DNA of 64,000 nt from assembly GCF_011761235.1 (NCBI RefSeq), contig NZ_JAAOYW010000001.1, positions 248,781-312,780 of the forward strand, in the 5' to 3' direction. The stretch is from Frigoribacterium faeni. GTDB lineage: Bacteria > Actinomycetota > Actinomycetes > Actinomycetales > Microbacteriaceae. The first letter of the stretch is position 1. Each line of letters opens with the position of its first letter. The translations under genes were made by a program, and so were the position numbers. This document shows positions 1 to 64,000 of the stretch, piece after piece. The notes under the pieces are model-generated. The model was given only the letters and a program-made list of their open reading frames with translations. It did not search any database and was not told where the DNA came from.

Positions 1-17
1 GGGGTGCTGTCGCTCAT
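1..17 (-). CDS. 5' end of a gene running off the window (unidentified)
   Basis: Only six codons are inside the window: an ATG at 17–15 reading M-S-D-S-T-P, preceded on the minus strand by a GAGG ribosome-binding motif seven bases upstream. It lies in the same direction as the HIT gene and thrS, so it is probably the next gene of that operon. In many actinobacteria the gene in this position is a CDP-alcohol phosphatidyltransferase (pgsA, phosphatidylinositol phosphate synthase). That identity rests on gene order alone; nothing in the six codons proves it. Confidence 0.45.
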
Positions 18-71
18 GATGGCCTCAGTTTAGGCGCTGCCGGGAGGCGTGCGTCGCCGATGTGCCGCCGG

Positions 72-650
72 TCACCGAGTGGCCTGGTCTCCCCCGTCGG
101 GCCAGGCCGCCGCCAGCGCCTCCCGCACGTCGCCGAGCAGCTGGGTCACCGCCTTGGTCTGCGCGATGATCGGGAAGAAGTTCGAGTCGCCCCCGTAGCG
201 CGGCACGACGTGCTGGTGCAGGTGCTCGGCGATCCCCGCGCCGCCGACCGCGCCCTGGTTCATGCCGAGGTTGAACCCCTGGGCGTGCGACACCTCGCGG
301 GCGACCCGCATCGCGATCTGCGTGAGCGACCCGATCTCGGCGACCTCGTCGGGCGTGGCGAGGTCGTAGGTCGAGATGTGGCGGTAGGGGCAGACGAGCA
401 GGTGGCCCGGGTTGTACGGGTACAGGTTGAGCAGCACGAAGGCGTGCCGGCCCCGGGCGACGATCAGGGCCTCGTCGTCCGGTCGCGACGGCGCCGCGCA
501 GAACGGGCAGGCGTCGTCGAGCGCCCCCTGCCCCTGCCCGACGTACACGGCGCGGTGGGGCGTCCAGAGTCGCTGGAACGCGTCGGGCGACGCGGCGAAC
601 CCCTCCGCCGACTCGAGGCCGGCGGGCAGGTCGTCGTCGCCGACGGGCAC
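72..650 (-). CDS. HIT-family hydrolase/phosphorylase (Ap4A phosphorylase-like)
   Basis: This is a 192-residue histidine-triad protein. The catalytic triad HLHQH lies at residues 143–147 and is followed by VVPRYGGDSNFFP. A CPFC pair at residues 48–51 and the stretch NLYPYNPGHLLVCPYRH resemble the actinobacterial Rv2613c type, which is a diadenosine tetraphosphate phosphorylase; that activity is inferred from family resemblance. The start is a GTG two bases after the thrS stop codon, so the two genes are probably co-transcribed and translationally coupled. The cytosolic role would be scavenging dinucleoside polyphosphates, which aminoacyl-tRNA synthetases such as ThrRS can make, so the neighbourhood is sensible. 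A generic HIT nucleotide hydrolase is the alternative. Confidence 0.88.
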   Translation of the reverse strand: MPVGDDDLPAGLESAEGFAASPDAFQRLWTPHRAVYVGQGQGALDDACPFCAAPSRPDDEALIVARGRHAFVLLNLYPYNPGHLLVCPYRHISTYDLATPDEVAEIGSLTQIAMRVAREVSHAQGFNLGMNQGAVGGAGIAEHLHQHVVPRYGGDSNFFPIIAQTKAVTQLLGDVREALAAAWPDGGDQATR

Positions 651-652
651 GC

Positions 653-2665
<2,013 letters not shown>

Positions 2666-2734
2666 GGTGGTGGGCTCCTGACGTTCGGGGACGCGGGCCA
2701 GTTTAGTGCCGACCGGACGGCGGTCGGGTGCCCG

Positions 2735-3184
2735 TCAGCGGGCGGCGAGCTCGGTCGCGCAGGCCTCGGCCGCGACCCAGGCGAGCATGCCGCACTTGAC
2801 GCGCATGACGAACTTCGAGACCCCGTGCAGCGCGACCGCGTCGCCGAGCACCTCGTCGTCCGGCTCGCCCACGCCGCGGGACCGCATCATCGCGCGGAAC
2901 TCGCCGACGAGCTCGGCGACCTCGGGCAGCGTGCGGCCCGGGGCGAGGCCGGAGAGGACGGACGCGGACGCCATCGAGATGCTGCAGCCCGCGCCCTGCC
3001 AGCGCAGGTCGGCCACGCGGTCGGTGCCCGGCTCGAGCCGGACGCGCACCGTGATCTCGTCGCCGCAGGTGGGGTTGCGCTCGAAGTGCTCGGCGTCGGC
3101 GTCGGGGAGCTCGCCGTCGCCGTGCCGGGCCTTCGCGTGGTCGAGGATCACCTGCTGGTAGAGCGAGTCGAGGGAGGCGCTCAT
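2735..3184 (-). CDS. sufU: Fe–S cluster assembly sulfur-transfer protein SufU
   Basis: This 149-residue IscU-like protein carries the three expected cysteines: NPTCGDE near residue 40, GAGCSIS near residue 68, and KCGMLAW near residue 130. SufU accepts persulfide sulfur from SufS, using a zinc ion, and passes it to the SUF scaffold. The ATG overlaps the sufS stop as ATGA, so translation is coupled. The usual sufB, sufC and sufD genes are not in this window, so the sufS–sufU pair is separated from the scaffold genes here. Confidence 0.93.
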   Translation of the reverse strand: MSASLDSLYQQVILDHAKARHGDGELPDADAEHFERNPTCGDEITVRVRLEPGTDRVADLRWQGAGCSISMASASVLSGLAPGRTLPEVAELVGEFRAMMRSRGVGEPDDEVLGDAVALHGVSKFVMRVKCGMLAWVAAEACATELAAR

Positions 3185-4491
3185 CGGGCGTCCTCCGCCC
3201 CGAAGTAGCCGCGGACCCCGGCGACGCCGGCGACCAGACGGTCGACCTCGGCGGCGGTCGTGTACAGGTAGGTGCTCGCCCGCGTCGTCGCCGTCACGCC
3301 CAGCCGCCGGTGCAGGGGCTGAGCGCAGTGGTGGCCGACGCGCACGGCGATCCCCTGGGCGTCGAGGTACTGGCCGACGTCGTGCGCGTGCACGCCGTCG
3401 ACGGCGAAGCTGGCGAGGCCTGATCGCGGCACGCCGGCCGGCGGGCCGACGACGCGGACGCCGGGGAGCGCGGACAGGCCGACCACCAGCTGCTCGGCCA
3501 GCGCCTCCTCGTGGTCGCGGACGCGCTCGAGGCCGACGGCCTCGAGGTAGCGCACGGCCTCGGCGAGGGCGACAGCTTGCGAGACCGGCTGCGTGCCGGC
3601 CTCGAAGCGCTGCGGCGCGGGCAGGTACTCGGCCGAGTCCACCGTGACGGTCGTGATCATCGAGCCGCCCGTGCGGAACGGCGGCAGGGCGTCGAGGAGC
3701 TCGCCGCGGCCGACGAGGACGCCGACGCCGGTCGGCCCGAGCATCTTGTGGCCGGAGAACGCCGCGAAGTCGACGCCGAGGGCCGCGAAGTCGAACGGCC
3801 GGTGCGGCACGGACTGGCACGCGTCGAGCACGACGAGCGCCCCGACGCCGTGGGCGAGCTCGACGAGCTGCTCGACGGGCGCCACGAGCCCGGTCACGTT
3901 CGACACGTGGGCGAAGGCGAGCACCCGCGTGCGCTCGGTGACGGCGGCACGGGCGTCGTCGAGAGTCCAGACGCCGTCGTCGTCGACCGGCACGACGCGG
4001 AGGACCGCGCCGGTGCTCGCCGCGACCTCCTGCCAGGGCACGAGGTTCGCGTGGTGCTCGGCCTCGGTGACGACGATCTCGTCGCCCGGGCGGAGCGCGA
4101 AGCGGCGGGCGGACTCGCCGCCGCGGCCGAGGGTCGCCGCCGTGAAGCCGTGCGCGACCAGGTTGATCGCGTCGGTCGCGTTCGCCGTCCAGACGACCTC
4201 GTGGGAGGCGGCGCCCACGAAGCGCGCGACGGTCTCGCGCGCCTCTTCGAACGCCTCGGTCGCGAGGGCCGCGAGCGTGTGGGCGCCGCGGTGCACCGCC
4301 GAGTTGTCGGCCTCGAGGAACCGGCGCTCGGCGTCGAGCACCTGTCGGGGACGCTGAGCCGTGGCCCCGGAGTCGAGGTAGGCGAGCTGCTCGCCGGAGA
4401 CCTGCTGGGCGAGGATCGGGAAGTCGGCGCGGAGGCGCCCGACCTCGGCGTCGTCGAGCGGCGCGCGGGTGTCTGTCTGGGTCTGTGTCAC
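3181..4491 (-). CDS. sufS: Cysteine desulfurase SufS
   Basis: This 436-residue PLP enzyme converts cysteine to alanine and an enzyme-bound persulfide for Fe–S cluster assembly. Visible features are LDSGATAQRP near the N-terminus, EAEHHANLVPWQ, the PLP-lysine motif FSGHKMLGPTG, and the catalytic-loop cysteine in VGHHCAQPLHRRLG. I chose the GTG at 4491 because an AAGGA motif precedes it. The 18 upstream in-frame codons are Pro/Gly/Arg-rich and unlike the family. It overlaps sufU by four bases and lies 79 bp downstream of a cystine-type ABC transporter on the same strand, which suggests substrate supply. Confidence 0.95.
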   Translation of the reverse strand: MTQTQTDTRAPLDDAEVGRLRADFPILAQQVSGEQLAYLDSGATAQRPRQVLDAERRFLEADNSAVHRGAHTLAALATEAFEEARETVARFVGAASHEVVWTANATDAINLVAHGFTAATLGRGGESARRFALRPGDEIVVTEAEHHANLVPWQEVAASTGAVLRVVPVDDDGVWTLDDARAAVTERTRVLAFAHVSNVTGLVAPVEQLVELAHGVGALVVLDACQSVPHRPFDFAALGVDFAAFSGHKMLGPTGVGVLVGRGELLDALPPFRTGGSMITTVTVDSAEYLPAPQRFEAGTQPVSQAVALAEAVRYLEAVGLERVRDHEEALAEQLVVGLSALPGVRVVGPPAGVPRSGLASFAVDGVHAHDVGQYLDAQGIAVRVGHHCAQPLHRRLGVTATTRASTYLYTTAAEVDRLVAGVAGVRGYFGAEDAR

Positions 4492-4514
4492 GGTGTCCTT
4501 CCCCGGTCGGTGGT

Positions 4515-4552
4515 GGCCGGCGGGGCCGGCGGGCCTGGGCGGCACGGCCGGC
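4515..4552 (-). repeat. Three GGCCGGC copies between transporter and sufS
   Basis: The self-complementary heptamer GGCCGGC occurs at 4515–4521, 4524–4530 and 4546–4552 in the 79-bp gap between the ABC ATPase stop and the sufS start. Any two copies could pair into a GC-rich hairpin in the minus-strand transcript. It could act as a partial terminator or mRNA-processing element that sets sufSU expression apart from the transporter, or it may be chance in GC-rich DNA. Confidence 0.35.
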
Positions 4553-4570
4553 GCCCTGCGTCGTGGGCGG

Positions 4571-5395
4571 TCAGTCGTCGAGCGGCTTGAGCACGCGGCG
4601 GAGGAACTGCTGCGTGCGCGGCTCGCGCGGGCGGTTCAGCACGTCGGCGGGCGCCCCTCGCTCGACCACGACGCCGTCGTCCATGAACACGACCTCGTCG
4701 GCGACGCGGCGGGCGAACTCGAGCTCGTGGGTGACGACGACCATCGTCCAGCCCTCGTCGGCGAGCTCCTTGACGACGGAGAGGACGTCTCCGACCAGCT
4801 CGGGGTCGAGCGCGCTCGTGGGCTCGTCGAAGAGCATCAGCTCCGGTCGCAGCGCCAGGGCACGGACGATGCCCACGCGCTGCTGCTGGCCGCCCGACAG
4901 CTCGACCGGCCAGGCGTCGGCGCGGGAGGCGAGGCCCACCCGGGTGAGCAGGTCGCGCGCCTCGGCCCGCGCCTCCTCGGGGTCACGGCCCTGGACGCGG
5001 ATCGGCCCCTCGACCACGTTCTGCAGCACCGTCAGGTGCGGGAACAGGTTGAAGTGCTGGAACACCATCGACGACCGGTCGCGCAGGGCGAGCAGGTCGC
5101 GCTTGGCGACCTTGCCGGCGAAGTCGACGACCCGGCCGTCCGACAGCGTGACCGTGCCGCCGTCGGGCACCTCGAGGCTGTTCAGCGAGCGGAGGACGGT
5201 CGTCTTGCCCGAGCCGGACGGGCCGATGATCGCCACCACGCGGCCGCGTCGCACCTCGAGGTCGATGCCCTTGAGCACTTCGGTCGCGCCGAACGACTTG
5301 CGGAGGCCCTCGACGCGGAGGACGAGCTCGGCAGCCTGGCCGGGGCGGGCGGGACGGGAGGAGGCGCCGGACAGGGGCGGGTCAGCGGGCGACAT
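4571..5395 (-). CDS. Amino-acid (cystine-type) ABC transporter ATP-binding protein
   Basis: This 274-residue ATPase of the polar amino-acid uptake family energises the adjacent permease at the cytoplasmic face. It has the Walker A motif GPSGSGKTT (about residue 60), the Q-loop segment [14 protein letters not shown], the signature [11 protein letters not shown], the Walker [15 protein letters not shown], and the H-loop [10 protein letters not shown]. Its ATG start lies 14 bp inside the end of the permease gene. Substrate specificity is taken from the binding-protein gene. The first 25 or so residues are a Pro/Ser-rich extension before the core. Confidence 0.93.
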
Positions 5396-6047
5396 GCCGG
5401 TCCAATCTCTTCTCGAGGGCGTCCTGGCCGAACGACAGGGCGAGGCAGATGATCCAGTAGATCAGGGCGGCCTCGAGGTAGATGAGCAGGAACTGGTTCG
5501 ACACGGTCGCGATCTGCTGGGCCTGTCGGAACAGCTCGACGACGAGGATGACGCTGGCGAGCGAGGTGTCCTTGACGAGGCTGATGAACGTGTTCGACAG
5601 CGGGGGCACCGAGACGCGCGCCGCCTGCGGCAGGATGATGCGCCGCAGCGCCAGGGTGCGCGACATGCCGATCGTGTGCGCGGCCTCCCACTGGCCCTTG
5701 GGCACGGAGAGGATCGCGGCGCGGATCACCTCGGCCGCGTAGCCGCCCACGTTGAGCGAGAACGCGATGATGGCGCTCGGCCACGGGTCGATGCGCAGGC
5801 CGATCGAGGGCAGCCCGTAGAAGACGACGAAGAGCTGCACCAGCAGGGGCGTTCCGCGGATGACCGAGGTGTAGAACCGGGCCAGCCCGGACAGCCAGGC
5901 ACGCCCCGACAGGCGCATCATCGCCACGACGAGCGCGATCACGAGGCCGATCGCCATGGAGGCGAGGGCCAGCGGGATCGAGGCCACCAGGGCACCCGAC
6001 GCGATCGGCCAGAACGCCCGGCCGAAGAGGTCGAGTGAGGACTGCAC
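5382..6047 (-). CDS. Amino-acid (cystine-type) ABC transporter permease
   Basis: This 221-residue HisM-type inner-membrane permease has about five transmembrane helices. It carries the family segment [12 protein letters not shown] and the EAA loop [13 protein letters not shown]...[11 protein letters not shown], which contacts the ATPase. The run [15 protein letters not shown] closely resembles the E. coli cystine permease YecS as I know it, so cystine is the likeliest substrate. It starts at a GTG one base after the stop of the binding-protein gene and overlaps the ATPase gene. Confidence 0.92.
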
Positions 6048-6048
6048 G

Positions 6049-6915
6049 TTACTCGCTGACGTCCTGGCCGAAGTACTTGTCGGAGATCGTGGAGAGGGTC
6101 CCGTCCGCCGCGAGCTCGGCCAGCGCGTCGTCCATGGCCTGCACGAGGTCGTCGCTGCCCTTCGTCGTCACCAGCGCGGAGCGCGAGACGTCGTCCGTCG
6201 TCGCCGCGATCTTGATGGCGGCCGCCTGCTCGGGGTTGGTCTTCACGTAGTCGAGGAAGGTCAGCTCGTCGTTGACCGTGGCGTCGATGCGCCCCTGCTC
6301 GACGAGGGCGACCGACTGGGCCCAGCCCTCGACGACCTGCACGTCGGCTCCCGCGCCCTTCGCGGTGTCGTAGAAGTTGCTCGACTGCGACTGCGCGGTG
6401 GTCTTGCCCGCGAGGTCGGCCAGCGACGTGATCGAGGTGTCGTCGGCGGCCGTGACGACCACGCCGCGGCTCACCGTGTACGGGGTCGAGAAGTCGAAGG
6501 TGGCCTCGCGCTCGTCGGTGATCGAGATCTGGTTCGCGACGACGTCGAAGCGCCCCGCGTCGAGCCCCGCGAGGAGGGCGTCGAACTGGGTCTCCTGGAA
6601 CCGCACCTCGACGCCGAGCTTCTCGGCCACCGCCGTCGCGACGTCGACGTCGTAGCCCGTGAGGGCCCCCGAGCCGCCCTCGTGGTAGGTGAAGGGCTGG
6701 TAGGTGCCCTCGGTCCCGACGACGAGCTCGCCCGCGTCCTGGATGTCGGACAGGCTCTTCGCGGCGCTCGTGTCGGCCGTCGCGTCGCCGGTCTGCGAGA
6801 CGACGTCGTCGGTCGAGGCGGGCGCGCACCCCGTCAGCACGAGGGCCGCGGCGGAGGCGACGCCGACGGCGATGAGGCGGGTCGTGCGGGAGAGGCGGGG
6901 GGTGGAGAACGTCAC
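6049..6915 (-). CDS. Lipoprotein substrate-binding protein of cystine-type ABC transporter
   Basis: This 288-residue secreted lipoprotein has a signal peptide ending in the lipobox LTGC (Cys about residue 26), so it is anchored outside the membrane. The type 2 periplasmic-binding fold is clear from ELVVGTEGTYQPF, NQISITDEREATFDFSTPYT, and DGTLSTISDKYFGQDV. These match the layout of the E. coli cystine-binding protein FliY/TcyJ, so cystine is likely but not proven. The GTG start has an AGGAAG ribosome-binding site. It is the first gene of a binding protein–permease–ATPase operon that points at sufS–sufU. Confidence 0.9.
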   Translation of the reverse strand: MTFSTPRLSRTTRLIAVGVASAAALVLTGCAPASTDDVVSQTGDATADTSAAKSLSDIQDAGELVVGTEGTYQPFTYHEGGSGALTGYDVDVATAVAEKLGVEVRFQETQFDALLAGLDAGRFDVVANQISITDEREATFDFSTPYTVSRGVVVTAADDTSITSLADLAGKTTAQSQSSNFYDTAKGAGADVQVVEGWAQSVALVEQGRIDATVNDELTFLDYVKTNPEQAAAIKIAATTDDVSRSALVTTKGSDDLVQAMDDALAELAADGTLSTISDKYFGQDVSE

Positions 6916-6962
6916 GGGTGATCTTCCTGGTCGATGAGCTGCCCGGGTCTGCCGGGCCTCCG

Positions 6963-6968
6963 ACCCTA
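6963..6968 (-). promoter_or_regulatory. -10 element TAGGGT for the ABC transporter operon
   Basis: On the minus strand TAGGGT fits the actinobacterial TANNNT -10 consensus and would start transcription near 6956, about 40 nt before the binding-protein GTG. No clear -35 hexamer is visible. Confidence 0.5.
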
Positions 6969-7034
6969 ACCGCGCGACCGCGGCGGTGATTCCCCGTGTC
7001 GCCCCGTGACGCGCCGGGCCCCCTGCGCGGGTCG

Positions 7035-7844
7035 TCAGCGGGCGGCCAGCGCCCCCGGCAGGTCGACGCCCGAGCCCGCGTCGAGCCGCAGGTGCTCGTG
7101 CGCGACGCGGTCGGCGGAGAGCGCCACGACGCTGAGCGACAGCGAGCCGAACCAGGTGCCCTGCAGCAGGTCGGCGCGGACCAGCGCCTCGTCGTCGGAC
7201 AGCGCCAGCGCGCTGCTCTCGCGCAGCAGGTCGAGCCAGGGCCGCCAGCTGCCCTCGCGGTCGTCCGGGTCGGGCGCGCGGCCGTCGTGCCCGGGCCGGG
7301 CCGCCGGTGCGTCGAGCGACATCGGGCCGGGCAGCGGCCCGGTGGGGGCGGCGGCCGCCCGGAACCGCGGCGCCCACCGGGCCACGCGCGGCACCGACTC
7401 GTCGTCGGGCGCCCCGTGGGTGAGGACGTGGACGCCGGCCGCGAGCGGGGCGCTCGACAACCGCTCGCCGTCCCAGCTCGTGTGGACGGCCCCGGAGGCG
7501 TCCGCCGAGAGCAGGTTGAAGGTGCGGGTCAGGGGGCGGCCCGTCGGCAGCCGTCCGGCCGAGGCGGCGTCGAGGGGCAGGGACCCCCGGGTGTGCCAGC
7601 CCCCGGCCGGCGCCGCGGGCTGCTCGCGGCGGTTGAGCACGACGGCGGCGCGGGCCGGGCCGCTCGCGGTGGCCAGCCAGGCGCCGCCCGCCTCGCGGTC
7701 GTGCAGCCCCTCGACCCGGTCGCCGAGCTCGGGCCACCACGCGGCGGGCGGGTCCCACGGCCGGTCGGCCGACTCGTCGCGGAGCCCGAGGAACACCACG
7801 GGCCACTCCTGGCCCGGCGCGACGGACACGACGACGGTGCACAC
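7035..7844 (-). CDS. NRDE/TANGO2-family protein (putative Ntn-type hydrolase)
   Basis: This 269-residue protein belongs to the NRDE (TANGO2) family. I place the start at the GTG at 7844, which has a GGAGG site eight bases upstream and gives V-C-T-V-V-V-S-V. This puts Cys at residue 2, where family members expose an N-terminal nucleophile after Met removal. An ATG seven codons further upstream would bury it. The family signature NRDE reads NRRE here (LNRREQP near residue 72). Other family features are FLGLRDE, a DPPAAWWPE segment and HVLTHGAPDD. The biochemical function of bacterial members is not established. It is divergent from coaBC. Confidence 0.8.
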   Translation of the reverse strand: MCTVVVSVAPGQEWPVVFLGLRDESADRPWDPPAAWWPELGDRVEGLHDREAGGAWLATASGPARAAVVLNRREQPAAPAGGWHTRGSLPLDAASAGRLPTGRPLTRTFNLLSADASGAVHTSWDGERLSSAPLAAGVHVLTHGAPDDESVPRVARWAPRFRAAAAPTGPLPGPMSLDAPAARPGHDGRAPDPDDREGSWRPWLDLLRESSALALSDDEALVRADLLQGTWFGSLSLSVVALSADRVAHEHLRLDAGSGVDLPGALAAR

Positions 7845-7950
7845 AGGGGCTGCCTCCTCCGCCACGATCCGCCGGGATGAGGCATCGTGGTGCGTGCAAC
7901 GCTACCCGCCGCGGCGTCCCCGTCGGCGGCCGACCGACAGGGGCACCACC

Positions 7951-9234
7951 GTGACCGACACCGCCGACTCCCCCGCCGCCTCCCCGGCCCCCGCCGACCG
8001 GCGGCTCACCGTCGTCGTCGGCATCTGCGGCGGGATCGCCGCGTACAAGGCCGTCTCCGTCGTCCGCGAGCTCGTGCTGCGGGGCCACGACGTGCACGTC
8101 GTCCCCACGGAGGCGGCGCTGCGCTTCGTGGGCGCGCCCACGCTCGAGGCCATCAGCCGCAACCCCGTGCACACCTCCGTCTTCGACGACGTCGCCCAGG
8201 TGCGCCACGTCGCCCTCGGACAGCAGGCCGACCTCGTCGTCGTCGCGCCCGCCACCGCCCACACCCTCGCCAAGCTCGCCCACGGCCTCAGCGACGACCT
8301 GCTCGGCACCACCGTCCTCGCGAGCACCGCGCCGCTCGTCGTCGCCCCCGCCATGCACACGCAGATGTGGCAGGCGGCGTCGACCGTCGACAACGTCGCC
8401 CTGCTCCGGTCGCGCGGCGTGCTCGTCGTCGGCCCGGACGACGGGCCGCTCACCGGCGGCGACAGCGGACCGGGACGCCTCAGCGAGCCCGACGTCATCG
8501 TCGACGCGGCGCTCGCCGCGGTGGCCGCGAGCCCCGAGGAGGCGCCCGCCCGCGACCTCGCCGGCCGGGTCGTCGTCGTCACGGCCGGGGGCACGCGCGA
8601 GCCGATCGACCCCGTGCGCTGGATCGGCAACCGGTCGAGCGGCAAGCAGGGGCTGGCGATCGCGCAGGCGGCGACGGCACGCGGCGCCCGCGTCGTGTTC
8701 GTCGCGGCCCACGTCGACGACGACGTCGCGGCCGCCGTCCGCCGGCTGCCCGGCGTCGAGGTGCGACCGGCCCCCACGGCGGCGGACCTCGACGCCGTCA
8801 CCACGGCGGCGGCCGAGACCGCGGACGTCGTGGTGATGGCGGCCGCCGTCGCGGACTGGGCCCCCGCCTCCGTGTCTCCGTCGAAGCTCAAGAAGGACGA
8901 CGCCGGCGACCGCCTCGCCCTCGAGCTCGTCCGCACCGTCGACGTGCTCGCAGGACTCGTCGAGCGCCGCCGTCCGGGCCAGGTCGTCGTCGGCTTCGCC
9001 GCCGAGACGTCGACGGGCCGGGACGACCTGCTCGCCCTCGGCCGCCGCAAGCTCGCCCGCAAGCCCGCCGACCTGCTCGTCCTCAACCAGGTGGGCTGGA
9101 CCGAGGGCTTCGGCCGGGACGAGTCGGTCGCGGTCGTGCTCGGCCGTGGCGGAGACGTCGTGGGCGAGTCGAGCGGCACGAAGTCCGACACCGCCCACGC
9201 CCTGCTCGACGCCGTCGTCAGGCTGCTCGGCTGA
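7951..9234 (+). CDS. coaBC: Bifunctional phosphopantothenoylcysteine decarboxylase/synthetase CoaBC
   Basis: This 427-residue enzyme performs two cytosolic steps of coenzyme A synthesis: ligation of cysteine to phosphopantothenate (CoaB) and flavin-dependent decarboxylation (CoaC). The CoaC half (about residues 18–195) shows GICGGIAAYKAVSVVREL, ATAHTLAKLAHGLSDDLL and the PAMHTQMW signature. The CoaB half follows, with VTAGGTREPIDPVRWIGNRS, SSGKQG and the KLKKDD loop. The start is the GTG at 7951, preceded by AGGGG; longer in-frame readings overlap the divergent gene. Its 3' end overlaps the convergent DUF817 gene by 17 bp. Confidence 0.95.
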   Translation: MTDTADSPAASPAPADRRLTVVVGICGGIAAYKAVSVVRELVLRGHDVHVVPTEAALRFVGAPTLEAISRNPVHTSVFDDVAQVRHVALGQQADLVVVAPATAHTLAKLAHGLSDDLLGTTVLASTAPLVVAPAMHTQMWQAASTVDNVALLRSRGVLVVGPDDGPLTGGDSGPGRLSEPDVIVDAALAAVAASPEEAPARDLAGRVVVVTAGGTREPIDPVRWIGNRSSGKQGLAIAQAATARGARVVFVAAHVDDDVAAAVRRLPGVEVRPAPTAADLDAVTTAAAETADVVVMAAAVADWAPASVSPSKLKKDDAGDRLALELVRTVDVLAGLVERRRPGQVVVGFAAETSTGRDDLLALGRRKLARKPADLLVLNQVGWTEGFGRDESVAVVLGRGGDVVGESSGTKSDTAHALLDAVVRLLG

Positions 9235-10048
9235 CGGTCCCGTCCCGGTCTCCCCGCTGCTTCAGCCACAGCACCAGGGCGAAGCTGAAGACCACCAGCA
9301 CCGTCCACGAGCCGATCTTGCTGGGGTGCACGAGCGACCACCCGTCCGCCTGCGAGGCGTAGGTCCACGCGCCCATCAGCGTCGCCGCGTTCTCGGCGAC
9401 CCAGATGAACGACCCGATCAGGGCGAAGGCGACGAGCAGGGGCATCCGGCGGTCGCGGCCGCGCACGCGGTAGGTGACGCACGTCCGCCCGAGCAGCACG
9501 ACCGCGACCCCGAGCAGCGCCCAGCGCAGGTCGACCACCCAGTGGTTCGTGAAGAAGTTCACGTAGAAGGCCACGGCCAGCGCGAGCGTGGGCAGCATCC
9601 GCAGGCGGTCGACCCGGAGGTCGAGACGACGCCAGGCCTGGCAGACGTAGCTGCCCACGGCCGCGTACATGAACCCGCTGTAGAGGGGCACGTCGCCGAT
9701 CCGCAGCACGCCGGGCTCCGGGTACGACCACGAGCCCACGGCGACCTTGAACACCTCGAGGCCGAGCCCCAGCAGGTGGAACAGGCAGATGACGACCAGC
9801 TCGTCCCGCGTCTCGAGGCGCGTCGCCACGAAGACGACCTGCACCACGACGCACCAGACGAGCATCGCGTCGTAGCGGGGCAGGCCGAGGTCGACGACGG
9901 AGGTGACGGCGAGGCCGGCCAGGACGGCGACGGCGAAGGCGCACGAGAGCGCCTGCTGCACGCCGAACGCGACGAGGTCGCGACCGGCCTCGAGGAGGCG
10001 GGCGGCGCCTCCTGCGGGACTGCCCGCGACGATCCTGGCTCCGGTCAC
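9218..10048 (-). CDS. DUF817 family integral membrane protein
   Basis: This 276-residue protein has about eight hydrophobic helices. It shows DUF817-type segments such as FLFHLLGLGLEVFKV (approximate), SWSYPEPGVLRIGDVPLYSG, YVNFFTNHW and FIWVAENAATLMGAW. The family has no known function. I place the start at the GTG at 10048 because a GGGAGG site sits just upstream; the longer reading adds 36 Arg/Pro-rich residues. It converges on coaBC with a 17-bp 3' overlap and no visible terminator between them. Confidence 0.75.
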   Translation of the reverse strand: MTGARIVAGSPAGGAARLLEAGRDLVAFGVQQALSCAFAVAVLAGLAVTSVVDLGLPRYDAMLVWCVVVQVVFVATRLETRDELVVICLFHLLGLGLEVFKVAVGSWSYPEPGVLRIGDVPLYSGFMYAAVGSYVCQAWRRLDLRVDRLRMLPTLALAVAFYVNFFTNHWVVDLRWALLGVAVVLLGRTCVTYRVRGRDRRMPLLVAFALIGSFIWVAENAATLMGAWTYASQADGWSLVHPSKIGSWTVLVVFSFALVLWLKQRGDRDGTVSRAA

Positions 10049-10197
10049 GACCGCCTCCCTCGGCGCCGGGGGTCGGCGCCCCGTCGACGCTACGAGCGGG
10101 GCAGGGCCGCGCGCGTCGTCCTCGGGGAGCACCCGGGTCGTCCGCCGTGGGGACATCGGCGCCGGACGGCGCCCGCCCGCCCGCGGGGAGCGACGGC

Positions 10198-10225
10198 TTG
10201 CGCGTTAACCTCCGTGCGCCACAAT
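10198..10225 (+). promoter_or_regulatory. Leaderless promoter of the 90-residue gene
   Basis: TTGCGC (10198–10203) and CACAAT (10220–10225) are separated by 16 bases. Six bases then precede the GTG at 10232, so the transcript would begin at the start codon. No ribosome-binding motif is present, which agrees with a leaderless mRNA. Confidence 0.5.
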
Positions 10226-10231
10226 GCCCTC

Positions 10232-10504
10232 GTGAGCAAGAAGATCGACGCAGCCCTCAAGTCCCTCCTCAAGGCCCTCGAGCACCACGGCGAGGTGATG
10301 AGCGACCGTCCCGTCTCGGCCAAGCGCGCCGGCCGGGCGACCGAGAAGGTGCGCCAGGCCGCCTCGGCCTACTCGCAGGTCGTCGCCGACAAGACGGGCC
10401 AGCCCAACCCGTTCGTCGACTTCCTCGACCCGGAGACCGTCCAGTCGCTGCGCGGCGAGCGGGACGCCCTCGTCACCAAGACGTCGAAGAAGCACGCCGA
10501 CTAG
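10232..10504 (+). CDS. Small conserved-looking protein of unknown function (90 aa)
   Basis: I do not recognise this family. The product is 90 residues, starting at GTG (V-S-K-K-I-D-A-A-L), mostly helical, with a Lys/Arg-rich first half (AKRAGRATEKVRQAASAYSQ) and an acidic middle (NPFVDFLDPETVQSLRGERD). There is no signal peptide or membrane segment. Codon use and third-position GC match its neighbours, which supports a real gene. An ATG eight bases upstream is out of frame and reaches a stop at once. The gene appears leaderless and has its own promoter. Confidence 0.7.
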   Translation: MSKKIDAALKSLLKALEHHGEVMSDRPVSAKRAGRATEKVRQAASAYSQVVADKTGQPNPFVDFLDPETVQSLRGERDALVTKTSKKHAD

Positions 10505-10513
10505 CGGGGGCGC

Positions 10514-10560
10514 CGGGGCGCGTCCGTCGTCGCGTCGTCGGCCGTCGACCCCGCGCCCCG
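10514..10560. terminator. Possible bidirectional terminator between convergent genes
   Basis: CGGGGCGCG (10514–10522) can pair with CGCGCCCCG (10552–10560) around a 29-nt loop. It lies in the 72-bp gap where the 90-residue gene and the glycosyltransferase operon converge. The loop is long and there is no T-run, so this is tentative. Confidence 0.35.
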
Positions 10561-10576
10561 CAGCCCGGCGACGGCG

Positions 10577-11920
10577 TCAGCCCCAGCCGCCGAGGTAGGC
10601 GGCGAGCGAGGGCTCGCCGAGCACGGGCTCGCACCACGCCGCCGGCCCGCGCCGGGTCTCGAAGAGGTCCTCGGTGCCGTGCCGGGCGGCACGGGCCTCG
10701 GCCCGGCTCGAGCGGACGCGCACGATCGCCCGCGCACCGGCCTCGTCCGTGACCTCGACCGTGCCGAGCACGCCGACCCCGACCGACGCCACCGCCTCGA
10801 CGAGCGGCGCCGCGTCCCGCACCCGGACGGGCGACGGCAGGTCCACGGCGACCCGCGCCCGGCCCGCGGCGACGGACGCCGCCGGATCGGACGCGGCCAC
10901 GACCCGGGCATCCGTCGCGAACAGCGCGAGGTGCTCGTCGGGCACGACGACGACGGACGCCGGGAGCGCCGCCAGCACCGTGTCGACGCAGAGCCACGCG
11001 GCCCCGGCCGAGTCGGCCGCGGCGAGCCGGACCACCGTGTCGGGGGCGCCGCCGATCAGTCCGCGCGGCCGCGAGCCCGCGACGGGCACCAGCCGGCTCA
11101 GCGCGACCGTCTCGTCGTTCTTCTGCCGCTGTCGGTCCTCGGGGTCGCGCCCGGCCCAGTCCGGGCCGTCGTGCCAGGCCACGGCCCGGGGCTCGTGGGC
11201 GAGCAGCGCGCCGCCGCGCCAGGCCCGCCAGGCCCACTCCCAGTCCTCGCCGCCGTAGGTCGTGAAGCCCTCGTCGAACCCGCCGACGGCCTCGAGCAAC
11301 GACCGGCTGCAGGCGACCACGGCACCGATGAGGTGCCGGTACGAGCGGTCGTCGGCGTCGAGCAGGTCACGGCTCGCCCGGTAGGCGTCGTCGAGCCAGC
11401 CCGGGGAGGGCAGCTCGTGCCGGGGGCCCTCGTGCTCGACGGGCGCGTCGTGGGCGACCCCCGTGAAGTCCGCGTGGCGACGCGTGCCGACGACGACCGC
11501 CTCGGAGGCGAGCGCCGGCAGGCGCGTCATGGCGCTCACCCAGCCGGGCTCGGGCGCGGTGTCGGCGTCGAGGAAGCACACCACGTCGCCGGTCGACGAC
11601 CGCACCCCGAGGTTCCGCGCCGCGGACAGCCGGAACCCTTCGTCGGCCTGGACGACCAGCCGCACGCCGTCCGGGACCGTGGGCGGCTCGGGCGAGCCGT
11701 CGTCGACGACGACGACCTCGAGCAGCTCGGCGGGGTGGTCCTGCCGGGCGAGCGCCGCGAGGGTCCGGTCGAGCTCGGCCTGTTGCCGGTAGTGGGCCAC
11801 GACGACGGAGACCGTCGGCAGGGGGTCGGGGACGACGCCGTCGAGGAGGTCCCAGCGGTTGCCCGGGACCCCTCCCGTCGGCCGTGCCGGCGCCTCCTCG
11901 TGCCGTCCGCCGACGGTCAC
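10577..11920 (-). CDS. Family 2 glycosyltransferase with C-terminal extension
   Basis: This 447-residue GT-A glycosyltransferase has the opening VSVVVAHYRQQAELDRTLAA, the nucleotide-binding VVVVDDGSPEPP, the metal-binding CFLDADTAPEPGW (DxD-like), and the acceptor-side galactosyltransferase-type motif GGFDEGFTTYGGEDWEWAW near residue 230. Residues after about 300 form an extra domain I do not recognise. The GTG at 11920 overlaps the upstream stop as GTGA; another GTG at 11938 is possible but has no better ribosome site. It is the last gene of the minus-strand glycosyltransferase operon. No membrane helix is seen, so it is probably cytosolic. Donor and acceptor are unknown. Confidence 0.85.
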   Translation of the reverse strand: MTVGGRHEEAPARPTGGVPGNRWDLLDGVVPDPLPTVSVVVAHYRQQAELDRTLAALARQDHPAELLEVVVVDDGSPEPPTVPDGVRLVVQADEGFRLSAARNLGVRSSTGDVVCFLDADTAPEPGWVSAMTRLPALASEAVVVGTRRHADFTGVAHDAPVEHEGPRHELPSPGWLDDAYRASRDLLDADDRSYRHLIGAVVACSRSLLEAVGGFDEGFTTYGGEDWEWAWRAWRGGALLAHEPRAVAWHDGPDWAGRDPEDRQRQKNDETVALSRLVPVAGSRPRGLIGGAPDTVVRLAAADSAGAAWLCVDTVLAALPASVVVVPDEHLALFATDARVVAASDPAASVAAGRARVAVDLPSPVRVRDAAPLVEAVASVGVGVLGTVEVTDEAGARAIVRVRSSRAEARAARHGTEDLFETRRGPAAWCEPVLGEPSLAAYLGGWG

Positions 11921-12936
11921 GACGCCGATCCCGTCCACCAGGCGAGGTAGGCGGCCGCGACGTCGTCGAGGTCGGGCGCCGTCACCGCGTCGGGGGCGAG
12001 CCAGGTCGACGCCGGGTCGGCGACGGCGCGGGCCAGCGCGGCCGCGAGGGCCTCGGGCCCGTCGTCGACCAGCGTCAGCGTGCCCGGCCGGAGCGCCGCC
12101 ATCTCGCGCGAGTACCGGGTGTCGGGCACGATCGGGCGGCGCCCGGCGCCGATCCAGGTCGTGATCGACCCGGAGGCGGACACGTGGCGGTGCACCGCGA
12201 CGGGAACGGAGGCGCGGCGACAGCGGTCGAGGAGCACCGCGTCGTCGAGGTAGCCGGTCACGTCGAGCACGACGCCCGCGGCGGCGGCGTCGGCCACGAG
12301 CTCGGCGGTCTCGGCCTCGTGCCCGGCGCTGGCGCGCCCCAGCGCCACGACGCCGAGGCCGCCGGCGGGTCCGTCGCCGCGCAGCCGCGCGACCGCGTCG
12401 ACGACCTCGGCGTGGCCCTTGCCGGGGTAGACGAAGCCGATGACGGCGGCGGTGCCGTCGGGCTCGGGGCGCTGCCCCACGGGCGGCGCGGACTCGACGG
12501 GCAGGGGCACGACGGCCGGGTCGGCCCCGGCGACGGTGTGCTCGGCCAGCAGGAGCGCCTCGTGCGCGCTGTTCACGACGACGCCCGCCGCGGCCTCGAC
12601 GACCCGGCGGTAGCAGTCGCCGCGCCGCCGCAGGTTGCGCTCGCCGTCGGACGGCTGGGGCAGGTCGTGCAGGGTGACGGTCAGCCGGGTGCGGCCGGCG
12701 AGGTCGACGAGGCGGTCGGCGGCGGCCTCCGGGGTCGGCCCCCAGAGCCGGTCCGTGAAGTGCAGGTGCGCGGCGGCGGGCGGCCGTGCCCCGGCCAGCT
12801 CGTCGGGCGTGGTCGTCAGGTCGCGCCCGACGCGGGAGGCGACGGCCTCGGCCACGTGTCGGGCGAGCCCGCTCACGCCGTGCTCGGCGTCGCCCGTGAC
12901 GACCAGGGCCGGGACGCCGCGCGTGGCGGCGGTCAC
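11917..12936 (-). CDS. GT4-like glycosyltransferase
   Basis: This 339-residue GT-B type glycosyltransferase has an N-terminal acceptor domain with HLHFTDRLWGPTPEAA, TVTLHDLPQPSDGERN and AAGVVVNSAHEA, and a C-terminal donor domain with AAVIGFVYPGKGHAEVVDAV and the later segment HVSASGSITTWIGAGRRPIV. It resembles the GT4-like protein encoded at 14118 on the other side of the divergent promoter region. Its GTG start and its stop both sit in GTGA overlaps with the neighbouring genes, so the three minus-strand genes form one coupled operon. Substrates cannot be read from the sequence. Confidence 0.8.
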   Translation of the reverse strand: MTAATRGVPALVVTGDAEHGVSGLARHVAEAVASRVGRDLTTTPDELAGARPPAAAHLHFTDRLWGPTPEAAADRLVDLAGRTRLTVTLHDLPQPSDGERNLRRRGDCYRRVVEAAAGVVVNSAHEALLLAEHTVAGADPAVVPLPVESAPPVGQRPEPDGTAAVIGFVYPGKGHAEVVDAVARLRGDGPAGGLGVVALGRASAGHEAETAELVADAAAAGVVLDVTGYLDDAVLLDRCRRASVPVAVHRHVSASGSITTWIGAGRRPIVPDTRYSREMAALRPGTLTLVDDGPEALAAALARAVADPASTWLAPDAVTAPDLDDVAAAYLAWWTGSAS

Positions 12937-13865
12937 GCGAGCCCCAGCAGGGCCAGCGAGTCGGCGTGCCGGGCCAGCCCGGCGTCGACGACGGCGGGCT
13001 CCCGTTCGTACCACCGGAGGTGCGCCTCCCTGACCTCCTCGCCGGGCACGGGCGTGCCCCCGACGACCCAGTGGTCGGTCGGCGCGTCGTCGAGGTCGAA
13101 CGCGTCCACGACGGCCTGCAGGCGGGGTGCGTGCACGCTGTCGAGCAGGGGCCGGCCCGGGTCGACGACGTGCTCGGGCAGGCCGAGCCGGTCGCGGACG
13201 CGCGAGGCGAGCGCCGTCCAGATCGGGTTGCCGGGGTGGTTCAGGGTGCGCATCTGGGCGAACGACGGGTCGTCGAACACGTCCGAGACGACGACCGCGT
13301 CGTGCGCCTCCTCGCGTCGGCGCAGCTCGTGCAGCGACAGCGCGGCGACGGCGCGGACGGCGTCGACGTCGAGCCGCGGCAGGGGCCGGGTCGTGCCGTC
13401 GCGCCGCGCGCCGGCCTCCGCCAGCACGACGAGGTCGTGGTACTCGACGACCGGCGGCACGAGCGACGGGTCGTGCGGCGGCCGCACGATCGCCGACGTC
13501 GGGTAGAGGCCCGCGAACCGGATGACGGGCACGGCGACGGCCCTCGCCCCGGGGCCGAGACGGGCGGCCAGCTGCCGCGAGCCGAGGGGCAGGTCGAGGT
13601 AGTCGTCGCGCACCGGCTGCGAGACGAGCAAGGAGGCGCGGGCCAGCCACCTGTCCAGGTGCGGCAGGTCGGCGGTGACGAGCTCGTGAACAGCAGGTGT
13701 CCTGACGGTGCGGAGGCCGCCCCCGTCGAGGGCGATCCGGAGGGACTCCGCCTGGCAGTTGCCGACGACGAGCGCGACCGGTCCGTCGCCCTCGGGCTCG
13801 TCGAGGCCGTAGAAATGCCCGTAGTGACGGGTGCGGCCGTCGACGGCCGGGGTGGGGTGGGTCAT
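12933..13865 (-). CDS. WcbI-family putative polysaccharide acetyltransferase
   Basis: This 310-residue protein has the WcbI-family start: HYGHFYGLDEP followed by VALVVGNCQAESLRIAL (the GNCQ motif at about residue 42), with LLVSQPVRDDYLDLPLG and later TLNHPGNPIW and HPGNP-type segments. WcbI proteins act in capsule biosynthesis and are thought to be acetyl- or acyltransferases. The ATG at 13865 has a GGAGAGG site and begins the minus-strand operon. Its presence next to six glycosyltransferases suggests the glycan is acylated, which is inference. Confidence 0.78.
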   Translation of the reverse strand: MTHPTPAVDGRTRHYGHFYGLDEPEGDGPVALVVGNCQAESLRIALDGGGLRTVRTPAVHELVTADLPHLDRWLARASLLVSQPVRDDYLDLPLGSRQLAARLGPGARAVAVPVIRFAGLYPTSAIVRPPHDPSLVPPVVEYHDLVVLAEAGARRDGTTRPLPRLDVDAVRAVAALSLHELRRREEAHDAVVVSDVFDDPSFAQMRTLNHPGNPIWTALASRVRDRLGLPEHVVDPGRPLLDSVHAPRLQAVVDAFDLDDAPTDHWVVGGTPVPGEEVREAHLRWYEREPAVVDAGLARHADSLALLGLA

Positions 13866-14117
13866 GCTGCCTCTCCGTCGGCCCCGCGGACGGCGGGCGC
13901 GACGACCCCATCGTGCTGGATGAGGCGTCCCGAGGGCCACCTCGGGCGACCGGGCACGACGGCCCGTCAGCTACTAGTGTGCAAGCAGGCCGCTCCCATC
14001 GGCCCCCTCCCTCGACGCGAACCGGTCACCCGGTCTCCCCAGGGTCACCCGAGTCGCCCCGGCTCACCCCTCGACGGTCCCCGGACCGTCGTGTCCCGAC
14101 TGAGCCGAGGAGGCCCG
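13866..14117. promoter_or_regulatory. Divergent promoter region of the glycosyltransferase locus
   Basis: This 252-bp gap separates the two divergent glycosyltransferase operons. It must hold both promoters. The only AT-richer patch is near 13970–13985 (CAGCTACTAGTGTGCAAG), which contains TACTAG and TAGTGT, both possible -10 elements for the plus-strand operon. A GAGGAGG ribosome site precedes the ATG at 14118. I see no small gene in it. Confidence 0.45.
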
Positions 14118-15320
14118 ATGACCCAGACCCCGCCGCCCCCCGGCGACGCCCTCCGCGTCGCCTCGGTGCCCGCCGGTCACCCCTACGTGCGCCACCTGCA
14201 GCCTGCGGACGAGTCCGCCGTCGCCCGCCCCGTCGTGCGCCTCGTCGATCCCCTGCCCGACCCCGCCGAGCCCGCCCGCTGGTGGCCGCCGGTCGTGCTC
14301 GACGCCGGCTGGCTCGCCGAGCACGCCGACGAGGTCGACCTGCTCCACGTCCACTTCGGCACCGAGTCGTACGACCTCGAGCACCTGCGCCGCGTCGTGG
14401 ACGCCGCCCACGCCGCCGGCCTCCCGCTCGTGCACACCGTCCACGACCTCGTCAACCCGCAGCTCGTCGACCAGGGTCCGCACCGCTCCCACCTCCGCCT
14501 GCTCGTCACGGAGGCGGACGAGCTCCTCACCCTCACCGAGGGCGCGGCCGACGAGGTCGAGCGCACCTACGGACGCCGCCCGGTCGTCGTGCCGCACCCG
14601 CACCTCCTCCCCCTCGACGCGGACGCGCCCGTCGGGACGGCCCGTGACGGGGCCGTCGTGGGCGTCAGCCTCCGCGACCTGCGCCCGAACGTCGACGGCC
14701 CCGGCACGGTCGCGACCCTGCTCGCGGCCGCCGAGCTGCTCGCCGAGGCCGGCACGCCCGTCTCGGTGCGCGTCGACGTCAACGAGCGCGTCCGCGACGC
14801 CCCGGCGCTGGCCGAGGTGCGAGTGCTCGTCGCCGCCGCGCCCGGGCACCTCGCCGTGTCGCTGGTCGAGCACCCCCGGCTCGACGACGACGAGCTCGCG
14901 TCGGCCCTCGCCGACCTCGACGTCGTCGTGCTGCCCTACTCGCACGGCACGCACTCGGGCTGGGTCGAGCTGAGCTGGGACCTCGGGGTCCCCGTCGCCG
15001 CTCCCCGCGTCGGCCACGTCGCCGACCAGCACCCGGACCCCGCCGACACGGCGTCGTTCACGGCCGGGGACGCCGCCGACCTGGCCGCCGCCCTCGGCGG
15101 CCTCCTGACCGCCCGGGAGGGCACGTCGGCCCGTGCCGGCTCGGCCGAGCGCCGCGACCTCGTCGCCCGGCGACGGGACCTCCGTCGTGCGCAGCGCGAC
15201 GAGATCGCCCGGGCCCACCTGGCCGCCTACGAGCGGGCGGCCTCCTCGGCGTCGGCTCGTCGGCCCGCCGGCCCGGCGGGGTCCGACGCGGTCGCGAGGC
15301 CCTCGGAGCTCGTCTCGTGA
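14118..15320 (+). CDS. GT4-like glycosyltransferase
   Basis: This 400-residue GT-B type protein has LLHVHFGTESYDLEHLRRVV, PLVHTVHDLVNPQLVDQG and a C-terminal donor-site segment LPYSHGTHSGWVELSWDLG followed by VPVAAPRVG. The first 60 residues and the C-terminal tail (after about 370, Ala/Ser/Arg-rich) are variable. The ATG has a strong GAGGAGG site and opens the plus-strand operon. The stop overlaps the next GTG as GTGA. It resembles the GT4-like gene at 11917 in layout. Confidence 0.82.
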   Translation: MTQTPPPPGDALRVASVPAGHPYVRHLQPADESAVARPVVRLVDPLPDPAEPARWWPPVVLDAGWLAEHADEVDLLHVHFGTESYDLEHLRRVVDAAHAAGLPLVHTVHDLVNPQLVDQGPHRSHLRLLVTEADELLTLTEGAADEVERTYGRRPVVVPHPHLLPLDADAPVGTARDGAVVGVSLRDLRPNVDGPGTVATLLAAAELLAEAGTPVSVRVDVNERVRDAPALAEVRVLVAAAPGHLAVSLVEHPRLDDDELASALADLDVVVLPYSHGTHSGWVELSWDLGVPVAAPRVGHVADQHPDPADTASFTAGDAADLAAALGGLLTAREGTSARAGSAERRDLVARRRDLRRAQRDEIARAHLAAYERAASSASARRPAGPAGSDAVARPSELVS

Positions 15321-16591
15321 CCGTCGTGACCGACCGCGCCGCCGCCTCCTCGTCCCCCTGGCCGGACGAGCCCGTGCGCACCGCCGAGCGCCCGCGCCGC
15401 ATCGTCGTCGTGGCGCCCCTCCGCTACCCGATCGCCGAGCCGCACGCCGGCGGCCTCGAGTCGAGCGTGTGGCACCAGGTGCGCGTCCTCCGCGCCCGGG
15501 GCCACGAGGTGCTGCTCTGCGCCGTCGAGGGCAGCGACCACCTGCCCGGCGGCCCCGCCGAGTTCTCGCTGCCCGCCGTGCACTGGGACGACCCCGCCGA
15601 CGCGACCGACTCGACCTACCCCGCCGGCTACCTCGAGACGGCGCTGCCCGCCCTGCACCGCGCCCTCGACTGGATCCGCGACCACGCCGACGAGATCGAC
15701 GTCGTCGAGAACCACTCCCTCAGCGGCCACGTGCTCTCGCGGGCGGGCGAGCTCGGCGTGCCCGTCGTGTCGACGCTGCACACCCCGACGCTGCCCGACC
15801 TGCTCGAGCACCACCGCGCCGCCGTCGAGCCCCGGAGCGCGTTCCTCGCCGTGAGCGAGCACACCGCCGCCGTCTGGCGGGCCGAGGGCGTCGAGGCGCG
15901 GGTGCTGCCGAACGCCGTCGACACCGACCTGTGGCCGCTGGGCCCGGGCGGCGACGACCTCGTGTGGAGCGGCCGCATCGTCCCCGAGAAGGGTCCGCAC
16001 CTGGCCATCCAGGCCGCGCGTCTCGCGGGGCGGCGCATCGTCCTCGCCGGCCGCGTGGGCGACGTCGACTACCACGAGTCCATGGTCGTGCCGTTGCTCG
16101 GGGCCGACGCCGAGCACGTCGGCCCGCTGCGTCAGCCCGAGCTGGCGGACCTCGTCGGGCGGAGCGCCTGCGCCCTCGTCACCCCCTGCTGGGAGGAGCC
16201 CTTCGGGCTCGTCATCGCCGAGGCCCTCTCGACCGGCACGCCCGTCGCGTCGTTCGCGACGGGCGGCGTGCCCGAGGTCGTCGGGTCGAGCATCGGCGCC
16301 GGGCTCGTCCCCCGCGACGACGTCGCCGGGCTGGCGCACCTGGCCGCGGGCCTCGCCGACGCCGCGTCGACGACGCCGGGGTTCCGTCGCCGGGTCCGGG
16401 CCGACGCGCTCGCCCGCTTCTCGCTGCACCGTCGCGCCGAGGTCGTCGAAGAGGTGCACGAGGCCCTCGTGGCGCGCCACCGGGCCGCCTCGCAGCGCGG
16501 GCGCCGACCTGCGCGGGCCGTGGTGTCGCCGGCACGGCCGTCGGCGACGACCGGTCCTCCGGCGCCCGCGGTGCCGGAGCCCGCGGCGTGA
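15317..16591 (+). CDS. Family 4 glycosyltransferase
   Basis: This 424-residue GT-B enzyme has a recognisable GT4 pattern: APLRYPIAEPHAGGLESSVW at the start (acceptor-site Gly-rich loop), VVSTLHTPTLPDL, FLAVSEHTAAVW, LPNAVDTDLW, the donor-binding LVWSGRIVPEKGPHLAIQAA, and the EX7E motif in CWEEPFGLVIAEALSTGTPV. This is the retaining sugar-nucleotide transferase class. The tail after about residue 390 is low complexity (Arg/Pro/Ala). The GTG start and the stop both lie in GTGA overlaps. Confidence 0.88.
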   Translation: MTVVTDRAAASSSPWPDEPVRTAERPRRIVVVAPLRYPIAEPHAGGLESSVWHQVRVLRARGHEVLLCAVEGSDHLPGGPAEFSLPAVHWDDPADATDSTYPAGYLETALPALHRALDWIRDHADEIDVVENHSLSGHVLSRAGELGVPVVSTLHTPTLPDLLEHHRAAVEPRSAFLAVSEHTAAVWRAEGVEARVLPNAVDTDLWPLGPGGDDLVWSGRIVPEKGPHLAIQAARLAGRRIVLAGRVGDVDYHESMVVPLLGADAEHVGPLRQPELADLVGRSACALVTPCWEEPFGLVIAEALSTGTPVASFATGGVPEVVGSSIGAGLVPRDDVAGLAHLAAGLADAASTTPGFRRRVRADALARFSLHRRAEVVEEVHEALVARHRAASQRGRRPARAVVSPARPSATTGPPAPAVPEPAA

Positions 16592-17691
16592 GCGCGCGCC
16601 CGGTCGTCGGCTGGTACGTGCACCACCACGGCGCCGGCCACCTGACGCGGCTGCTGGCCGTGCGTCCCCACCTCGACGCCGACGTCGTCGTCTTCAGCTC
16701 GCTCGCCCCGCCGGCCGCGCTGCCCGAGGCCACGACGTGGGTGGAGCTCCCCCGGGACGACCACGAGGTCGTCGCCGCCGACGGCACGTCGCGCCGCCCG
16801 GGCGATCCTGGCTCGGGCGCCGATCCGACGGTGCGCGGTCTCCTGCACTGGGCTCCGCTGCACCACGACGGCCACGCCGGACGCCTCGCGACCGTGGCCT
16901 CCTGGATCGCCGACGCGCGGCCGCGGGCCTTCGTGGTCGACGTGTCCGTCGAGGTCGCCCTGCTGGTGCGCCTCCTCGGCGTCCCCCCGGTGGTGGTCGC
17001 GCAGCCCGGCGACCGCTCCGACGGTCCGCACGCCCTCGGCTGGCACGCCGCCGAGCGCGTGCTCGCGCCCTGGGCGGGCGGCCTGCACGCGTCGCCCGCG
17101 CTCGACCGCGTCGGCGACCGCCTCCGCGCCGTAGGGGGCGTCTCGCGCCACGACGGCAGGGTCGACGGACCGGCGGTGCCCGAGCCGGGGACCGTGCTCG
17201 TCCTGGCCGGCGGCGGCGCCGAGGGCCGTGCCGGGCTGGCGCGCCGCGTGGCGGAGGCCGCCGCGGCGACGCCGACCGCGCGGTGGTCGGTGCTCGGCGC
17301 GTCGCCCGAGACCTGGACCGACGACCCCTGGCCGCTGATCCGCGCCGCCGAGGTCGTCGTGTCGGCCGCGGGGCAGAACAGCGTGGCCGACCTGGCCGCC
17401 GCCTCCTCCCGGGCCGTCGTCGTGCCGCAGCAGCGGCCGTTCGACGAGCAGCACTCCACCGCGCGCCTCCTCGCCGCTCACGGCCTCGCCGTCGTGCCCG
17501 GCACGGAGGGAGCCCCCGGAGGCGCCCCCGACGACGGCGGGTCGGCGACGTCCGCGGACGCCTGGCCCGCTGCCGAGGCCTGGCCCGGCCTCCTCGAGCG
17601 TGCCCGCGCGCTCTCCCCCGACTGGGACGTCTGGCAGGTCCGGGGCGCGGCCGCTCGTGCCGCCGCCGTCGTCGCCGAGGTGGCCCGGTGA
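16588..17691 (+). CDS. MurG-like (GT28-type) glycosyltransferase
   Basis: This 367-residue GT-B protein begins VVGWYVHHHGAGHLTRLLAV, an acceptor-site His-rich loop typical of MurG/UGT-like enzymes. The C-terminal half has VLVLAGGGAEGRAGLARRV and the donor-site pattern RAAEVVVSAAGQNSVADLAA followed by VVPQQRPFDEQHSTARLLAA, as in GT28 family members. There is no transmembrane anchor. It is embedded between two other glycosyltransferase genes by GTGA overlaps. The substrate is unknown; this is not MurG itself, since the murein cluster is absent here. Confidence 0.82.
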   Translation: MSARPVVGWYVHHHGAGHLTRLLAVRPHLDADVVVFSSLAPPAALPEATTWVELPRDDHEVVAADGTSRRPGDPGSGADPTVRGLLHWAPLHHDGHAGRLATVASWIADARPRAFVVDVSVEVALLVRLLGVPPVVVAQPGDRSDGPHALGWHAAERVLAPWAGGLHASPALDRVGDRLRAVGGVSRHDGRVDGPAVPEPGTVLVLAGGGAEGRAGLARRVAEAAAATPTARWSVLGASPETWTDDPWPLIRAAEVVVSAAGQNSVADLAAASSRAVVVPQQRPFDEQHSTARLLAAHGLAVVPGTEGAPGGAPDDGGSATSADAWPAAEAWPGLLERARALSPDWDVWQVRGAAARAAAVVAEVAR

Positions 17692-18521
17692 CCGCGGCCG
17701 GCGCGACCGTGGCCGTGACCCTGTGCTCCGCGGCCCGTCTCGACCACCTCCTGCCGCAGCGGGCTGCCCTGGCGCGCCTCCGTCCCGCGGTGCCGCACGT
17801 CGTCGTGTGGCTCGACCCCGAGCCCGCGCCGGACCTGCCCGAGCTGGCCGACGCCCACCTGCTGCACCTGCCCCCGGGACCGGACGGCCTGCGCCTCGCC
17901 GCGGGGCGGAACGCCGGGGCGGCCCGCGCCCTCGAGCTCGGGGCCTCCCTGGTGGTGTTCCTCGACGCGGACTGCGTGCCCGGACCGGAGCTCGTCGAGC
18001 GGTACGAGTCGGCGGCGGCCCGGCACCCCGGCGCGCTGCTCTGCGGGCCGGTGACCTACCTGCCCGAGGGGCACGACGACCTCGACCCTGCGGCGCTCGA
18101 GGCGGCCACGCGGCCGCACTCGGCCCGGCCCTCGCCGGCCGACGGCGAGACCGTCGTCGCCGGCCACGACGAGTACCCGCTGTTCTGGTCGCTGTCGTTC
18201 GCCCTGTCAGCCGAGACGTGGACGACGAGCGGCGGCTTCGAGCCCGGCTACGAGGGCTACGGCGGCGAGGACACGGACTTCGCCTTCACCGCCCGGTCGC
18301 TCGGCCTGCCGCTCGTCTGGGTCGGCGGCGCGCACGCGTACCACCAGTGGCACCCGACGACGTCGCCGCCGTGGCAGCACCTCGACGACATCCTGCGGAA
18401 CGGCCGGCGCTTCGCCGAGCGGTGGGGCGAGTGGCCCATGGTCGGCTGGCTCGAGGCGTTCCGCCGAGGAGGCGGTGTCCGGCCGGCCGAGGACGGCGGC
18501 TGGGAGCGCGTCCCCGCCTGA
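17688..18521 (+). CDS. Family 2 glycosyltransferase (galactosyltransferase-like)
   Basis: This 277-residue GT-A protein shows LRLAAGRNAGAARALELGA, the metal-binding LVVFLDADCVPGPELVERY and the acceptor-side signature GGFEPGYEGYGGEDTDFAF at about residues 183–201, followed by AYHQWHP. It is a compact relative of the GT2 protein at the opposite end of the locus (10577), sharing the GGF...GYGGED block. It is the last gene of the plus-strand operon and is coupled to the preceding gene by a GTGA overlap. Confidence 0.85.
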   Translation: MTAAGATVAVTLCSAARLDHLLPQRAALARLRPAVPHVVVWLDPEPAPDLPELADAHLLHLPPGPDGLRLAAGRNAGAARALELGASLVVFLDADCVPGPELVERYESAAARHPGALLCGPVTYLPEGHDDLDPAALEAATRPHSARPSPADGETVVAGHDEYPLFWSLSFALSAETWTTSGGFEPGYEGYGGEDTDFAFTARSLGLPLVWVGGAHAYHQWHPTTSPPWQHLDDILRNGRRFAERWGEWPMVGWLEAFRRGGGVRPAEDGGWERVPA

Positions 18522-18683
18522 GCGTCCGTGCCGCCGCGTCGACTGCCGTGCGACGGCGTCGTGGCCGGGTCGGGCGGTCGTGTCCCCCGCCGTCGGGTCC
18601 CCCGCGTGTACCCCCGTCCAGGGGGCACGGCGCAGGGTTGACGGAGGCCCGGGGCTCCCCCGGCCGCGACGCAAGGAGGAACC

Positions 18684-19637
18684 ATGTACTTCCACGCACA
18701 GACCTGGATCAACGACATCGCCGACGGCGAGCCCGACCCCGCGGCGGCGAACGCCCTGCAGGAGGGACTCGGCGGACAGTTCGGCGAGATGCGCACGATG
18801 ATGCAGTACCTCTTCCAGGCGATGAACTTCCGCGGGCCGGCGGCGAAGCCGTACCGCGACCTCATCCAGGGAGTCGGCACCGAGGAGATCAGCCACGTCG
18901 AGCTCATCGGCACCACGATCTCGCGCCTGCTCGACGGCAGCCCGCAGTACACGGGCAAGCTGACGGACCCGCTCGACACTCCTGGTGCGGGCGGCGCCAC
19001 GCCGCTCAACATCGCCCTGGACACCGGCAACATCCACCACTACCTCGTGGGCGCCCAGGGCGCGCTGCCGGTCGACTCCGTCGGCAACCCGTGGAGCGGC
19101 AGCTACGTCTACAACTCGGGCAACCTGCCGCTCGACCTGCTCTACAACCTCATGCTCGAGTCGACGGGCCGACTGCAGAAGAGCCGCATCTACGAGATGA
19201 CGGACAACCCCGTCGCCCGCAAGACCGTCGCGTACCTCATCGTGCGCGACCAGGCCCACGAGAACGCGTACGCAAAGGCGCTCGAGACCCTCGGGGTCGA
19301 CTGGGGCAAGCTGCTGCCGATCCCGAAGACGAACGCCGAGTCGTTCCCCGAGGTGAAGGAGCTCCTGGACCTCGGTCTGCAGAGCAAGCAGTACACGTTC
19401 GACCTCGACGGCAAGTCGGAGGCCGGCAAGATCTTCCAGGGCGCCTCGCCCTCCGGCGACGGCACGGACCTCACGTCGACGGAGCAGGCGCCGAAGGGCA
19501 CGCCGTCGACCATCTCGCCGGAGCGCCTCGAGGAGTTCTCCCCCGGCCTCGACAAGGACCTCCTGGCACTGATCCAGGAGACGGCCGAGATGGAGCTCGC
19601 CGACATCGAGGGCTTCTACGGTCCGACCGGCAAGTAG
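18684..19637 (+). CDS. Manganese (non-heme) catalase
   Basis: This 317-residue four-helix-bundle enzyme converts hydrogen peroxide to water and oxygen with a dimanganese centre. The expected ligands can be picked out: Glu35 in GGQFGEMRTMMQY, Glu68 and His71 in EEISHVEL, Glu159 in NLMLESTGR, and His192 in RDQAHENAY. The ATG has a very strong AAGGAGG site. The gene stands alone between the glycosyltransferase operon and a terminator, so it is probably monocistronic. Its base composition is slightly less GC-rich at third positions than its neighbours, which hints at high expression or separate ancestry. Confidence 0.95.
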   Translation: MYFHAQTWINDIADGEPDPAAANALQEGLGGQFGEMRTMMQYLFQAMNFRGPAAKPYRDLIQGVGTEEISHVELIGTTISRLLDGSPQYTGKLTDPLDTPGAGGATPLNIALDTGNIHHYLVGAQGALPVDSVGNPWSGSYVYNSGNLPLDLLYNLMLESTGRLQKSRIYEMTDNPVARKTVAYLIVRDQAHENAYAKALETLGVDWGKLLPIPKTNAESFPEVKELLDLGLQSKQYTFDLDGKSEAGKIFQGASPSGDGTDLTSTEQAPKGTPSTISPERLEEFSPGLDKDLLALIQETAEMELADIEGFYGPTGK

Positions 19638-19660
19638 CGCGGGGCGTCGGATCGCGCAGG

Positions 19661-19688
19661 AGAGCCCCGGGGTGCGCCCCGGGGCTCT
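19661..19688 (+). terminator. Terminator after manganese catalase
   Basis: AGAGCCCCGGGG (19661–19672) pairs perfectly with CCCCGGGGCTCT (19677–19688) around a 4-nt loop. It begins 24 bp after the catalase stop and could also serve the convergent membrane-protein gene. Confidence 0.85.
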
Positions 19689-19724
19689 CTCGTACGGACG
19701 GGGCGGATGCTTCGCAGGACCCCG

Positions 19725-20612
19725 TCACGGCGCAGGCGCAGCCGGCGGCGGCACGAGGCACACGGTGAAGATGTAGACGGCGCCGTCGACGCCGGCGTGG
19801 GCGGAGCCGTCCTCGAACCAGGGGGCCTCGGCCTCGAGCAGTCCCTCGACGTCCGGCACCTCCTTCGCCGCGAACCCTCGGGCAGTCCAGGCGGCTCGGA
19901 CCCCGTCGAGATCGCCCGTGGCCGTCGCGAGCTGGGTCTCGTCCTCGCCGAGGAGGGGCTGCCCGCCGATGTCCTGCAGGTACTGCGGGTCGAAGATGTA
20001 TCGCCACGAGACGCCGTCGTCGGCGTTGCTGAGCTCGCAGTCGGTGGTCGTGACGACGTCGTCGGGGTCGACCGCGTCCGGGTCGCCTCCGAGCAGGCGC
20101 ACGGTCTCGTCGCCGACTCGTCGCAGCTCGGCCCCGACGTCTCGGTCCTCGAACTGCCTCTCGGCGTCGGTGGGCGGCGCGGTCCGCCGTGCGGCGTCGG
20201 CGATCCCGGCCGGTGCGGCGCTGACGACCGCCGGCACCACCGCGGGCAGACCGAGCAGGACGACGACGATCGACGCCACCACGGCGTCGGGGATGCTGAC
20301 GCCCGGTCGGCGGTGCCGCACGTGCGTCACGAGCACGGCGAGCGGGAGCGCCAGGCCGAGCACCCCGGCGCCGACGTACGTCGCCGCCAGCTGCAGCTCG
20401 CTCGATCGGCCGGCGGGGCCGGAGAAACCGTGGTCGAGGAACGTCCAGGCCGTGATGGCCAGGCAGACCAGGAGGAGGAGGATCACCAGGGCGACGACGC
20501 CGCCGCGGTCGATCCACAGCCGGTGCGGCGAGGGGGCAGCCTGCGGCTCGCCCTGTCCACTGCCCGTTCGCCCACCGTGCGGACGGGTCTCTTCCTCGTC
20601 GTCCTTCGTCAT
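19725..20612 (-). CDS. Membrane protein of unknown function
   Basis: I do not recognise this 295-residue protein. Residues 1–35 are polar and acidic. Helices follow at about residues 39–58 (VVALVILLLLVCLAITAW), 75–96 (ATYVGAGVLGLALPLAVLV) and 110–132 (AVVASIVVVLLGLPAVV). The C-terminal half (about 140–295) is a soluble domain, probably outside the membrane, with one Cys in TTTDCELSN and one in FTVCLVPPP that could form a disulfide. The ATG has a GGGGG-containing ribosome site. It converges on the catalase gene. No partner genes suggest a role. Confidence 0.7.
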   Translation of the reverse strand: MTKDDEEETRPHGGRTGSGQGEPQAAPSPHRLWIDRGGVVALVILLLLVCLAITAWTFLDHGFSGPAGRSSELQLAATYVGAGVLGLALPLAVLVTHVRHRRPGVSIPDAVVASIVVVLLGLPAVVPAVVSAAPAGIADAARRTAPPTDAERQFEDRDVGAELRRVGDETVRLLGGDPDAVDPDDVVTTTDCELSNADDGVSWRYIFDPQYLQDIGGQPLLGEDETQLATATGDLDGVRAAWTARGFAAKEVPDVEGLLEAEAPWFEDGSAHAGVDGAVYIFTVCLVPPPAAPAP

Positions 20613-20759
20613 CGCTCAGCCCCCTCCGTCATCGATCCTCGCTCATCGTGCCGCGTCGACCTGATGGCTGGCGACCGAGCGCCGGGCTCCTCGAGGATCC
20701 GCGCACGGACGGGACCAGCGCGATCGGACGTCCCCGCAGGGACACCCTGGGTACGAAGA

Positions 20760-20781
20760 AAGCCCCGGAGGACCGGGGCTT
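20760..20781 (-). terminator. Terminator of tRNA-Val(CAC)
   Basis: Reading the minus strand, AAGCCCCGG, a TCCT loop and CCGGGGCTT are followed by TTCTT. This is a classic hairpin with a T-run, just downstream of the tRNA-Val gene. Confidence 0.85.
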
Positions 20782-20788
20782 GACTTGT

Positions 20789-20860
20789 GGGCGATACCGG
20801 ACTCGAACCGATGACCTCTTCCGTGTGAAGGAAGCGCGCTACCAACTGCGCCAATCGCCC
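20789..20860 (-). tRNA. tRNA-Val (anticodon CAC)
   Basis: The 72-nt minus-strand sequence folds as a cloverleaf: acceptor GGGCGAT/ATCGCCC, D arm GCGCAGTTGGTAGCGC, anticodon loop TTCACAC within CTTCC/GGAAG, and T loop TTCGAGT. The anticodon CAC reads GTG valine codons, which this GC-rich genome uses often. CCA is not encoded. Confidence 0.95.
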
Positions 20861-20976
20861 CTGATCGGGACTCGTCAACACTAGTGGATCGAGGGCCTCG
20901 GACGCCATTCGAGGGCCGCTCCGTCATCCGCGTCATCGCCCGCCAGAGGGGCTCGAAGACACGAACATCCCTCGAT

Positions 20977-21005
20977 TTGTTTTCTGCCCGGTGTCTGGGT
21001 AGTGT
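20977..21005 (+). promoter_or_regulatory. Promoter of the tRNA-Gly–Cys–Val cluster
   Basis: TTGTTT (20977–20982) and TAGTGT (21000–21005) are separated by exactly 17 bases, giving a good housekeeping-sigma promoter. Transcription would begin near 21012, about 25 nt before the tRNA-Gly gene. The surrounding stretch is noticeably less GC-rich than the rest of the window. The divergent tRNA-Val(CAC) gene also has a TAGTGT on its own strand (20879–20884). Confidence 0.75.
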
Positions 21006-21036
21006 TCTTTCTGTTCGCAGGAATGCGAAACGAAAT

Positions 21037-21108
21037 GCGGATGTGGCGCAGTGGTAGCGCATCACCTTGCCAAGGTGAGGGTCGCGAGTTCGAATCTCGT
21101 CATCCGCT
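21037..21108 (+). tRNA. tRNA-Gly (anticodon GCC)
   Basis: The 72-nt cloverleaf has acceptor GCGGATG/CATCCGC, D loop AGTGGTA, anticodon loop TTGCCAA within TCACC/GGTGA, and T loop TTCGAAT. It is the first of three co-directional tRNA genes. No CCA is encoded. Confidence 0.97.
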
Positions 21109-21170
21109 CGAGTGTAAAGCTCACCAGAGGGAGTCCACCGATGGTGGCTCCCTCTGGGAGTATCTCATGT

Positions 21171-21241
21171 GGTGGAGTGGCCGAGAGGCGAGGCACCGGC
21201 CTGCAAAGCCGTTCACGCGGGTTCAAATCCCGTCTCCACCT
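21171..21241 (+). tRNA. tRNA-Cys (anticodon GCA)
   Basis: The 71-nt cloverleaf has acceptor GGTGGAG/CTCCACC, anticodon loop CTGCAAA within CGGC/GCCG, and T loop TTCAAAT. It is the middle gene of the tRNA cluster. Confidence 0.96.
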
Positions 21242-21312
21242 CCATGGACCACCCTCTGGGTCTATGATCGTCTTGCCTCATCGGCGAGCACGAAGACAAA
21301 CTGAACAAGCAT

Positions 21313-21384
21313 GAGCGATTGGCGCAGCGGTAGCGCGCTTCCCTGACACGGAAGAGGTCGCTGGTTCGATCCCAGTATCGCTCA
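21313..21384 (+). tRNA. tRNA-Val (anticodon GAC)
   Basis: The 72-nt cloverleaf has acceptor GAGCGAT/ATCGCTC, anticodon loop CTGACAC within CTTCC/GGAAG, and T loop TTCGATC. It closely resembles the divergent tRNA-Val(CAC), so the two are probably duplicates that diverged in the anticodon. Confidence 0.97.
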
Positions 21385-21390
21385 CACACA

Positions 21391-21420
21391 CGAAGGCCCC
21401 CGAGAGATCGGGGGCCTTCG
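21391..21420 (+). terminator. Terminator of the tRNA cluster
   Basis: CGAAGGCCCCCGA (21391–21403) pairs perfectly with TCGGGGGCCTTCG (21408–21420) around a GAGA loop, seven bases after tRNA-Val(GAC). Confidence 0.88.
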
Positions 21421-21445
21421 TCGTATCCGGGCTGAGCTCGATCCG

Positions 21446-21496
21446 GAGCCAGAGCCAGAGCCTGAGATCGAGCCCGAGCCCGAGCCCGAGCCCGAG
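21446..21496. repeat. Imperfect GAGCCC hexamer repeat
   Basis: About eight copies of GAGCCN run through this noncoding stretch, the last five as GAGCCC. It lies between the tRNA terminator and the 3' end of the glycosidase gene. It can be read as an Arg/Ala frame on the other strand, but nothing supports a real gene there. Confidence 0.7.
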
Positions 21497-21576
21497 GTGA
21501 GAGGCGCGGGGCCGGATCGATCTCGCGACCCGGCCCCGCCCCTGTGTGCACCCTCGGCGTGCGTCCTCCGGCGAGG

Positions 21577-24500
21577 TCAGCCGACGCGACGGCGCGACAG
21601 GCGCCGCAGGACGAGTCCGGCCGTCACGAGGCCGGCCGCAGCGAGCACGAGCACCCCGGCCCAGTCCGACCCGGTGAAGGCGAGCGGTCCGCTCGCGGTC
21701 GCGGAGGGGCGCGCCGGCCCGTTCCCGACCGAGCCGGCGTCTCCGGGCGTCGCGCCCGGAACCGTCCCGCCGGCCCCGGGGCCTGCCCCCGGGTCGGGCG
21801 CCGTGCCGCCACCGGGCACCGGCGCGGCGACCGCGGTCGTCGAGAACTCGACCCGGGTGGCCTGGCCGACGGACTTGCCGGCCACGGGGACGGTCACGCG
21901 ACGTGTCGCCTCGTCGTAGGTCCAGGAGGCATCAGGCACGGGCTCGCCGTCCACCCGAACGGTGACGGGACGGTCGGCGTCGGTGAAGACGGCCGTCAGC
22001 GTGCGCTGCGCGACCTGGCCCGGGAACGAGCCCTCGACCGGCGCCACGTCGAGCGCGCCGCCGTCGACGGACTGCGTGAAGGTCACGGCCGTGGTGGCCG
22101 ACGCCGTGGTGTCGGTGCTCTCGCCGTCGTCCTCGTAGAGCGAGAACGAGCCGTCAGCCCCGGTCGCCGTCGTGAGCGTCAGCTCCGACAGCGGAGCCGA
22201 GTCGTTGGCGACGTCGGAGCTGCGCGTGGCCACGATCCCGCCCGACCGGACGAAGACGGGCATGGCGTCGAGGCCGGTCGTCACGTCGGCGGTGCTGCCG
22301 CCGGCGTGGGTCTCGCCCGTGAACCAGTCCGTCCAGTCGCTGCCCGCCGGGAACCACACGCGGGTCGTCGCCGTGTCGCCGGGCTGCGTCGCGGGGGCGA
22401 CGAGCACGTCCGGCCCGAAGAGGTACTCGTTGCCGGCGGTCGCGTACGCCTCCTGCTGGCCGGGCTCCTCGAGGTAGACGGGCCGGACGACGGGCACGCC
22501 CGTGCTCGTAGCCTCGGCGGCGAGCGTGTAGGTGGTGGGCATCAGCCGCTCACGGAGGTTGAGGAACGACGTCGCGGAGGCGTCGGCCGCCTCCCCGTAC
22601 TGCCACGGCAGACGGTCGCTGTGGTTGCTGTGCAGCCGGTCGATCGGTTGGAACGTGCCGAACTGCACCCACCGTGCGTAGAGGTCGTCGTCGAGCTGCG
22701 TGCTCTCGGGCTCCGCGCCCGGGCTCGTGACGCCTCCCGTGTGCCCGCCGATGTCGTGGCTGACCGCCGAGAGCCCCGTCGAGGCGGACTCCCCCGGCGT
22801 GTAGCCGACCTGGGCCTGGAGCATCTGCCACGTCGACGTCGTGTCGCCCGTGAAGTGCAGCGTCGTGCGCTTGTCGGCCCAGGGCCCGGTGGGAACGGCC
22901 TGCGGGTTGCCGTAGCCGCCCGCGGTGAGGGCGCCGTAGGCCCGCGAGAACGCGAAGCCCCGGCCGTCGACGCGGTCGGCCATGCGCGTCGCGTACTCCT
23001 GGTTGATGAACGCGTCGGGGGTCACGCCGGGCAGCGAGTAGCGCGACTCGTCGCTGCAGCACCAGTCCAGCCAGAACGAGTCCACGCCCTGGTCGGCGAT
23101 GTCGTCGTGCAGGTCGAAGTAGGCCTGCAGCTGGGCCGGGTCGGACCAGTCGAAGAGGAACCGGTCGTCGCCGTCGGGGATGAGCGCCCCGCCCGCGGTG
23201 GCCTCCGCCGCGTCGAGCGCGGGGTCGCCGCGGCTGATGCTCGGGTGCACGTTGAGCGTGTTGTGGACGCCCTGCGCCTCGAGGCCGGAGAGGAACCCCG
23301 CCATGTCGGGGAACCGGGTCGTGTCGACCGACCAGCCGTTCCACTTGTCGGGTGCCTTGTAGTCGGTGTCGACGGCGAGCACGTCGAGCGGGACGCCCTC
23401 CTCCGCGAAGCGGGGCACGATGACGTCCTCGAACTCCGCCTGCGTGCGGTCGTAGTACTCGCTGTACCAGACCCCGTACGCCCAGCGGGGCAGCAGCACC
23501 GACGGGCCGGTCAGCGTCGCCAGGTCGCCGAGGGCGGTGCGGGGGGTGTCGCCCGCGGCGAAGAGGTAGCCGTCCTGGCGGACGCCGTCGCCGGGGCGCG
23601 GCGACAGCGTCTCGGTGGCCTCGTCGTAGGTCGCCGACGCGCTGTCGTCGAGCAGCGACCAGCCGTCGGCGTACAGCAGCCCGGGGTTCGTGCGCACGGT
23701 GCCGTTCGCGGTGTCGAGGTCGCGCCGGTACCCGCCGAGGGCGGCGTGCGGCGCGAGCAGCGGGGTGCCGGGCTCGACGAGGGCGACGGTGTCGACGTTC
23801 ACGGCGCAGCTCGCGTCGTCGGGGCAGCTGATCGTCACGTCGTCCTCGCCGGCGGCGAGCTGGACGGGCACCTCGACGGTGCGCCAGAAGTCCCAGCCGC
23901 TGGTCGGCTCCAGAGGCACGGAGACGGACCCGCCGGAGGCGGTGGTCACCGTCACGGGACGCGCGGTCGGCTGCCCGCTCGCGTACCGCACCTGCAGCAC
24001 GTGCTCCCCCGCCGTCGGGACGCCCGTGACGTGGGTCGTCTGGGTCGCCCCGCGGACGAGCCCCGCCGCGAACGCCTCGCCCGAGGCGCCGTTGTGGTCG
24101 CCGGCGGCGTCGGCGCCGCCGGCGAGCCGGGTCGTCTCGGCCTCGCAGAGGGCGCCGAAGGCGCAGTCCACCGACGTGTCCGTCGCCGACGGCTCGGGGA
24201 ACACGGCCCCCGGCGCGACGACCGCGACCCCGTCGAGGTTCACGTTGCCCGAGTCGTCGGGCCCGCGGGCGACGACGACGTCGTGCTCCCCGGCGGTGAG
24301 CTCGACGCTCGTGCGGGCGAGTGCCCAGTCGTCCCAGCCCGTGGTCGGCGGCAGGGTCACGGTCCGGGCGGCTCCCCCGTCGACGGTAACGCTGAGGGTC
24401 CGCGTCGTCACCTGCGCGTCGCCGCCCTGCGAGTTGGCGTAGCGCAGCACCACGTCGCGGGCGCCTGCCTCGTCCGCCGTCACGCGGAAGCTCGCCGCGT

Positions 24501-25062
24501 CGCCGACGCGCTCGTAGCCGGCGACGAAGCCGTCGCCGGTGGCGCCGGTGTGGTTCGTGGCCGGGGCGAGGCCCGCGAGGTCGAGGGTCTCCGCCTCGCA
24601 CCGGACGCCGATCTCGCAGGTCGCGACCGCCGCCTCCTGCCAGGGCGCGGCCGTGACGCGCTGACCGGAGTCGAGCGCGAGGCCGAGGGTCAGGGAGTCG
24701 GCGTCGAAGCGGCCCGAGCCGATCTCGTAGCGGAGCTGCGCCTCCCCGGTGTCGATCGTGAGCCAGCCGTCCTCACGGGTCGTCGTGAACTCGGTGGGCG
24801 CGAACGCGTCGCGGCCCACCGCGTTGAAGGTCGCCTCGTCGGTGAAGTCGCCGTCGGGCGCCCACTCGGTGCGGACGAGCGTGGGCGACAGCACCTGGAA
24901 CCGGGCGTCGCCCTCTACGACGGTCTGCGCGGCGGCGACCTCGCCGGCGGCCGGGGCGGCCTCGGCGGGCGGTGCGCTGCCCAGGGCGGCGAGCCCGGCG
25001 AGCAGGCCCGCCGAGAGGATCGAGGTGGTCGCGACGACTCGTCGTCGGGCAGGTGCGCGCAT
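21577..25062 (-). CDS. Secreted, cell-wall-anchored GH31 glycosidase with two inserted CBM-like modules
   Basis: This 1161-residue exoenzyme starts at the ATG at 25062. A signal peptide (about residues 1–36, ending AEA) precedes a GH31 N-terminal beta domain. Two similar carbohydrate-binding-like modules follow (about 150–290 and 300–435), each opening with a CAxG/CEIG...CEAET motif. The GH31 barrel comes next, with PRWAYGVWYSEYYDRTQ, the nucleophile segment DSFWLDWCCSDE and the acid/base segment HFTGDTTSTW. Beta domains and a Pro/Gly-rich linker lead to the sorting signal LAFTG, a hydrophobic helix and an RRLSRRR tail. The substrate is probably an alpha-glucan or alpha-glycoside, but is not determined. 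Confidence 0.88.
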   Translation of the reverse strand: MRAPARRRVVATTSILSAGLLAGLAALGSAPPAEAAPAAGEVAAAQTVVEGDARFQVLSPTLVRTEWAPDGDFTDEATFNAVGRDAFAPTEFTTTREDGWLTIDTGEAQLRYEIGSGRFDADSLTLGLALDSGQRVTAAPWQEAAVATCEIGVRCEAETLDLAGLAPATNHTGATGDGFVAGYERVGDAASFRVTADEAGARDVVLRYANSQGGDAQVTTRTLSVTVDGGAARTVTLPPTTGWDDWALARTSVELTAGEHDVVVARGPDDSGNVNLDGVAVVAPGAVFPEPSATDTSVDCAFGALCEAETTRLAGGADAAGDHNGASGEAFAAGLVRGATQTTHVTGVPTAGEHVLQVRYASGQPTARPVTVTTASGGSVSVPLEPTSGWDFWRTVEVPVQLAAGEDDVTISCPDDASCAVNVDTVALVEPGTPLLAPHAALGGYRRDLDTANGTVRTNPGLLYADGWSLLDDSASATYDEATETLSPRPGDGVRQDGYLFAAGDTPRTALGDLATLTGPSVLLPRWAYGVWYSEYYDRTQAEFEDVIVPRFAEEGVPLDVLAVDTDYKAPDKWNGWSVDTTRFPDMAGFLSGLEAQGVHNTLNVHPSISRGDPALDAAEATAGGALIPDGDDRFLFDWSDPAQLQAYFDLHDDIADQGVDSFWLDWCCSDESRYSLPGVTPDAFINQEYATRMADRVDGRGFAFSRAYGALTAGGYGNPQAVPTGPWADKRTTLHFTGDTTSTWQMLQAQVGYTPGESASTGLSAVSHDIGGHTGGVTSPGAEPESTQLDDDLYARWVQFGTFQPIDRLHSNHSDRLPWQYGEAADASATSFLNLRERLMPTTYTLAAEATSTGVPVVRPVYLEEPGQQEAYATAGNEYLFGPDVLVAPATQPGDTATTRVWFPAGSDWTDWFTGETHAGGSTADVTTGLDAMPVFVRSGGIVATRSSDVANDSAPLSELTLTTATGADGSFSLYEDDGESTDTTASATTAVTFTQSVDGGALDVAPVEGSFPGQVAQRTLTAVFTDADRPVTVRVDGEPVPDASWTYDEATRRVTVPVAGKSVGQATRVEFSTTAVAAPVPGGGTAPDPGAGPGAGGTVPGATPGDAGSVGNGPARPSATASGPLAFTGSDWAGVLVLAAAGLVTAGLVLRRLSRRRVG

Positions 25063-25181
25063 GCAGGGACTCCGTCGTCCGGGGATGGGGGATGCCCCTC
25101 CGGGGTACGTCGGGGTACGGATTGCAGCCTGGCGATCTTTGCGCACCCTGTCAAGCACGGGCTCGGCGACGTCCGGGCGCG

Positions 25182-25218
25182 CAGGACGGCCCCGGTCGAG
25201 GTGACCGGGGCCGTCCTG
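25182..25218 (-). terminator. Terminator after the ammonium transporter
   Basis: CAGGACGGCCCCGGTC (25182–25197) pairs perfectly with GACCGGGGCCGTCCTG (25203–25218), a 16-bp stem with a 5-nt loop. It lies 20 bp past the amt stop and separates amt from the glycosidase gene. There is no T-run. Confidence 0.8.
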
Positions 25219-25237
25219 GCGGTGCGGGCGGCGGAGC

Positions 25238-26521
25238 CTAGGCGCGCGAGTTCTCGAGCACGTAGCCCTCCTCGCCGTGCAGGGCGAGGTCGATGCCGGC
25301 GACCTCGTCCTCGTTCTTGACGCGGAACCCGATCGTCTTGTCGATGACGAAGCCGATCACGAAGGCGAGGACGAACGAGTAGAGCATGACGGCCACGGCC
25401 GAGAGCGCCTGGATGCCGAGCTGGCGGAACGAGCCCGAGAAGAGCAGGCCGCTGCCCGTGGCGAAGAACCCGAGGTACAGGGTGCCGATGAGGCCGCCGA
25501 CGAGGTGGATGCCGACCACGTCGAGCGAGTCGTCGAAGCCGAGCCGGAACTTGAGGTCGATCGCCAGGGCGCAGACGGCGCCGGCCACGACGCCCAGCAC
25601 GATCGCCCAGAAGGGCGACAGGGCCGCGCAGGCGGGGGTGATGGCGACGAGGCCCGCCACGGCGCCGGAGGCGGCGCCGACCGACGTGGCCTTGCCGTCC
25701 TTGATCTTCTCGACGACGAGCCAGCCGAGGATGGCGGCGGCCGGGGCGGCGATCGTGTTGAGGAACGCGAGGGCGGCGACGCCGTCGGCGGCGAGCTCCG
25801 AGCCGGCGTTGAAGCCGAACCAGCCGAACCAGAGCAGCCCGGCGCCCAGCAGCACGAAGGGCGGGTTGTGGGGCTTGTCGGCGCCCTTGGCGAAGCCGAC
25901 GCGCTTGCCGAGCACCAGCGCGAGGGCGAGGGCCGCCGCGCCGGCGTTGATGTGGACGGCCGTGCCGCCCGCGAAGTCGATCACGCCCATGCTCGCGATC
26001 CAGCCGCCGTCGACGACCGATCCGTCCTCGCCCAGGGTGAAGTTGAAGACCCAGCTGGCCACGGGGAAGTACACGACCGTCGCCCAGACGCCGGCGAAGA
26101 CCATCCAGGCCCCGAACTTGGCCCGGTCGGCGATGGCGCCCGAGATCAGGGCCACGGTGATGATGGCGAACGTCGCCTGGAACGCCGCGAAGGCGATCGT
26201 CGGGTAGGCGCCCTGGGGGTCGGCGCTCTCGGCGAAGAGGGAGTCGAGGCTGAACATCGACGGGTCGAAGCCGAAGACGCCGTCCCAGCCGATGTAGGTG
26301 TCCGTGCCGGCCGGCCCGTCGGGGCCGTTCGAGAACGCGATCGAGTAGCCGTACAGCACCCAGAGGACGCCGATGAGGCCCATGGCCCCGAAGCTCAGCA
26401 TCATCATGCTGATCACGCTCTTGGCCTTGACGAGGCCTCCGTAGAAGAACGCCAGGCCTGGCGTCATGAGCAGCACGAGCGCCGCGCAGATCAGCATGAA
26501 GGCGGTGTTGCCTTGATCCAT
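25238..26521 (-). CDS. amt: Ammonium transporter (Amt family)
   Basis: This 427-residue inner-membrane channel has about eleven helices and conducts ammonium/ammonia. Family signatures include MTPGLAFFYGGLVKAKS near the N-terminus, DFAGGTAVHINAGAAALALA (the conserved pore-region His), LLWFGWFGFNAGSELAADG, and DVVGIHLVGGLIGTLYLG (second conserved His). The ATG at 26521 has a GAGAGG site. Unlike many actinobacterial loci, no glnK or glnD follows; the next gene is a glycosidase beyond a terminator. A GlnR-like box lies 118–156 bp upstream, so nitrogen control is likely. Confidence 0.95.
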   Translation of the reverse strand: MDQGNTAFMLICAALVLLMTPGLAFFYGGLVKAKSVISMMMLSFGAMGLIGVLWVLYGYSIAFSNGPDGPAGTDTYIGWDGVFGFDPSMFSLDSLFAESADPQGAYPTIAFAAFQATFAIITVALISGAIADRAKFGAWMVFAGVWATVVYFPVASWVFNFTLGEDGSVVDGGWIASMGVIDFAGGTAVHINAGAAALALALVLGKRVGFAKGADKPHNPPFVLLGAGLLWFGWFGFNAGSELAADGVAALAFLNTIAAPAAAILGWLVVEKIKDGKATSVGAASGAVAGLVAITPACAALSPFWAIVLGVVAGAVCALAIDLKFRLGFDDSLDVVGIHLVGGLIGTLYLGFFATGSGLLFSGSFRQLGIQALSAVAVMLYSFVLAFVIGFVIDKTIGFRVKNEDEVAGIDLALHGEEGYVLENSRA

Positions 26522-26638
26522 GGGTGGTACCTCTCGAGTTCGGGAGCCAGGGGCGCACCGGTCCCGATCCGTCCGCGCGGGTGCACGGGCTGTGATCACG
26601 GTCCTCGGGCGGTGCGGTCCCCAGTGTCGCGGCGCCTC

Positions 26639-26676
26639 GTTTCCGACCGGGTGCACCCGTGTTTCGGCGATGTAAC
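26639..26676 (-). promoter_or_regulatory. GlnR-like nitrogen-control box upstream of amt
   Basis: On the minus strand the order is GTTAC, 6 nt, GAAAC, 6 nt, GCACC, 6 nt, GAAAC. This matches the GlnR consensus (gTnAC-n6-GaAAC repeated with n6 spacing) exactly in spacing and in three of the four pentamers; the third, GCACC, differs at two positions. It sits upstream of amt, a classic GlnR target. No glnR gene is in the window. Confidence 0.72.
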
Positions 26677-26727
26677 AGGACCGGGCCCCGTGTGAACAAC
26701 GCGTTTCCCGAGCCCGGGGGCCCTGCC

Positions 26728-27744
26728 TCAGGACGCGGTGAGCGCCACGAGCCTCGACGTCGCCCGGAGGTACTTCTTGCGGTAGCCGCCCGCGAGCATG
26801 TCGGCGCCGAACACCTCGTCGAGGGGCGTGCCGTCGGCGATCACGGGGACCTGGGCGTCGTAGAGGCGGTCGACGAAGGCGACGAAGCGCAGGGCGTCGG
26901 TCTGGCTCGTGAGGGGCGCGACGCCGCGCAGCGCCACGGCGTCGAGGCCGGCGACGAGCTTGACGTACCGGCTGGGGTGCACGGTCGACAGGTGCTGGAC
27001 GACGGCGGCGAAGTCGTCCGCCGACACCGTCCCGCCGTGTGCCGCCACGGCCGCGTCCAGGTCGTCGACGACGACGGCCCTCGCCTCGACCTCGCGACGG
27101 CGGTAGTCGTTCCCGTCGATGCGCAGGGTGCGGAACCGGTCGGAGAGCCCCTGGATCTCGCGCAGGAAGTCGGCCGCCGCGAACCGCCCCTCCCCCAGGG
27201 CCCCCGGCGGCGTGTTCGACGTGGCCGCGATGCGGGTGCCCGCGTCGGCGAGGTCGCCGAGCAGCCGGGTCATCATCATCGTGTCGCCCGGGTCGTCGAG
27301 CTCGAACTCGTCGATGCAGACCAGCGCCGCGCCCTCGAGCTGCCCCGCGGCCCCCGCGTAGCCGAGCGCGCCCACGAGCGCCGTGTACTCGATGAACGTG
27401 CCGAAGTAGCGGCGCCCGGCCGCGCGGTTGTACGTCGCGGCCAGCAGGTGCGTCTTGCCGACGCCGAAGCCGCCGTCGAGGTACAGGCCGGGAGGCGCCT
27501 CCTGCGCGTCGGGTCGACGCCGGAACAGGCCGCGGCGGGCCGGTCGCTCGGCGGCCGCCCAGAACCCGGCCACCGCCTCGACGGCCTCGGCCTGCGACGG
27601 GAAGGCGTCGTCCGGACGGTAGTTCTCGAGCGACGCCTCGGCGAACTGGCGGGGCGGGACGAGCTCGGCGACGATCTCCGCGCCCGTGATGGTGGGCGCA
27701 CGGTCGAGGAGGGACACGACGGGACGGACGGGATCGGTGGGCAT
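26728..27744 (-). CDS. zapE: Cell division protein ZapE (AFG1-like ATPase)
   Basis: This 338-residue AFG1/ZapE-family P-loop ATPase has the Walker A segment YLDGGFGVGKTHLL (about residue 90), the Walker B ALVCIDEFELDDPGD, and an arginine/sensor region ATSNTPPGALGEGRF. In E. coli ZapE associates with FtsZ during late division; in actinobacteria the role is inferred. The ATG at 27744 has a GAGG site. It is transcribed divergently from the rhodanese gene. Its stop is followed by the amt regulatory region. Confidence 0.88.
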   Translation of the reverse strand: MPTDPVRPVVSLLDRAPTITGAEIVAELVPPRQFAEASLENYRPDDAFPSQAEAVEAVAGFWAAAERPARRGLFRRRPDAQEAPPGLYLDGGFGVGKTHLLAATYNRAAGRRYFGTFIEYTALVGALGYAGAAGQLEGAALVCIDEFELDDPGDTMMMTRLLGDLADAGTRIAATSNTPPGALGEGRFAAADFLREIQGLSDRFRTLRIDGNDYRRREVEARAVVVDDLDAAVAAHGGTVSADDFAAVVQHLSTVHPSRYVKLVAGLDAVALRGVAPLTSQTDALRFVAFVDRLYDAQVPVIADGTPLDEVFGADMLAGGYRKKYLRATSRLVALTAS

Positions 27745-27871
27745 CGGTGCGACCTCGCAGGCGTCGGGACGGGCGCCCGCGGGAATGCCGGGGGCACGAT
27801 GTGTGTCAGAGTCGGAGGGCACCCGGCCGGGGCGCACCGATGGTGCGTAGCCTCGACGGGGCCGCGCGGCG

Positions 27872-27877
27872 ATCCTA
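27872..27877 (-). promoter_or_regulatory. -10 element TAGGAT for zapE
   Basis: TAGGAT on the minus strand would start transcription near 27865 and leave a leader of about 120 nt before zapE. The leader contains a short inverted repeat, CGCACC-GAT-GGTGCG, near 27835–27849. The 235-bp divergent gap holds no other gene that I can see. Confidence 0.45.
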
Positions 27878-27979
27878 GCCGCCGTCCCGACCGCACCGCC
27901 CGCACGCCCGCCACGGCACCGTCCGCCGTCGGCGGCGGCGGCACCTGCCCCTCGCGGGGCCGACCCAGGAGGTACAGCA

Positions 27980-28879
27980 ATGGTCGTCGAGCACGACACG
28001 TCCGCACGGTTCAGCGAGTACGCGCACCCCGAGCGCCTCGTCAGCACCGACTGGCTGCAGGAGCACCTCGGCACCCCCGGCCTCGTCGTCGTCGAGTCCG
28101 ACGAGGACGTCCTGCTCTGGGACACCGGCCACATCGCGGGCTCCGTCAAGATCGACTGGCATCTCGACCTCAACGACCCCGTGCAGCGCGACTACGTCGA
28201 CGGCGAGGCGTTCGCCGCGCTCATGTCGCGCAGCGGCATCGCCCGCGACAGCACCGTCGTCATCTACGGCGACAAGAACAACTGGTGGGCCGCCTACGCG
28301 CTGTGGGTCTTCTCGCTCTTCGGCCACGAGGACGTCCGCCTGCTCGACGGCGGGCGAGCAGCCTGGGAGGCGGAGGGCCGCGAGTACACCACCGACGCCC
28401 CCGAGCCGGTCGCCACGGACTACCCCGTCGTCGAGCGCGACGACAGCCGCATCCGCGCCTACAAGGACGACGTGCTCGCCCACCTCGGCGCGCCCCTGAT
28501 CGACGTGCGGTCGCCCGAGGAGTACTCGGGTGAGCGCACCACCGCGCCGGCCTACCCCGAGGAGGGCGCCCTGCGCGCCGGCCACATCCCGTCGGCGCAG
28601 AACGTGCCCTGGGGCCGGGCGGCGGCCGAGGACGGCCGGTTCCGCAGCCTGGGCGAGCTCGACGCGATCTACCGCGACGGCGCGGGCCTCGCCGAGGGCG
28701 ACGACGTCGTCGCGTACTGCCGCATCGGCGAGCGGTCGAGCCACACCTGGTTCGTGCTGCACCACCTGATGGGGTTCGAGAACGTCCGCAACTACGACGG
28801 GTCGTGGACCGAGTGGGGCAGCGCCGTCCGCGTGCCGATCGTGCAGGGCTCGGAGCCCGGCACGGTCCCGGGGCGCTGA
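27980..28879 (+). CDS. Thiosulfate sulfurtransferase (two-domain rhodanese)
   Basis: This 299-residue protein has two rhodanese domains. The inactive N-terminal one contains [19 protein letters not shown], and the C-terminal one contains [26 protein letters not shown] and the active-site loop CRIGERSSH. It transfers sulfane sulfur, typically from thiosulfate to a thiophilic acceptor. It resembles the mycobacterial CysA2/SseA type. The ATG has an AGGAGG site. The next gene is sufE, five bases on, an arrangement common in actinobacteria that suggests the pair works together in sulfur trafficking. Confidence 0.93.
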
Positions 28880-28884
28880 GCGCC

Positions 28885-29322
28885 GTGCCGGGCCCGCTGC
28901 CGCGCGCCCTCGCCGACACCCGCGAGGACTTCCTGGCGCTCGGCGTCAAGGACCGCCTGCAGCTGCTGCTCGAGTTCTCCGACGAGCTGCCGGCGCTCCC
29001 GGCCGAGTACGAGGGCCACCCCGACCTGCTCGAGCGCGTCGAGGAGTGCCAGTCCCCCGTCTTCATCTTCGTCGAGGTGGTCGACGGCGTCGTCACGATG
29101 CACGCCACGGCCCCGCGCGAGGCGCCGACGACGCGGGGCTTCGCCTCCATCCTCGCCCAGGGGCTCAGCGGCCTCTCCGTCGGCGAGGTGCTGGACGACG
29201 TCCCGGACGACTACCCGCAGACCATCGGCCTCGGCGAGGCCGTGAGCCCGCTCCGCGTGCGCGGCATGACGGCGCTGCTCGCCCGGGCGAAGCGCCAGGT
29301 CCGAGAGAAGTCCGCGGCGTGA
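28885..29322 (+). CDS. sufE: SufE-family sulfur acceptor protein
   Basis: This 145-residue protein of the SufE/Fe–S metabolism family has the motif LLEFSDELPALPAEY and the active-site cysteine in VEECQSPVFIF (about residue 53). SufE accepts persulfide sulfur from a cysteine desulfurase. The start is the GTG at 28885, five bases past the rhodanese stop; the upstream in-frame reading lies inside that gene. It overlaps the following gene by GTGA. The genome also encodes SufU (2735), so two SufS partners coexist. Confidence 0.88.
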   Translation: MPGPLPRALADTREDFLALGVKDRLQLLLEFSDELPALPAEYEGHPDLLERVEECQSPVFIFVEVVDGVVTMHATAPREAPTTRGFASILAQGLSGLSVGEVLDDVPDDYPQTIGLGEAVSPLRVRGMTALLARAKRQVREKSAA

Positions 29323-30074
29323 CCCTGCGGGTGCTGCACGGCGACGTGGCGGGCGACGCCGGCACGGGCTTCTCGGCCGAGACGGACGACGGGCGGGCGC
29401 TCCTGCGGGAGCTCTACGCGCCTCCGGCGGTCGACTGGCTGCGCCTCAACCTCATCGCGGCCGTCAGCGGCGACGCGGCCGGCGAGGACGGCACGTCCGA
29501 CACGCTGAGCAACCCCGACGACCGCGCCGTGCTCGCCGCCATCCGCGACCTCGCGGACGGCGTGCTCGTCGGCGCCGCCAGCGTCCGGGCCGAGGGCTAC
29601 CGCGTGCCGCGCTCGTCGAAGCTGGTCGTCCTCACCGCCGGGGGCGACCTCGGCGGACACCGCATCGACCCCGATCGCGCCGACCGGGTCGTCGTCGTCT
29701 GCCCCGCCGCGGCCGTCGACACGGCGACGGCGACCCTCGGCCCCGACGTCGCCCGGCGGGCGACCGTGCTCGTCGTGGACGACGTCGACGGGCGGGTCGC
29801 CCCGACGGCGCTCGTCGCCCGCCTCCGCGACCACGGCCTGCGCTCGCTCGTCTGCGAGGGCGGCCCGTCCCTGGCCGGTCAGCTGCTGCACGACGGCCTG
29901 GTCGACGAGCTCTGCCTCTCGACCTCGCCCGTCGTCATCGGCAGCGGCCTCCCGGTCTTCGGCCGCGAGCGGTTCGACCCCTCGCGCCTCTCGCTCACCC
30001 GGCTGATGATGGACGACCAGAGCGCCCTGTACGCGCGCTGGCTCGTGGCAGACGGCCCAGCCAGTCGCCGATGA
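29319..30074 (+). CDS. RibD C-terminal-like (dihydrofolate reductase-fold) reductase
   Basis: This 251-residue protein has the pyrimidine/folate reductase fold: WLRLNLIAAVSGDAAGEDG, TLSNPDDRAVLAAIRDLADG, VLVGAASVRAEGY, SLVCEGGPSLAGQLL and LCLSTSPVVIGSG. It lacks the deaminase half of RibD, so it is a stand-alone NADPH-dependent reductase of unknown substrate, perhaps acting on riboflavin precursors or folates. It is coupled to sufE by a GTGA overlap. The last 80 bp overlap the 3' end of the convergent hydrolase gene. Confidence 0.82.
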   Translation: MTLRVLHGDVAGDAGTGFSAETDDGRALLRELYAPPAVDWLRLNLIAAVSGDAAGEDGTSDTLSNPDDRAVLAAIRDLADGVLVGAASVRAEGYRVPRSSKLVVLTAGGDLGGHRIDPDRADRVVVVCPAAAVDTATATLGPDVARRATVLVVDDVDGRVAPTALVARLRDHGLRSLVCEGGPSLAGQLLHDGLVDELCLSTSPVVIGSGLPVFGRERFDPSRLSLTRLMMDDQSALYARWLVADGPASRR

Positions 30075-31230
30075 CGGCCTCGAAGCGCTCCGGGTCGTAG
30101 TTCCAGATCTTGGTGTGCCGCGCGACCTCGAAGACCTCGAGCTGCACGATGTCGGGCCGCGCCGCGGCGAGGGCGTGCGACGCCGTCGAGGGCACGAACC
30201 CGTCGTCGTCGCTGTGCAGCACGAGCACGGGCACCCGCAGCTGCCCGGCGCGCTCCACGAGGTCGAGCCGGTCGAGGTCGAGCGGCCCCTCGCGCCCGGT
30301 GAGCCGGGAGGCGCGGGGAGCCTGCAGGAGGCGCATCGCGAGTTCCTGCATCACCCGCGGCACGCGCATGGCCGCGCCCTGGTAGCGCAGGGTCGTGCGC
30401 CAGTCCACGACCGGCGACTCGAGGACGACCCCGACGACGTGGTCGCGGCCCTCGGCCCGCGTCACGGCCTGCAGCACGGCGGCGCCGCCCATCGACCACC
30501 CCATGAGCACGATCGAGGTGGCCCCGTGGTCGAGGGCCCAGCGCATCGCGGCCTCGACGTCGGCCCACTCGGCGTCGCCGAGCGCGTACCGGCCGTCGTC
30601 CGAGCGCGGCGCCTCGGTGTCGTTGCGGTACGAGACGAGCAGCGAGGTGACGCCGGCGCGGTGGAAGACGGGCGCGGCGCGGACCGTCTCGGCGCGCGTG
30701 ACGCCGCGTCCGTGCACGCCGATCATCCACGGCCCGTCCGTGCCGTCGGGCCCGGGCACGAGCCAGGCCGGCGCGGGCCCCACGGGCGTCTCGACCTCGA
30801 CGTCCTCGACGACGAGCCCCGCGTCGCGGGGCGTCCGCCACAGCCAGCCCCCGATGCGCCCGGCGCGGGCCGTGGCCAGGTCGCCCTCGTCGACGGACTC
30901 CACGCGGCGGACCACGCGGCGGCCGTCCGACTCCACGACCTCGCCCAGCCGGGCGTGGCCCCGGCCGTGGTCGAACCAGAAGCTGTACCGGCCCGGCAGC
31001 CGCGTGTCCGCGTTCGCCGAGAGGGCGACGGTGCCGGCGACCGGGTCGTGCCCCAGCACCCGCACGTCGTCCGAGCGCCGTCGCGCGGGGGTGACGACCT
31101 TGCGCGCCATCGTCACGGCCCCGGCGGCGAGGGCGACCGAGGCGGCCACGACGGTGCCGCCGACCGACACGGAGACGACGAGCCCGGCGACGGCGGCTCG
31201 GGGGCGACGGGGACGAGGGCTTCGGGACAA
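29995..31230 (-). CDS. Alpha/beta hydrolase with N-terminal membrane anchor
   Basis: This 411-residue protein begins with an Arg-rich segment and one helix (about residues 13–40), so it is anchored or exported. The hydrolase domain has the nucleophile elbow VLMGWSMGGAAV, the acid HSDDDGFVP and the His in EVARHTKIWNYD. The substrate is unknown. The start is a TTG at 31230, supported by GGAGG five bases upstream; no ATG or GTG nearby has such a site. Its last 27 codons overlap the convergent reductase gene, giving a Ser/Arg-rich tail (RASARTGRSGRPSSAG) that may be dispensable. Confidence 0.82.
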   Translation of the reverse strand: MSRSPRPRRPRAAVAGLVVSVSVGGTVVAASVALAAGAVTMARKVVTPARRRSDDVRVLGHDPVAGTVALSANADTRLPGRYSFWFDHGRGHARLGEVVESDGRRVVRRVESVDEGDLATARAGRIGGWLWRTPRDAGLVVEDVEVETPVGPAPAWLVPGPDGTDGPWMIGVHGRGVTRAETVRAAPVFHRAGVTSLLVSYRNDTEAPRSDDGRYALGDAEWADVEAAMRWALDHGATSIVLMGWSMGGAAVLQAVTRAEGRDHVVGVVLESPVVDWRTTLRYQGAAMRVPRVMQELAMRLLQAPRASRLTGREGPLDLDRLDLVERAGQLRVPVLVLHSDDDGFVPSTASHALAAARPDIVQLEVFEVARHTKIWNYDPERFEAVIGDWLGRLPRASARTGRSGRPSSAG

Positions 31231-31306
31231 CGGGACCTCCGGTGGGTCGGGGAGCGGCCGGTCGGCACCTGCGGCGTGCCGCCCGGCTGTCAGTCGGCTG
31301 GGAGCC

Positions 31307-31312
31307 TAGTCT
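31307..31312 (+). promoter_or_regulatory. Leaderless -10 element TAGTCT for the DUF3000 gene
   Basis: TAGTCT is followed by six bases (GCTGAG) and then the GTG at 31319, which places the transcription start at or next to the start codon. There is no ribosome-binding site, consistent with a leaderless mRNA. Confidence 0.62.
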
Positions 31313-31318
31313 GCTGAG

Positions 31319-31912
31319 GTGCCCGACACCTCCTCGCCGACGGTCCCGCCCGCGTTCGCCGCCGCGTGCGCCGCCGTGCGCGAGGCCATCTCGCGCGACG
31401 ACCTGGCCGTGTCCGAGATCCCCGCGCCCGGCGGTCTGGCGCCGCACGCCCTGGCCTTGGCGGGCGACGTGGTGGGCGCCTCGGGCCGCGCCGACGCCGA
31501 GCTCGGCACCGGCCGGTTCGTCCTGCTGTACGACGAGAGCGCCCCGGAGGCCTGGGGCGGCGTGTTCCGCGTCGTCTGCTTCGCGCAGGCGCCCCTCGAG
31601 ACCGACCTGGCCCTCGACCCCTTCGTCGCCGACGTCGCGTGGTCCTGGCTCGTCGACTCCCTCGACGCGGGAGGCGCCTCCCGGCACTCCGCGTCGGGCA
31701 CCGCCACCAAGGTGCTCTCGACGGGCTACGGCGAGCTCGCCGCCCAGGGAGACGGCGCGCAGCTCGAGCTGCGCGCCTCCTGGACCCCCACCAGCACCGA
31801 TCTCGCCCCCCACGTCGCGGCGTGGAGCGAGCTCGTCTGCACCCTCGCGGGCCTCCCGCCGACCGTCGAGGGCGTCACGCTCCTCGCCTCGCGTCGCGTG
31901 GGCCGCGACTGA
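31319..31912 (+). CDS. DUF3000 family protein
   Basis: This 197-residue protein matches the actinobacterial DUF3000 family in length, sequence character and position just before an RNase D-like gene. Recognisable segments are VSEIPAPGGLAPHALALAGD, GRFVLLYDESAPEAWGGVFR and LVDSLDAGGA. There is no signal peptide and no known function. The GTG start has no ribosome site and follows a -10 element, so it is probably read from a leaderless transcript. The downstream gene begins 20 bp after its stop. Confidence 0.85.
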   Translation: MPDTSSPTVPPAFAAACAAVREAISRDDLAVSEIPAPGGLAPHALALAGDVVGASGRADAELGTGRFVLLYDESAPEAWGGVFRVVCFAQAPLETDLALDPFVADVAWSWLVDSLDAGGASRHSASGTATKVLSTGYGELAAQGDGAQLELRASWTPTSTDLAPHVAAWSELVCTLAGLPPTVEGVTLLASRRVGRD

Positions 31913-31932
31913 CCACACGGAACGACGGAGAC

Positions 31933-33243
31933 ATGACCGCCCCCACCACCGAGCCCACGCCGGCCGACGAGTCGTCGACCGCCCCCTCCGTGACGGTCGC
32001 GCCGACCGTCGTCGTGCCCCGCGCCGCGACCGCCGACTCGGTCCACGGCGAGGTGCACGTCATCGACGACCGCGACGAGTACCTCGCCGCCGTCGAGGCG
32101 ATCGCGGCCGGCCACGGGCCCGTGTCGATCGACGCCGAACGAGCCTCCGGCTACCGGTACTCGCAGCGCGCCTACCTGATCCAGGTGTTCCGGCGGGGCA
32201 GCGGCGTGTTCCTCTTCGACCCGCCCGCCATCGGCTCGTTCGACGAGCTGCAGGCCGTGATCGGCCACGAGGAGTGGGTCCTGCACGCCGCCAGCCAAGA
32301 CCTGGCCTGCCTCCGCGAGGTCGGCCTCGACCCCGACCTCGTCTTCGACACCGAGCTCGGGGCGCGCCTCGCGGGCCTGCCCAAGGTCGGCCTCGGCGCC
32401 GTCGTCGAGCAGCTCCTCGGGGTGCACCTCGCGAAGGAGCACTCGGCCGCCGACTGGTCGACGCGCCCCCTGCCCCAGAGCTGGCTCGTCTACGCCGCGC
32501 TCGACGTCGAGCTGCTCGTCGACCTCCGCGACGCGATGGCCGAGCTGCTCGAGGGCGCGGGCAAGCTCGACATCGCCCGGCAGGAGTTCGCCGCGACCGT
32601 GGCCCGGGACGCCAAGCCCCCCAAGGCCGAGCCCTGGCGGCGGCTGACCGGCCTGCACACGGTCCGCGGCGCCCGCTCGTTGGCCGTCGCCCGGGAGCTC
32701 TGGCTGGCGAGGGACGAGTACGCACGCCAGGTCGACACCGCGGCCGGGCGCCTCGTGCCCGACCAGTCGCTGGTGGCCGCGACGAAGGCGCAGCCCGCCG
32801 ACAAGCGGGCCCTCGCCGGCCTCAAGGAGTTCGTCGGGCGGGCGAGCCGCAGCGAGCTCGACCGGTGGTGGGCCGCCATCGAGCGCGGGACGACCACGCG
32901 CGACCTGCCCTCGTCCCGCGGCCCCGCCAGCGACACGCTCCCCCCGCCCCGCAGCTGGGCGGACAAGAACCCGATGGCCGACGCCCGCCTCCGTCACGCC
33001 CGCCCCGTCGTCGCCGAGATCGCGGAGGGGCTCGACCTGCCCGTCGAGAACCTGCTCACGCCCGAGCTGCTCCGGCGACTCTGCTGGGAGCCGCCCATCC
33101 CGTTCGACACGGCGACCCTCGCGTCCGCCCTCGTCGAGCTGGGCGCCCGGCCGTGGCAGGTCGAGGCGGTCGCGGCCCGGCTCGCGGACGCCTTTGTCGA
33201 CGCCCACCAAGAGCCCGAGAGCGACCCTGCCGACGCTTCGTAG
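31933..33243 (+). CDS. Ribonuclease D-like 3'-5' exonuclease with HRDC domain
   Basis: This 436-residue protein has a DEDD exonuclease domain (about residues 45–230) with VSIDAERASGYRYSQRAYLI (first acidic pair), HAASQDLACLREVGL and YAALDVELLVDL. An HRDC domain follows (about 250–330), with WRRLTGLHTVRGARSLAVAR and LAGLKEFVGRASRSELDRWW. Such proteins trim the 3' ends of structured RNAs, including tRNA precursors; the exact substrate here is inferred. The first 45 residues are Thr/Pro/Ala-rich and probably disordered. The ATG has a GGAG site immediately upstream. Confidence 0.9.
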   Translation: MTAPTTEPTPADESSTAPSVTVAPTVVVPRAATADSVHGEVHVIDDRDEYLAAVEAIAAGHGPVSIDAERASGYRYSQRAYLIQVFRRGSGVFLFDPPAIGSFDELQAVIGHEEWVLHAASQDLACLREVGLDPDLVFDTELGARLAGLPKVGLGAVVEQLLGVHLAKEHSAADWSTRPLPQSWLVYAALDVELLVDLRDAMAELLEGAGKLDIARQEFAATVARDAKPPKAEPWRRLTGLHTVRGARSLAVARELWLARDEYARQVDTAAGRLVPDQSLVAATKAQPADKRALAGLKEFVGRASRSELDRWWAAIERGTTTRDLPSSRGPASDTLPPPRSWADKNPMADARLRHARPVVAEIAEGLDLPVENLLTPELLRRLCWEPPIPFDTATLASALVELGARPWQVEAVAARLADAFVDAHQEPESDPADAS

Positions 33244-33315
33244 CAATCCGCGAAGGATTCTCCCCCGAGGTGGCGCCTCCCTAGGATCGGACCAGTTCCG
33301 AGCACTGGAGGCACT

Positions 33316-34521
33316 GTGGCCGAGAGATCAGACGTCGTCTTCGTCGACGGGGTACGCACCCCGTTCGGCAGGGCGGGCGACAAGGGGATGTACTGGGGCA
33401 CCAGGGCGGACGACCTCGTCGTCAAGGCCATGAAGGGGCTGCTCGAGCGCAACCCCTCGCTGCCCCTCGACCGCGTCGACGACGTCGCCGTCGCGGCGAC
33501 CACCCAGCAGGGCGACCAGGGGCTGACGCTCGGCCGCACCACGGCCCTCCTCGCGGGGCTCCCCCGCTCGGTGCCGGGCTTCGCGGTCGACCGCATGTGC
33601 GCCGGCGCCATGACGAGCGTCACGACCCTCGCGGGCGGCATCGCCTTCGGCGCCTACGACGTCGTGGTCGCCGGCGGCGTCGAGCACCTGGGCCGGCACC
33701 CGATGGGCTTCGCCGCCGACCCGAACCCCCGGTTCCTCACCGAGAAGCTCGTGAGCGGCGACGCCCTCAACATGGGCTCGACGGCCGAGCGGATCCACGA
33801 CCGGTTCCCCCGGCTCACCAAGGAGCGCTCCGACCGGTACGCGATGCGGTCGCAGCAGAAGCTGGCCGCCGCCTACGAGTCGGGCGACATCCAGCCCGAC
33901 CTGGTGCCGGTCGCCGTCCAGACCCCCGAGGGCTGGGGGCTGGCCACCCGCGACGAGGCGCCGCGGCCGGAGACCACCATGGAGGGGCTGGCCGGGCTGC
34001 GCACGCCCTTCCGGCCTCACGGGCGAGTCACCGCGGGCAACTCGTCCGGGCTCAACGACGGCGCCACCGTCAGCCTGCTCGCCTCGCGCGAGGCGGCCGA
34101 CGAGCTCGGGCTGGGCGTCAAGATGCGGCTGGTCAGCTTCGCGTACGCCGGCGTCGAGCCCGAGATCATGGGCATCGGCCCGGTGCCCTCGACCGAGAAG
34201 GCGCTGCGCAAGGCAGGGCTGACGATCGACGACATCGGCCTCTTCGAGCTGAACGAGGCCTTCGCCGTGCAGGTCCTGTCGCTGCTCGACCACTTCGGCA
34301 TCGACGACGACGACCCGAGGGTCAACCCCTGGGGAGGCGCGATCGCGGTCGGCCACCCGCTCGCCTCGTCCGGCGTGCGGCTCATGATCCAGCTGGCGCG
34401 CCAGTTCGAGCAGCACCCCGAGGTCCGCTACGGCCTCACGGCGATGTGCGTCGGGCTCGGCCAGGGCGGCAGCGTCATCTGGGAGAACCCCCACCACACC
34501 AGGAAGGCGGGGCGCGCATGA
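33316..34521 (+). CDS. fadA: Acetyl-CoA acyltransferase (3-ketoacyl-CoA thiolase)
   Basis: This 401-residue thiolase performs the last step of fatty-acid beta-oxidation, cleaving 3-ketoacyl-CoA to acetyl-CoA. The nucleophile is the Cys in DRMCAGAM (about residue 95), and the catalytic His and second Cys lie in AIAVGHPLASSG and TAMCVGLGQGGS. The GTG start has a GGAGG site, and a TAGGAT -10 element at 33282–33287 is a plausible promoter. It overlaps the next gene by ATGA, so the thiolase and the multifunctional subunit are made together. Confidence 0.95.
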   Translation: MAERSDVVFVDGVRTPFGRAGDKGMYWGTRADDLVVKAMKGLLERNPSLPLDRVDDVAVAATTQQGDQGLTLGRTTALLAGLPRSVPGFAVDRMCAGAMTSVTTLAGGIAFGAYDVVVAGGVEHLGRHPMGFAADPNPRFLTEKLVSGDALNMGSTAERIHDRFPRLTKERSDRYAMRSQQKLAAAYESGDIQPDLVPVAVQTPEGWGLATRDEAPRPETTMEGLAGLRTPFRPHGRVTAGNSSGLNDGATVSLLASREAADELGLGVKMRLVSFAYAGVEPEIMGIGPVPSTEKALRKAGLTIDDIGLFELNEAFAVQVLSLLDHFGIDDDDPRVNPWGGAIAVGHPLASSGVRLMIQLARQFEQHPEVRYGLTAMCVGLGQGGSVIWENPHHTRKAGRA

Positions 34522-36662
34522 GCACCGCACTCGACCAGCTCACCGCCCTCAGTGCCGACGAGGTCGTGACCCACTCGTTCGTCCGCGACGTGCCCCTGCC
34601 CTCGGGCGGCGTGCTCGCCCTCGTGACCCTCGACAACGGGCGCGACCACAAGCGGCCCAGCACCCTGGGGCCCGCGACGCTCGTCGAGCTCGGCGAGACC
34701 CTCGACGGGCTCCGCGGCCGTGCCGCCCGGGGCGAGGTCCAGGCGATCGCCGTCACCGGCAAGCCGTACTTCCTGGCCGCCGGGGCTGACCTCAGCAAGG
34801 TCAGCCAGATCCCGAGCCGCGACGTGGCGCGAGAGCTCGCCCGCCTCGGGCACGCGACGCTGGGAAAGCTGCACGAGGCCGGCGTGCCCACCTTCGTCTT
34901 CGTCAACGGGCTCGCCCTCGGGGGCGGGCTCGAGATCGCCCTGCACGCCGACTACCGCACCGTCGACTCCTCGGCGGCGGCCATCGCCCTGCCCGAGGTG
35001 TTCCTCGGCATCGTCCCCGCCTGGGGCGGGGCCTGGCTGCTGCCCAACCTGATCGGGATCGAGGGCGCCCTCCGGGTCGTCGTCGAGAACCCGCTCAAGA
35101 ACAACCGCACGCTGAAGCCCGCCCAGGCGCTCGAGCTGGGCATCGTCGACGCACAGTTCGGCCCGGCCGCGTTCCTCGAGGACTCGATCCGCTGGGCCGA
35201 CGGGGTCGTCGCGGGGCGGACGACCGTCTCCCGCCCGCACGTTCCCGGCAAGCTCGAGCGCGCCGTGAAGTGGGGCGCCGCGATCTCGATCGCGCGGAAG
35301 TCGCTCGAGTCGAGGGTGGGCACCGTGGCGCGCTCCCCCTGGGTCGCGCTCGACCTGCTCGAGGCGGCCCGGACGACCGACCGCGCGACGGGGTTCGCCG
35401 CCGAGGACGAGGCCCTCGCCGAGCTCGTGGCGGGCGACCAGTTCCACGCCAGCATGTACGCGTTCGACCTGGTGCAGAAGCGGGCGAAGAGGCCCGCCGG
35501 CGCTCCCCCCGCCGAGCTCGCCCGGACCGTCGGCAAGGTCGGCGTCGTCGGGGCCGGTCTCATGGCCAGCCAGTTCGCCCTGTTGTTCGTCCGGCGGCTG
35601 CAGGTCCCGGTCGTCATCACCGACGTCGACCAGGCCCGGGTCGACGCGGGCGTCGAGCGGATCCGGGGCGAGATCCTCCAGCTCGCCGAGAAGGGCCGCA
35701 TCTTGGGCGACGAGTCGAACCGGCTCGTCGCGCTCGTGACGGGCACGACCGACCTCGCCGACTTCGCCGACGCGGACTGGGTGATCGAGGCCGTCTTCGA
35801 GGAGCTCGGCGTGAAGCAAGAGGTCTTCGCGAACGTCGAGGCGGTCGTCTCCGAGACCACCGTGCTCGCGACGAACACGTCGTCGCTGAGCGTCGAGCAG
35901 ATCGGGGCCCGCCTCGCGCATCCCGAGCGCCTCGTCGGGTTCCACTTCTTCAACCCGGTCGCGGTCATGCCGCTCATCGAGGTGGTGAAGGCCCCGGCGA
36001 CGGACGACGCCACCCTGAGCACCGCCATGGTGACCGCGGCCGCCCTGCGGAAGAACGCGGTCGTCACCGCCGACGCCCCGGGGTTCGTCGTCAACCGGGT
36101 GCTCGCGAAGCTGCTGGGCGAGGCCATGCACGCCGTCGAGACGGGCACTCCCCCCGAGACCGTAGAGCGCGCCACCGCGCCCTTCGGGCTGCCGATGACC
36201 CCGTTCGAGCTGCTCGAGCTCGTCGGCCTGACGGTCGGCGCGCACGTGCTCGACACCCACCACGCCGCGTTTCCCGATCGCTTCCACGCCAGCGAGGGCC
36301 TCCACCGCCTCGCCGAGCACGGGCGCGTCCTCGACCGCGACGCCAAGGGGCGTCGGAAGGGCTTCGACAAGAAGGCCGTGGCGCTCATGGCCGGCGAGGG
36401 CACCGCCCTGAGCGCGGACGAGCTGCGGCGGCGCATCGAGGACGGCCTCGCCGACGAGATCGGCCGCATGCTCGACGACGGCGTCGTGTCCGCCGCCGAG
36501 GACGTCGACCTGTGCCTCGTCCTCGGCGCCGGCTGGCCGTTCCAGATGGGCGGGGCCACTCCCTACCTCGACCGCGTCGGGGCGTCCCGGCGGGTCCGGG
36601 GTCGGCCGTTCCACGACCCCCTCGTGGTCGGCCCCGAGCACGAGGAGCCGACGACGGCCTAG
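34518..36662 (+). CDS. fadB: Fatty-acid oxidation multifunctional alpha subunit (enoyl-CoA hydratase/3-hydroxyacyl-CoA dehydrogenase)
   Basis: This 714-residue protein joins a crotonase domain (about residues 20–250) to an NAD-dependent 3-hydroxyacyl-CoA dehydrogenase (about 335–710). The first half shows YFLAAGADLSKVSQIPSRD, NGLALGGGLEIALHADYRT and PEVFLGIVPAWGGAWLLPNL with the catalytic acidic residues. The second shows the NAD-binding GKVGVVGAGLMASQFALLF, NTSSLSVEQIGARLAHPER and GFHFFNPVAVMPLIEVV. It works with the overlapping thiolase in beta-oxidation. The C-terminal 40 residues are variable. A strong terminator follows. Confidence 0.95.
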   Translation: MSTALDQLTALSADEVVTHSFVRDVPLPSGGVLALVTLDNGRDHKRPSTLGPATLVELGETLDGLRGRAARGEVQAIAVTGKPYFLAAGADLSKVSQIPSRDVARELARLGHATLGKLHEAGVPTFVFVNGLALGGGLEIALHADYRTVDSSAAAIALPEVFLGIVPAWGGAWLLPNLIGIEGALRVVVENPLKNNRTLKPAQALELGIVDAQFGPAAFLEDSIRWADGVVAGRTTVSRPHVPGKLERAVKWGAAISIARKSLESRVGTVARSPWVALDLLEAARTTDRATGFAAEDEALAELVAGDQFHASMYAFDLVQKRAKRPAGAPPAELARTVGKVGVVGAGLMASQFALLFVRRLQVPVVITDVDQARVDAGVERIRGEILQLAEKGRILGDESNRLVALVTGTTDLADFADADWVIEAVFEELGVKQEVFANVEAVVSETTVLATNTSSLSVEQIGARLAHPERLVGFHFFNPVAVMPLIEVVKAPATDDATLSTAMVTAAALRKNAVVTADAPGFVVNRVLAKLLGEAMHAVETGTPPETVERATAPFGLPMTPFELLELVGLTVGAHVLDTHHAAFPDRFHASEGLHRLAEHGRVLDRDAKGRRKGFDKKAVALMAGEGTALSADELRRRIEDGLADEIGRMLDDGVVSAAEDVDLCLVLGAGWPFQMGGATPYLDRVGASRRVRGRPFHDPLVVGPEHEEPTTA

Positions 36663-36691
36663 ACGTCGGACGAGGAGGCGCCCCCTGCGCC

Positions 36692-36726
36692 CGAGGGCCC
36701 CGGCGACCTGGTCGCCGGGGCCCTCG
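36692..36726. terminator. Bidirectional terminator between fadB and dxs
   Basis: CGAGGGCCCCGGCGAC (36692–36707) pairs perfectly with GTCGCCGGGGCCCTCG (36711–36726), a 16-bp stem with a 3-nt loop, followed on the plus strand by TTCGTCG. It lies between the converging fadB and dxs genes. Confidence 0.88.
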
Positions 36727-36742
36727 TTCGTCGCGGTGCGGG

Positions 36743-38683
36743 TCAGTCGTGCTGGGCGTCGACCCGTCGCGCCGTGCTCTCGTCGAGGGGCCGGGCGACC
36801 GGGATCTTGCTCCCGAGGACCTGGGCGACGACGTCGCGGGCGATGTGCTGGGGGGTGAGTCCCGCCTCCTCGAGGATCTCGGCACGCGATCCGTGCGCGA
36901 GGAACTCGTCGGGCAGGCCCAGCTCGGTGAGGGCGGTGTCGACGCCGGCCTCGCGCAGGTCCTGGCGGACGCGCGTGCCGATGCCGCCGACCCGGACGCC
37001 GTCCTCGATGGTCACCACGAGACGGTGCTCGGCGGCGAGCTCGACGATCGAACGCGGCACGGGCACGACCCATCGGGGGTCGACGACGGTGGCGCCGATG
37101 CCCTGGGCCGCGAGGCGCTCGGCGACGTCGAGGCCGACGGTCGCCATCGGCCCGACGCAGACGAGCAGCACGTCGCGACGCTCGTCGCTGGCGAGCACGT
37201 CGACGCCGTCGGCGAGGCGCTGCTCGGCCTCGTGCTCAGTGCCGACGCTCCCCTTCGAGAACCGGACCACGGTGGGCGCGTCGGTGACGGCCACGGCCTC
37301 CCGGAGCTCCTCGCGCAGGCGCGACGCGTCGCGCGGGGCGGCGAGTCGGATGTGCGGGACGATCTGGAGCAGCGCGAGATCCCACATGCCGTGGTGGCTC
37401 GGACCGTCGGGGCCCGTGACCCCGGCGCGGTCGAGGACGAACGTCACGCCCGCCTGGTGCAGGCCGACGTCCATCAGCACCTGGTCGAAGGCGCGGTTGA
37501 CGAACGTGGCGTACAGGGCGACGACCGGGTGGAGGCCGCCGAAGGCGAGGCCGGCCGCGCTCGTGACCGCGTGCTGCTCGGCGATGCCGACGTCGAGCAC
37601 GCGCGAGGGGAACCGCTCGGCGAGCTTGTGCAGCCCGACGGGGCGCAGCATGGCGGCCGTGATGCCCACGACGGTCTCGTCGGACTCCGCGATCGACACG
37701 ATCTCGTCGGCGAAGACGCTCGTCCACGAGGGGGCGTTCGTGGTCTCGAGCGGCTCGCCGGTCTCGGGGTCGATCTGTCCGACGGCGTGGAACTGGTCGG
37801 CCACGTCGGCTCGGGCCGGGTCGTAGCCGCGGCCCTTCTCGGTGATGGCGTGGACGATGACGGGCGCGCCGTAGCTCCTCGCCTGCGTGAGCGCCTCCTC
37901 CATCGCTTTCTGGTCGTGCCCGTCGACGGGGCCGAGGTACTTGATGTCGAGGTTGGAGTACAGGGCCTCGTTGTTCGTGAAGCGGCTGAGGAACCCGTGC
38001 AGGCCCCCGCGAACGCCCCTGTAGACCGCCCGCCCCGGGTGTCCGAGGTGGTCGAAGACGGCCTTCGAGCCGCGGTGCATGTCGCGGTAGGTGCTGCGGG
38101 TGCGCACGGTGTTGAGGAACCGCGCCATGCCGCCGATGGTCGGCGCGTACGACCGGCCGTTGTCGTTGACGACGATGATGAGGCGACGGCCGTTGTCGTC
38201 GCTGATGTTGTTCAGGGCCTCCCACGTCATGCCGCCGGTGAGGGCGCCGTCGCCCACGACCGCGACGACGTGCCGGTCGGACTGGCCCGTGAGCTGGAAG
38301 GCGCGCGAGATGCCGTCCGCCCACGACAGGCTGCTCGACGCGTGCGAGCTCTCGACGATGTCGTGCTCGGACTCCGACCGCTGGGGGTAGCCGGCCAGGC
38401 CGCCGCGAAGGCGGAGGGCGCTGAAGTCCTGGCGCCCGGTGACGAGCTTGTGCACGTACGACTGGTGCCCGGTGTCGAACACGAAGGCGTCGCGGGGCGA
38501 GTCGAACACCCGGTGCATGGCCAGCGTCAGCTCGACGACGCCGAGGTTCGGCCCCAGGTGGCCGCCGGTCTTCGAGACCTCGGTGACGAGGAAGCGGCGG
38601 ACCTCGGCGGCCAGGGCCACCATCTGCTGGTCGGTGAGGTGATCGAGGTCGCGGGGACCCTGGATCGTCTCGAGGATGCTCAT
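36743..38683 (-). CDS. dxs: 1-deoxy-D-xylulose-5-phosphate synthase
   Basis: This 646-residue thiamine-diphosphate enzyme condenses pyruvate and glyceraldehyde 3-phosphate in the first step of the MEP isoprenoid pathway. It has the TPP-binding motif VVGDGALTGGMTWEALNNI, the early segment GGHLGPNLGVVELTLAMH, HQSYVHKLVTGR, and the transketolase-type VLDRAGVTGPDGPSHHGMWD. The length is normal for the family. The ATG has an AGGAAGGA site. The gene stands alone between two terminators, in the common actinobacterial position beside the fadAB pair and aconitase. Confidence 0.97.
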   Translation of the reverse strand: MSILETIQGPRDLDHLTDQQMVALAAEVRRFLVTEVSKTGGHLGPNLGVVELTLAMHRVFDSPRDAFVFDTGHQSYVHKLVTGRQDFSALRLRGGLAGYPQRSESEHDIVESSHASSSLSWADGISRAFQLTGQSDRHVVAVVGDGALTGGMTWEALNNISDDNGRRLIIVVNDNGRSYAPTIGGMARFLNTVRTRSTYRDMHRGSKAVFDHLGHPGRAVYRGVRGGLHGFLSRFTNNEALYSNLDIKYLGPVDGHDQKAMEEALTQARSYGAPVIVHAITEKGRGYDPARADVADQFHAVGQIDPETGEPLETTNAPSWTSVFADEIVSIAESDETVVGITAAMLRPVGLHKLAERFPSRVLDVGIAEQHAVTSAAGLAFGGLHPVVALYATFVNRAFDQVLMDVGLHQAGVTFVLDRAGVTGPDGPSHHGMWDLALLQIVPHIRLAAPRDASRLREELREAVAVTDAPTVVRFSKGSVGTEHEAEQRLADGVDVLASDERRDVLLVCVGPMATVGLDVAERLAAQGIGATVVDPRWVVPVPRSIVELAAEHRLVVTIEDGVRVGGIGTRVRQDLREAGVDTALTELGLPDEFLAHGSRAEILEEAGLTPQHIARDVVAQVLGSKIPVARPLDESTARRVDAQHD

Positions 38684-38750
38684 CGGGATTTCCTTCCTGG
38701 CAGCCCGGAGGCGGCGTGCCTCAGTTTAGGCGTGCTCCGGGGAGAACGCC

Positions 38751-38794
38751 GGGAGGCCCCCGGCGCCGTGCGGACACGGTTCCGGGGGCCTCCC
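38751..38794 (-). terminator. Terminator of acnA
   Basis: GGGAGGCCCCCGG (38751–38763) pairs with CCGGGGGCCTCCC (38782–38794). The 18-nt loop itself contains a nested CCGTG/CACGG stem, so the whole forms one long hairpin just past the acnA stop. Confidence 0.85.
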
Positions 38795-38802
38795 ACGCAG
38801 GC

Positions 38803-41619
<2,817 letters not shown>

Positions 41620-41730
41620 GTGCCGTCTCCCTTGCTGGACTACGCCCTCATCATGACCGGACGACGCAGGGCCGCACCAGCGAGGCCAGCCTAAGTCGTC
41701 GACCGCTCACGGGCGGAGGCAGTCGATCTC

Positions 41731-41744
41731 TCTTGATGTCGAGA
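41731..41744 (-). promoter_or_regulatory. Palindromic operator-like element upstream of acnA
   Basis: TCTTGA-TG-TCGAGA (plus strand) is a near-perfect inverted repeat of 6-bp arms; its only mismatch is the central A/G pair of the arms. It has the form expected of a dimeric MarR-type regulator site and lies about 40 bp upstream of the TAGGCT -10 candidate. The cognate regulator is not in the window. Confidence 0.5.
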
Positions 41745-41769
41745 CAAACCTACCACCGGCGGAGGCGAG

Positions 41770-42558
41770 CTAGCTGACGGCGCCCTGCGCGTCGGGTGCG
41801 TCGCCCGACGCCGACCGAGCCCGGTAGACCGTGCGGACGAGCAGCCACGTGACCCAGAGGACGCCCGCGTAGAGGGGCACGCCCATGACGAGCTTGAGGG
41901 CGGCGAGGGCCGCCACCTGGCCGCTCAGCAGGAGGGGGACCTGCACCGCGAGCCGCGCCGCGAAGAGGCCGGCCCAGAGCCAGGTCACGAGCACGAGCAC
42001 ACGACGCTTGGCGCGGTCCTGCCGCCACGCGCCTCCTTCGTTGGTGAGGAGCCCGACGACGACGCCGACGAGGGGCCAGCGCACCGCGATGCTGACCACC
42101 ATCGCGAGGAGCGAGACGGCGTTGATGACGACGCCCGGCACGAAGTTGCCCTCGGCACGGCCGCTGAGCAGGGCGATGCCCGCCGAGAGCGCGATGCCGA
42201 GCACCCCGGCCAGCGCCTGGGCCACCGGGCCGCGCTGGACGGCGCGGGCGACCACGAAGAGGACGGCGAGGACGACGGGGATGAGCACCGACGGCAGCAG
42301 CTCGCCCGTGAGCGTGTAGACCACGACGAACCCGAGGCCGGGCACGATGGACTCGACGAGGCCGCGCACGCCGCCGATGGCCGACAGGAGCGCGGAGGCG
42401 GTGGGCACCTCCCCCGGTGCGACCTGGCCGATGCCGGCCTTCTGGGCCGCCGCGCGCAGCTGCGCCGCCAGCGACACGCGAGGGTCGTCGAGCGGCGACT
42501 CGTCCCCGGGCTCGGGTCGACGGTCGTGCGGCGGCCCCGCAGGCTCGTCGTGCTGCAC
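41770..42558 (-). CDS. DUF3159 family membrane protein
   Basis: This 262-residue integral membrane protein has about six helices after a polar 50-residue N-terminus. It shows SAIGGVRGLVESIVPGLGFV, WPLVGVVVGLLTNEGGAWRQ and VTWLWAGLFAARLAVQVPLL, the pattern of the actinobacterial DUF3159 family. Its function is unknown. It begins at a GTG seven bases after the DUF3710 stop and is the last gene of the dut–DUF3710–DUF3159 operon. The 150-bp gap after it belongs to the aconitase promoter. Confidence 0.88.
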   Translation of the reverse strand: MQHDEPAGPPHDRRPEPGDESPLDDPRVSLAAQLRAAAQKAGIGQVAPGEVPTASALLSAIGGVRGLVESIVPGLGFVVVYTLTGELLPSVLIPVVLAVLFVVARAVQRGPVAQALAGVLGIALSAGIALLSGRAEGNFVPGVVINAVSLLAMVVSIAVRWPLVGVVVGLLTNEGGAWRQDRAKRRVLVLVTWLWAGLFAARLAVQVPLLLSGQVAALAALKLVMGVPLYAGVLWVTWLLVRTVYRARSASGDAPDAQGAVS

Positions 42559-42565
42559 GAGCGGG

Positions 42566-43279
42566 TCAGGCCTGGTCGGGCGCGGCGGCGGGCGACTCGA
42601 CGGCGCTGGGCTTGGGCATGCTCAGCGGGATGAGCTCGCGGGGCGGCATCGGGGTCGTGCCGCGCACGACGACGATGCTGCGGAAGAGCTCCTCGATCTT
42701 CTCGGCCGCCTCGTCGTCGACCGTGGCGTCGCCCGCGATGACGCCGCGGAGGAACCAGCGCGGGCCGTCGACGCCGATGAAGCGCGCGAGGCGCGTGCTG
42801 CCCGGGTCGCCGCCCATCAGGGGGATCTCGGCGCGGACCTCGGGCCCGAAGGGACCGTCCACCTCGGTGGTGGTGCCGCCCTGCTTCTCGATCTGCTCGC
42901 TGATCTGCTCGCGGATCTCGTTCCACAGCCCGGTCGTGCGGGGCGCCGCGAAGGGCTGCACCTGCAGGGTCGACTTGGCGAAGTCCAGCCCGACGGCGAC
43001 CACGCGCTTGCTGCCCTCCTCGACCTCGAGGCGGAGGTGGAGCCCGTCCCGGGGGACGATCTTGACCCCGCCGAGGTCGACGTAGGGACGCACCGGGTTG
43101 GCCTCGGTCTCGTCGAGCGGACCCTCGTCGGCCCGGTCGGCGGGCGCCGACTTGGAGTCGTCGAACACCTCGACCTGGGCGTCGTCCAGGGCCTCGATGT
43201 CGACCTCGACGTCGGCCAGGTCGGCGGTCTCGACCTCGATCTCGGCCAGCTGCCGCGCCTCGCGCTTCGACTTCCTCAT
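42566..43279 (-). CDS. DUF3710 family protein
   Basis: This 237-residue cytosolic protein of the actinobacterial DUF3710 family starts with a basic MRKSKREAR, an acidic Asp/Glu/Val-rich stretch (about residues 12–60) and then the conserved domain: YVDLGGVKIVPRDGLHLRLE, FAAPRTTGLWNEIREQI and RFIGVDGPRWFLRGVIAG. No activity is known. The ATG overlaps the dut stop as ATGA, so it is translationally coupled to dUTPase, which keeps the same position in many actinobacteria. Confidence 0.88.
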   Translation of the reverse strand: MRKSKREARQLAEIEVETADLADVEVDIEALDDAQVEVFDDSKSAPADRADEGPLDETEANPVRPYVDLGGVKIVPRDGLHLRLEVEEGSKRVVAVGLDFAKSTLQVQPFAAPRTTGLWNEIREQISEQIEKQGGTTTEVDGPFGPEVRAEIPLMGGDPGSTRLARFIGVDGPRWFLRGVIAGDATVDDEAAEKIEELFRSIVVVRGTTPMPPRELIPLSMPKPSAVESPAAAPDQA

Positions 43280-43764
43280 GATGCGGTGCCTCCGGTGGTG
43301 TGTGCGTAGCCGGTCGAGCCGAACCCCCCGGTGCCGCGGCTGCTCTCGGGCAGCTCGTCGATGGGCACGAAGCGCGCCCGGACGACGGGCACGACGACGA
43401 GCTGGGCGATCTTGTCGCCCACCTCGATCCGGTGGTCCGACTCGAGGTCGGTGTTCAGGAGCGTGACCTTGATCTCGCCGCGGTAGCCGGCGTCGACCGT
43501 GCCGGGGCTGTTGACGACGGTGATGCCGTGCCGGGCGGCGAGTCCGCTGCGCGGGACGACGAACGCCGCGTGCCCGTCGGGCAGGGCGATCGACACGCCG
43601 GTGCCCACGAGGGCGCGGTGCCCGGCCCGGAGGACGAGGGCCTCGGACGAGAGCAGGTCGGCGCCGGCGTCGCCCGGGTGCGCGTAGCGCGGGGCGAGGT
43701 CGTCCGGGGACGAGGAGGCGCCGGCTCGGTCGGCCGTGAAGAGGACGTCGAGGGTCGGGGTCAC
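43276..43764 (-). CDS. dut: dUTP diphosphatase
   Basis: This 162-residue trimeric dUTPase hydrolyses dUTP to dUMP, keeping uracil out of DNA. The five motifs are in order: HPGDAGADL, VVPRSGLAARHG, NSPGTVDAGYRGE, IEVGDKIAQLVV and the P-loop-like RGTGGFGSTG at the C-terminus. The GTG start has no ribosome site; the -10 element TACCCT sits exactly six bases upstream, so translation is probably leaderless. It heads the dut–DUF3710–DUF3159 operon and diverges from DUF3093 across only 38 bp. Confidence 0.96.
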   Translation of the reverse strand: MTPTLDVLFTADRAGASSSPDDLAPRYAHPGDAGADLLSSEALVLRAGHRALVGTGVSIALPDGHAAFVVPRSGLAARHGITVVNSPGTVDAGYRGEIKVTLLNTDLESDHRIEVGDKIAQLVVVPVVRARFVPIDELPESSRGTGGFGSTGYAHTTGGTAS

Positions 43765-43770
43765 GTGTCG

Positions 43771-43796
43771 AGGGTAGTGCAGAAGTCTGGTCGAAT
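43771..43796. promoter_or_regulatory. Overlapping divergent leaderless promoters of dut and DUF3093
   Basis: On the minus strand TACCCT (43771–43776) lies six bases before the dut GTG. On the plus strand TCGAAT (43791–43796) lies six bases before the DUF3093 ATG. The whole gap is 38 bp, so the two promoters must share DNA. The plus-strand hexamer is the weaker match (C at the second position). Confidence 0.55.
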
Positions 43797-43802
43797 GGAC
43801 CC

Positions 43803-44258
43803 ATGAACCCGTACCGCGAGCGGCTCACGCCGCCGGCCACCGTCTTCGTCGCGACCGCCCTGGTCGTCCCGGCGACCCTGCTGGTCTTCCTGCCCATCGA
43901 CCAGCTCGTCGGCGTGGTCGTGGCCGTGCTCTTCTACGCGGCCGCCGTCCTCGCCCTGGTCTTCACGTCGCCGGTGCTGACGATCGACGACCAGGGCTTC
44001 ACGGCCGGCCGGGCACGGCTGCACCCGCACGAGATCGGCGAGGTCCGGGCGTTCCGCGGGGCGGACGCCACACAGCAGAGAGGGCCCGGGCTCGACGCGC
44101 GAGCCTGGACCCTCTTCCGTGGCTGGGTGAAGCCGGTGGTGAGGATCGCCCTCACCGACGAGACGGATCCCGCACCCTATTGGTTGGTGTCGACGAGGCG
44201 ACCCGACGAGGTCGTCCGTCTGTTGGAGGCGCTCAGGCAGCGCACTCCCGGCAGATAG
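43803..44258 (+). CDS. DUF3093 family membrane protein
   Basis: This 151-residue protein has two adjacent helices (about residues 12–32 and 36–55) and a C-terminal cytosolic domain with LTIDDQGFTAGRARL, LDARAWTLFRGWVKPVVRI and PYWLVSTRRPDEVVRLLEA, fitting the actinobacterial DUF3093 family. Its function is unknown. It diverges from dut and converges on DUF4193 with a 26-bp 3' overlap. No ribosome site precedes the ATG. Confidence 0.87.
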   Translation: MNPYRERLTPPATVFVATALVVPATLLVFLPIDQLVGVVVAVLFYAAAVLALVFTSPVLTIDDQGFTAGRARLHPHEIGEVRAFRGADATQQRGPGLDARAWTLFRGWVKPVVRIALTDETDPAPYWLVSTRRPDEVVRLLEALRQRTPGR

Positions 44259-44526
44259 CGCCGAGCTTCGTCTCGTGGTCGAGCTGCGAGCGGTGCTTGA
44301 CGAGGAAGCACTCGACGCAGGTGAACTCGTCGACCTGCGGGGGCAGGACGACGACGTCGAGGTCGAGGTCGGAGAGGTCCTGACCGGCGAGCTCGAACGA
44401 GCCCGGGTTGTCCGCGTCGTCGTCGATGACGCCGGTGGTCTTGTCGGGGACCCGCTCCTTGAGGCCCTCGATCGACTCCGAGCCGTCGTCGTCGTTCTTG
44501 CGAGGTGCGTCGTAGTCGGTGGCCAT
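44233..44526 (-). CDS. DUF4193 family small zinc-ribbon-like protein
   Basis: This 97-residue acidic protein begins MATDYDAPRKNDDD, typical of DUF4193, and ends with two cysteine pairs, TCVECFLVKHR and GAICREC, likely to bind one zinc. Its role is unknown; the family is nearly universal in actinobacteria and lies next to dut and sepH. An alternative ATG two codons upstream (M-G-M-A) is possible. Its 3' end overlaps DUF3093 by 26 bp, with no terminator between. Confidence 0.88.
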   Translation of the reverse strand: MATDYDAPRKNDDDGSESIEGLKERVPDKTTGVIDDDADNPGSFELAGQDLSDLDLDVVVLPPQVDEFTCVECFLVKHRSQLDHETKLGAICRECAA

Positions 44527-44724
44527 GCCCATCCAGTTCTTCAATAGTTCGTGTACCAAATTCGGCGGGCACAGTTTGCATCACTCGTTGTCGAATAGCA
44601 AACCCGTCGAAGGGGCCTGTCGGCCGCCTCTGAGGAACTCGCGGCACGCCCGTTCCATTCCCGGGAACAGGCCTCTGACGTGGGACCCTTCTGGGCAGGA
44701 CACGACGGCGGAAAGGCGTGCGAC
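44527..44724. promoter_or_regulatory. Divergent promoter region of DUF4193 and sepH
   Basis: This 198-bp gap contains an unusually AT-rich patch (about 44540–44605) for this genome. It holds TTTGCATCACTCGTTG and AATAGCAAA on the plus strand, and TTTGGTACACGAACTATTGA on the minus strand, the latter a plausible -10 region (TATTGA) for DUF4193. I cannot define both promoters with certainty. No gene is seen. Confidence 0.45.
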
Positions 44725-45894
44725 ATGCAGGATCTGAGGGTCATCGGGGTCGAGGGCGGAGCGCTCCTCGTGGCCGCCGACGGCGGCGCGCAGTACCGGC
44801 TTCCGGTCACCCCGTCGCTGCGGTCGCAGCTCCGCGCCGCGGCGCCCGAGTCCGCCCCCGTCGAGCGCAAGGCGCCGCCCCGTGAGATCCAGTCGCTCAT
44901 CCGCTCCGGCCTCTCGCCCGAGCAGGTCGCCGAGCGCACCGGGGCCGACCTCGCCTACGTCCGCCGGTTCGAGGGCCCCGTCCTCGCCGAGCGTGCGCAC
45001 GCCCTGCGCAACGCCCTCGCCGTGGCCGTCACCGTCGCCTCCGACGTCCAGCCCGACGGCGACTCGTCGTCCTTCGGCGGGGTCATCGAGTCCCGTCTCG
45101 ACACCGCGGCCGCGACCGACCGCCGCTGGACGAGCTACAAGGACGCCGAGCACGGCTGGCTCGTCTCCGTCTCCTACGTCACGCAGGACGTCGAGCGCGA
45201 CGCCACCTGGCGCTTCGACCCGAAGGCGCTGTCGCTCGCCCCGCACGGCGGCGACGCCCTCGTGCTCTCCCAGCACTCCGAGGACGTCGGCCCCCTCGTG
45301 CCGCGGCTCCGTGCCGTGGGGCACCGGCCGGACGACTCCACGCCGGGCCGCTTCGACAGCGGCGCGTTCCTCGTCGACTCGTCGCCCGACGACGACGACG
45401 ACCCGTGGGCCCGGCACGACCAGCGCGTCGAGGCTCCCGCCGACGCCCCTCGCCAGGACGTCCGCTCCCCCGCCTCCCTCGCCGCCACGAACCGCGACCC
45501 CGACTCGGCCGCCGTCGACCCGCACGCACAGACCGCCGACCTGCTCGAGGCGCTGCGGCGACGTCGAGGCGAGCGCGAGGCCGCCCGCTTCTCGGACGAC
45601 ACCTCCCGTGAGCAGCACCCGACCAGCTCCATCCGGGTGATCGACGTGCCGCTCGACGACTTCGGCCTGCCCGAGGGCGAGACGGCGTCCCCGCCCGCCG
45701 CGCCGGACCGACCCGCAGGAGGCGACCAGCGCCTCCGTCCGGCCGGCCCGGGTCGCGGCGGTCGACGCCCGATGCCGGGGCCCGACGGCGTCGTGCCCGG
45801 CCAGGCCGGCGCCAAGAAGCCGCGGGGCCGTGCGTCCATGCCGAGCTGGGACGAGATCGTCTTCGGCGCCCGGTCGGACGACGACCCGGCCTGA
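44725..45894 (+). CDS. sepH: Septation protein SepH
   Basis: This 389-residue protein has the N-terminal DUF3071 domain with a helix-turn-helix-like segment (PPREIQSLIRSGLSPEQVAE, then RTGADLAYVRRFEGPVLAER, about residues 50–90). A long Asp/Pro/Arg-rich linker follows, and then the conserved C-terminal tail ASMPSWDEIVFG. SepH in Streptomyces and mycobacteria binds FtsZ and promotes filament assembly at division septa. The ATG at 44725 has a GAAAGG site; a longer reading adds 15 residues unlike the family. It is divergent from DUF4193 as in other actinobacteria. Confidence 0.93.
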   Translation: MQDLRVIGVEGGALLVAADGGAQYRLPVTPSLRSQLRAAAPESAPVERKAPPREIQSLIRSGLSPEQVAERTGADLAYVRRFEGPVLAERAHALRNALAVAVTVASDVQPDGDSSSFGGVIESRLDTAAATDRRWTSYKDAEHGWLVSVSYVTQDVERDATWRFDPKALSLAPHGGDALVLSQHSEDVGPLVPRLRAVGHRPDDSTPGRFDSGAFLVDSSPDDDDDPWARHDQRVEAPADAPRQDVRSPASLAATNRDPDSAAVDPHAQTADLLEALRRRRGEREAARFSDDTSREQHPTSSIRVIDVPLDDFGLPEGETASPPAAPDRPAGGDQRLRPAGPGRGGRRPMPGPDGVVPGQAGAKKPRGRASMPSWDEIVFGARSDDDPA

Positions 45895-45901
45895 CCGCCG
45901 C

Positions 45902-47038
45902 TCAGCCCGCGAAGGCGCCGAACCGCCGCAGGGGCACCTGCGTCTCGTCGCTCGACCACGAGCCGTGCTGGCCGACCATCGAGCCCGCCTGGCCCCCCGT
46001 CGACCGGCCGTCGTACCAGACGATCCCCTTGCGGGCGGCCACGACGACGTCGCCGATGCGCGGGGCCACGACGGGGTCGACCGGGCCGAACCAGCCTGCC
46101 TCGACCGCCTCCTGACGGGTGAGCACCCAGGCACGTCCGCTCTCGGCCGAGCGCCACGCGTCGAGCACCGCCCCCCGCACGGCCTCGGACGCGTCCGGCT
46201 CGAAGTGCAGCTGCAGGCACCTCGGCTCGCCCGCGACGTGCCGCACGCCGTCGACCAGCTCGGCACGGTGGCCGAAGACGACGCGGCCGCGCTCGCCCAC
46301 GTCGAGGACGCCGTGGTCGGCCGTGACGACGAGCCCTTCGTCGCGACCCAGCGACGCAGCCAGCCTGCCCACCTCGCCGTCGACCTCCTCGAGGGCGTTC
46401 GTCCACTCGTCGCTCTGCCAGCCGAGGCGGTGGGCGATCATGTCGAGCTCGGGCACGTACAGGTAGACGAGGGAGCGGCCGGGAGCCGCCACGATCTCAC
46501 GTGCCCGGCGGAACCGGTCGGCCACGGACTCGGCGGCCTCGTAGCTCGCGCCGCGGAGGATCGCCTCGGTGAGGCCCGACCGGGCGTAGCGGGCCGGACC
46601 GACGGCGACGCTGCGGACGTCGAGCGCGGCGGCCGCGGTGAACACCGTCTCGCTGCGCTGCCAGGTGTCGGGGCGCATGCCGTCGTCCCAGCCGGAGAGC
46701 TGCTTGACCACCCGGTCCCGGGCGGCGTCGAGCACCGAGTAGCCGACGAGCCCGTGCTCGCCGGGCAGGCGCCCCGTCGTGAAGGTGGTCAGGGCAGCAG
46801 CCGTGGTGGTCGGGAAGCCCGAGAACAGGGTGCCGGCGGCACCGGCCAGGTGGCGGGCGTGGCCGCGGCGCGCCCCGAGCACCGACGACCCGAGGCCGTC
46901 GACGAGGAGGACGATCGCCGACCTCGCCGGCGGGAGGGGCAGGGCTCCGACCGTGCCGGTCAGTGCGGCGAGCACGGACGGGAGCACGTCGGCCAGGCTC
47001 GCGGCGCCGGGGGGACGCGCCGGTACGATGGTCGTCAT
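45902..47038 (-). CDS. Alkaline phosphatase family protein (nucleotide pyrophosphatase/phosphodiesterase-like)
   Basis: This 378-residue protein of the alkaline phosphatase superfamily has the metal and nucleophile segments [40 protein letters not shown] (nucleophile Thr), [26 protein letters not shown] and [11 protein letters not shown]. The metal ligands Asp, Thr, Asp/His and Asp-His are thus all present. No signal peptide is obvious. The substrate is probably a nucleotide or phosphodiester. The ATG at 47038 is preceded by CAGGAT seven bases upstream, which could be a leaderless -10 or a weak ribosome site. It converges on sepH. Confidence 0.87.
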
Positions 47039-47154
47039 CGCCACCATCCTGGCACAGGGGCTCCCGAGGGACCCTGCCCCCGGCCGCTGACGCCCCCTCC
47101 CGAGAACCCCCGCCCGCCCAGGTGCCCTCCGCACCTCCTGCCCCCGAGAAGCGC

Positions 47155-49680
<2,526 letters not shown>

Positions 49681-49735
49681 GCCACGGGCGTCGCGGGCGC
49701 GACGGGCACGCGCCCGATCGCCTCCGACACCCGAC

Positions 49736-49764
49736 CCCGGGCGCCCGACCTCGGGGCGCCCGGG
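49736..49764. terminator. Bidirectional terminator between parC and parE
   Basis: CCCGGGCGCCC (49736–49746) pairs perfectly with GGGCGCCCGGG (49754–49764) around a 7-nt loop in the gap where parC and parE converge. Confidence 0.8.
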
Positions 49765-49773
49765 CTCGAGCGG

Positions 49774-51897
49774 TCAGACGTCGATGCGGTCCCGGCTGAG
49801 ACCCGCTCCGTCGATGATGAACTCCTTGCGGGGAGCGACCTCGTTGCCCATGAGCAGCTCGAAGACGCGGGCGGCCGCCTCGGCGTCGTCGACGCGCACC
49901 CGGCGCAGCATGCGACCCGAACGGTCCATGGTGGTCGAGGCGAGCTGCTCGGCGTCCATCTCGCCGAGGCCCTTGTAGCGCTGGATCGGGTCCTGGAACT
50001 TCTTGTTCGACCGCCGCAGCTTGGCCAGGAGCGTCTGCAGCTCTTTCTCGGAGTACGTGTAGATGGTCTCGTTGGGCTTGCTGCCGGGGTTGACGACGAC
50101 CACCCGGTGGAGGGGCGGCACGGCCGCGAAGACCCGGCCCTCCTCGATCATCGGGCGCATGTAGCGGAAGAACAACGTGAGCAGCAGCGTGCGGATGTGC
50201 GCCCCGTCGACGTCGGCGTCGCTCATGATGATCACCTTGCCGTAGCGCGCCGCGTCGAGGTCGAACGATCGACCCGACCCTGCCCCGAGCACCTGGATGA
50301 TGGAGGCGCACTCGACGTTCGACAGCATGTCGCTGACCGACGCCTTCTGGACGTTGAGGATCTTGCCCCGGATCGGCAGGAGCGCCTGGTACTCGCTGTT
50401 GCGTGCCAGCTTGGCCGTGCCCAGGGCCGAGTCGCCCTCGACGATGAAGAGCTCGCTGTTCGCGACGTCGTTCGAGCGGCAGTCGACCAGCTTCGCGGGC
50501 AGGGACGAGTTCTCGAGCGCGTTCTTGCGGCGCTGCGTCTCCTTGTGGGCGCGCGCGGCGATGCGCGACTTCATCTCGGACACGACCTTGTCGAGCACGA
50601 GGGCGGTCTGTGCCTTGTCCTCCCGGCGCGTCGACGCGAAGAGCTCGCCGAACCGGGAGGCGACGACGTTCGCCACGATCGCCCGGACCGCCGGGGTCCC
50701 GAGGATCTCCTTGGTCTGGCCCTCGAACTGCGGCTCGGGGAGGCGCACCGTCAGCACGGCGGTCAGCCCGGCGAGGACGTCGTCCTTCTCGATCTTGTCG
50801 GTGCCGACCTTCAGCCGACGCGCGGCCAGCTCGACCTGCTGTCGCATGAACTTGAGCAGCCCCGCCTCGAAGCCGGCCTGGTGCGAGCCTCCCTTCGGGG
50901 TCGCGATGATGTTGACGTAGCTGCGCATCACGGTCTCGTAGCCGCCGCCCCAGCGAAGGGCGATGTCGACCTCGCACTCCCGCTCGAGCTCGGTCGCGAC
51001 CATGGCGCCGCCCTCGGTCAGCACCGGGACGGTCTCGGTGTACGTGCCCGTTCCCGTCATCCGCCACGTGTCGGTGACGGGGGCGTCGGGCGCCAGGAAC
51101 TCGACGAACTCGCTGATGCCGCCGTCGAAGCGGTAGGTGCTCTCGAGCGGGAAGCCGCCGTCGGTCAGCGAGCCGGGTCGTTCGTCGCGGATGCGGAGCG
51201 TCAGGCCGGGGATCAGGAAGGCCGTCTGGCGGGCCCGACCCGACAGCTCGTCGGGCTGGAACGAGGCGCCGCGCGTGAAGATCTGCCGGTCGGCCCAGTA
51301 GCGGATGCGGGTGCCCGTCACGCCCCGCTTGACCTTGCCGACCTCGCGCAGGACGCTGCCGGAGACGAAGGGCGTGAACGGCGCGTCGGGGGTCGGCTCG
51401 CCGTCGTCGGCGAACGTGCCGGGCTCGCCCCTCCGGAACGACATCGCCCAGGTCTTGCCGCCGCGGTCGACCTCGACGTCGAGGCGCTCGGACAGGGCGT
51501 TGACGACGGAGGCGCCCACGCCGTGCAGACCGCCGGACGACGCGTACGAGCCGCCGCCGAACTTGCCGCCCGCGTGGAGCTTCGTGAAGACCACCTCGAC
51601 GCCGGTCAGGCCCGTCTTGGGCTCGATGTCGACGGGGATTCCCCGGGCCGTGTCGCGCACCTCGACGCTGTCGTCGGCGTGCAGGACCACGTCGATGGCG
51701 TCGCCGTGGCCGCCCAGGGCCTCGTCGACGGAGTTGTCGATGATCTCCCAGAGGCAGTGCATGAGGCCCCGGGAGTCGGTCGAGCCGATGTACATGCCGG
51801 GCCGCTTGCGCACGGCCTCGAGCCCCTCGAGCACGGACAGGTGGCGGGCCGAGTAGTCCGACGTGGCGATGGTGTTCTCCTGACGCGATGCGATCAC
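49774..51897 (-). CDS. parE: DNA topoisomerase IV subunit B
   Basis: This 707-residue GHKL ATPase subunit has LEAVRKRPGMYIGSTDSRGL, the ATP-binding EIIDNSVDEAL, the glycine-rich GGKFGGGSYASSGGLHGVGA, the toprim motifs FIVEGDSALGTAKLARN and IIMSDADVDGAHIRTLLL, and the closing QRYKGLGEMDAEQLASTTMD. With ParC it decatenates and relaxes DNA. The start is taken as the GTG at 51897; a -10 element TAGAAT lies about 37 bp upstream. No good ribosome site precedes this GTG, so the start is less certain than the gene. Confidence 0.92.
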   Translation of the reverse strand: MIASRQENTIATSDYSARHLSVLEGLEAVRKRPGMYIGSTDSRGLMHCLWEIIDNSVDEALGGHGDAIDVVLHADDSVEVRDTARGIPVDIEPKTGLTGVEVVFTKLHAGGKFGGGSYASSGGLHGVGASVVNALSERLDVEVDRGGKTWAMSFRRGEPGTFADDGEPTPDAPFTPFVSGSVLREVGKVKRGVTGTRIRYWADRQIFTRGASFQPDELSGRARQTAFLIPGLTLRIRDERPGSLTDGGFPLESTYRFDGGISEFVEFLAPDAPVTDTWRMTGTGTYTETVPVLTEGGAMVATELERECEVDIALRWGGGYETVMRSYVNIIATPKGGSHQAGFEAGLLKFMRQQVELAARRLKVGTDKIEKDDVLAGLTAVLTVRLPEPQFEGQTKEILGTPAVRAIVANVVASRFGELFASTRREDKAQTALVLDKVVSEMKSRIAARAHKETQRRKNALENSSLPAKLVDCRSNDVANSELFIVEGDSALGTAKLARNSEYQALLPIRGKILNVQKASVSDMLSNVECASIIQVLGAGSGRSFDLDAARYGKVIIMSDADVDGAHIRTLLLTLFFRYMRPMIEEGRVFAAVPPLHRVVVVNPGSKPNETIYTYSEKELQTLLAKLRRSNKKFQDPIQRYKGLGEMDAEQLASTTMDRSGRMLRRVRVDDAEAAARVFELLMGNEVAPRKEFIIDGAGLSRDRIDV

Positions 51898-51933
51898 GAC
51901 CGGCGGGAATCCCCGAGCCGGTCGTCTGGTTCG

Positions 51934-51939
51934 ATTCTA
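51934..51939 (-). promoter_or_regulatory. -10 element TAGAAT for parE
   Basis: TAGAAT on the minus strand is a near-consensus -10 hexamer. Transcription would start near 51927, leaving a leader of about 30 nt before the parE GTG. The -35 region is weak. Confidence 0.6.
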
Positions 51940-52089
51940 CGAGGGTCCACGGACAGTCCCCGTGAGGCGCTCTCCCCTCCTCGTCGCTACGCGATGAGCG
52001 AAATCCGCGCGAATGCAGCCCGATCCGCGGGAGCGCGTGTTTTGATGAGGGACACACATCCACTGCACCACCGTTTGGAGGAGCATCAC

Positions 52090-52317
52090 ATGACTCAGAT
52101 GGCCACCGACCACACCGCCGTCGACGAGCTCGGCTCCCGTTACCAGCTCACCGCGGCCGACCGTTGCGACAGCTGCGGGGCCCAGGCCTACGTCCGCGTC
52201 ACCATGGCGAGCGGCGAGCTCCTCTTCTGCGCCCACCACGGCGCGAAGGTCAAGGACAAGCTGCAGCCGACCGCCGTCGAGTGGCTCGACGAGAGCTCGC
52301 GACTGCACCAGGACTGA
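52090..52317 (+). CDS. Small zinc-binding protein (DUF7455 type)
   Basis: This 75-residue protein has a treble-clef-like pair, CDSCGAQAYVRV and LFCAHHGAKVKDKL, where two Cys and a Cys/His pair likely bind zinc. It matches the short actinobacterial family placed next to parE and sigA. Its function is unknown. The ATG is preceded by an excellent GGAGGAG site, and the leader (51980–52089) is comparatively AT-rich, so it is probably highly expressed. An 18-bp terminator follows directly. Confidence 0.87.
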   Translation: MTQMATDHTAVDELGSRYQLTAADRCDSCGAQAYVRVTMASGELLFCAHHGAKVKDKLQPTAVEWLDESSRLHQD

Positions 52318-52352
52318 CGCCGGCGCCGGGCCTCGCCGCCCGGACCGGCCGA

Positions 52353-52393
52353 GACGAAGGGCCCGCATCCGTCGAGGATGCGGGCCCTTCGTC
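52353..52393. terminator. Bidirectional terminator between the DUF7455 gene and gatD
   Basis: GACGAAGGGCCCGCATCC (52353–52370) pairs perfectly with GGATGCGGGCCCTTCGTC (52376–52393), an 18-bp stem with a 5-nt loop. It serves the small zinc protein and the end of the sigA–murT–gatD operon. Confidence 0.92.
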
Positions 52394-52407
52394 GGGCGGC
52401 CGCGAGG

Positions 52408-53163
52408 TCACATCGCCTTGAAGGCGCGCTCCAGGTTCTCGCGGATGACCCGCTGGGACTGCGCGGCGTACTCGTCGAGCTTCGCGTGCGCGGCTCCCGG
52501 GTGGTACGAGATGCTGCGCCGCGTCAGCGCGGCGCGCAGCACCCGGTCGCTGAGGGCCGGGTTGAGCGGCAGGAGCGGCCCCTTGAGCTGGGTGCCGAAG
52601 GAGGCGCCCCGCAGGACGCCCTCGGCGCCCGCGGTGCCGTTGCCCCCGCCGTGCACCACGTGGCCGAACGCCTGCACGCCGTCGCCGAGCTCGAGGTGGG
52701 CGGCGTGGTCCTCGAAGCCGAAGAGGGTCAGCTCGTCGCCGCCGTAGGAGGTCGTCACCTGGAAGTAGTTGGTGCGGCGGGGAGCGCCGCGTCGGACGAG
52801 CGCGTCGAAGAACCCGATGCCCGGGACGGTCTCGCCCTCGTCGGTCACGACGCCCTTCGTCAGCAGCTCCATGCCGCCGCCGACGCCCACGACCGGCACG
52901 CCGGAGGCCGCGAAGCCCTCGAGGGCGGGCAGCAGCCGCTGTGCGTCGGCGCTGACCGCGCGCACGCCCGAGAGCGGCCCGTGGCCCAGCAGCACGACGT
53001 CGGCGACCGTGGGCACGTCGTCCCCGACGCGGTACTCGACGACCTCGGTCTCGAGGCCGGCGCGGCCGGCCCGGGCCACGAGCGTCGACACGTTGCCGCG
53101 GTCGCCGCTGACGCCGAGCTGCTCGGGGTAGAGGTGGACGAGACGGAGGGTGTCGGCGCTCAC
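52408..53163 (-). CDS. gatD: GatD-like class I glutamine amidotransferase, catalytic dyad missing
   Basis: This 251-residue protein has the GatD layout: LRLVHLYPEQLGVSGDRGNV at the start, VVLLGHGPLSGVRAVS, the nucleophile-elbow region at about 90–100, and a C-terminal TQLKGPLLPLNPALSD. In active GatD the elbow reads roughly V-C-G-G-Y-Q and a later motif reads Y-L-H-G-P. Here they read V-G-G-G-M-E (Gly95 in place of Cys) and Q-L-K-G-P (Lys194 in place of His). It therefore should not hydrolyse glutamine. The frame is intact, and the GTG overlaps the murT stop as GTGA. It is probably a structural or regulatory partner of MurT. Confidence 0.85.
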   Translation of the reverse strand: MSADTLRLVHLYPEQLGVSGDRGNVSTLVARAGRAGLETEVVEYRVGDDVPTVADVVLLGHGPLSGVRAVSADAQRLLPALEGFAASGVPVVGVGGGMELLTKGVVTDEGETVPGIGFFDALVRRGAPRRTNYFQVTTSYGGDELTLFGFEDHAAHLELGDGVQAFGHVVHGGGNGTAGAEGVLRGASFGTQLKGPLLPLNPALSDRVLRAALTRRSISYHPGAAHAKLDEYAAQSQRVIRENLERAFKAM

Positions 53164-54419
53164 GCGGTCTTCTCCAGGTCGGGGTGCCCGAGGATGCGGC
53201 GGGCCAGCATCATCTGCTCGTAGTTGGTGACGAAGTGCTTCGTACGGTCGCCGGGCGACGGCAGCGCGCGCATGAGCTTGATGGCCTTCGCGATGTCCTC
53301 CTCGATGACGTGCACCGGGATGCCCTCGTGCTCGAGCCGCAGCGCGAGCTGCCAGGCCTTGGCGCCGGCGAGCACGTCGACGTGGTCGAGGTGCGAGAAG
53401 TCGATGTCGTAGATCCACGAGATGTCGGGCGTGCCCTCGTCGATCGCCAGCATGACCTGCTCGACGTCCTGCGGCAGCGCGTCGAGGTTGAGCTGGAGGC
53501 TCGCGGCGTTCTTGAACATGATGAACTCCGCCTCGTCCGTGCCGAGGGACATGCGCTCGCCCCGGCCGTAGGCGGGCTTCATGGTCTCGAACGCCTCGGC
53601 GACCGACGCCGGGTCGACGGGACGGCCCAGGACGACGGAGGCCGTCTGCAGGGCGGCGGCCGCGTCGACCGCGTAGTGCAGGCCGCGCGCGGGCAGGCGC
53701 ACGTCGACCTCCTCGTCGCCGACACGGATGCGTGCGCGGTCGCCCGTCAGGGAGACGACCTCGGACTCGGCCCGGCGGGTGCCGTCCGCCTCGCGGGTGA
53801 AGTCGTTCGCGTTCTGCAGCCCGTTGGGCGCGGCCGCGACGACGTCGGGCGCCGCGCCGAAGCGCGTGACGACCTGGCCCGGTCGCGCCTCGTAGGGCGC
53901 CAGGTGCTGGTCGTCGCGGTTCGTGACGACCGCCGCGGTCGCGAGGGCGGCCGTGTCCGTCATCATCGTGCCGACGCGCTCAGTCTCGAAGAACCGGTAG
54001 AGCTGGTCGACCTGCACGTTGAGCATGAGCACGGTCGACGGGTGCAGCGACCGGGTCAGCTCGACCGCGAAGGCCTCGTCGACCTCGATCACGCCGATGT
54101 CGTGCTTCACACGACCGAAGGGCGTGACCTCGCGGAGGAAAGCCGAGGCGATGCCCTGGGGCAGGTTCGCCCCCGTCGGGTTGGTGAAGACGCGGAGCCC
54201 ATGGGCCCGGAGCGTCTCGGTGAGCATCATCGTCGTCGTGGACTTGCCGTTCGAGCCGAGGACGAAGACGACCCCCTGGTCGAACTGCGACGACACGTGC
54301 GTGAGGAAGTCGGGCGCCAGGGCGAGGACGGTGCGGCCCGGGTAGGCCGACCCGCCGCCGCGGAGGCGTGCGACGGCGCGGACGAGACGGCCCGCGAGGA
54401 CGGGCACGAGGTACTTCAC
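53160..54419 (-). CDS. murT: MurT-like Mur ligase lacking the zinc ribbon
   Basis: This 419-residue cytosolic Mur-ligase-fold enzyme has the ATP loop VFVLGSNGKSTTTMML (about residues 52–67), NPTGANLPQGIASAFL, IGVIEVDEAF, NVQVDQLYRF, and the C-terminal MurT domain (DUF1727) with PAYGRGERM, MFKNAASLQLNLDAL and PDISWIYDIDFSHLD. MurT with GatD normally amidates the alpha-carboxyl of D-Glu in lipid II. The Cys4 zinc ribbon usually inserted in the middle domain is absent: there is no Cys in the whole protein, and residues about 175–222 replace it. It starts with a GTG four bases after the sigA stop. Confidence 0.88.
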   Translation of the reverse strand: MKYLVPVLAGRLVRAVARLRGGGSAYPGRTVLALAPDFLTHVSSQFDQGVVFVLGSNGKSTTTMMLTETLRAHGLRVFTNPTGANLPQGIASAFLREVTPFGRVKHDIGVIEVDEAFAVELTRSLHPSTVLMLNVQVDQLYRFFETERVGTMMTDTAALATAAVVTNRDDQHLAPYEARPGQVVTRFGAAPDVVAAAPNGLQNANDFTREADGTRRAESEVVSLTGDRARIRVGDEEVDVRLPARGLHYAVDAAAALQTASVVLGRPVDPASVAEAFETMKPAYGRGERMSLGTDEAEFIMFKNAASLQLNLDALPQDVEQVMLAIDEGTPDISWIYDIDFSHLDHVDVLAGAKAWQLALRLEHEGIPVHVIEEDIAKAIKLMRALPSPGDRTKHFVTNYEQMMLARRILGHPDLEKTA

Positions 54420-54423
54420 GGGC

Positions 54424-55713
<1,290 letters not shown>

Positions 55714-55813
55714 GCGGACACCTTCCAGTTCGTCTTCGTGCACCTGTGTCGTCATCGTGCACCTGTGCGCCGGGTGACGCCGCCGGGGAGGCGGCACCGT
55801 CCCGAGGGCAGTA

Positions 55814-55836
55814 CGAGGACCCATGTCAAGTCCTCG
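55814..55836. repeat. Inverted repeat in the sigA leader region
   Basis: CGAGGAC (55814–55820) and GTCCTCG (55830–55836) form 7-bp inverted arms around a 9-nt spacer. On the minus strand the spacer contains TTGACA, a perfect -35 hexamer, although no convincing -10 follows at the right distance. It lies about 100–120 bp upstream of sigA, in a 233-bp gap that otherwise shows no gene. Confidence 0.45.
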
Positions 55837-55946
55837 CAGCTGAGCGCGCCGACGAGGGTCGAGCACCTGCACGGGACATGAACGGGTCCGACTCCGATTA
55901 TTGCACGTCCCGCCGGGAGCTCGGACCACCGGGGTCGGAGCCGCGG

Positions 55947-57287
55947 TCAGGACCGCCGCGGACGTCGGCGCTGCCAGCGCCTGTTCAGTGCAACCCACAA
56001 GGGGGCCACCTGGATTCCCTCTTCGAGGTGCAGCCGCCGTCTCGTCCGTCGGCGTTCGAGCAGCAGCCCGACGACGCCTCCCCCGACGATCACGTACTGC
56101 ACGAGGAACGCGATGCGGAACGACTCGAACGAGAAGAGGTCGCCGGCCTGGCCGGAGGCGACGCGCGCCGCGTCGAGGTGGTCGAGCACGACGCCGATGA
56201 GGAACATCATGACGAAGCTGGCGAGGAAGCCCCCGACGTTCACGATGCCGTTGGCGACGCCCAGGCTGCGCATCGGGTTGAAGGACCGGGCGAAGTCGAA
56301 CCCGATCAGGCTGCCGGGCCCGCCGACGCCCAGGACCACGACGAGGACGTAGGCCATCCAGTGCGGCGGCTGGCCCGGCCACGCCAGCAGCACGGTCCAC
56401 GTGACGCCGAGGGCGGTCACGATGCCGAGCACCAGGTTGGAGCGGCGCAGCGGGAAGCGCGCCGTGAGGAGGCCGAGGACGGGCCCGGCCACGACGCCCG
56501 AGGCGACGAGCAGGGTCAGCATGCCGGAGGCCTCCGTCGGCGAGAAGCCGAGGGCGCCGACGAGGAACGGCACGCCCCACAGCAGGCTGAAGACGGTGCC
56601 CGACGACTGCGTGACGAAGTGGGACCAGAAGCCCAGGCGGGTGCCGGGCCGCCGGACGCTCTCGCCGAGCTGCCTCCCCGCCTCGCGCCACGTGGTGCCC
56701 GGCGACCCGGCGGCCCGCCCCAGGGGCGAGTCGCGCACGACCAGGAGGACGAGGACCGCCGCGACCACGGACAGGCCCGCCGCGCCCAGGAACGCGGGAC
56801 GCCAGCCGCTGCCGTGGAGCACGAGGGACAGGGGCACGGCCGAGAGCACCTGGCCGAGCTGGCCCACGTTGCCGGTCCACTGCGAGATCTGCGGCAGGAC
56901 GGGACCGCGGAACCAGGCCGGCAGCAGGCGGATGACGCTGATGAAGGTCATCGCGTCCCCCGCGCCGACGAGGACGCGGCCCACGATGGCGACGCCGATG
57001 TGGGGAGGAGCGAGGGCGACCACGGTCTGGCCCACCACGAGCAGCAGGCCGCCCGTCGCGATCAGCGCGCGCGGGCCGACCCGGTCGAGCAGCACGCCGA
57101 CGGGGATCTGGAGCCCGGCGTACACCACCAGCTGGACGACGGCCAGCGTCGAGAGCGTGGAGGCGGAGATCCCGAAGATCTGCTGGGCCTCGACCCCCGA
57201 GACGCCCAGGGACGACCGTTGCAGGACGGCCACCACGTAGGCCGTGACGGCGACGCCCCAGACGATCCAGGCGCGCGACGAGTTCAC
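55947..57287 (-). CDS. Major facilitator superfamily transporter
   Basis: This 446-residue inner-membrane protein has twelve predicted helices. It starts [20 protein letters not shown], with the MFS loop [20 protein letters not shown] between helices 2 and 3, [20 protein letters not shown], and a second-half counterpart [19 protein letters not shown]. The C-terminal 35 residues are very Arg-rich and cytosolic. The substrate cannot be inferred. The GTG start lies six bases after a TAGGGT -10 element and lacks a ribosome site, so the mRNA is probably leaderless. It is co-directional with sigA but separated by 233 bp. Confidence 0.88.
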
Positions 57288-57293
57288 CCGACG

Positions 57294-57299
57294 ACCCTA
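57294..57299 (-). promoter_or_regulatory. Leaderless -10 element TAGGGT of the MFS gene
   Basis: TAGGGT, six bases, then the GTG at 57287 on the minus strand. It lies in the 64-bp gap after the PAC2 gene, so the MFS gene has its own promoter. Confidence 0.62.
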
Positions 57300-57351
57300 G
57301 CCGCCCGGGCGGCCTCCACAGGACCCCGGGCGAGCCGTGCGACGCGGCCGG

Positions 57352-58266
57352 TCAGGACTCGTCGTCGGGACGCCGGCCGGCCAGGAACCGCTCCAGCTCG
57401 GCCGCGAGGACGTCGGCCGAGGGCACCTCGCCGTCCTGGTCGGTGAGCGGCGACGGGAGAGGGTTGCCCTCCATGTAGGTGTCGTGCCGTTCTTCGAGGG
57501 TGGAGACGAGACGGGAGAGCTCGTGGTTGCCGTGCACCTGCTCGTCGACCTTGGCCAGGAAGTCGCGGCCCTCGGACCGGAGCCGGTCGGTGGGGAAGAT
57601 GAGGCCCGTCGCGGCGCTGATGCTCGAGAGCGCCGTGACGGCCGCGTCGGGGAACTCGGTGTCGGAGAGGTAGTGCGGCACGAGCAGCACGAAGCCCGCC
57701 GTCGGGTGCCCGGAGTCGCCGAGGCGCTGCTCGACGAGGTGCAGGGCGTTCGCGGGGGCCTGGGTCACCGGACGCCAGACGGAGAGCGACTCGACGAGGT
57801 CAGAGCGGTTGCCGCTGACCGTGACGCCGATGGGCCTGGTGTGCGGCACGGGCATGGGGATGGCGTGGACCCACGTGGTGGTCGACACGCGGTACCGCTC
57901 GACGAGCTGCACCACGGCCGCGGTGAAGCGCTGCCACTGGAAGTCGGGCTCGAAGCCCGACAGCAGCAGGAACGGCTGCCCGACGTCGTCGGTCACGAGG
58001 TGCAGCGACAGGGTGGCCGTCGCGACCTCGGAGATGTGGTCCTGGTCGAAGGTGAAGACGGGGCGTCGCGCCCGGTAGTCGAGCAGCTCGTCGGCGTCGA
58101 AGGAGGCGAGCAGCCGGTGGTCGAGCTCGCCGACGAGGAACTCGGCCAGCTGGCCGACCGCCCCTCCGGCGTCGGTCGAGCCGGTCAGCCCGGCGACCAG
58201 GGGCAGCCCCTCGGGGACGTCGGAGGCGTCGGGGGCGAGGTCGTAGAGTCCGGCGGGGTCGTGCAT
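57352..58266 (-). CDS. PAC2 family protein (proteasome-assembly-chaperone-like)
   Basis: This 304-residue protein has the PAC2 pattern: LVAGLTGSTDAGGAVGQLAE, LLDYRARRPVFTFDQDHI, PFLLLSGFEPDFQWQRFTAA, IPMPVPHTRPIGVTVSGN and PHYLSDTEFPDAAVTALSSI. Such proteins are common in actinobacteria, and the resemblance to eukaryotic proteasome chaperones gives no proven role. The ATG lies six bases after TAGGCT, so it is probably leaderless. It diverges from the leucyl aminopeptidase gene, a peptide-degradation enzyme, which fits a loose link to protein turnover. Confidence 0.88.
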   Translation of the reverse strand: MHDPAGLYDLAPDASDVPEGLPLVAGLTGSTDAGGAVGQLAEFLVGELDHRLLASFDADELLDYRARRPVFTFDQDHISEVATATLSLHLVTDDVGQPFLLLSGFEPDFQWQRFTAAVVQLVERYRVSTTTWVHAIPMPVPHTRPIGVTVSGNRSDLVESLSVWRPVTQAPANALHLVEQRLGDSGHPTAGFVLLVPHYLSDTEFPDAAVTALSSISAATGLIFPTDRLRSEGRDFLAKVDEQVHGNHELSRLVSTLEERHDTYMEGNPLPSPLTDQDGEVPSADVLAAELERFLAGRRPDDES

Positions 58267-58272
58267 GCCCCA

Positions 58273-58278
58273 AGCCTA
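58273..58278 (-). promoter_or_regulatory. Leaderless -10 element TAGGCT of the PAC2 gene
   Basis: On the minus strand TAGGCT is followed by six bases (TGGGGC) and the ATG at 58266. Confidence 0.62.
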
Positions 58279-58339
58279 GGCAACGCCCCCGACGCCCGCC
58301 GACGGCGGCCGCATGCCCTGAGCGAACACCCGCACTGGC

Positions 58340-58345
58340 TACGAT
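58340..58345 (+). promoter_or_regulatory. Leaderless -10 element TACGAT of the aminopeptidase gene
   Basis: TACGAT is followed by six bases (CGGTGC) and the ATG at 58352; no ribosome site is present. It faces the PAC2 promoter across an 85-bp gap. Confidence 0.65.
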
Positions 58346-58351
58346 CGGTGC

Positions 58352-59827
58352 ATGACCGAGCTCTTCCTGTCCACCACCCGCACCCCCGCCGCCGAGGTCG
58401 AGGCCGACGTCCTCGTGGTCGGCGTCCTCTCCGGGGCCGACGGTCCCTCGGTCACCCGCGACGTCCCCGGCCTGCCCGCCGACCTGGCGGTGCTCGGGGT
58501 GACCGGCGCCCGTGACGAGCTCGTGCGCCTCCCCGGCGCGGGCGCCGCGGCCGTCACCGCCCTCGTCGGCCTCGGCGGCTCCGTCGACGCCGAGTCGCTG
58601 CGCTACGCCGCGGGCGCGGCCGTCCGCCAGCTGACCGGCGTCGACCGGGTCGTGCTCGACCTCCCCGTCTCGACCGAGGCCGAGGCGCTGGCCGTCCTCG
58701 AGGGCGCGGGCCTCGCCTCCTACGAGTTCGACGCGTTCCGCGGCTCGTCGGCCTCCGAGTCGCGTCGCCACGCGCGCACCCTGGTCCTCTCCACCGAGCT
58801 CGACGTCGAGGAGGCGACGGTCGCGCAGGCGGCCGTGGTCGCCCAGGCGGTCCACACCGTCCGGGACCTCGCCAACACGCCCCCGCAGCAGATGTTCCCG
58901 CAGGCCCTCGCCGACCGGGCGGTCGAGCTCGCCGCCGACCTCCCGCTCGACGTGACGGTCCTCGCCGAGGACGAGCTGCGCGAGGGCGGCTTTGGCGGCA
59001 TCCTCGGCGTCGGCCAGGGATCGAGCCGCGGGCCGCGCCTGGTCAAGGTCGCCTACGCCCCCGCCGGGGCCTCGAAGCACCTCGCCCTGGTCGGCAAGGG
59101 CATCACCTACGACACCGGCGGCCTCTCCCTGAAGCCCGCGGGCAGCATGCTCGGCATGAAGGACGACATGACCGGCGCGGCCACCGTGCTGGCCGTCGTG
59201 GTCGCCGCCGCCCGTCTCGAGCTGCCCGTGCGGCTCACGGCGTGGCTCTGCGTCGCCGAGAACATGCCCAGCGGCACGGCGATCCGCCCGGACGACGTCC
59301 TCACCATCCGCGGCGGCACCACCGTCGAGGTGACCAACACCGACGCCGAGGGCCGGCTCGTGATGGCCGACGGCCTCGTCGCGGCCAGCGAGGAGCAGCC
59401 CGACGCCGTCGTCGACGTGGCCACGCTCACCGGCGCCCAGGTCGTCGCGCTGGGCACCCGCACCGTCGGGGTCATGGGCAACGACGACCTCGCCACGCGC
59501 GTGGTCGAGCTCGCCGACCTCGCCGGCGAGGCCGCGTGGCGCATGCCCCTCCCGGGCGAGCTGCGCAGCCGCCTGTCGTCGGACGTCGCCGACCTGGTCA
59601 ACGCGACGCCCGGCAACACCGCCGCGGGGATGCTCCTCGCCGGCGTCTTCCTCTCCGAGTTCGTCGGCGAGCAGGAGGGGACGGGGCGGCCCCTCCCCTG
59701 GGCCCACCTGGACATCGCGGGCCCGTCGAACAACAAGGGCGGCGGCTGGGGCTTCACCGGCAAGGGGTCGACCGGCGTTTCCGTGAGAACCCTGCTAGAG
59801 CTGGCCCGCGACTTTTCGGCCGCGTAG
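58352..59827 (+). CDS. pepA: Leucyl aminopeptidase (M17)
   Basis: This 491-residue M17 metallopeptidase removes N-terminal residues from peptides in the cytosol. The dizinc active site is visible in LVGKGITYDTGGLSLKP, the nearby GMKDDMTGAA, and NTDAEGRLVMADGL with its catalytic Arg. An N-terminal M17 regulatory domain occupies about residues 1–170. The stop is a double TAG. It lies divergent from the PAC2 gene and upstream of the lipoamide dehydrogenase gene, an order found in other actinobacteria. Confidence 0.95.
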   Translation: MTELFLSTTRTPAAEVEADVLVVGVLSGADGPSVTRDVPGLPADLAVLGVTGARDELVRLPGAGAAAVTALVGLGGSVDAESLRYAAGAAVRQLTGVDRVVLDLPVSTEAEALAVLEGAGLASYEFDAFRGSSASESRRHARTLVLSTELDVEEATVAQAAVVAQAVHTVRDLANTPPQQMFPQALADRAVELAADLPLDVTVLAEDELREGGFGGILGVGQGSSRGPRLVKVAYAPAGASKHLALVGKGITYDTGGLSLKPAGSMLGMKDDMTGAATVLAVVVAAARLELPVRLTAWLCVAENMPSGTAIRPDDVLTIRGGTTVEVTNTDAEGRLVMADGLVAASEEQPDAVVDVATLTGAQVVALGTRTVGVMGNDDLATRVVELADLAGEAAWRMPLPGELRSRLSSDVADLVNATPGNTAAGMLLAGVFLSEFVGEQEGTGRPLPWAHLDIAGPSNNKGGGWGFTGKGSTGVSVRTLLELARDFSAA

Positions 59828-59839
59828 TAGGGTCGAGGA

Positions 59840-59856
59840 GGCGGGAGTGACCCGCC
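59840..59856 (+). terminator. Weak hairpin after pepA
   Basis: GGCGGG (59840–59845) and CCCGCC (59851–59856) form a 6-bp stem with a 5-nt loop, 10 bp after the pepA double stop. It is short and may allow read-through to the lipoamide dehydrogenase gene, which lies in a 155-bp gap with its own GAGGGAG ribosome site. Confidence 0.35.
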
Positions 59857-59982
59857 GAGATCGGTCCCCCGGGCGACGCCGCCTCCTCCTCACCGAGGTG
59901 GACGCGGACGCGACGCCGACGTCACCACGACGGCGCCTCCTCGCCTCGGCGGGTACCTCCGAACGCACGAGGGAGTTGCTGG

Positions 59983-61356
59983 GTGTCGGAACAGAATTTT
60001 GACCTGGTGGTGCTCGGCGGCGGCAGCGGCGGATACGCCGCCGCCCTGCGGGCCACCGAGCTGGGGCTGAGCGTCGCGCTCGTCGAGAAGGACAAGCTCG
60101 GGGGCACCTGCCTCCACCGGGGCTGCATCCCGACCAAGGCCCTGCTCCACTCGGCCGAGGTCGCCGACGTGTCCCGCGAGTCGGCCAAGTACGGCGTCTC
60201 CGCCGACTTCCACGGCATCGACGTCCCGGCCGTCACGGCGTACCGCGAGGGCGTCGTCGCCAGCAAGTACAAGGGCCTGCAGGGCCTCGTCAAGGCCCGC
60301 GGCATCACCGTCGTCGACGGCGAGGGCCGGCTCACGTCGCCCACGACGGTCCAGGTCGGCGACACGACGCTCACCGCCAAGAACGTCGTCCTCGCCACGG
60401 GCTCGTACTCGCGCAGCCTCCCCGGCCTCGAGATCGGCGGCCGGGTCATCACCAGCGAGGCCGCGCTCGCCCTCGACCACGTCCCCGAGCGGGTCGCCAT
60501 CCTCGGCGGCGGCGTCATCGGCGTCGAGTTCGCCAGCGTCTGGAAGTCCTTCGGCGCCGACGTCACCATCGTCGAGGCCCTCCCCCACCTCGTCCCCAAC
60601 GAGGAGGAGTCGATCTCGAAGCAGTTCGAGCGGGCGTTCCGCAAGCGCGGCATCGGCTTCTCGCTCGGCGTCCGGTTCCAGGGCGTGACCCAGGACGAGA
60701 ACGGCGTCGTCGTCACCCTGGAGGACGGCAAGACCATCGAGGCCGACCTGCTGCTCGTCGCCGTCGGCCGCGGCCCGTCGACCCAGGGCCTGGGCTTCGA
60801 AGAGGTGGGCGTGACGGTCGACCGCGGCTTCGTCATCACCGACGAGCGCCTGCACACGAGCGTCCCCGGCGTCTTCGCCATCGGCGACATCGTCCCCGGC
60901 CTCCAGCTGGCGCACCGGAGCTTCCAGCACGGCATCTTCGTCGCCGAGGAGATCGCCGGCCTGGCGCCCCAGGTCATCGAGGACACCAACATCCCGAAGG
61001 TGACCTACTCCGACCCCGAGGTCGCGTCCGTCGGCCTCACCGAGGCCAAGGCCGTCGAGAAGCACGGTGCCGACAAGGTGACGAGCTACGACTACAACCT
61101 CGCGGGCAACGGCAAGAGCCACATCATCGGCACCAGCGGCTCCGTCAAGGTCGTCCGCGTGGTCGACGGCCCCGTGGTCGGCGTGCACATGATCGGCGCC
61201 CGCGTCGGCGAGCTCATCGGCGAGGCCCAGCTCGCCGTGAACTGGGAGGCCTACCCGGAGGACGTCGCGCCCCTGGTCCACGCCCATCCCACGCAGAACG
61301 AGGCGCTCGGCGAGGCGATGCTGGCCCTGGCCGGCAAGCCCCTCCACGCCATGTAG
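59983..61356 (+). CDS. lpdA: Dihydrolipoyl dehydrogenase (E3)
   Basis: This 457-residue FAD enzyme reoxidises dihydrolipoamide of 2-oxo-acid dehydrogenase complexes with NAD. It has the FAD-binding VVLGGGSGGYAAALRATELG, the redox-active disulfide GGTCLHRGCIPTKALL (C-x4-C), the NAD-binding VAILGGGVIGVEFASVWKSF, and the C-terminal dimer-interface His-Glu motif in HAHPTQNEALGEA. The start is a GTG with a GAGGGAG site. The E2 gene lies 130 bp downstream, on the same strand, after a possible terminator. Confidence 0.96.
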   Translation: MSEQNFDLVVLGGGSGGYAAALRATELGLSVALVEKDKLGGTCLHRGCIPTKALLHSAEVADVSRESAKYGVSADFHGIDVPAVTAYREGVVASKYKGLQGLVKARGITVVDGEGRLTSPTTVQVGDTTLTAKNVVLATGSYSRSLPGLEIGGRVITSEAALALDHVPERVAILGGGVIGVEFASVWKSFGADVTIVEALPHLVPNEEESISKQFERAFRKRGIGFSLGVRFQGVTQDENGVVVTLEDGKTIEADLLLVAVGRGPSTQGLGFEEVGVTVDRGFVITDERLHTSVPGVFAIGDIVPGLQLAHRSFQHGIFVAEEIAGLAPQVIEDTNIPKVTYSDPEVASVGLTEAKAVEKHGADKVTSYDYNLAGNGKSHIIGTSGSVKVVRVVDGPVVGVHMIGARVGELIGEAQLAVNWEAYPEDVAPLVHAHPTQNEALGEAMLALAGKPLHAM

Positions 61357-61366
61357 GCAGCACCCC

Positions 61367-61403
61367 GGGGGCCGTGCTCGCCGAGCACGGGAGCACGGCC
61401 CCC
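61367..61403 (+). terminator. Terminator or attenuator between lpdA and the E2 gene
   Basis: GGGGGCCGTGCTC (61367–61379) pairs with GAGCACGGCCCCC (61391–61403). A second copy of GAGCACGG at 61383–61390 offers a competing shorter hairpin with the same left arm. It lies 10 bp after the lpdA stop. Confidence 0.7.
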
Positions 61404-61486
61404 CCGGACCTCGGTCCGCCCACAGCACCACCCGATCACATCCGCAGCACACACAGACACACCATGTCGTCAAAGGAGTCCCCCGC

Positions 61487-62995
61487 ATGAGCGAATCCGT
61501 CAACCTCCCGGCACTCGGAGAGAGTGTCACCGAGGGCACGGTCACCCGCTGGCTGAAGAACGTCGGCGACCGGGTCGAGGTCGACGAGCCCCTGCTCGAG
61601 GTCTCGACCGACAAGGTCGACACGGAGATCCCGTCGCCCGTCGCCGGCGTCGTCGAGGAGATCCTCGTGCCCGAGGACGAGACCGTCGAGGTCGGGACCC
61701 CCCTGGTGCGCATCGGCGACGGCAGCGCTCAGGGCGGCGACTCCGCCGACGGAGCACCGCAGGAGCAGCAGGCCGAGGCGTCCGCCGAGGGCCAGCAGGA
61801 CGACGCGGACGACGCCGTCGTCGCCTCGTCCGCCGCGCCCGCGCCCGGCGAGGACGCCGACGCCGAGGCACCGGCCCCTGCCGAGGACGTCGACCCGGCG
61901 CCCGCCGCCGAGCAGCCTGCGCCCCCGGCGCCGGCAGCTGCGGCGCCCGCCGCCGCCGCTCCCCCTGCCGCGGCTCCGCCCGCGGCCGCTCCCGCCCAGG
62001 CGCAGGCGGCCCCGGCCGCCGCGGCGCCCGCCGCAGCCGCGCCTGCGGCCTCGGCCGCCCCGACGACCGCGTCGACCTCCGAGTCGTCCGCTCCCACGGG
62101 CTACGTCACGCCGCTCGTCCGCAAGCTCGCCAACGAGAAGGGCGTCGACATCTCGACGCTGACCGGGAGCGGCGTCGGCGGGCGCATCCGCAAGGAGGAC
62201 GTCCTCGCCGCGGCCGAGGCTGCAGCGTCGACCACGTCCGCCCCGGCCTCCTCGTCGGCGACCCCCGTCGAGGTCTCGCCCCTGCGCGGCACCACCGTGC
62301 CGATGACCCGTCTGCGCAAGGTCGTCGCCGAGCGCGCCGTCCAGTCCATGCAGGCGATGGCCCAGCTGACCAGCGTGGTCGAGGTCGACGTCACGGCCGT
62401 CGCGACGTTCCGCGACGCCCACAAGGCCGCGTTCCTCGAGAAGACCGGCAACAAGCTGTCGTTCCTGCCGTTCTTCACGCTGGCCGCCGCCGAGGCGCTC
62501 AAGGCGCACCCGAAGCTGAACGCGACCGTCGACGGCGACTCGATCGTCTACCCGGACCACGAGAACGTCAGCATGGCCGTCGACACCGAACGCGGTCTGC
62601 TCACCCCGGTCATCAAGGACGCCTCCGAGCTCGACCTCGCCGGCATCGCCGCCCAGATCGCCGACCTGGCGCAGCGCACGCGCGACAACAAGCTCAAGCC
62701 CGACGAGCTGGCCGGCGGCACGTTCACCGTCACGAACACGGGTTCGCGCGGGGCGCTCTTCGACACCCCCGTCGTCTTCCTGCCCCAGGTCGCGATCCTC
62801 GGCACGGGCATCGTCGTCAAGCGTCCCGTGGTGGTCTCGGCCGGCGGGACCGACGCGATCGCCGTGCGGTCGATGGTCTACCTGGCCCTGTCGTACGACC
62901 ACCGCATCGTCGACGGCGCCGACGCCGCGCGCTTCCTCGTCGCGGTCAAGGACCGCCTCGAGGGCGGCGACTTCGCCGGCGTGCTCGGCATCTGA
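61487..62995 (+). CDS. sucB: 2-oxo-acid dehydrogenase E2, dihydrolipoyl acyltransferase (succinyltransferase type)
   Basis: This 502-residue E2 core protein has one lipoyl domain (residues 1–78, lipoyl Lys43 in EVSTDKVDTEI), and a long Ala/Pro/Glu linker (about 80–205). The E3-binding domain (about 205–245) carries YVTPLVRKLANEKGVDISTL, and the catalytic domain (about 265–502) ends with the active-site SYDHRIVDGADAARF. It transfers acyl groups to CoA. The succinyltransferase name is conventional; in many actinobacteria this E2 also serves the pyruvate dehydrogenase complex. Sequence alone cannot decide. The ATG has an AAAGGAG site. Confidence 0.92.
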   Translation: MSESVNLPALGESVTEGTVTRWLKNVGDRVEVDEPLLEVSTDKVDTEIPSPVAGVVEEILVPEDETVEVGTPLVRIGDGSAQGGDSADGAPQEQQAEASAEGQQDDADDAVVASSAAPAPGEDADAEAPAPAEDVDPAPAAEQPAPPAPAAAAPAAAAPPAAAPPAAAPAQAQAAPAAAAPAAAAPAASAAPTTASTSESSAPTGYVTPLVRKLANEKGVDISTLTGSGVGGRIRKEDVLAAAEAAASTTSAPASSSATPVEVSPLRGTTVPMTRLRKVVAERAVQSMQAMAQLTSVVEVDVTAVATFRDAHKAAFLEKTGNKLSFLPFFTLAAAEALKAHPKLNATVDGDSIVYPDHENVSMAVDTERGLLTPVIKDASELDLAGIAAQIADLAQRTRDNKLKPDELAGGTFTVTNTGSRGALFDTPVVFLPQVAILGTGIVVKRPVVVSAGGTDAIAVRSMVYLALSYDHRIVDGADAARFLVAVKDRLEGGDFAGVLGI

Positions 62996-63004
62996 CCCTC
63001 CGCG

Positions 63005-64000
63005 TCACCGCGTCACCACCTCTCTGAGGCGCCAACCGGCCTCGGTCCTCGTCACGAGGACCGAGGCCGGTCCGTCGTCCACGGTGCTGCAGTCGAGCAG
63101 GACGCTCTCGCCGAGCCGCTGGACCTCGGCGACCACGTGCACGGGCAAGGCGAGCTCGGCCGTGACGGAGGGGTCGTCGAGCACACGGGCGTCGTCGAGG
63201 GCGACGGGCGAGCCCGCCTGGTCGACGGCCGCGAGGCACGATCTCGAGGGCTCGCGCAGGCACGCGACCCTCGCGGTGAGCAGGATCTCCGTCGCCGCCT
63301 GCGCATCGTCGCCCCGCACGGTGTCCGTCGCCTCGTCCCTCGACGTCGTGACCGGAGCCAGGGCCGACGCGTCCGAACCGCGCTCGGAGGCGACGGGCGT
63401 GGGGACCCTCGTGTCGGTCGACGCGGCGTCGGTCCCGCCCTCGGCAGCCTCCGAGGGCTCGGCGGACCGGGCTGACCGTGCGGACTCCGGCGGCGAGCCC
63501 GTCGGCAGGAGCACCAGACCGCCGACGACCGACAGCGACACCAGGCCCCCGAGCACCCAGAAGCGGGCCCGGACCTGTCGCACGCGGTCCCGCCAGGGCA
63601 GCGTCCGCGCCGCGTCCCACCAGTCCGCCAGGAGGTCCGCCACCGCCGACTCGGGCAGGACGGCGGTCCACCCCGCCCGCGGCGGCGGGACCGGGGGCGG
63701 CTGCCACGCGACCCGCACCTCCTCGGCCGGGTCCGCGCCGTCGGCGATCGTGGGCAGCGGCACGGCCCGCGCCAGGTCGTGCACCCGCTCGACGAGCTCG
63801 TCGAGGCTCGCGCCGTCGAGGGCCGTGCCGTCGACGCCCACCAGCCGCTCCCGGTCGGCCGTGGTCAGGTGCCGGGCGACGGCGAGCACGTACGACCGCG
63901 CCGTGCCCGACGCCACGTCGCGGCCGGGCCCGGGGCCGGGCCGGAGGTCGCCGCCCACGAGGACCGGAGCCCCGCGGTCGTCGAGCTCGACGTGCTCGAG
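63005..64000 (-). CDS. Membrane protein, possibly kinase-like at its N-terminus (5' end outside window)
   Basis: The reading frame is open to the window edge, so the start is outside; about 331 codons are visible. The first visible residues, L-E-H-V-E-L-D-D-R-G-A-P-V-L-V-G-G-D-L, resemble the region after the catalytic loop of Ser/Thr-kinase-like proteins (VxLDDxGxPVL), so a degenerate kinase domain may precede. One membrane helix follows (FWVLGGLVSLSVVGGLVLL, about 145 residues into an internal GTG reading). A Ser/Thr/Glu-rich linker and a C-terminal domain, probably extracellular, with two Cys in VACLREPSRSCLAAV complete it. An internal GTG at 63958 is unlikely to be the real start. Confidence 0.7.
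   Translation of the reverse strand, partial: LEHVELDDRGAPVLVGGDLRPGPGPGRDVASGTARSYVLAVARHLTTADRERLVGVDGTALDGASLDELVERVHDLARAVPLPTIADGADPAEEVRVAWQPPPVPPPRAGWTAVLPESAVADLLADWWDAARTLPWRDRVRQVRARFWVLGGLVSLSVVGGLVLLPTGSPPESARSARSAEPSEAAEGGTDAASTDTRVPTPVASERGSDASALAPVTTSRDEATDTVRGDDAQAATEILLTARVACLREPSRSCLAAVDQAGSPVALDDARVLDDPSVTAELALPVHVVAEVQRLGESVLLDCSTVDDGPASVLVTRTEAGWRLREVVTR
63035..63071. terminator. 18-bp perfect inverted repeat inside a coding 3' end
   Basis: ACCGGCCTCGGTCCTCGT (63035–63052), one central C, then ACGAGGACCGAGGCCGGT (63054–63071). It lies 40 bp after the sucB stop, where a terminator would be expected, yet is inside the last codons of the convergent gene at 63005. Confidence 0.75.

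Follow-up and report, generated by a model that had tools for sequence, protein, structure and literature searches.

The MurT-GatD pair encoded in the window, i.e. the whole stretch of 64,000 nucleotides analysed here, is, judged by its residues, a diverged variant of MurT-GatD and is not filed as an isoglutaminyl synthase, because defining residues of this enzyme, namely those of the GatD dyad, were tested and are replaced. Its glutaminase-type subunit (variant GatD in the following) lacks both catalytic residues and, as a new finding, the pair is replaced in relatives at the sigA-parE locus by a CofE-like ligase or by a second dyad-less MurT-GatD. With a probability put at roughly 0.55, its partner (variant MurT) would be a ligase that attaches an amino acid to the D-Glu alpha-carboxyl, variant GatD serving as a structural or amino-acid-binding pseudo-glutaminase.

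A GatD homologue without catalytic dyad

Table 1. Features of the window around the variant gatD-murT pair, in order of position.
Feature	Position	Strand	Remark
parE/gyrB-type topoisomerase subunit	49774..51897	-	in relatives, outer boundary of the exchangeable locus on the right
Small Cys-containing protein	52090..52317	+	convergent to gatD; bounds the exchangeable locus on the right
Perfect G+C-rich inverted repeat GAAGGGCCCGCATCC..GGATGCGGGCCCTTC	52356..52390	.	terminator-like, located where gatD and the small gene converge; read from sequence
Variant gatD, GatD homologue without catalytic dyad (pseudo-glutaminase)	52408..53163	-	GTG start, 251 aa
Lys194, codon AAG	52582..52584	-	at the catalytic His189 site of S. 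aureus GatD; alignment
Arg129, codon CGC	52777..52779	-	equals glutamine-sequestering Arg128, kept; alignment
Gly95, codon GGC	52879..52881	-	at the catalytic Cys94 site of S. aureus GatD; alignment
Variant murT, MurT ligase partner	53160..54419	-	419 aa, P-loop GSNGKSTTT, without zinc-ribbon Cys; 4-nt overlap with gatD
Asp332 of variant MurT	53424..53426	-	equals S. aureus MurT Asp349, third triad residue; coordinate computed from residue number
sigA-type sigma factor	54424..55713	-	directly upstream of murT; left neighbour of the cassette

An earlier note, made from the letters of the window, had described gatD as coding for a GatD homologue with both catalytic residues replaced, and this description proved correct, down to the exact positions of the two codons. 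In a phmmer search the product could be aligned over its entire length with GatD of S. aureus (5n9m/6gs2, E ~5e-18) and with the S. pneumoniae protein (6fqb), whereby Gly95 and Lys194 take the places of Cys94 and His189, the two residues required of a lipid II isoglutaminyl synthase. Cys94 is the nucleophile with which GatD releases ammonia from glutamine. The oxyanion-site glycines are retained, and the GatD fold is kept in the predicted model (AlphaFold pLDDT 93), whose best PDB match is GatD 6gs2 with a TM of 0.86. Neither variant GatD nor variant MurT of the window holds a single Cys (0 in each), and hence the zinc ribbon of MurT is gone as well. Both proteins are encoded once in the genome, so that its sole GatD is the one without dyad. 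The open reading frame is intact and shares the four nucleotides GTGA with murT; the product of the convergent small gene is one which we take to be DUF7455-like. An artefact or sequencing error as cause of the dyad loss was ruled out, as the state is common to congeners and family.

From work with S. aureus it is known that Arg128 of GatD holds glutamine and that the exchanges C94A, H189A and R128A abolish the glutaminase activity (PMC5871853), while amidation is abolished or severely reduced in GatD C94S and C94G and in MurT D349N (PMC6113224). Considering these inactive Cys94 and His189 mutants, a GatD with Gly95 and Lys194 should be inactive, and glutamine-dependent amidation by the protein of the window appears unlikely.

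Properties of the ligase subunit

In variant MurT the P-loop and the residues E107, D109, E110, N129, D133, R281 and D327 (trimmed-alignment numbering) are conserved as in canonical MurT, from which it is distinguished by a set of diagnostic changes (P-loop T to S, R83Q, G302S; same numbering); the P-loop and the acidic residues of the Mg site are both in place. The predicted model (AlphaFold pLDDT 91) has the MurT fold and matches best a MurT chain (9sqj, TM 0.66), with MurF ranking after the MurT entries of the fold search. Across the clade of related pairs the equivalent of Asp349 is retained in 89 of 90 sequences. Variant MurT hence looks like a working ligase family rather than a remnant. 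Nei-Gojobori estimates for nine pairs of relatives yielded a dN/dS of 0.09-0.21 for gatD and 0.01-0.15 for murT, and both genes are under purifying selection. Decay of gatD is ruled out by these values, and the view of the earlier note that the gene is intact and no decaying pseudogene holds, given the low dN/dS, the conserved ligase residues and the fixed locus described below.

Comparison with characterized systems places the pair next to the MurT-GatD lipid II isoglutaminyl synthases (S. aureus 6gs2/6h5e, S. pneumoniae 6fqb, S. pyogenes 9sq9), with which it shares the gene pair, both folds, the MurT ATP site, MurT Asp349 and GatD Arg128, but from which it differs in the replaced Cys94 and His189 and in the missing zinc-ribbon cysteines. 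The NCBIfam MurT-GatD equivalog models are missed by far, with 77 bits against a cut-off of 450 and 102 bits against 800. The ATP-dependent Mur-ligase core is the same as that of MurC-MurF, a core for which amino acids are the natural acceptors. Relative to these UDP-binding Mur ligases, however, the N-terminus of both MurT and variant MurT is truncated, and the latter is paired with variant GatD.

Distribution of the dyad loss

The searches covered the window's family (150 genomes), its order (149) and the phylum (396 and 296), and the dyad was read in the fetched loci. The sampled family is taken as Microbacteriaceae by means of a sigA signature, which is specific to that family in the order sample and of whose 26 named matching genomes 25 belong to Microbacteriaceae genera and one is an Actinomycetales MAG. 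Variant MurT and variant GatD form a single branch (support 100) restricted to Microbacteriaceae. Cys94 is kept in none of its 90 aligned pairs (G, A, S, T or N stand in its place), and the His189 site holds H, K, Q, G, N or S, with His in 59 of 90. The dyad states G/K, G/H, A/H, G/Q and G/G occur, amongst others; as only the Cys loss is universal, the G/K of the window is one state among many. The loss of both residues noted for the window thus extends to the whole clade for Cys94, but only to part of it for His189. Congeners (92-93% identity) have the same G/K dyad, and the nearest named relative among the sigA-signature matches is Frigoribacterium sp. Leaf186 (78% for GatD, 87.5% for MurT).

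In other families the Cys/His dyad was found in 75 of 77 GatDs (24 of the order, 38 of 40 elsewhere in the phylum and 13 further), the exceptions being L257, whose Cys is replaced by Ser with His retained, and L268 (Gly/Leu), to which a dyad-less MurT-GatD fusion (L300) was later added. Mapping the dyad in relatives, as had been proposed on the basis of the window, thereby revealed a family-wide loss in Microbacteriaceae that is almost absent elsewhere, and the label 'isoglutaminyl synthase', where given by similarity, is probably wrong for most of this family.

Individual genomes deviate from the one-pair arrangement: three Microbacteriaceae genomes harbour a Cys/His pair together with a dyad-less one (L070/L084, L016/L090, L011/L097), and two different dyad-less pairs per genome were found in G111 and G145 (L074/L106, L117/L118). 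In two Microbacteriaceae genomes of 1.4 Mb (L132, L138) the dyad-less GatD is recognisable only partly, mainly in its N-terminal half.

Exchangeable ligases at the sigA-parE locus

Variant MurT was found less than 1 kb from the sigA signature in 80 of the 80 genomes in which both were located. Most Microbacteriaceae without it possess, in the same sigA-parE interval, a CofE-like amide ligase of the PF01996 family (loci L192, L194-L196, L200, L201, L203-L210, L213-L218 and L162). Like the CofE/FbiB F420:glutamate ligases, members of this family are amide ligases; in sequence the family is unrelated to variant MurT. The Microbacteriaceae proteins are 62-76% identical to the CofE-like reference and are divergent members of the family, far below the cut-off of the CofE equivalog model (34 against 181 bits). 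An ATP-grasp gene is usually part of their loci, and genes resembling alanine racemase (Alr-like) were found in 11 of the 21.

Among the 150 family genomes, 98 carry variant MurT, 11 a second type of dyad-less MurT-GatD termed N3 (confirmed through sequence or position in ten, in G005 through a weak score only) and 21 (14%) the CofE-like cassette, while 14 have canonical copies only and 6 have none. The canonical Cys/His copies are located elsewhere in the genome, and in the genera concerned the sigA-parE interval holds the small gene only. Dyad-less MurT-GatD (109 genomes) and a strong CofE-like match (21) overlap in no genome (Fisher p 1e-14, phylogeny ignored). Unlike this p value, the contrasts found within genera are largely independent of phylogeny: swaps were seen within ten genera, five between variant MurT and the CofE-like ligase, one between the CofE-like ligase and N3 and four between variant MurT and N3, and genus g78 provides an additional contrast of the first kind. 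That these ligases displace each other at a fixed locus suggests that they do the same job.

Two further arrangements were encountered. In genus g45 (L198, L211) the sigA-parE interval contains an amino-acid ABC transporter and no ligase, and in L296 and L294 a CofE-like domain lies beside, or in one open frame with, an AsnB-type asparagine synthetase/amidotransferase.

A second dyad-less MurT-GatD and neighbouring racemases

The N3 pairs have His/Ile, His/Leu or Gly/Leu at the dyad positions, MurT cysteines consistent with a zinc ribbon and Asn at the position of Asp349, and they form a clade apart from variant MurT. That all dyad-less MurT-GatD go back to one origin was moderately rejected (AU test, p 0.0285, with long branches involved), and the dyad loss in N3 looks independent of that in the clade of the window. 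Both ligase types occur together in genus g49 (L133, L137), in the order cofE-like, murT and gatD (Gly/Leu), followed in L133 by Alr-like genes.

Outside Microbacteriaceae, an actinomycete of 61% GC, perhaps Collinsella-like, combines murT, a dyad-less gatD (Gly/Leu) and a gene for the ornithine racemase Orr in one run (L268:147-3424). The racemase, a probable maker of D-ornithine, matches the Orr model NF040742 over its full length, its 423 bits falling short of the cut-off (480); the adjoining MurT-GatD belongs to a dyad-less clade separate from that of the window's pair. In another genome of the same genus the C-terminal part of MurT and a dyad-less GatD are fused, and the next gene is CofE-like (L300:2-2181). 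Among the regions read from other Actinomycetota, G609 alone has Orr adjoining MurT-GatD, and at the locus of the window's own pair neither Orr nor any other racemase or amino-acid gene adjoins it. The racemase-bearing cassettes point to D-amino acids as their co-substrates.

Relation to group B peptidoglycan

In group B walls the bridge is carried on the D-Glu alpha-carboxyl, and group B peptidoglycan has served taxonomists as a hallmark since Schleifer and Kandler (1972). The literature searched yielded no paper on the enzyme that places the bridge on D-Glu or on genes of group B biosynthesis. Among the carriers of variant MurT are Cryobacterium (B2gamma), Frigoribacterium and Frondihabitans (both B2beta) and Compostimonas (B1), the wall types being literature values at genus level. 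An exact strain match is given by Subtercola vilae DB165, which carries the variant pair and whose wall is B2gamma according to a strain-level literature value.

A group B ligase would be expected only in a group B lineage, and variant MurT was seen only in Microbacteriaceae among the 396 phylum-wide genomes. Beyond the phylum, group B is represented by separate lineages, namely Erysipelothrix, Eubacterium limosum and Acetobacterium. It would further be expected in every group B species unless replaced, but in L. ruminantium, the one Leucobacter examined, the sigA locus is empty and the only pair, of the Cys/His type, lies elsewhere in the genome, although Leucobacter has cross-link type B (PMC4804768). 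Hence a one-to-one tie between dyad loss and group B was ruled out: the loss is confined to the family, but a group B wall does not depend on it, and the link to group B rests on this restriction to Microbacteriaceae. No MurT was found in Klugiella, which together with five other sampled genomes (g47 being among the cassette-less) has neither a MurT-GatD nor a CofE-like cassette.

The correlation of Cys94/His189 loss with peptidoglycan type that the earlier note had proposed to look for is thereby not borne out one to one, given the Leucobacter exception and the 14% of genomes with the CofE-like cassette. Its broader idea, that the complex may have been repurposed in Microbacteriaceae with group B peptidoglycan to attach an amino acid, fares better: the family-wide loss, the selection and the retained ligase residues support it, and the exchange with another amide ligase, together with the racemase neighbours, fits amino-acid ligation.

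Proposed reaction and alternatives

The proposed reaction assumes that variant MurT converts a carboxylate of the peptidoglycan precursor into an acyl phosphate; the group in question would most likely be the D-Glu alpha-carboxyl, which is amidated by homologues of variant MurT. In place of glutamine-derived ammonia, an amino acid would then be joined to the activated carboxylate, and given the group B walls of the family this may be the first residue of the cross-bridge, i.e. a diamino acid or glycine. The role of variant GatD would be structural or the binding of an amino acid, its Arg128 site being retained. The genera carrying variant MurT span B1, B2beta and B2gamma with different diamino acids, and the specificity would therefore have to vary. 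An observation against amino-acid ligation is that Asp349 is retained despite the loss of both its triad partners. Still, the pair is a good candidate for the maker of the unusual wall cross-link of Microbacteriaceae. It is further conceivable, though doubtful, that the unrelated amide ligases, i.e. variant MurT with its pseudo-glutaminase, the independently dyad-less MurT-GatD and the CofE-like ligase with its racemases, constitute an exchangeable sigA-parE cross-bridge cassette, each attaching the bridge amino acid to the D-Glu alpha-carboxyl, whereby a swap would switch the group B subtype.

Alternatively, the variant pair and the CofE-like cassette might be ligases acting on another envelope carboxyl, such as that of the bridge diamino acid, of teichoic acid or of another polymer, and share with group B only the membership in the family. 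The presence of the pair, which does not follow group B strictly and spans several wall subtypes at genus level, would agree with this, but for the nearest relatives the target is the D-Glu alpha-carboxyl of lipid II (PMC6113224), and the clade occurs only in a family known for group B walls, so that such a target is regarded as rather unlikely. Formation of isoglutamine or another amide from free ammonium, with variant GatD as scaffold only and the amide residing either on D-Glu that is not cross-linked or on the bridge diamino acid at its carboxyl, would account for the retained Asp349, for the entire ligase core and for the retained, predicted GatD fold. It leaves unexplained, however, why the glutaminase was given up and why the locus is exchanged for a CofE-like ligase with racemase genes, and in group B walls the alpha-carboxyl is occupied by the bridge; this explanation is considered improbable.

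Amino-acid ligation on D-Glu, which remains the preferred reading, would make murT-gatD of the window's type and the CofE-like gene concrete candidates for D-Glu bridge ligation in common cultivable genera, and would be a case of a Mur ligase whose acceptor changed although, apparently, the dead glutaminase subunit was retained. That variant GatD still frees ammonia by a replaced mechanism, e.g. with another nucleophile, for which the retained Arg128 and oxyanion-site glycines might speak, is very unlikely, as neither catalytic position is fixed for any residue within the clade and neither window protein contains a Cys. Equally remote is a decaying or purely regulatory remnant: the catalytic residues are lost, GatD evolves fast (mean column identity 44%) and some species lack the pair, but dN/dS is low, the locus is fixed, the ligase residues are conserved and the frames are intact in nearly all sampled genomes.
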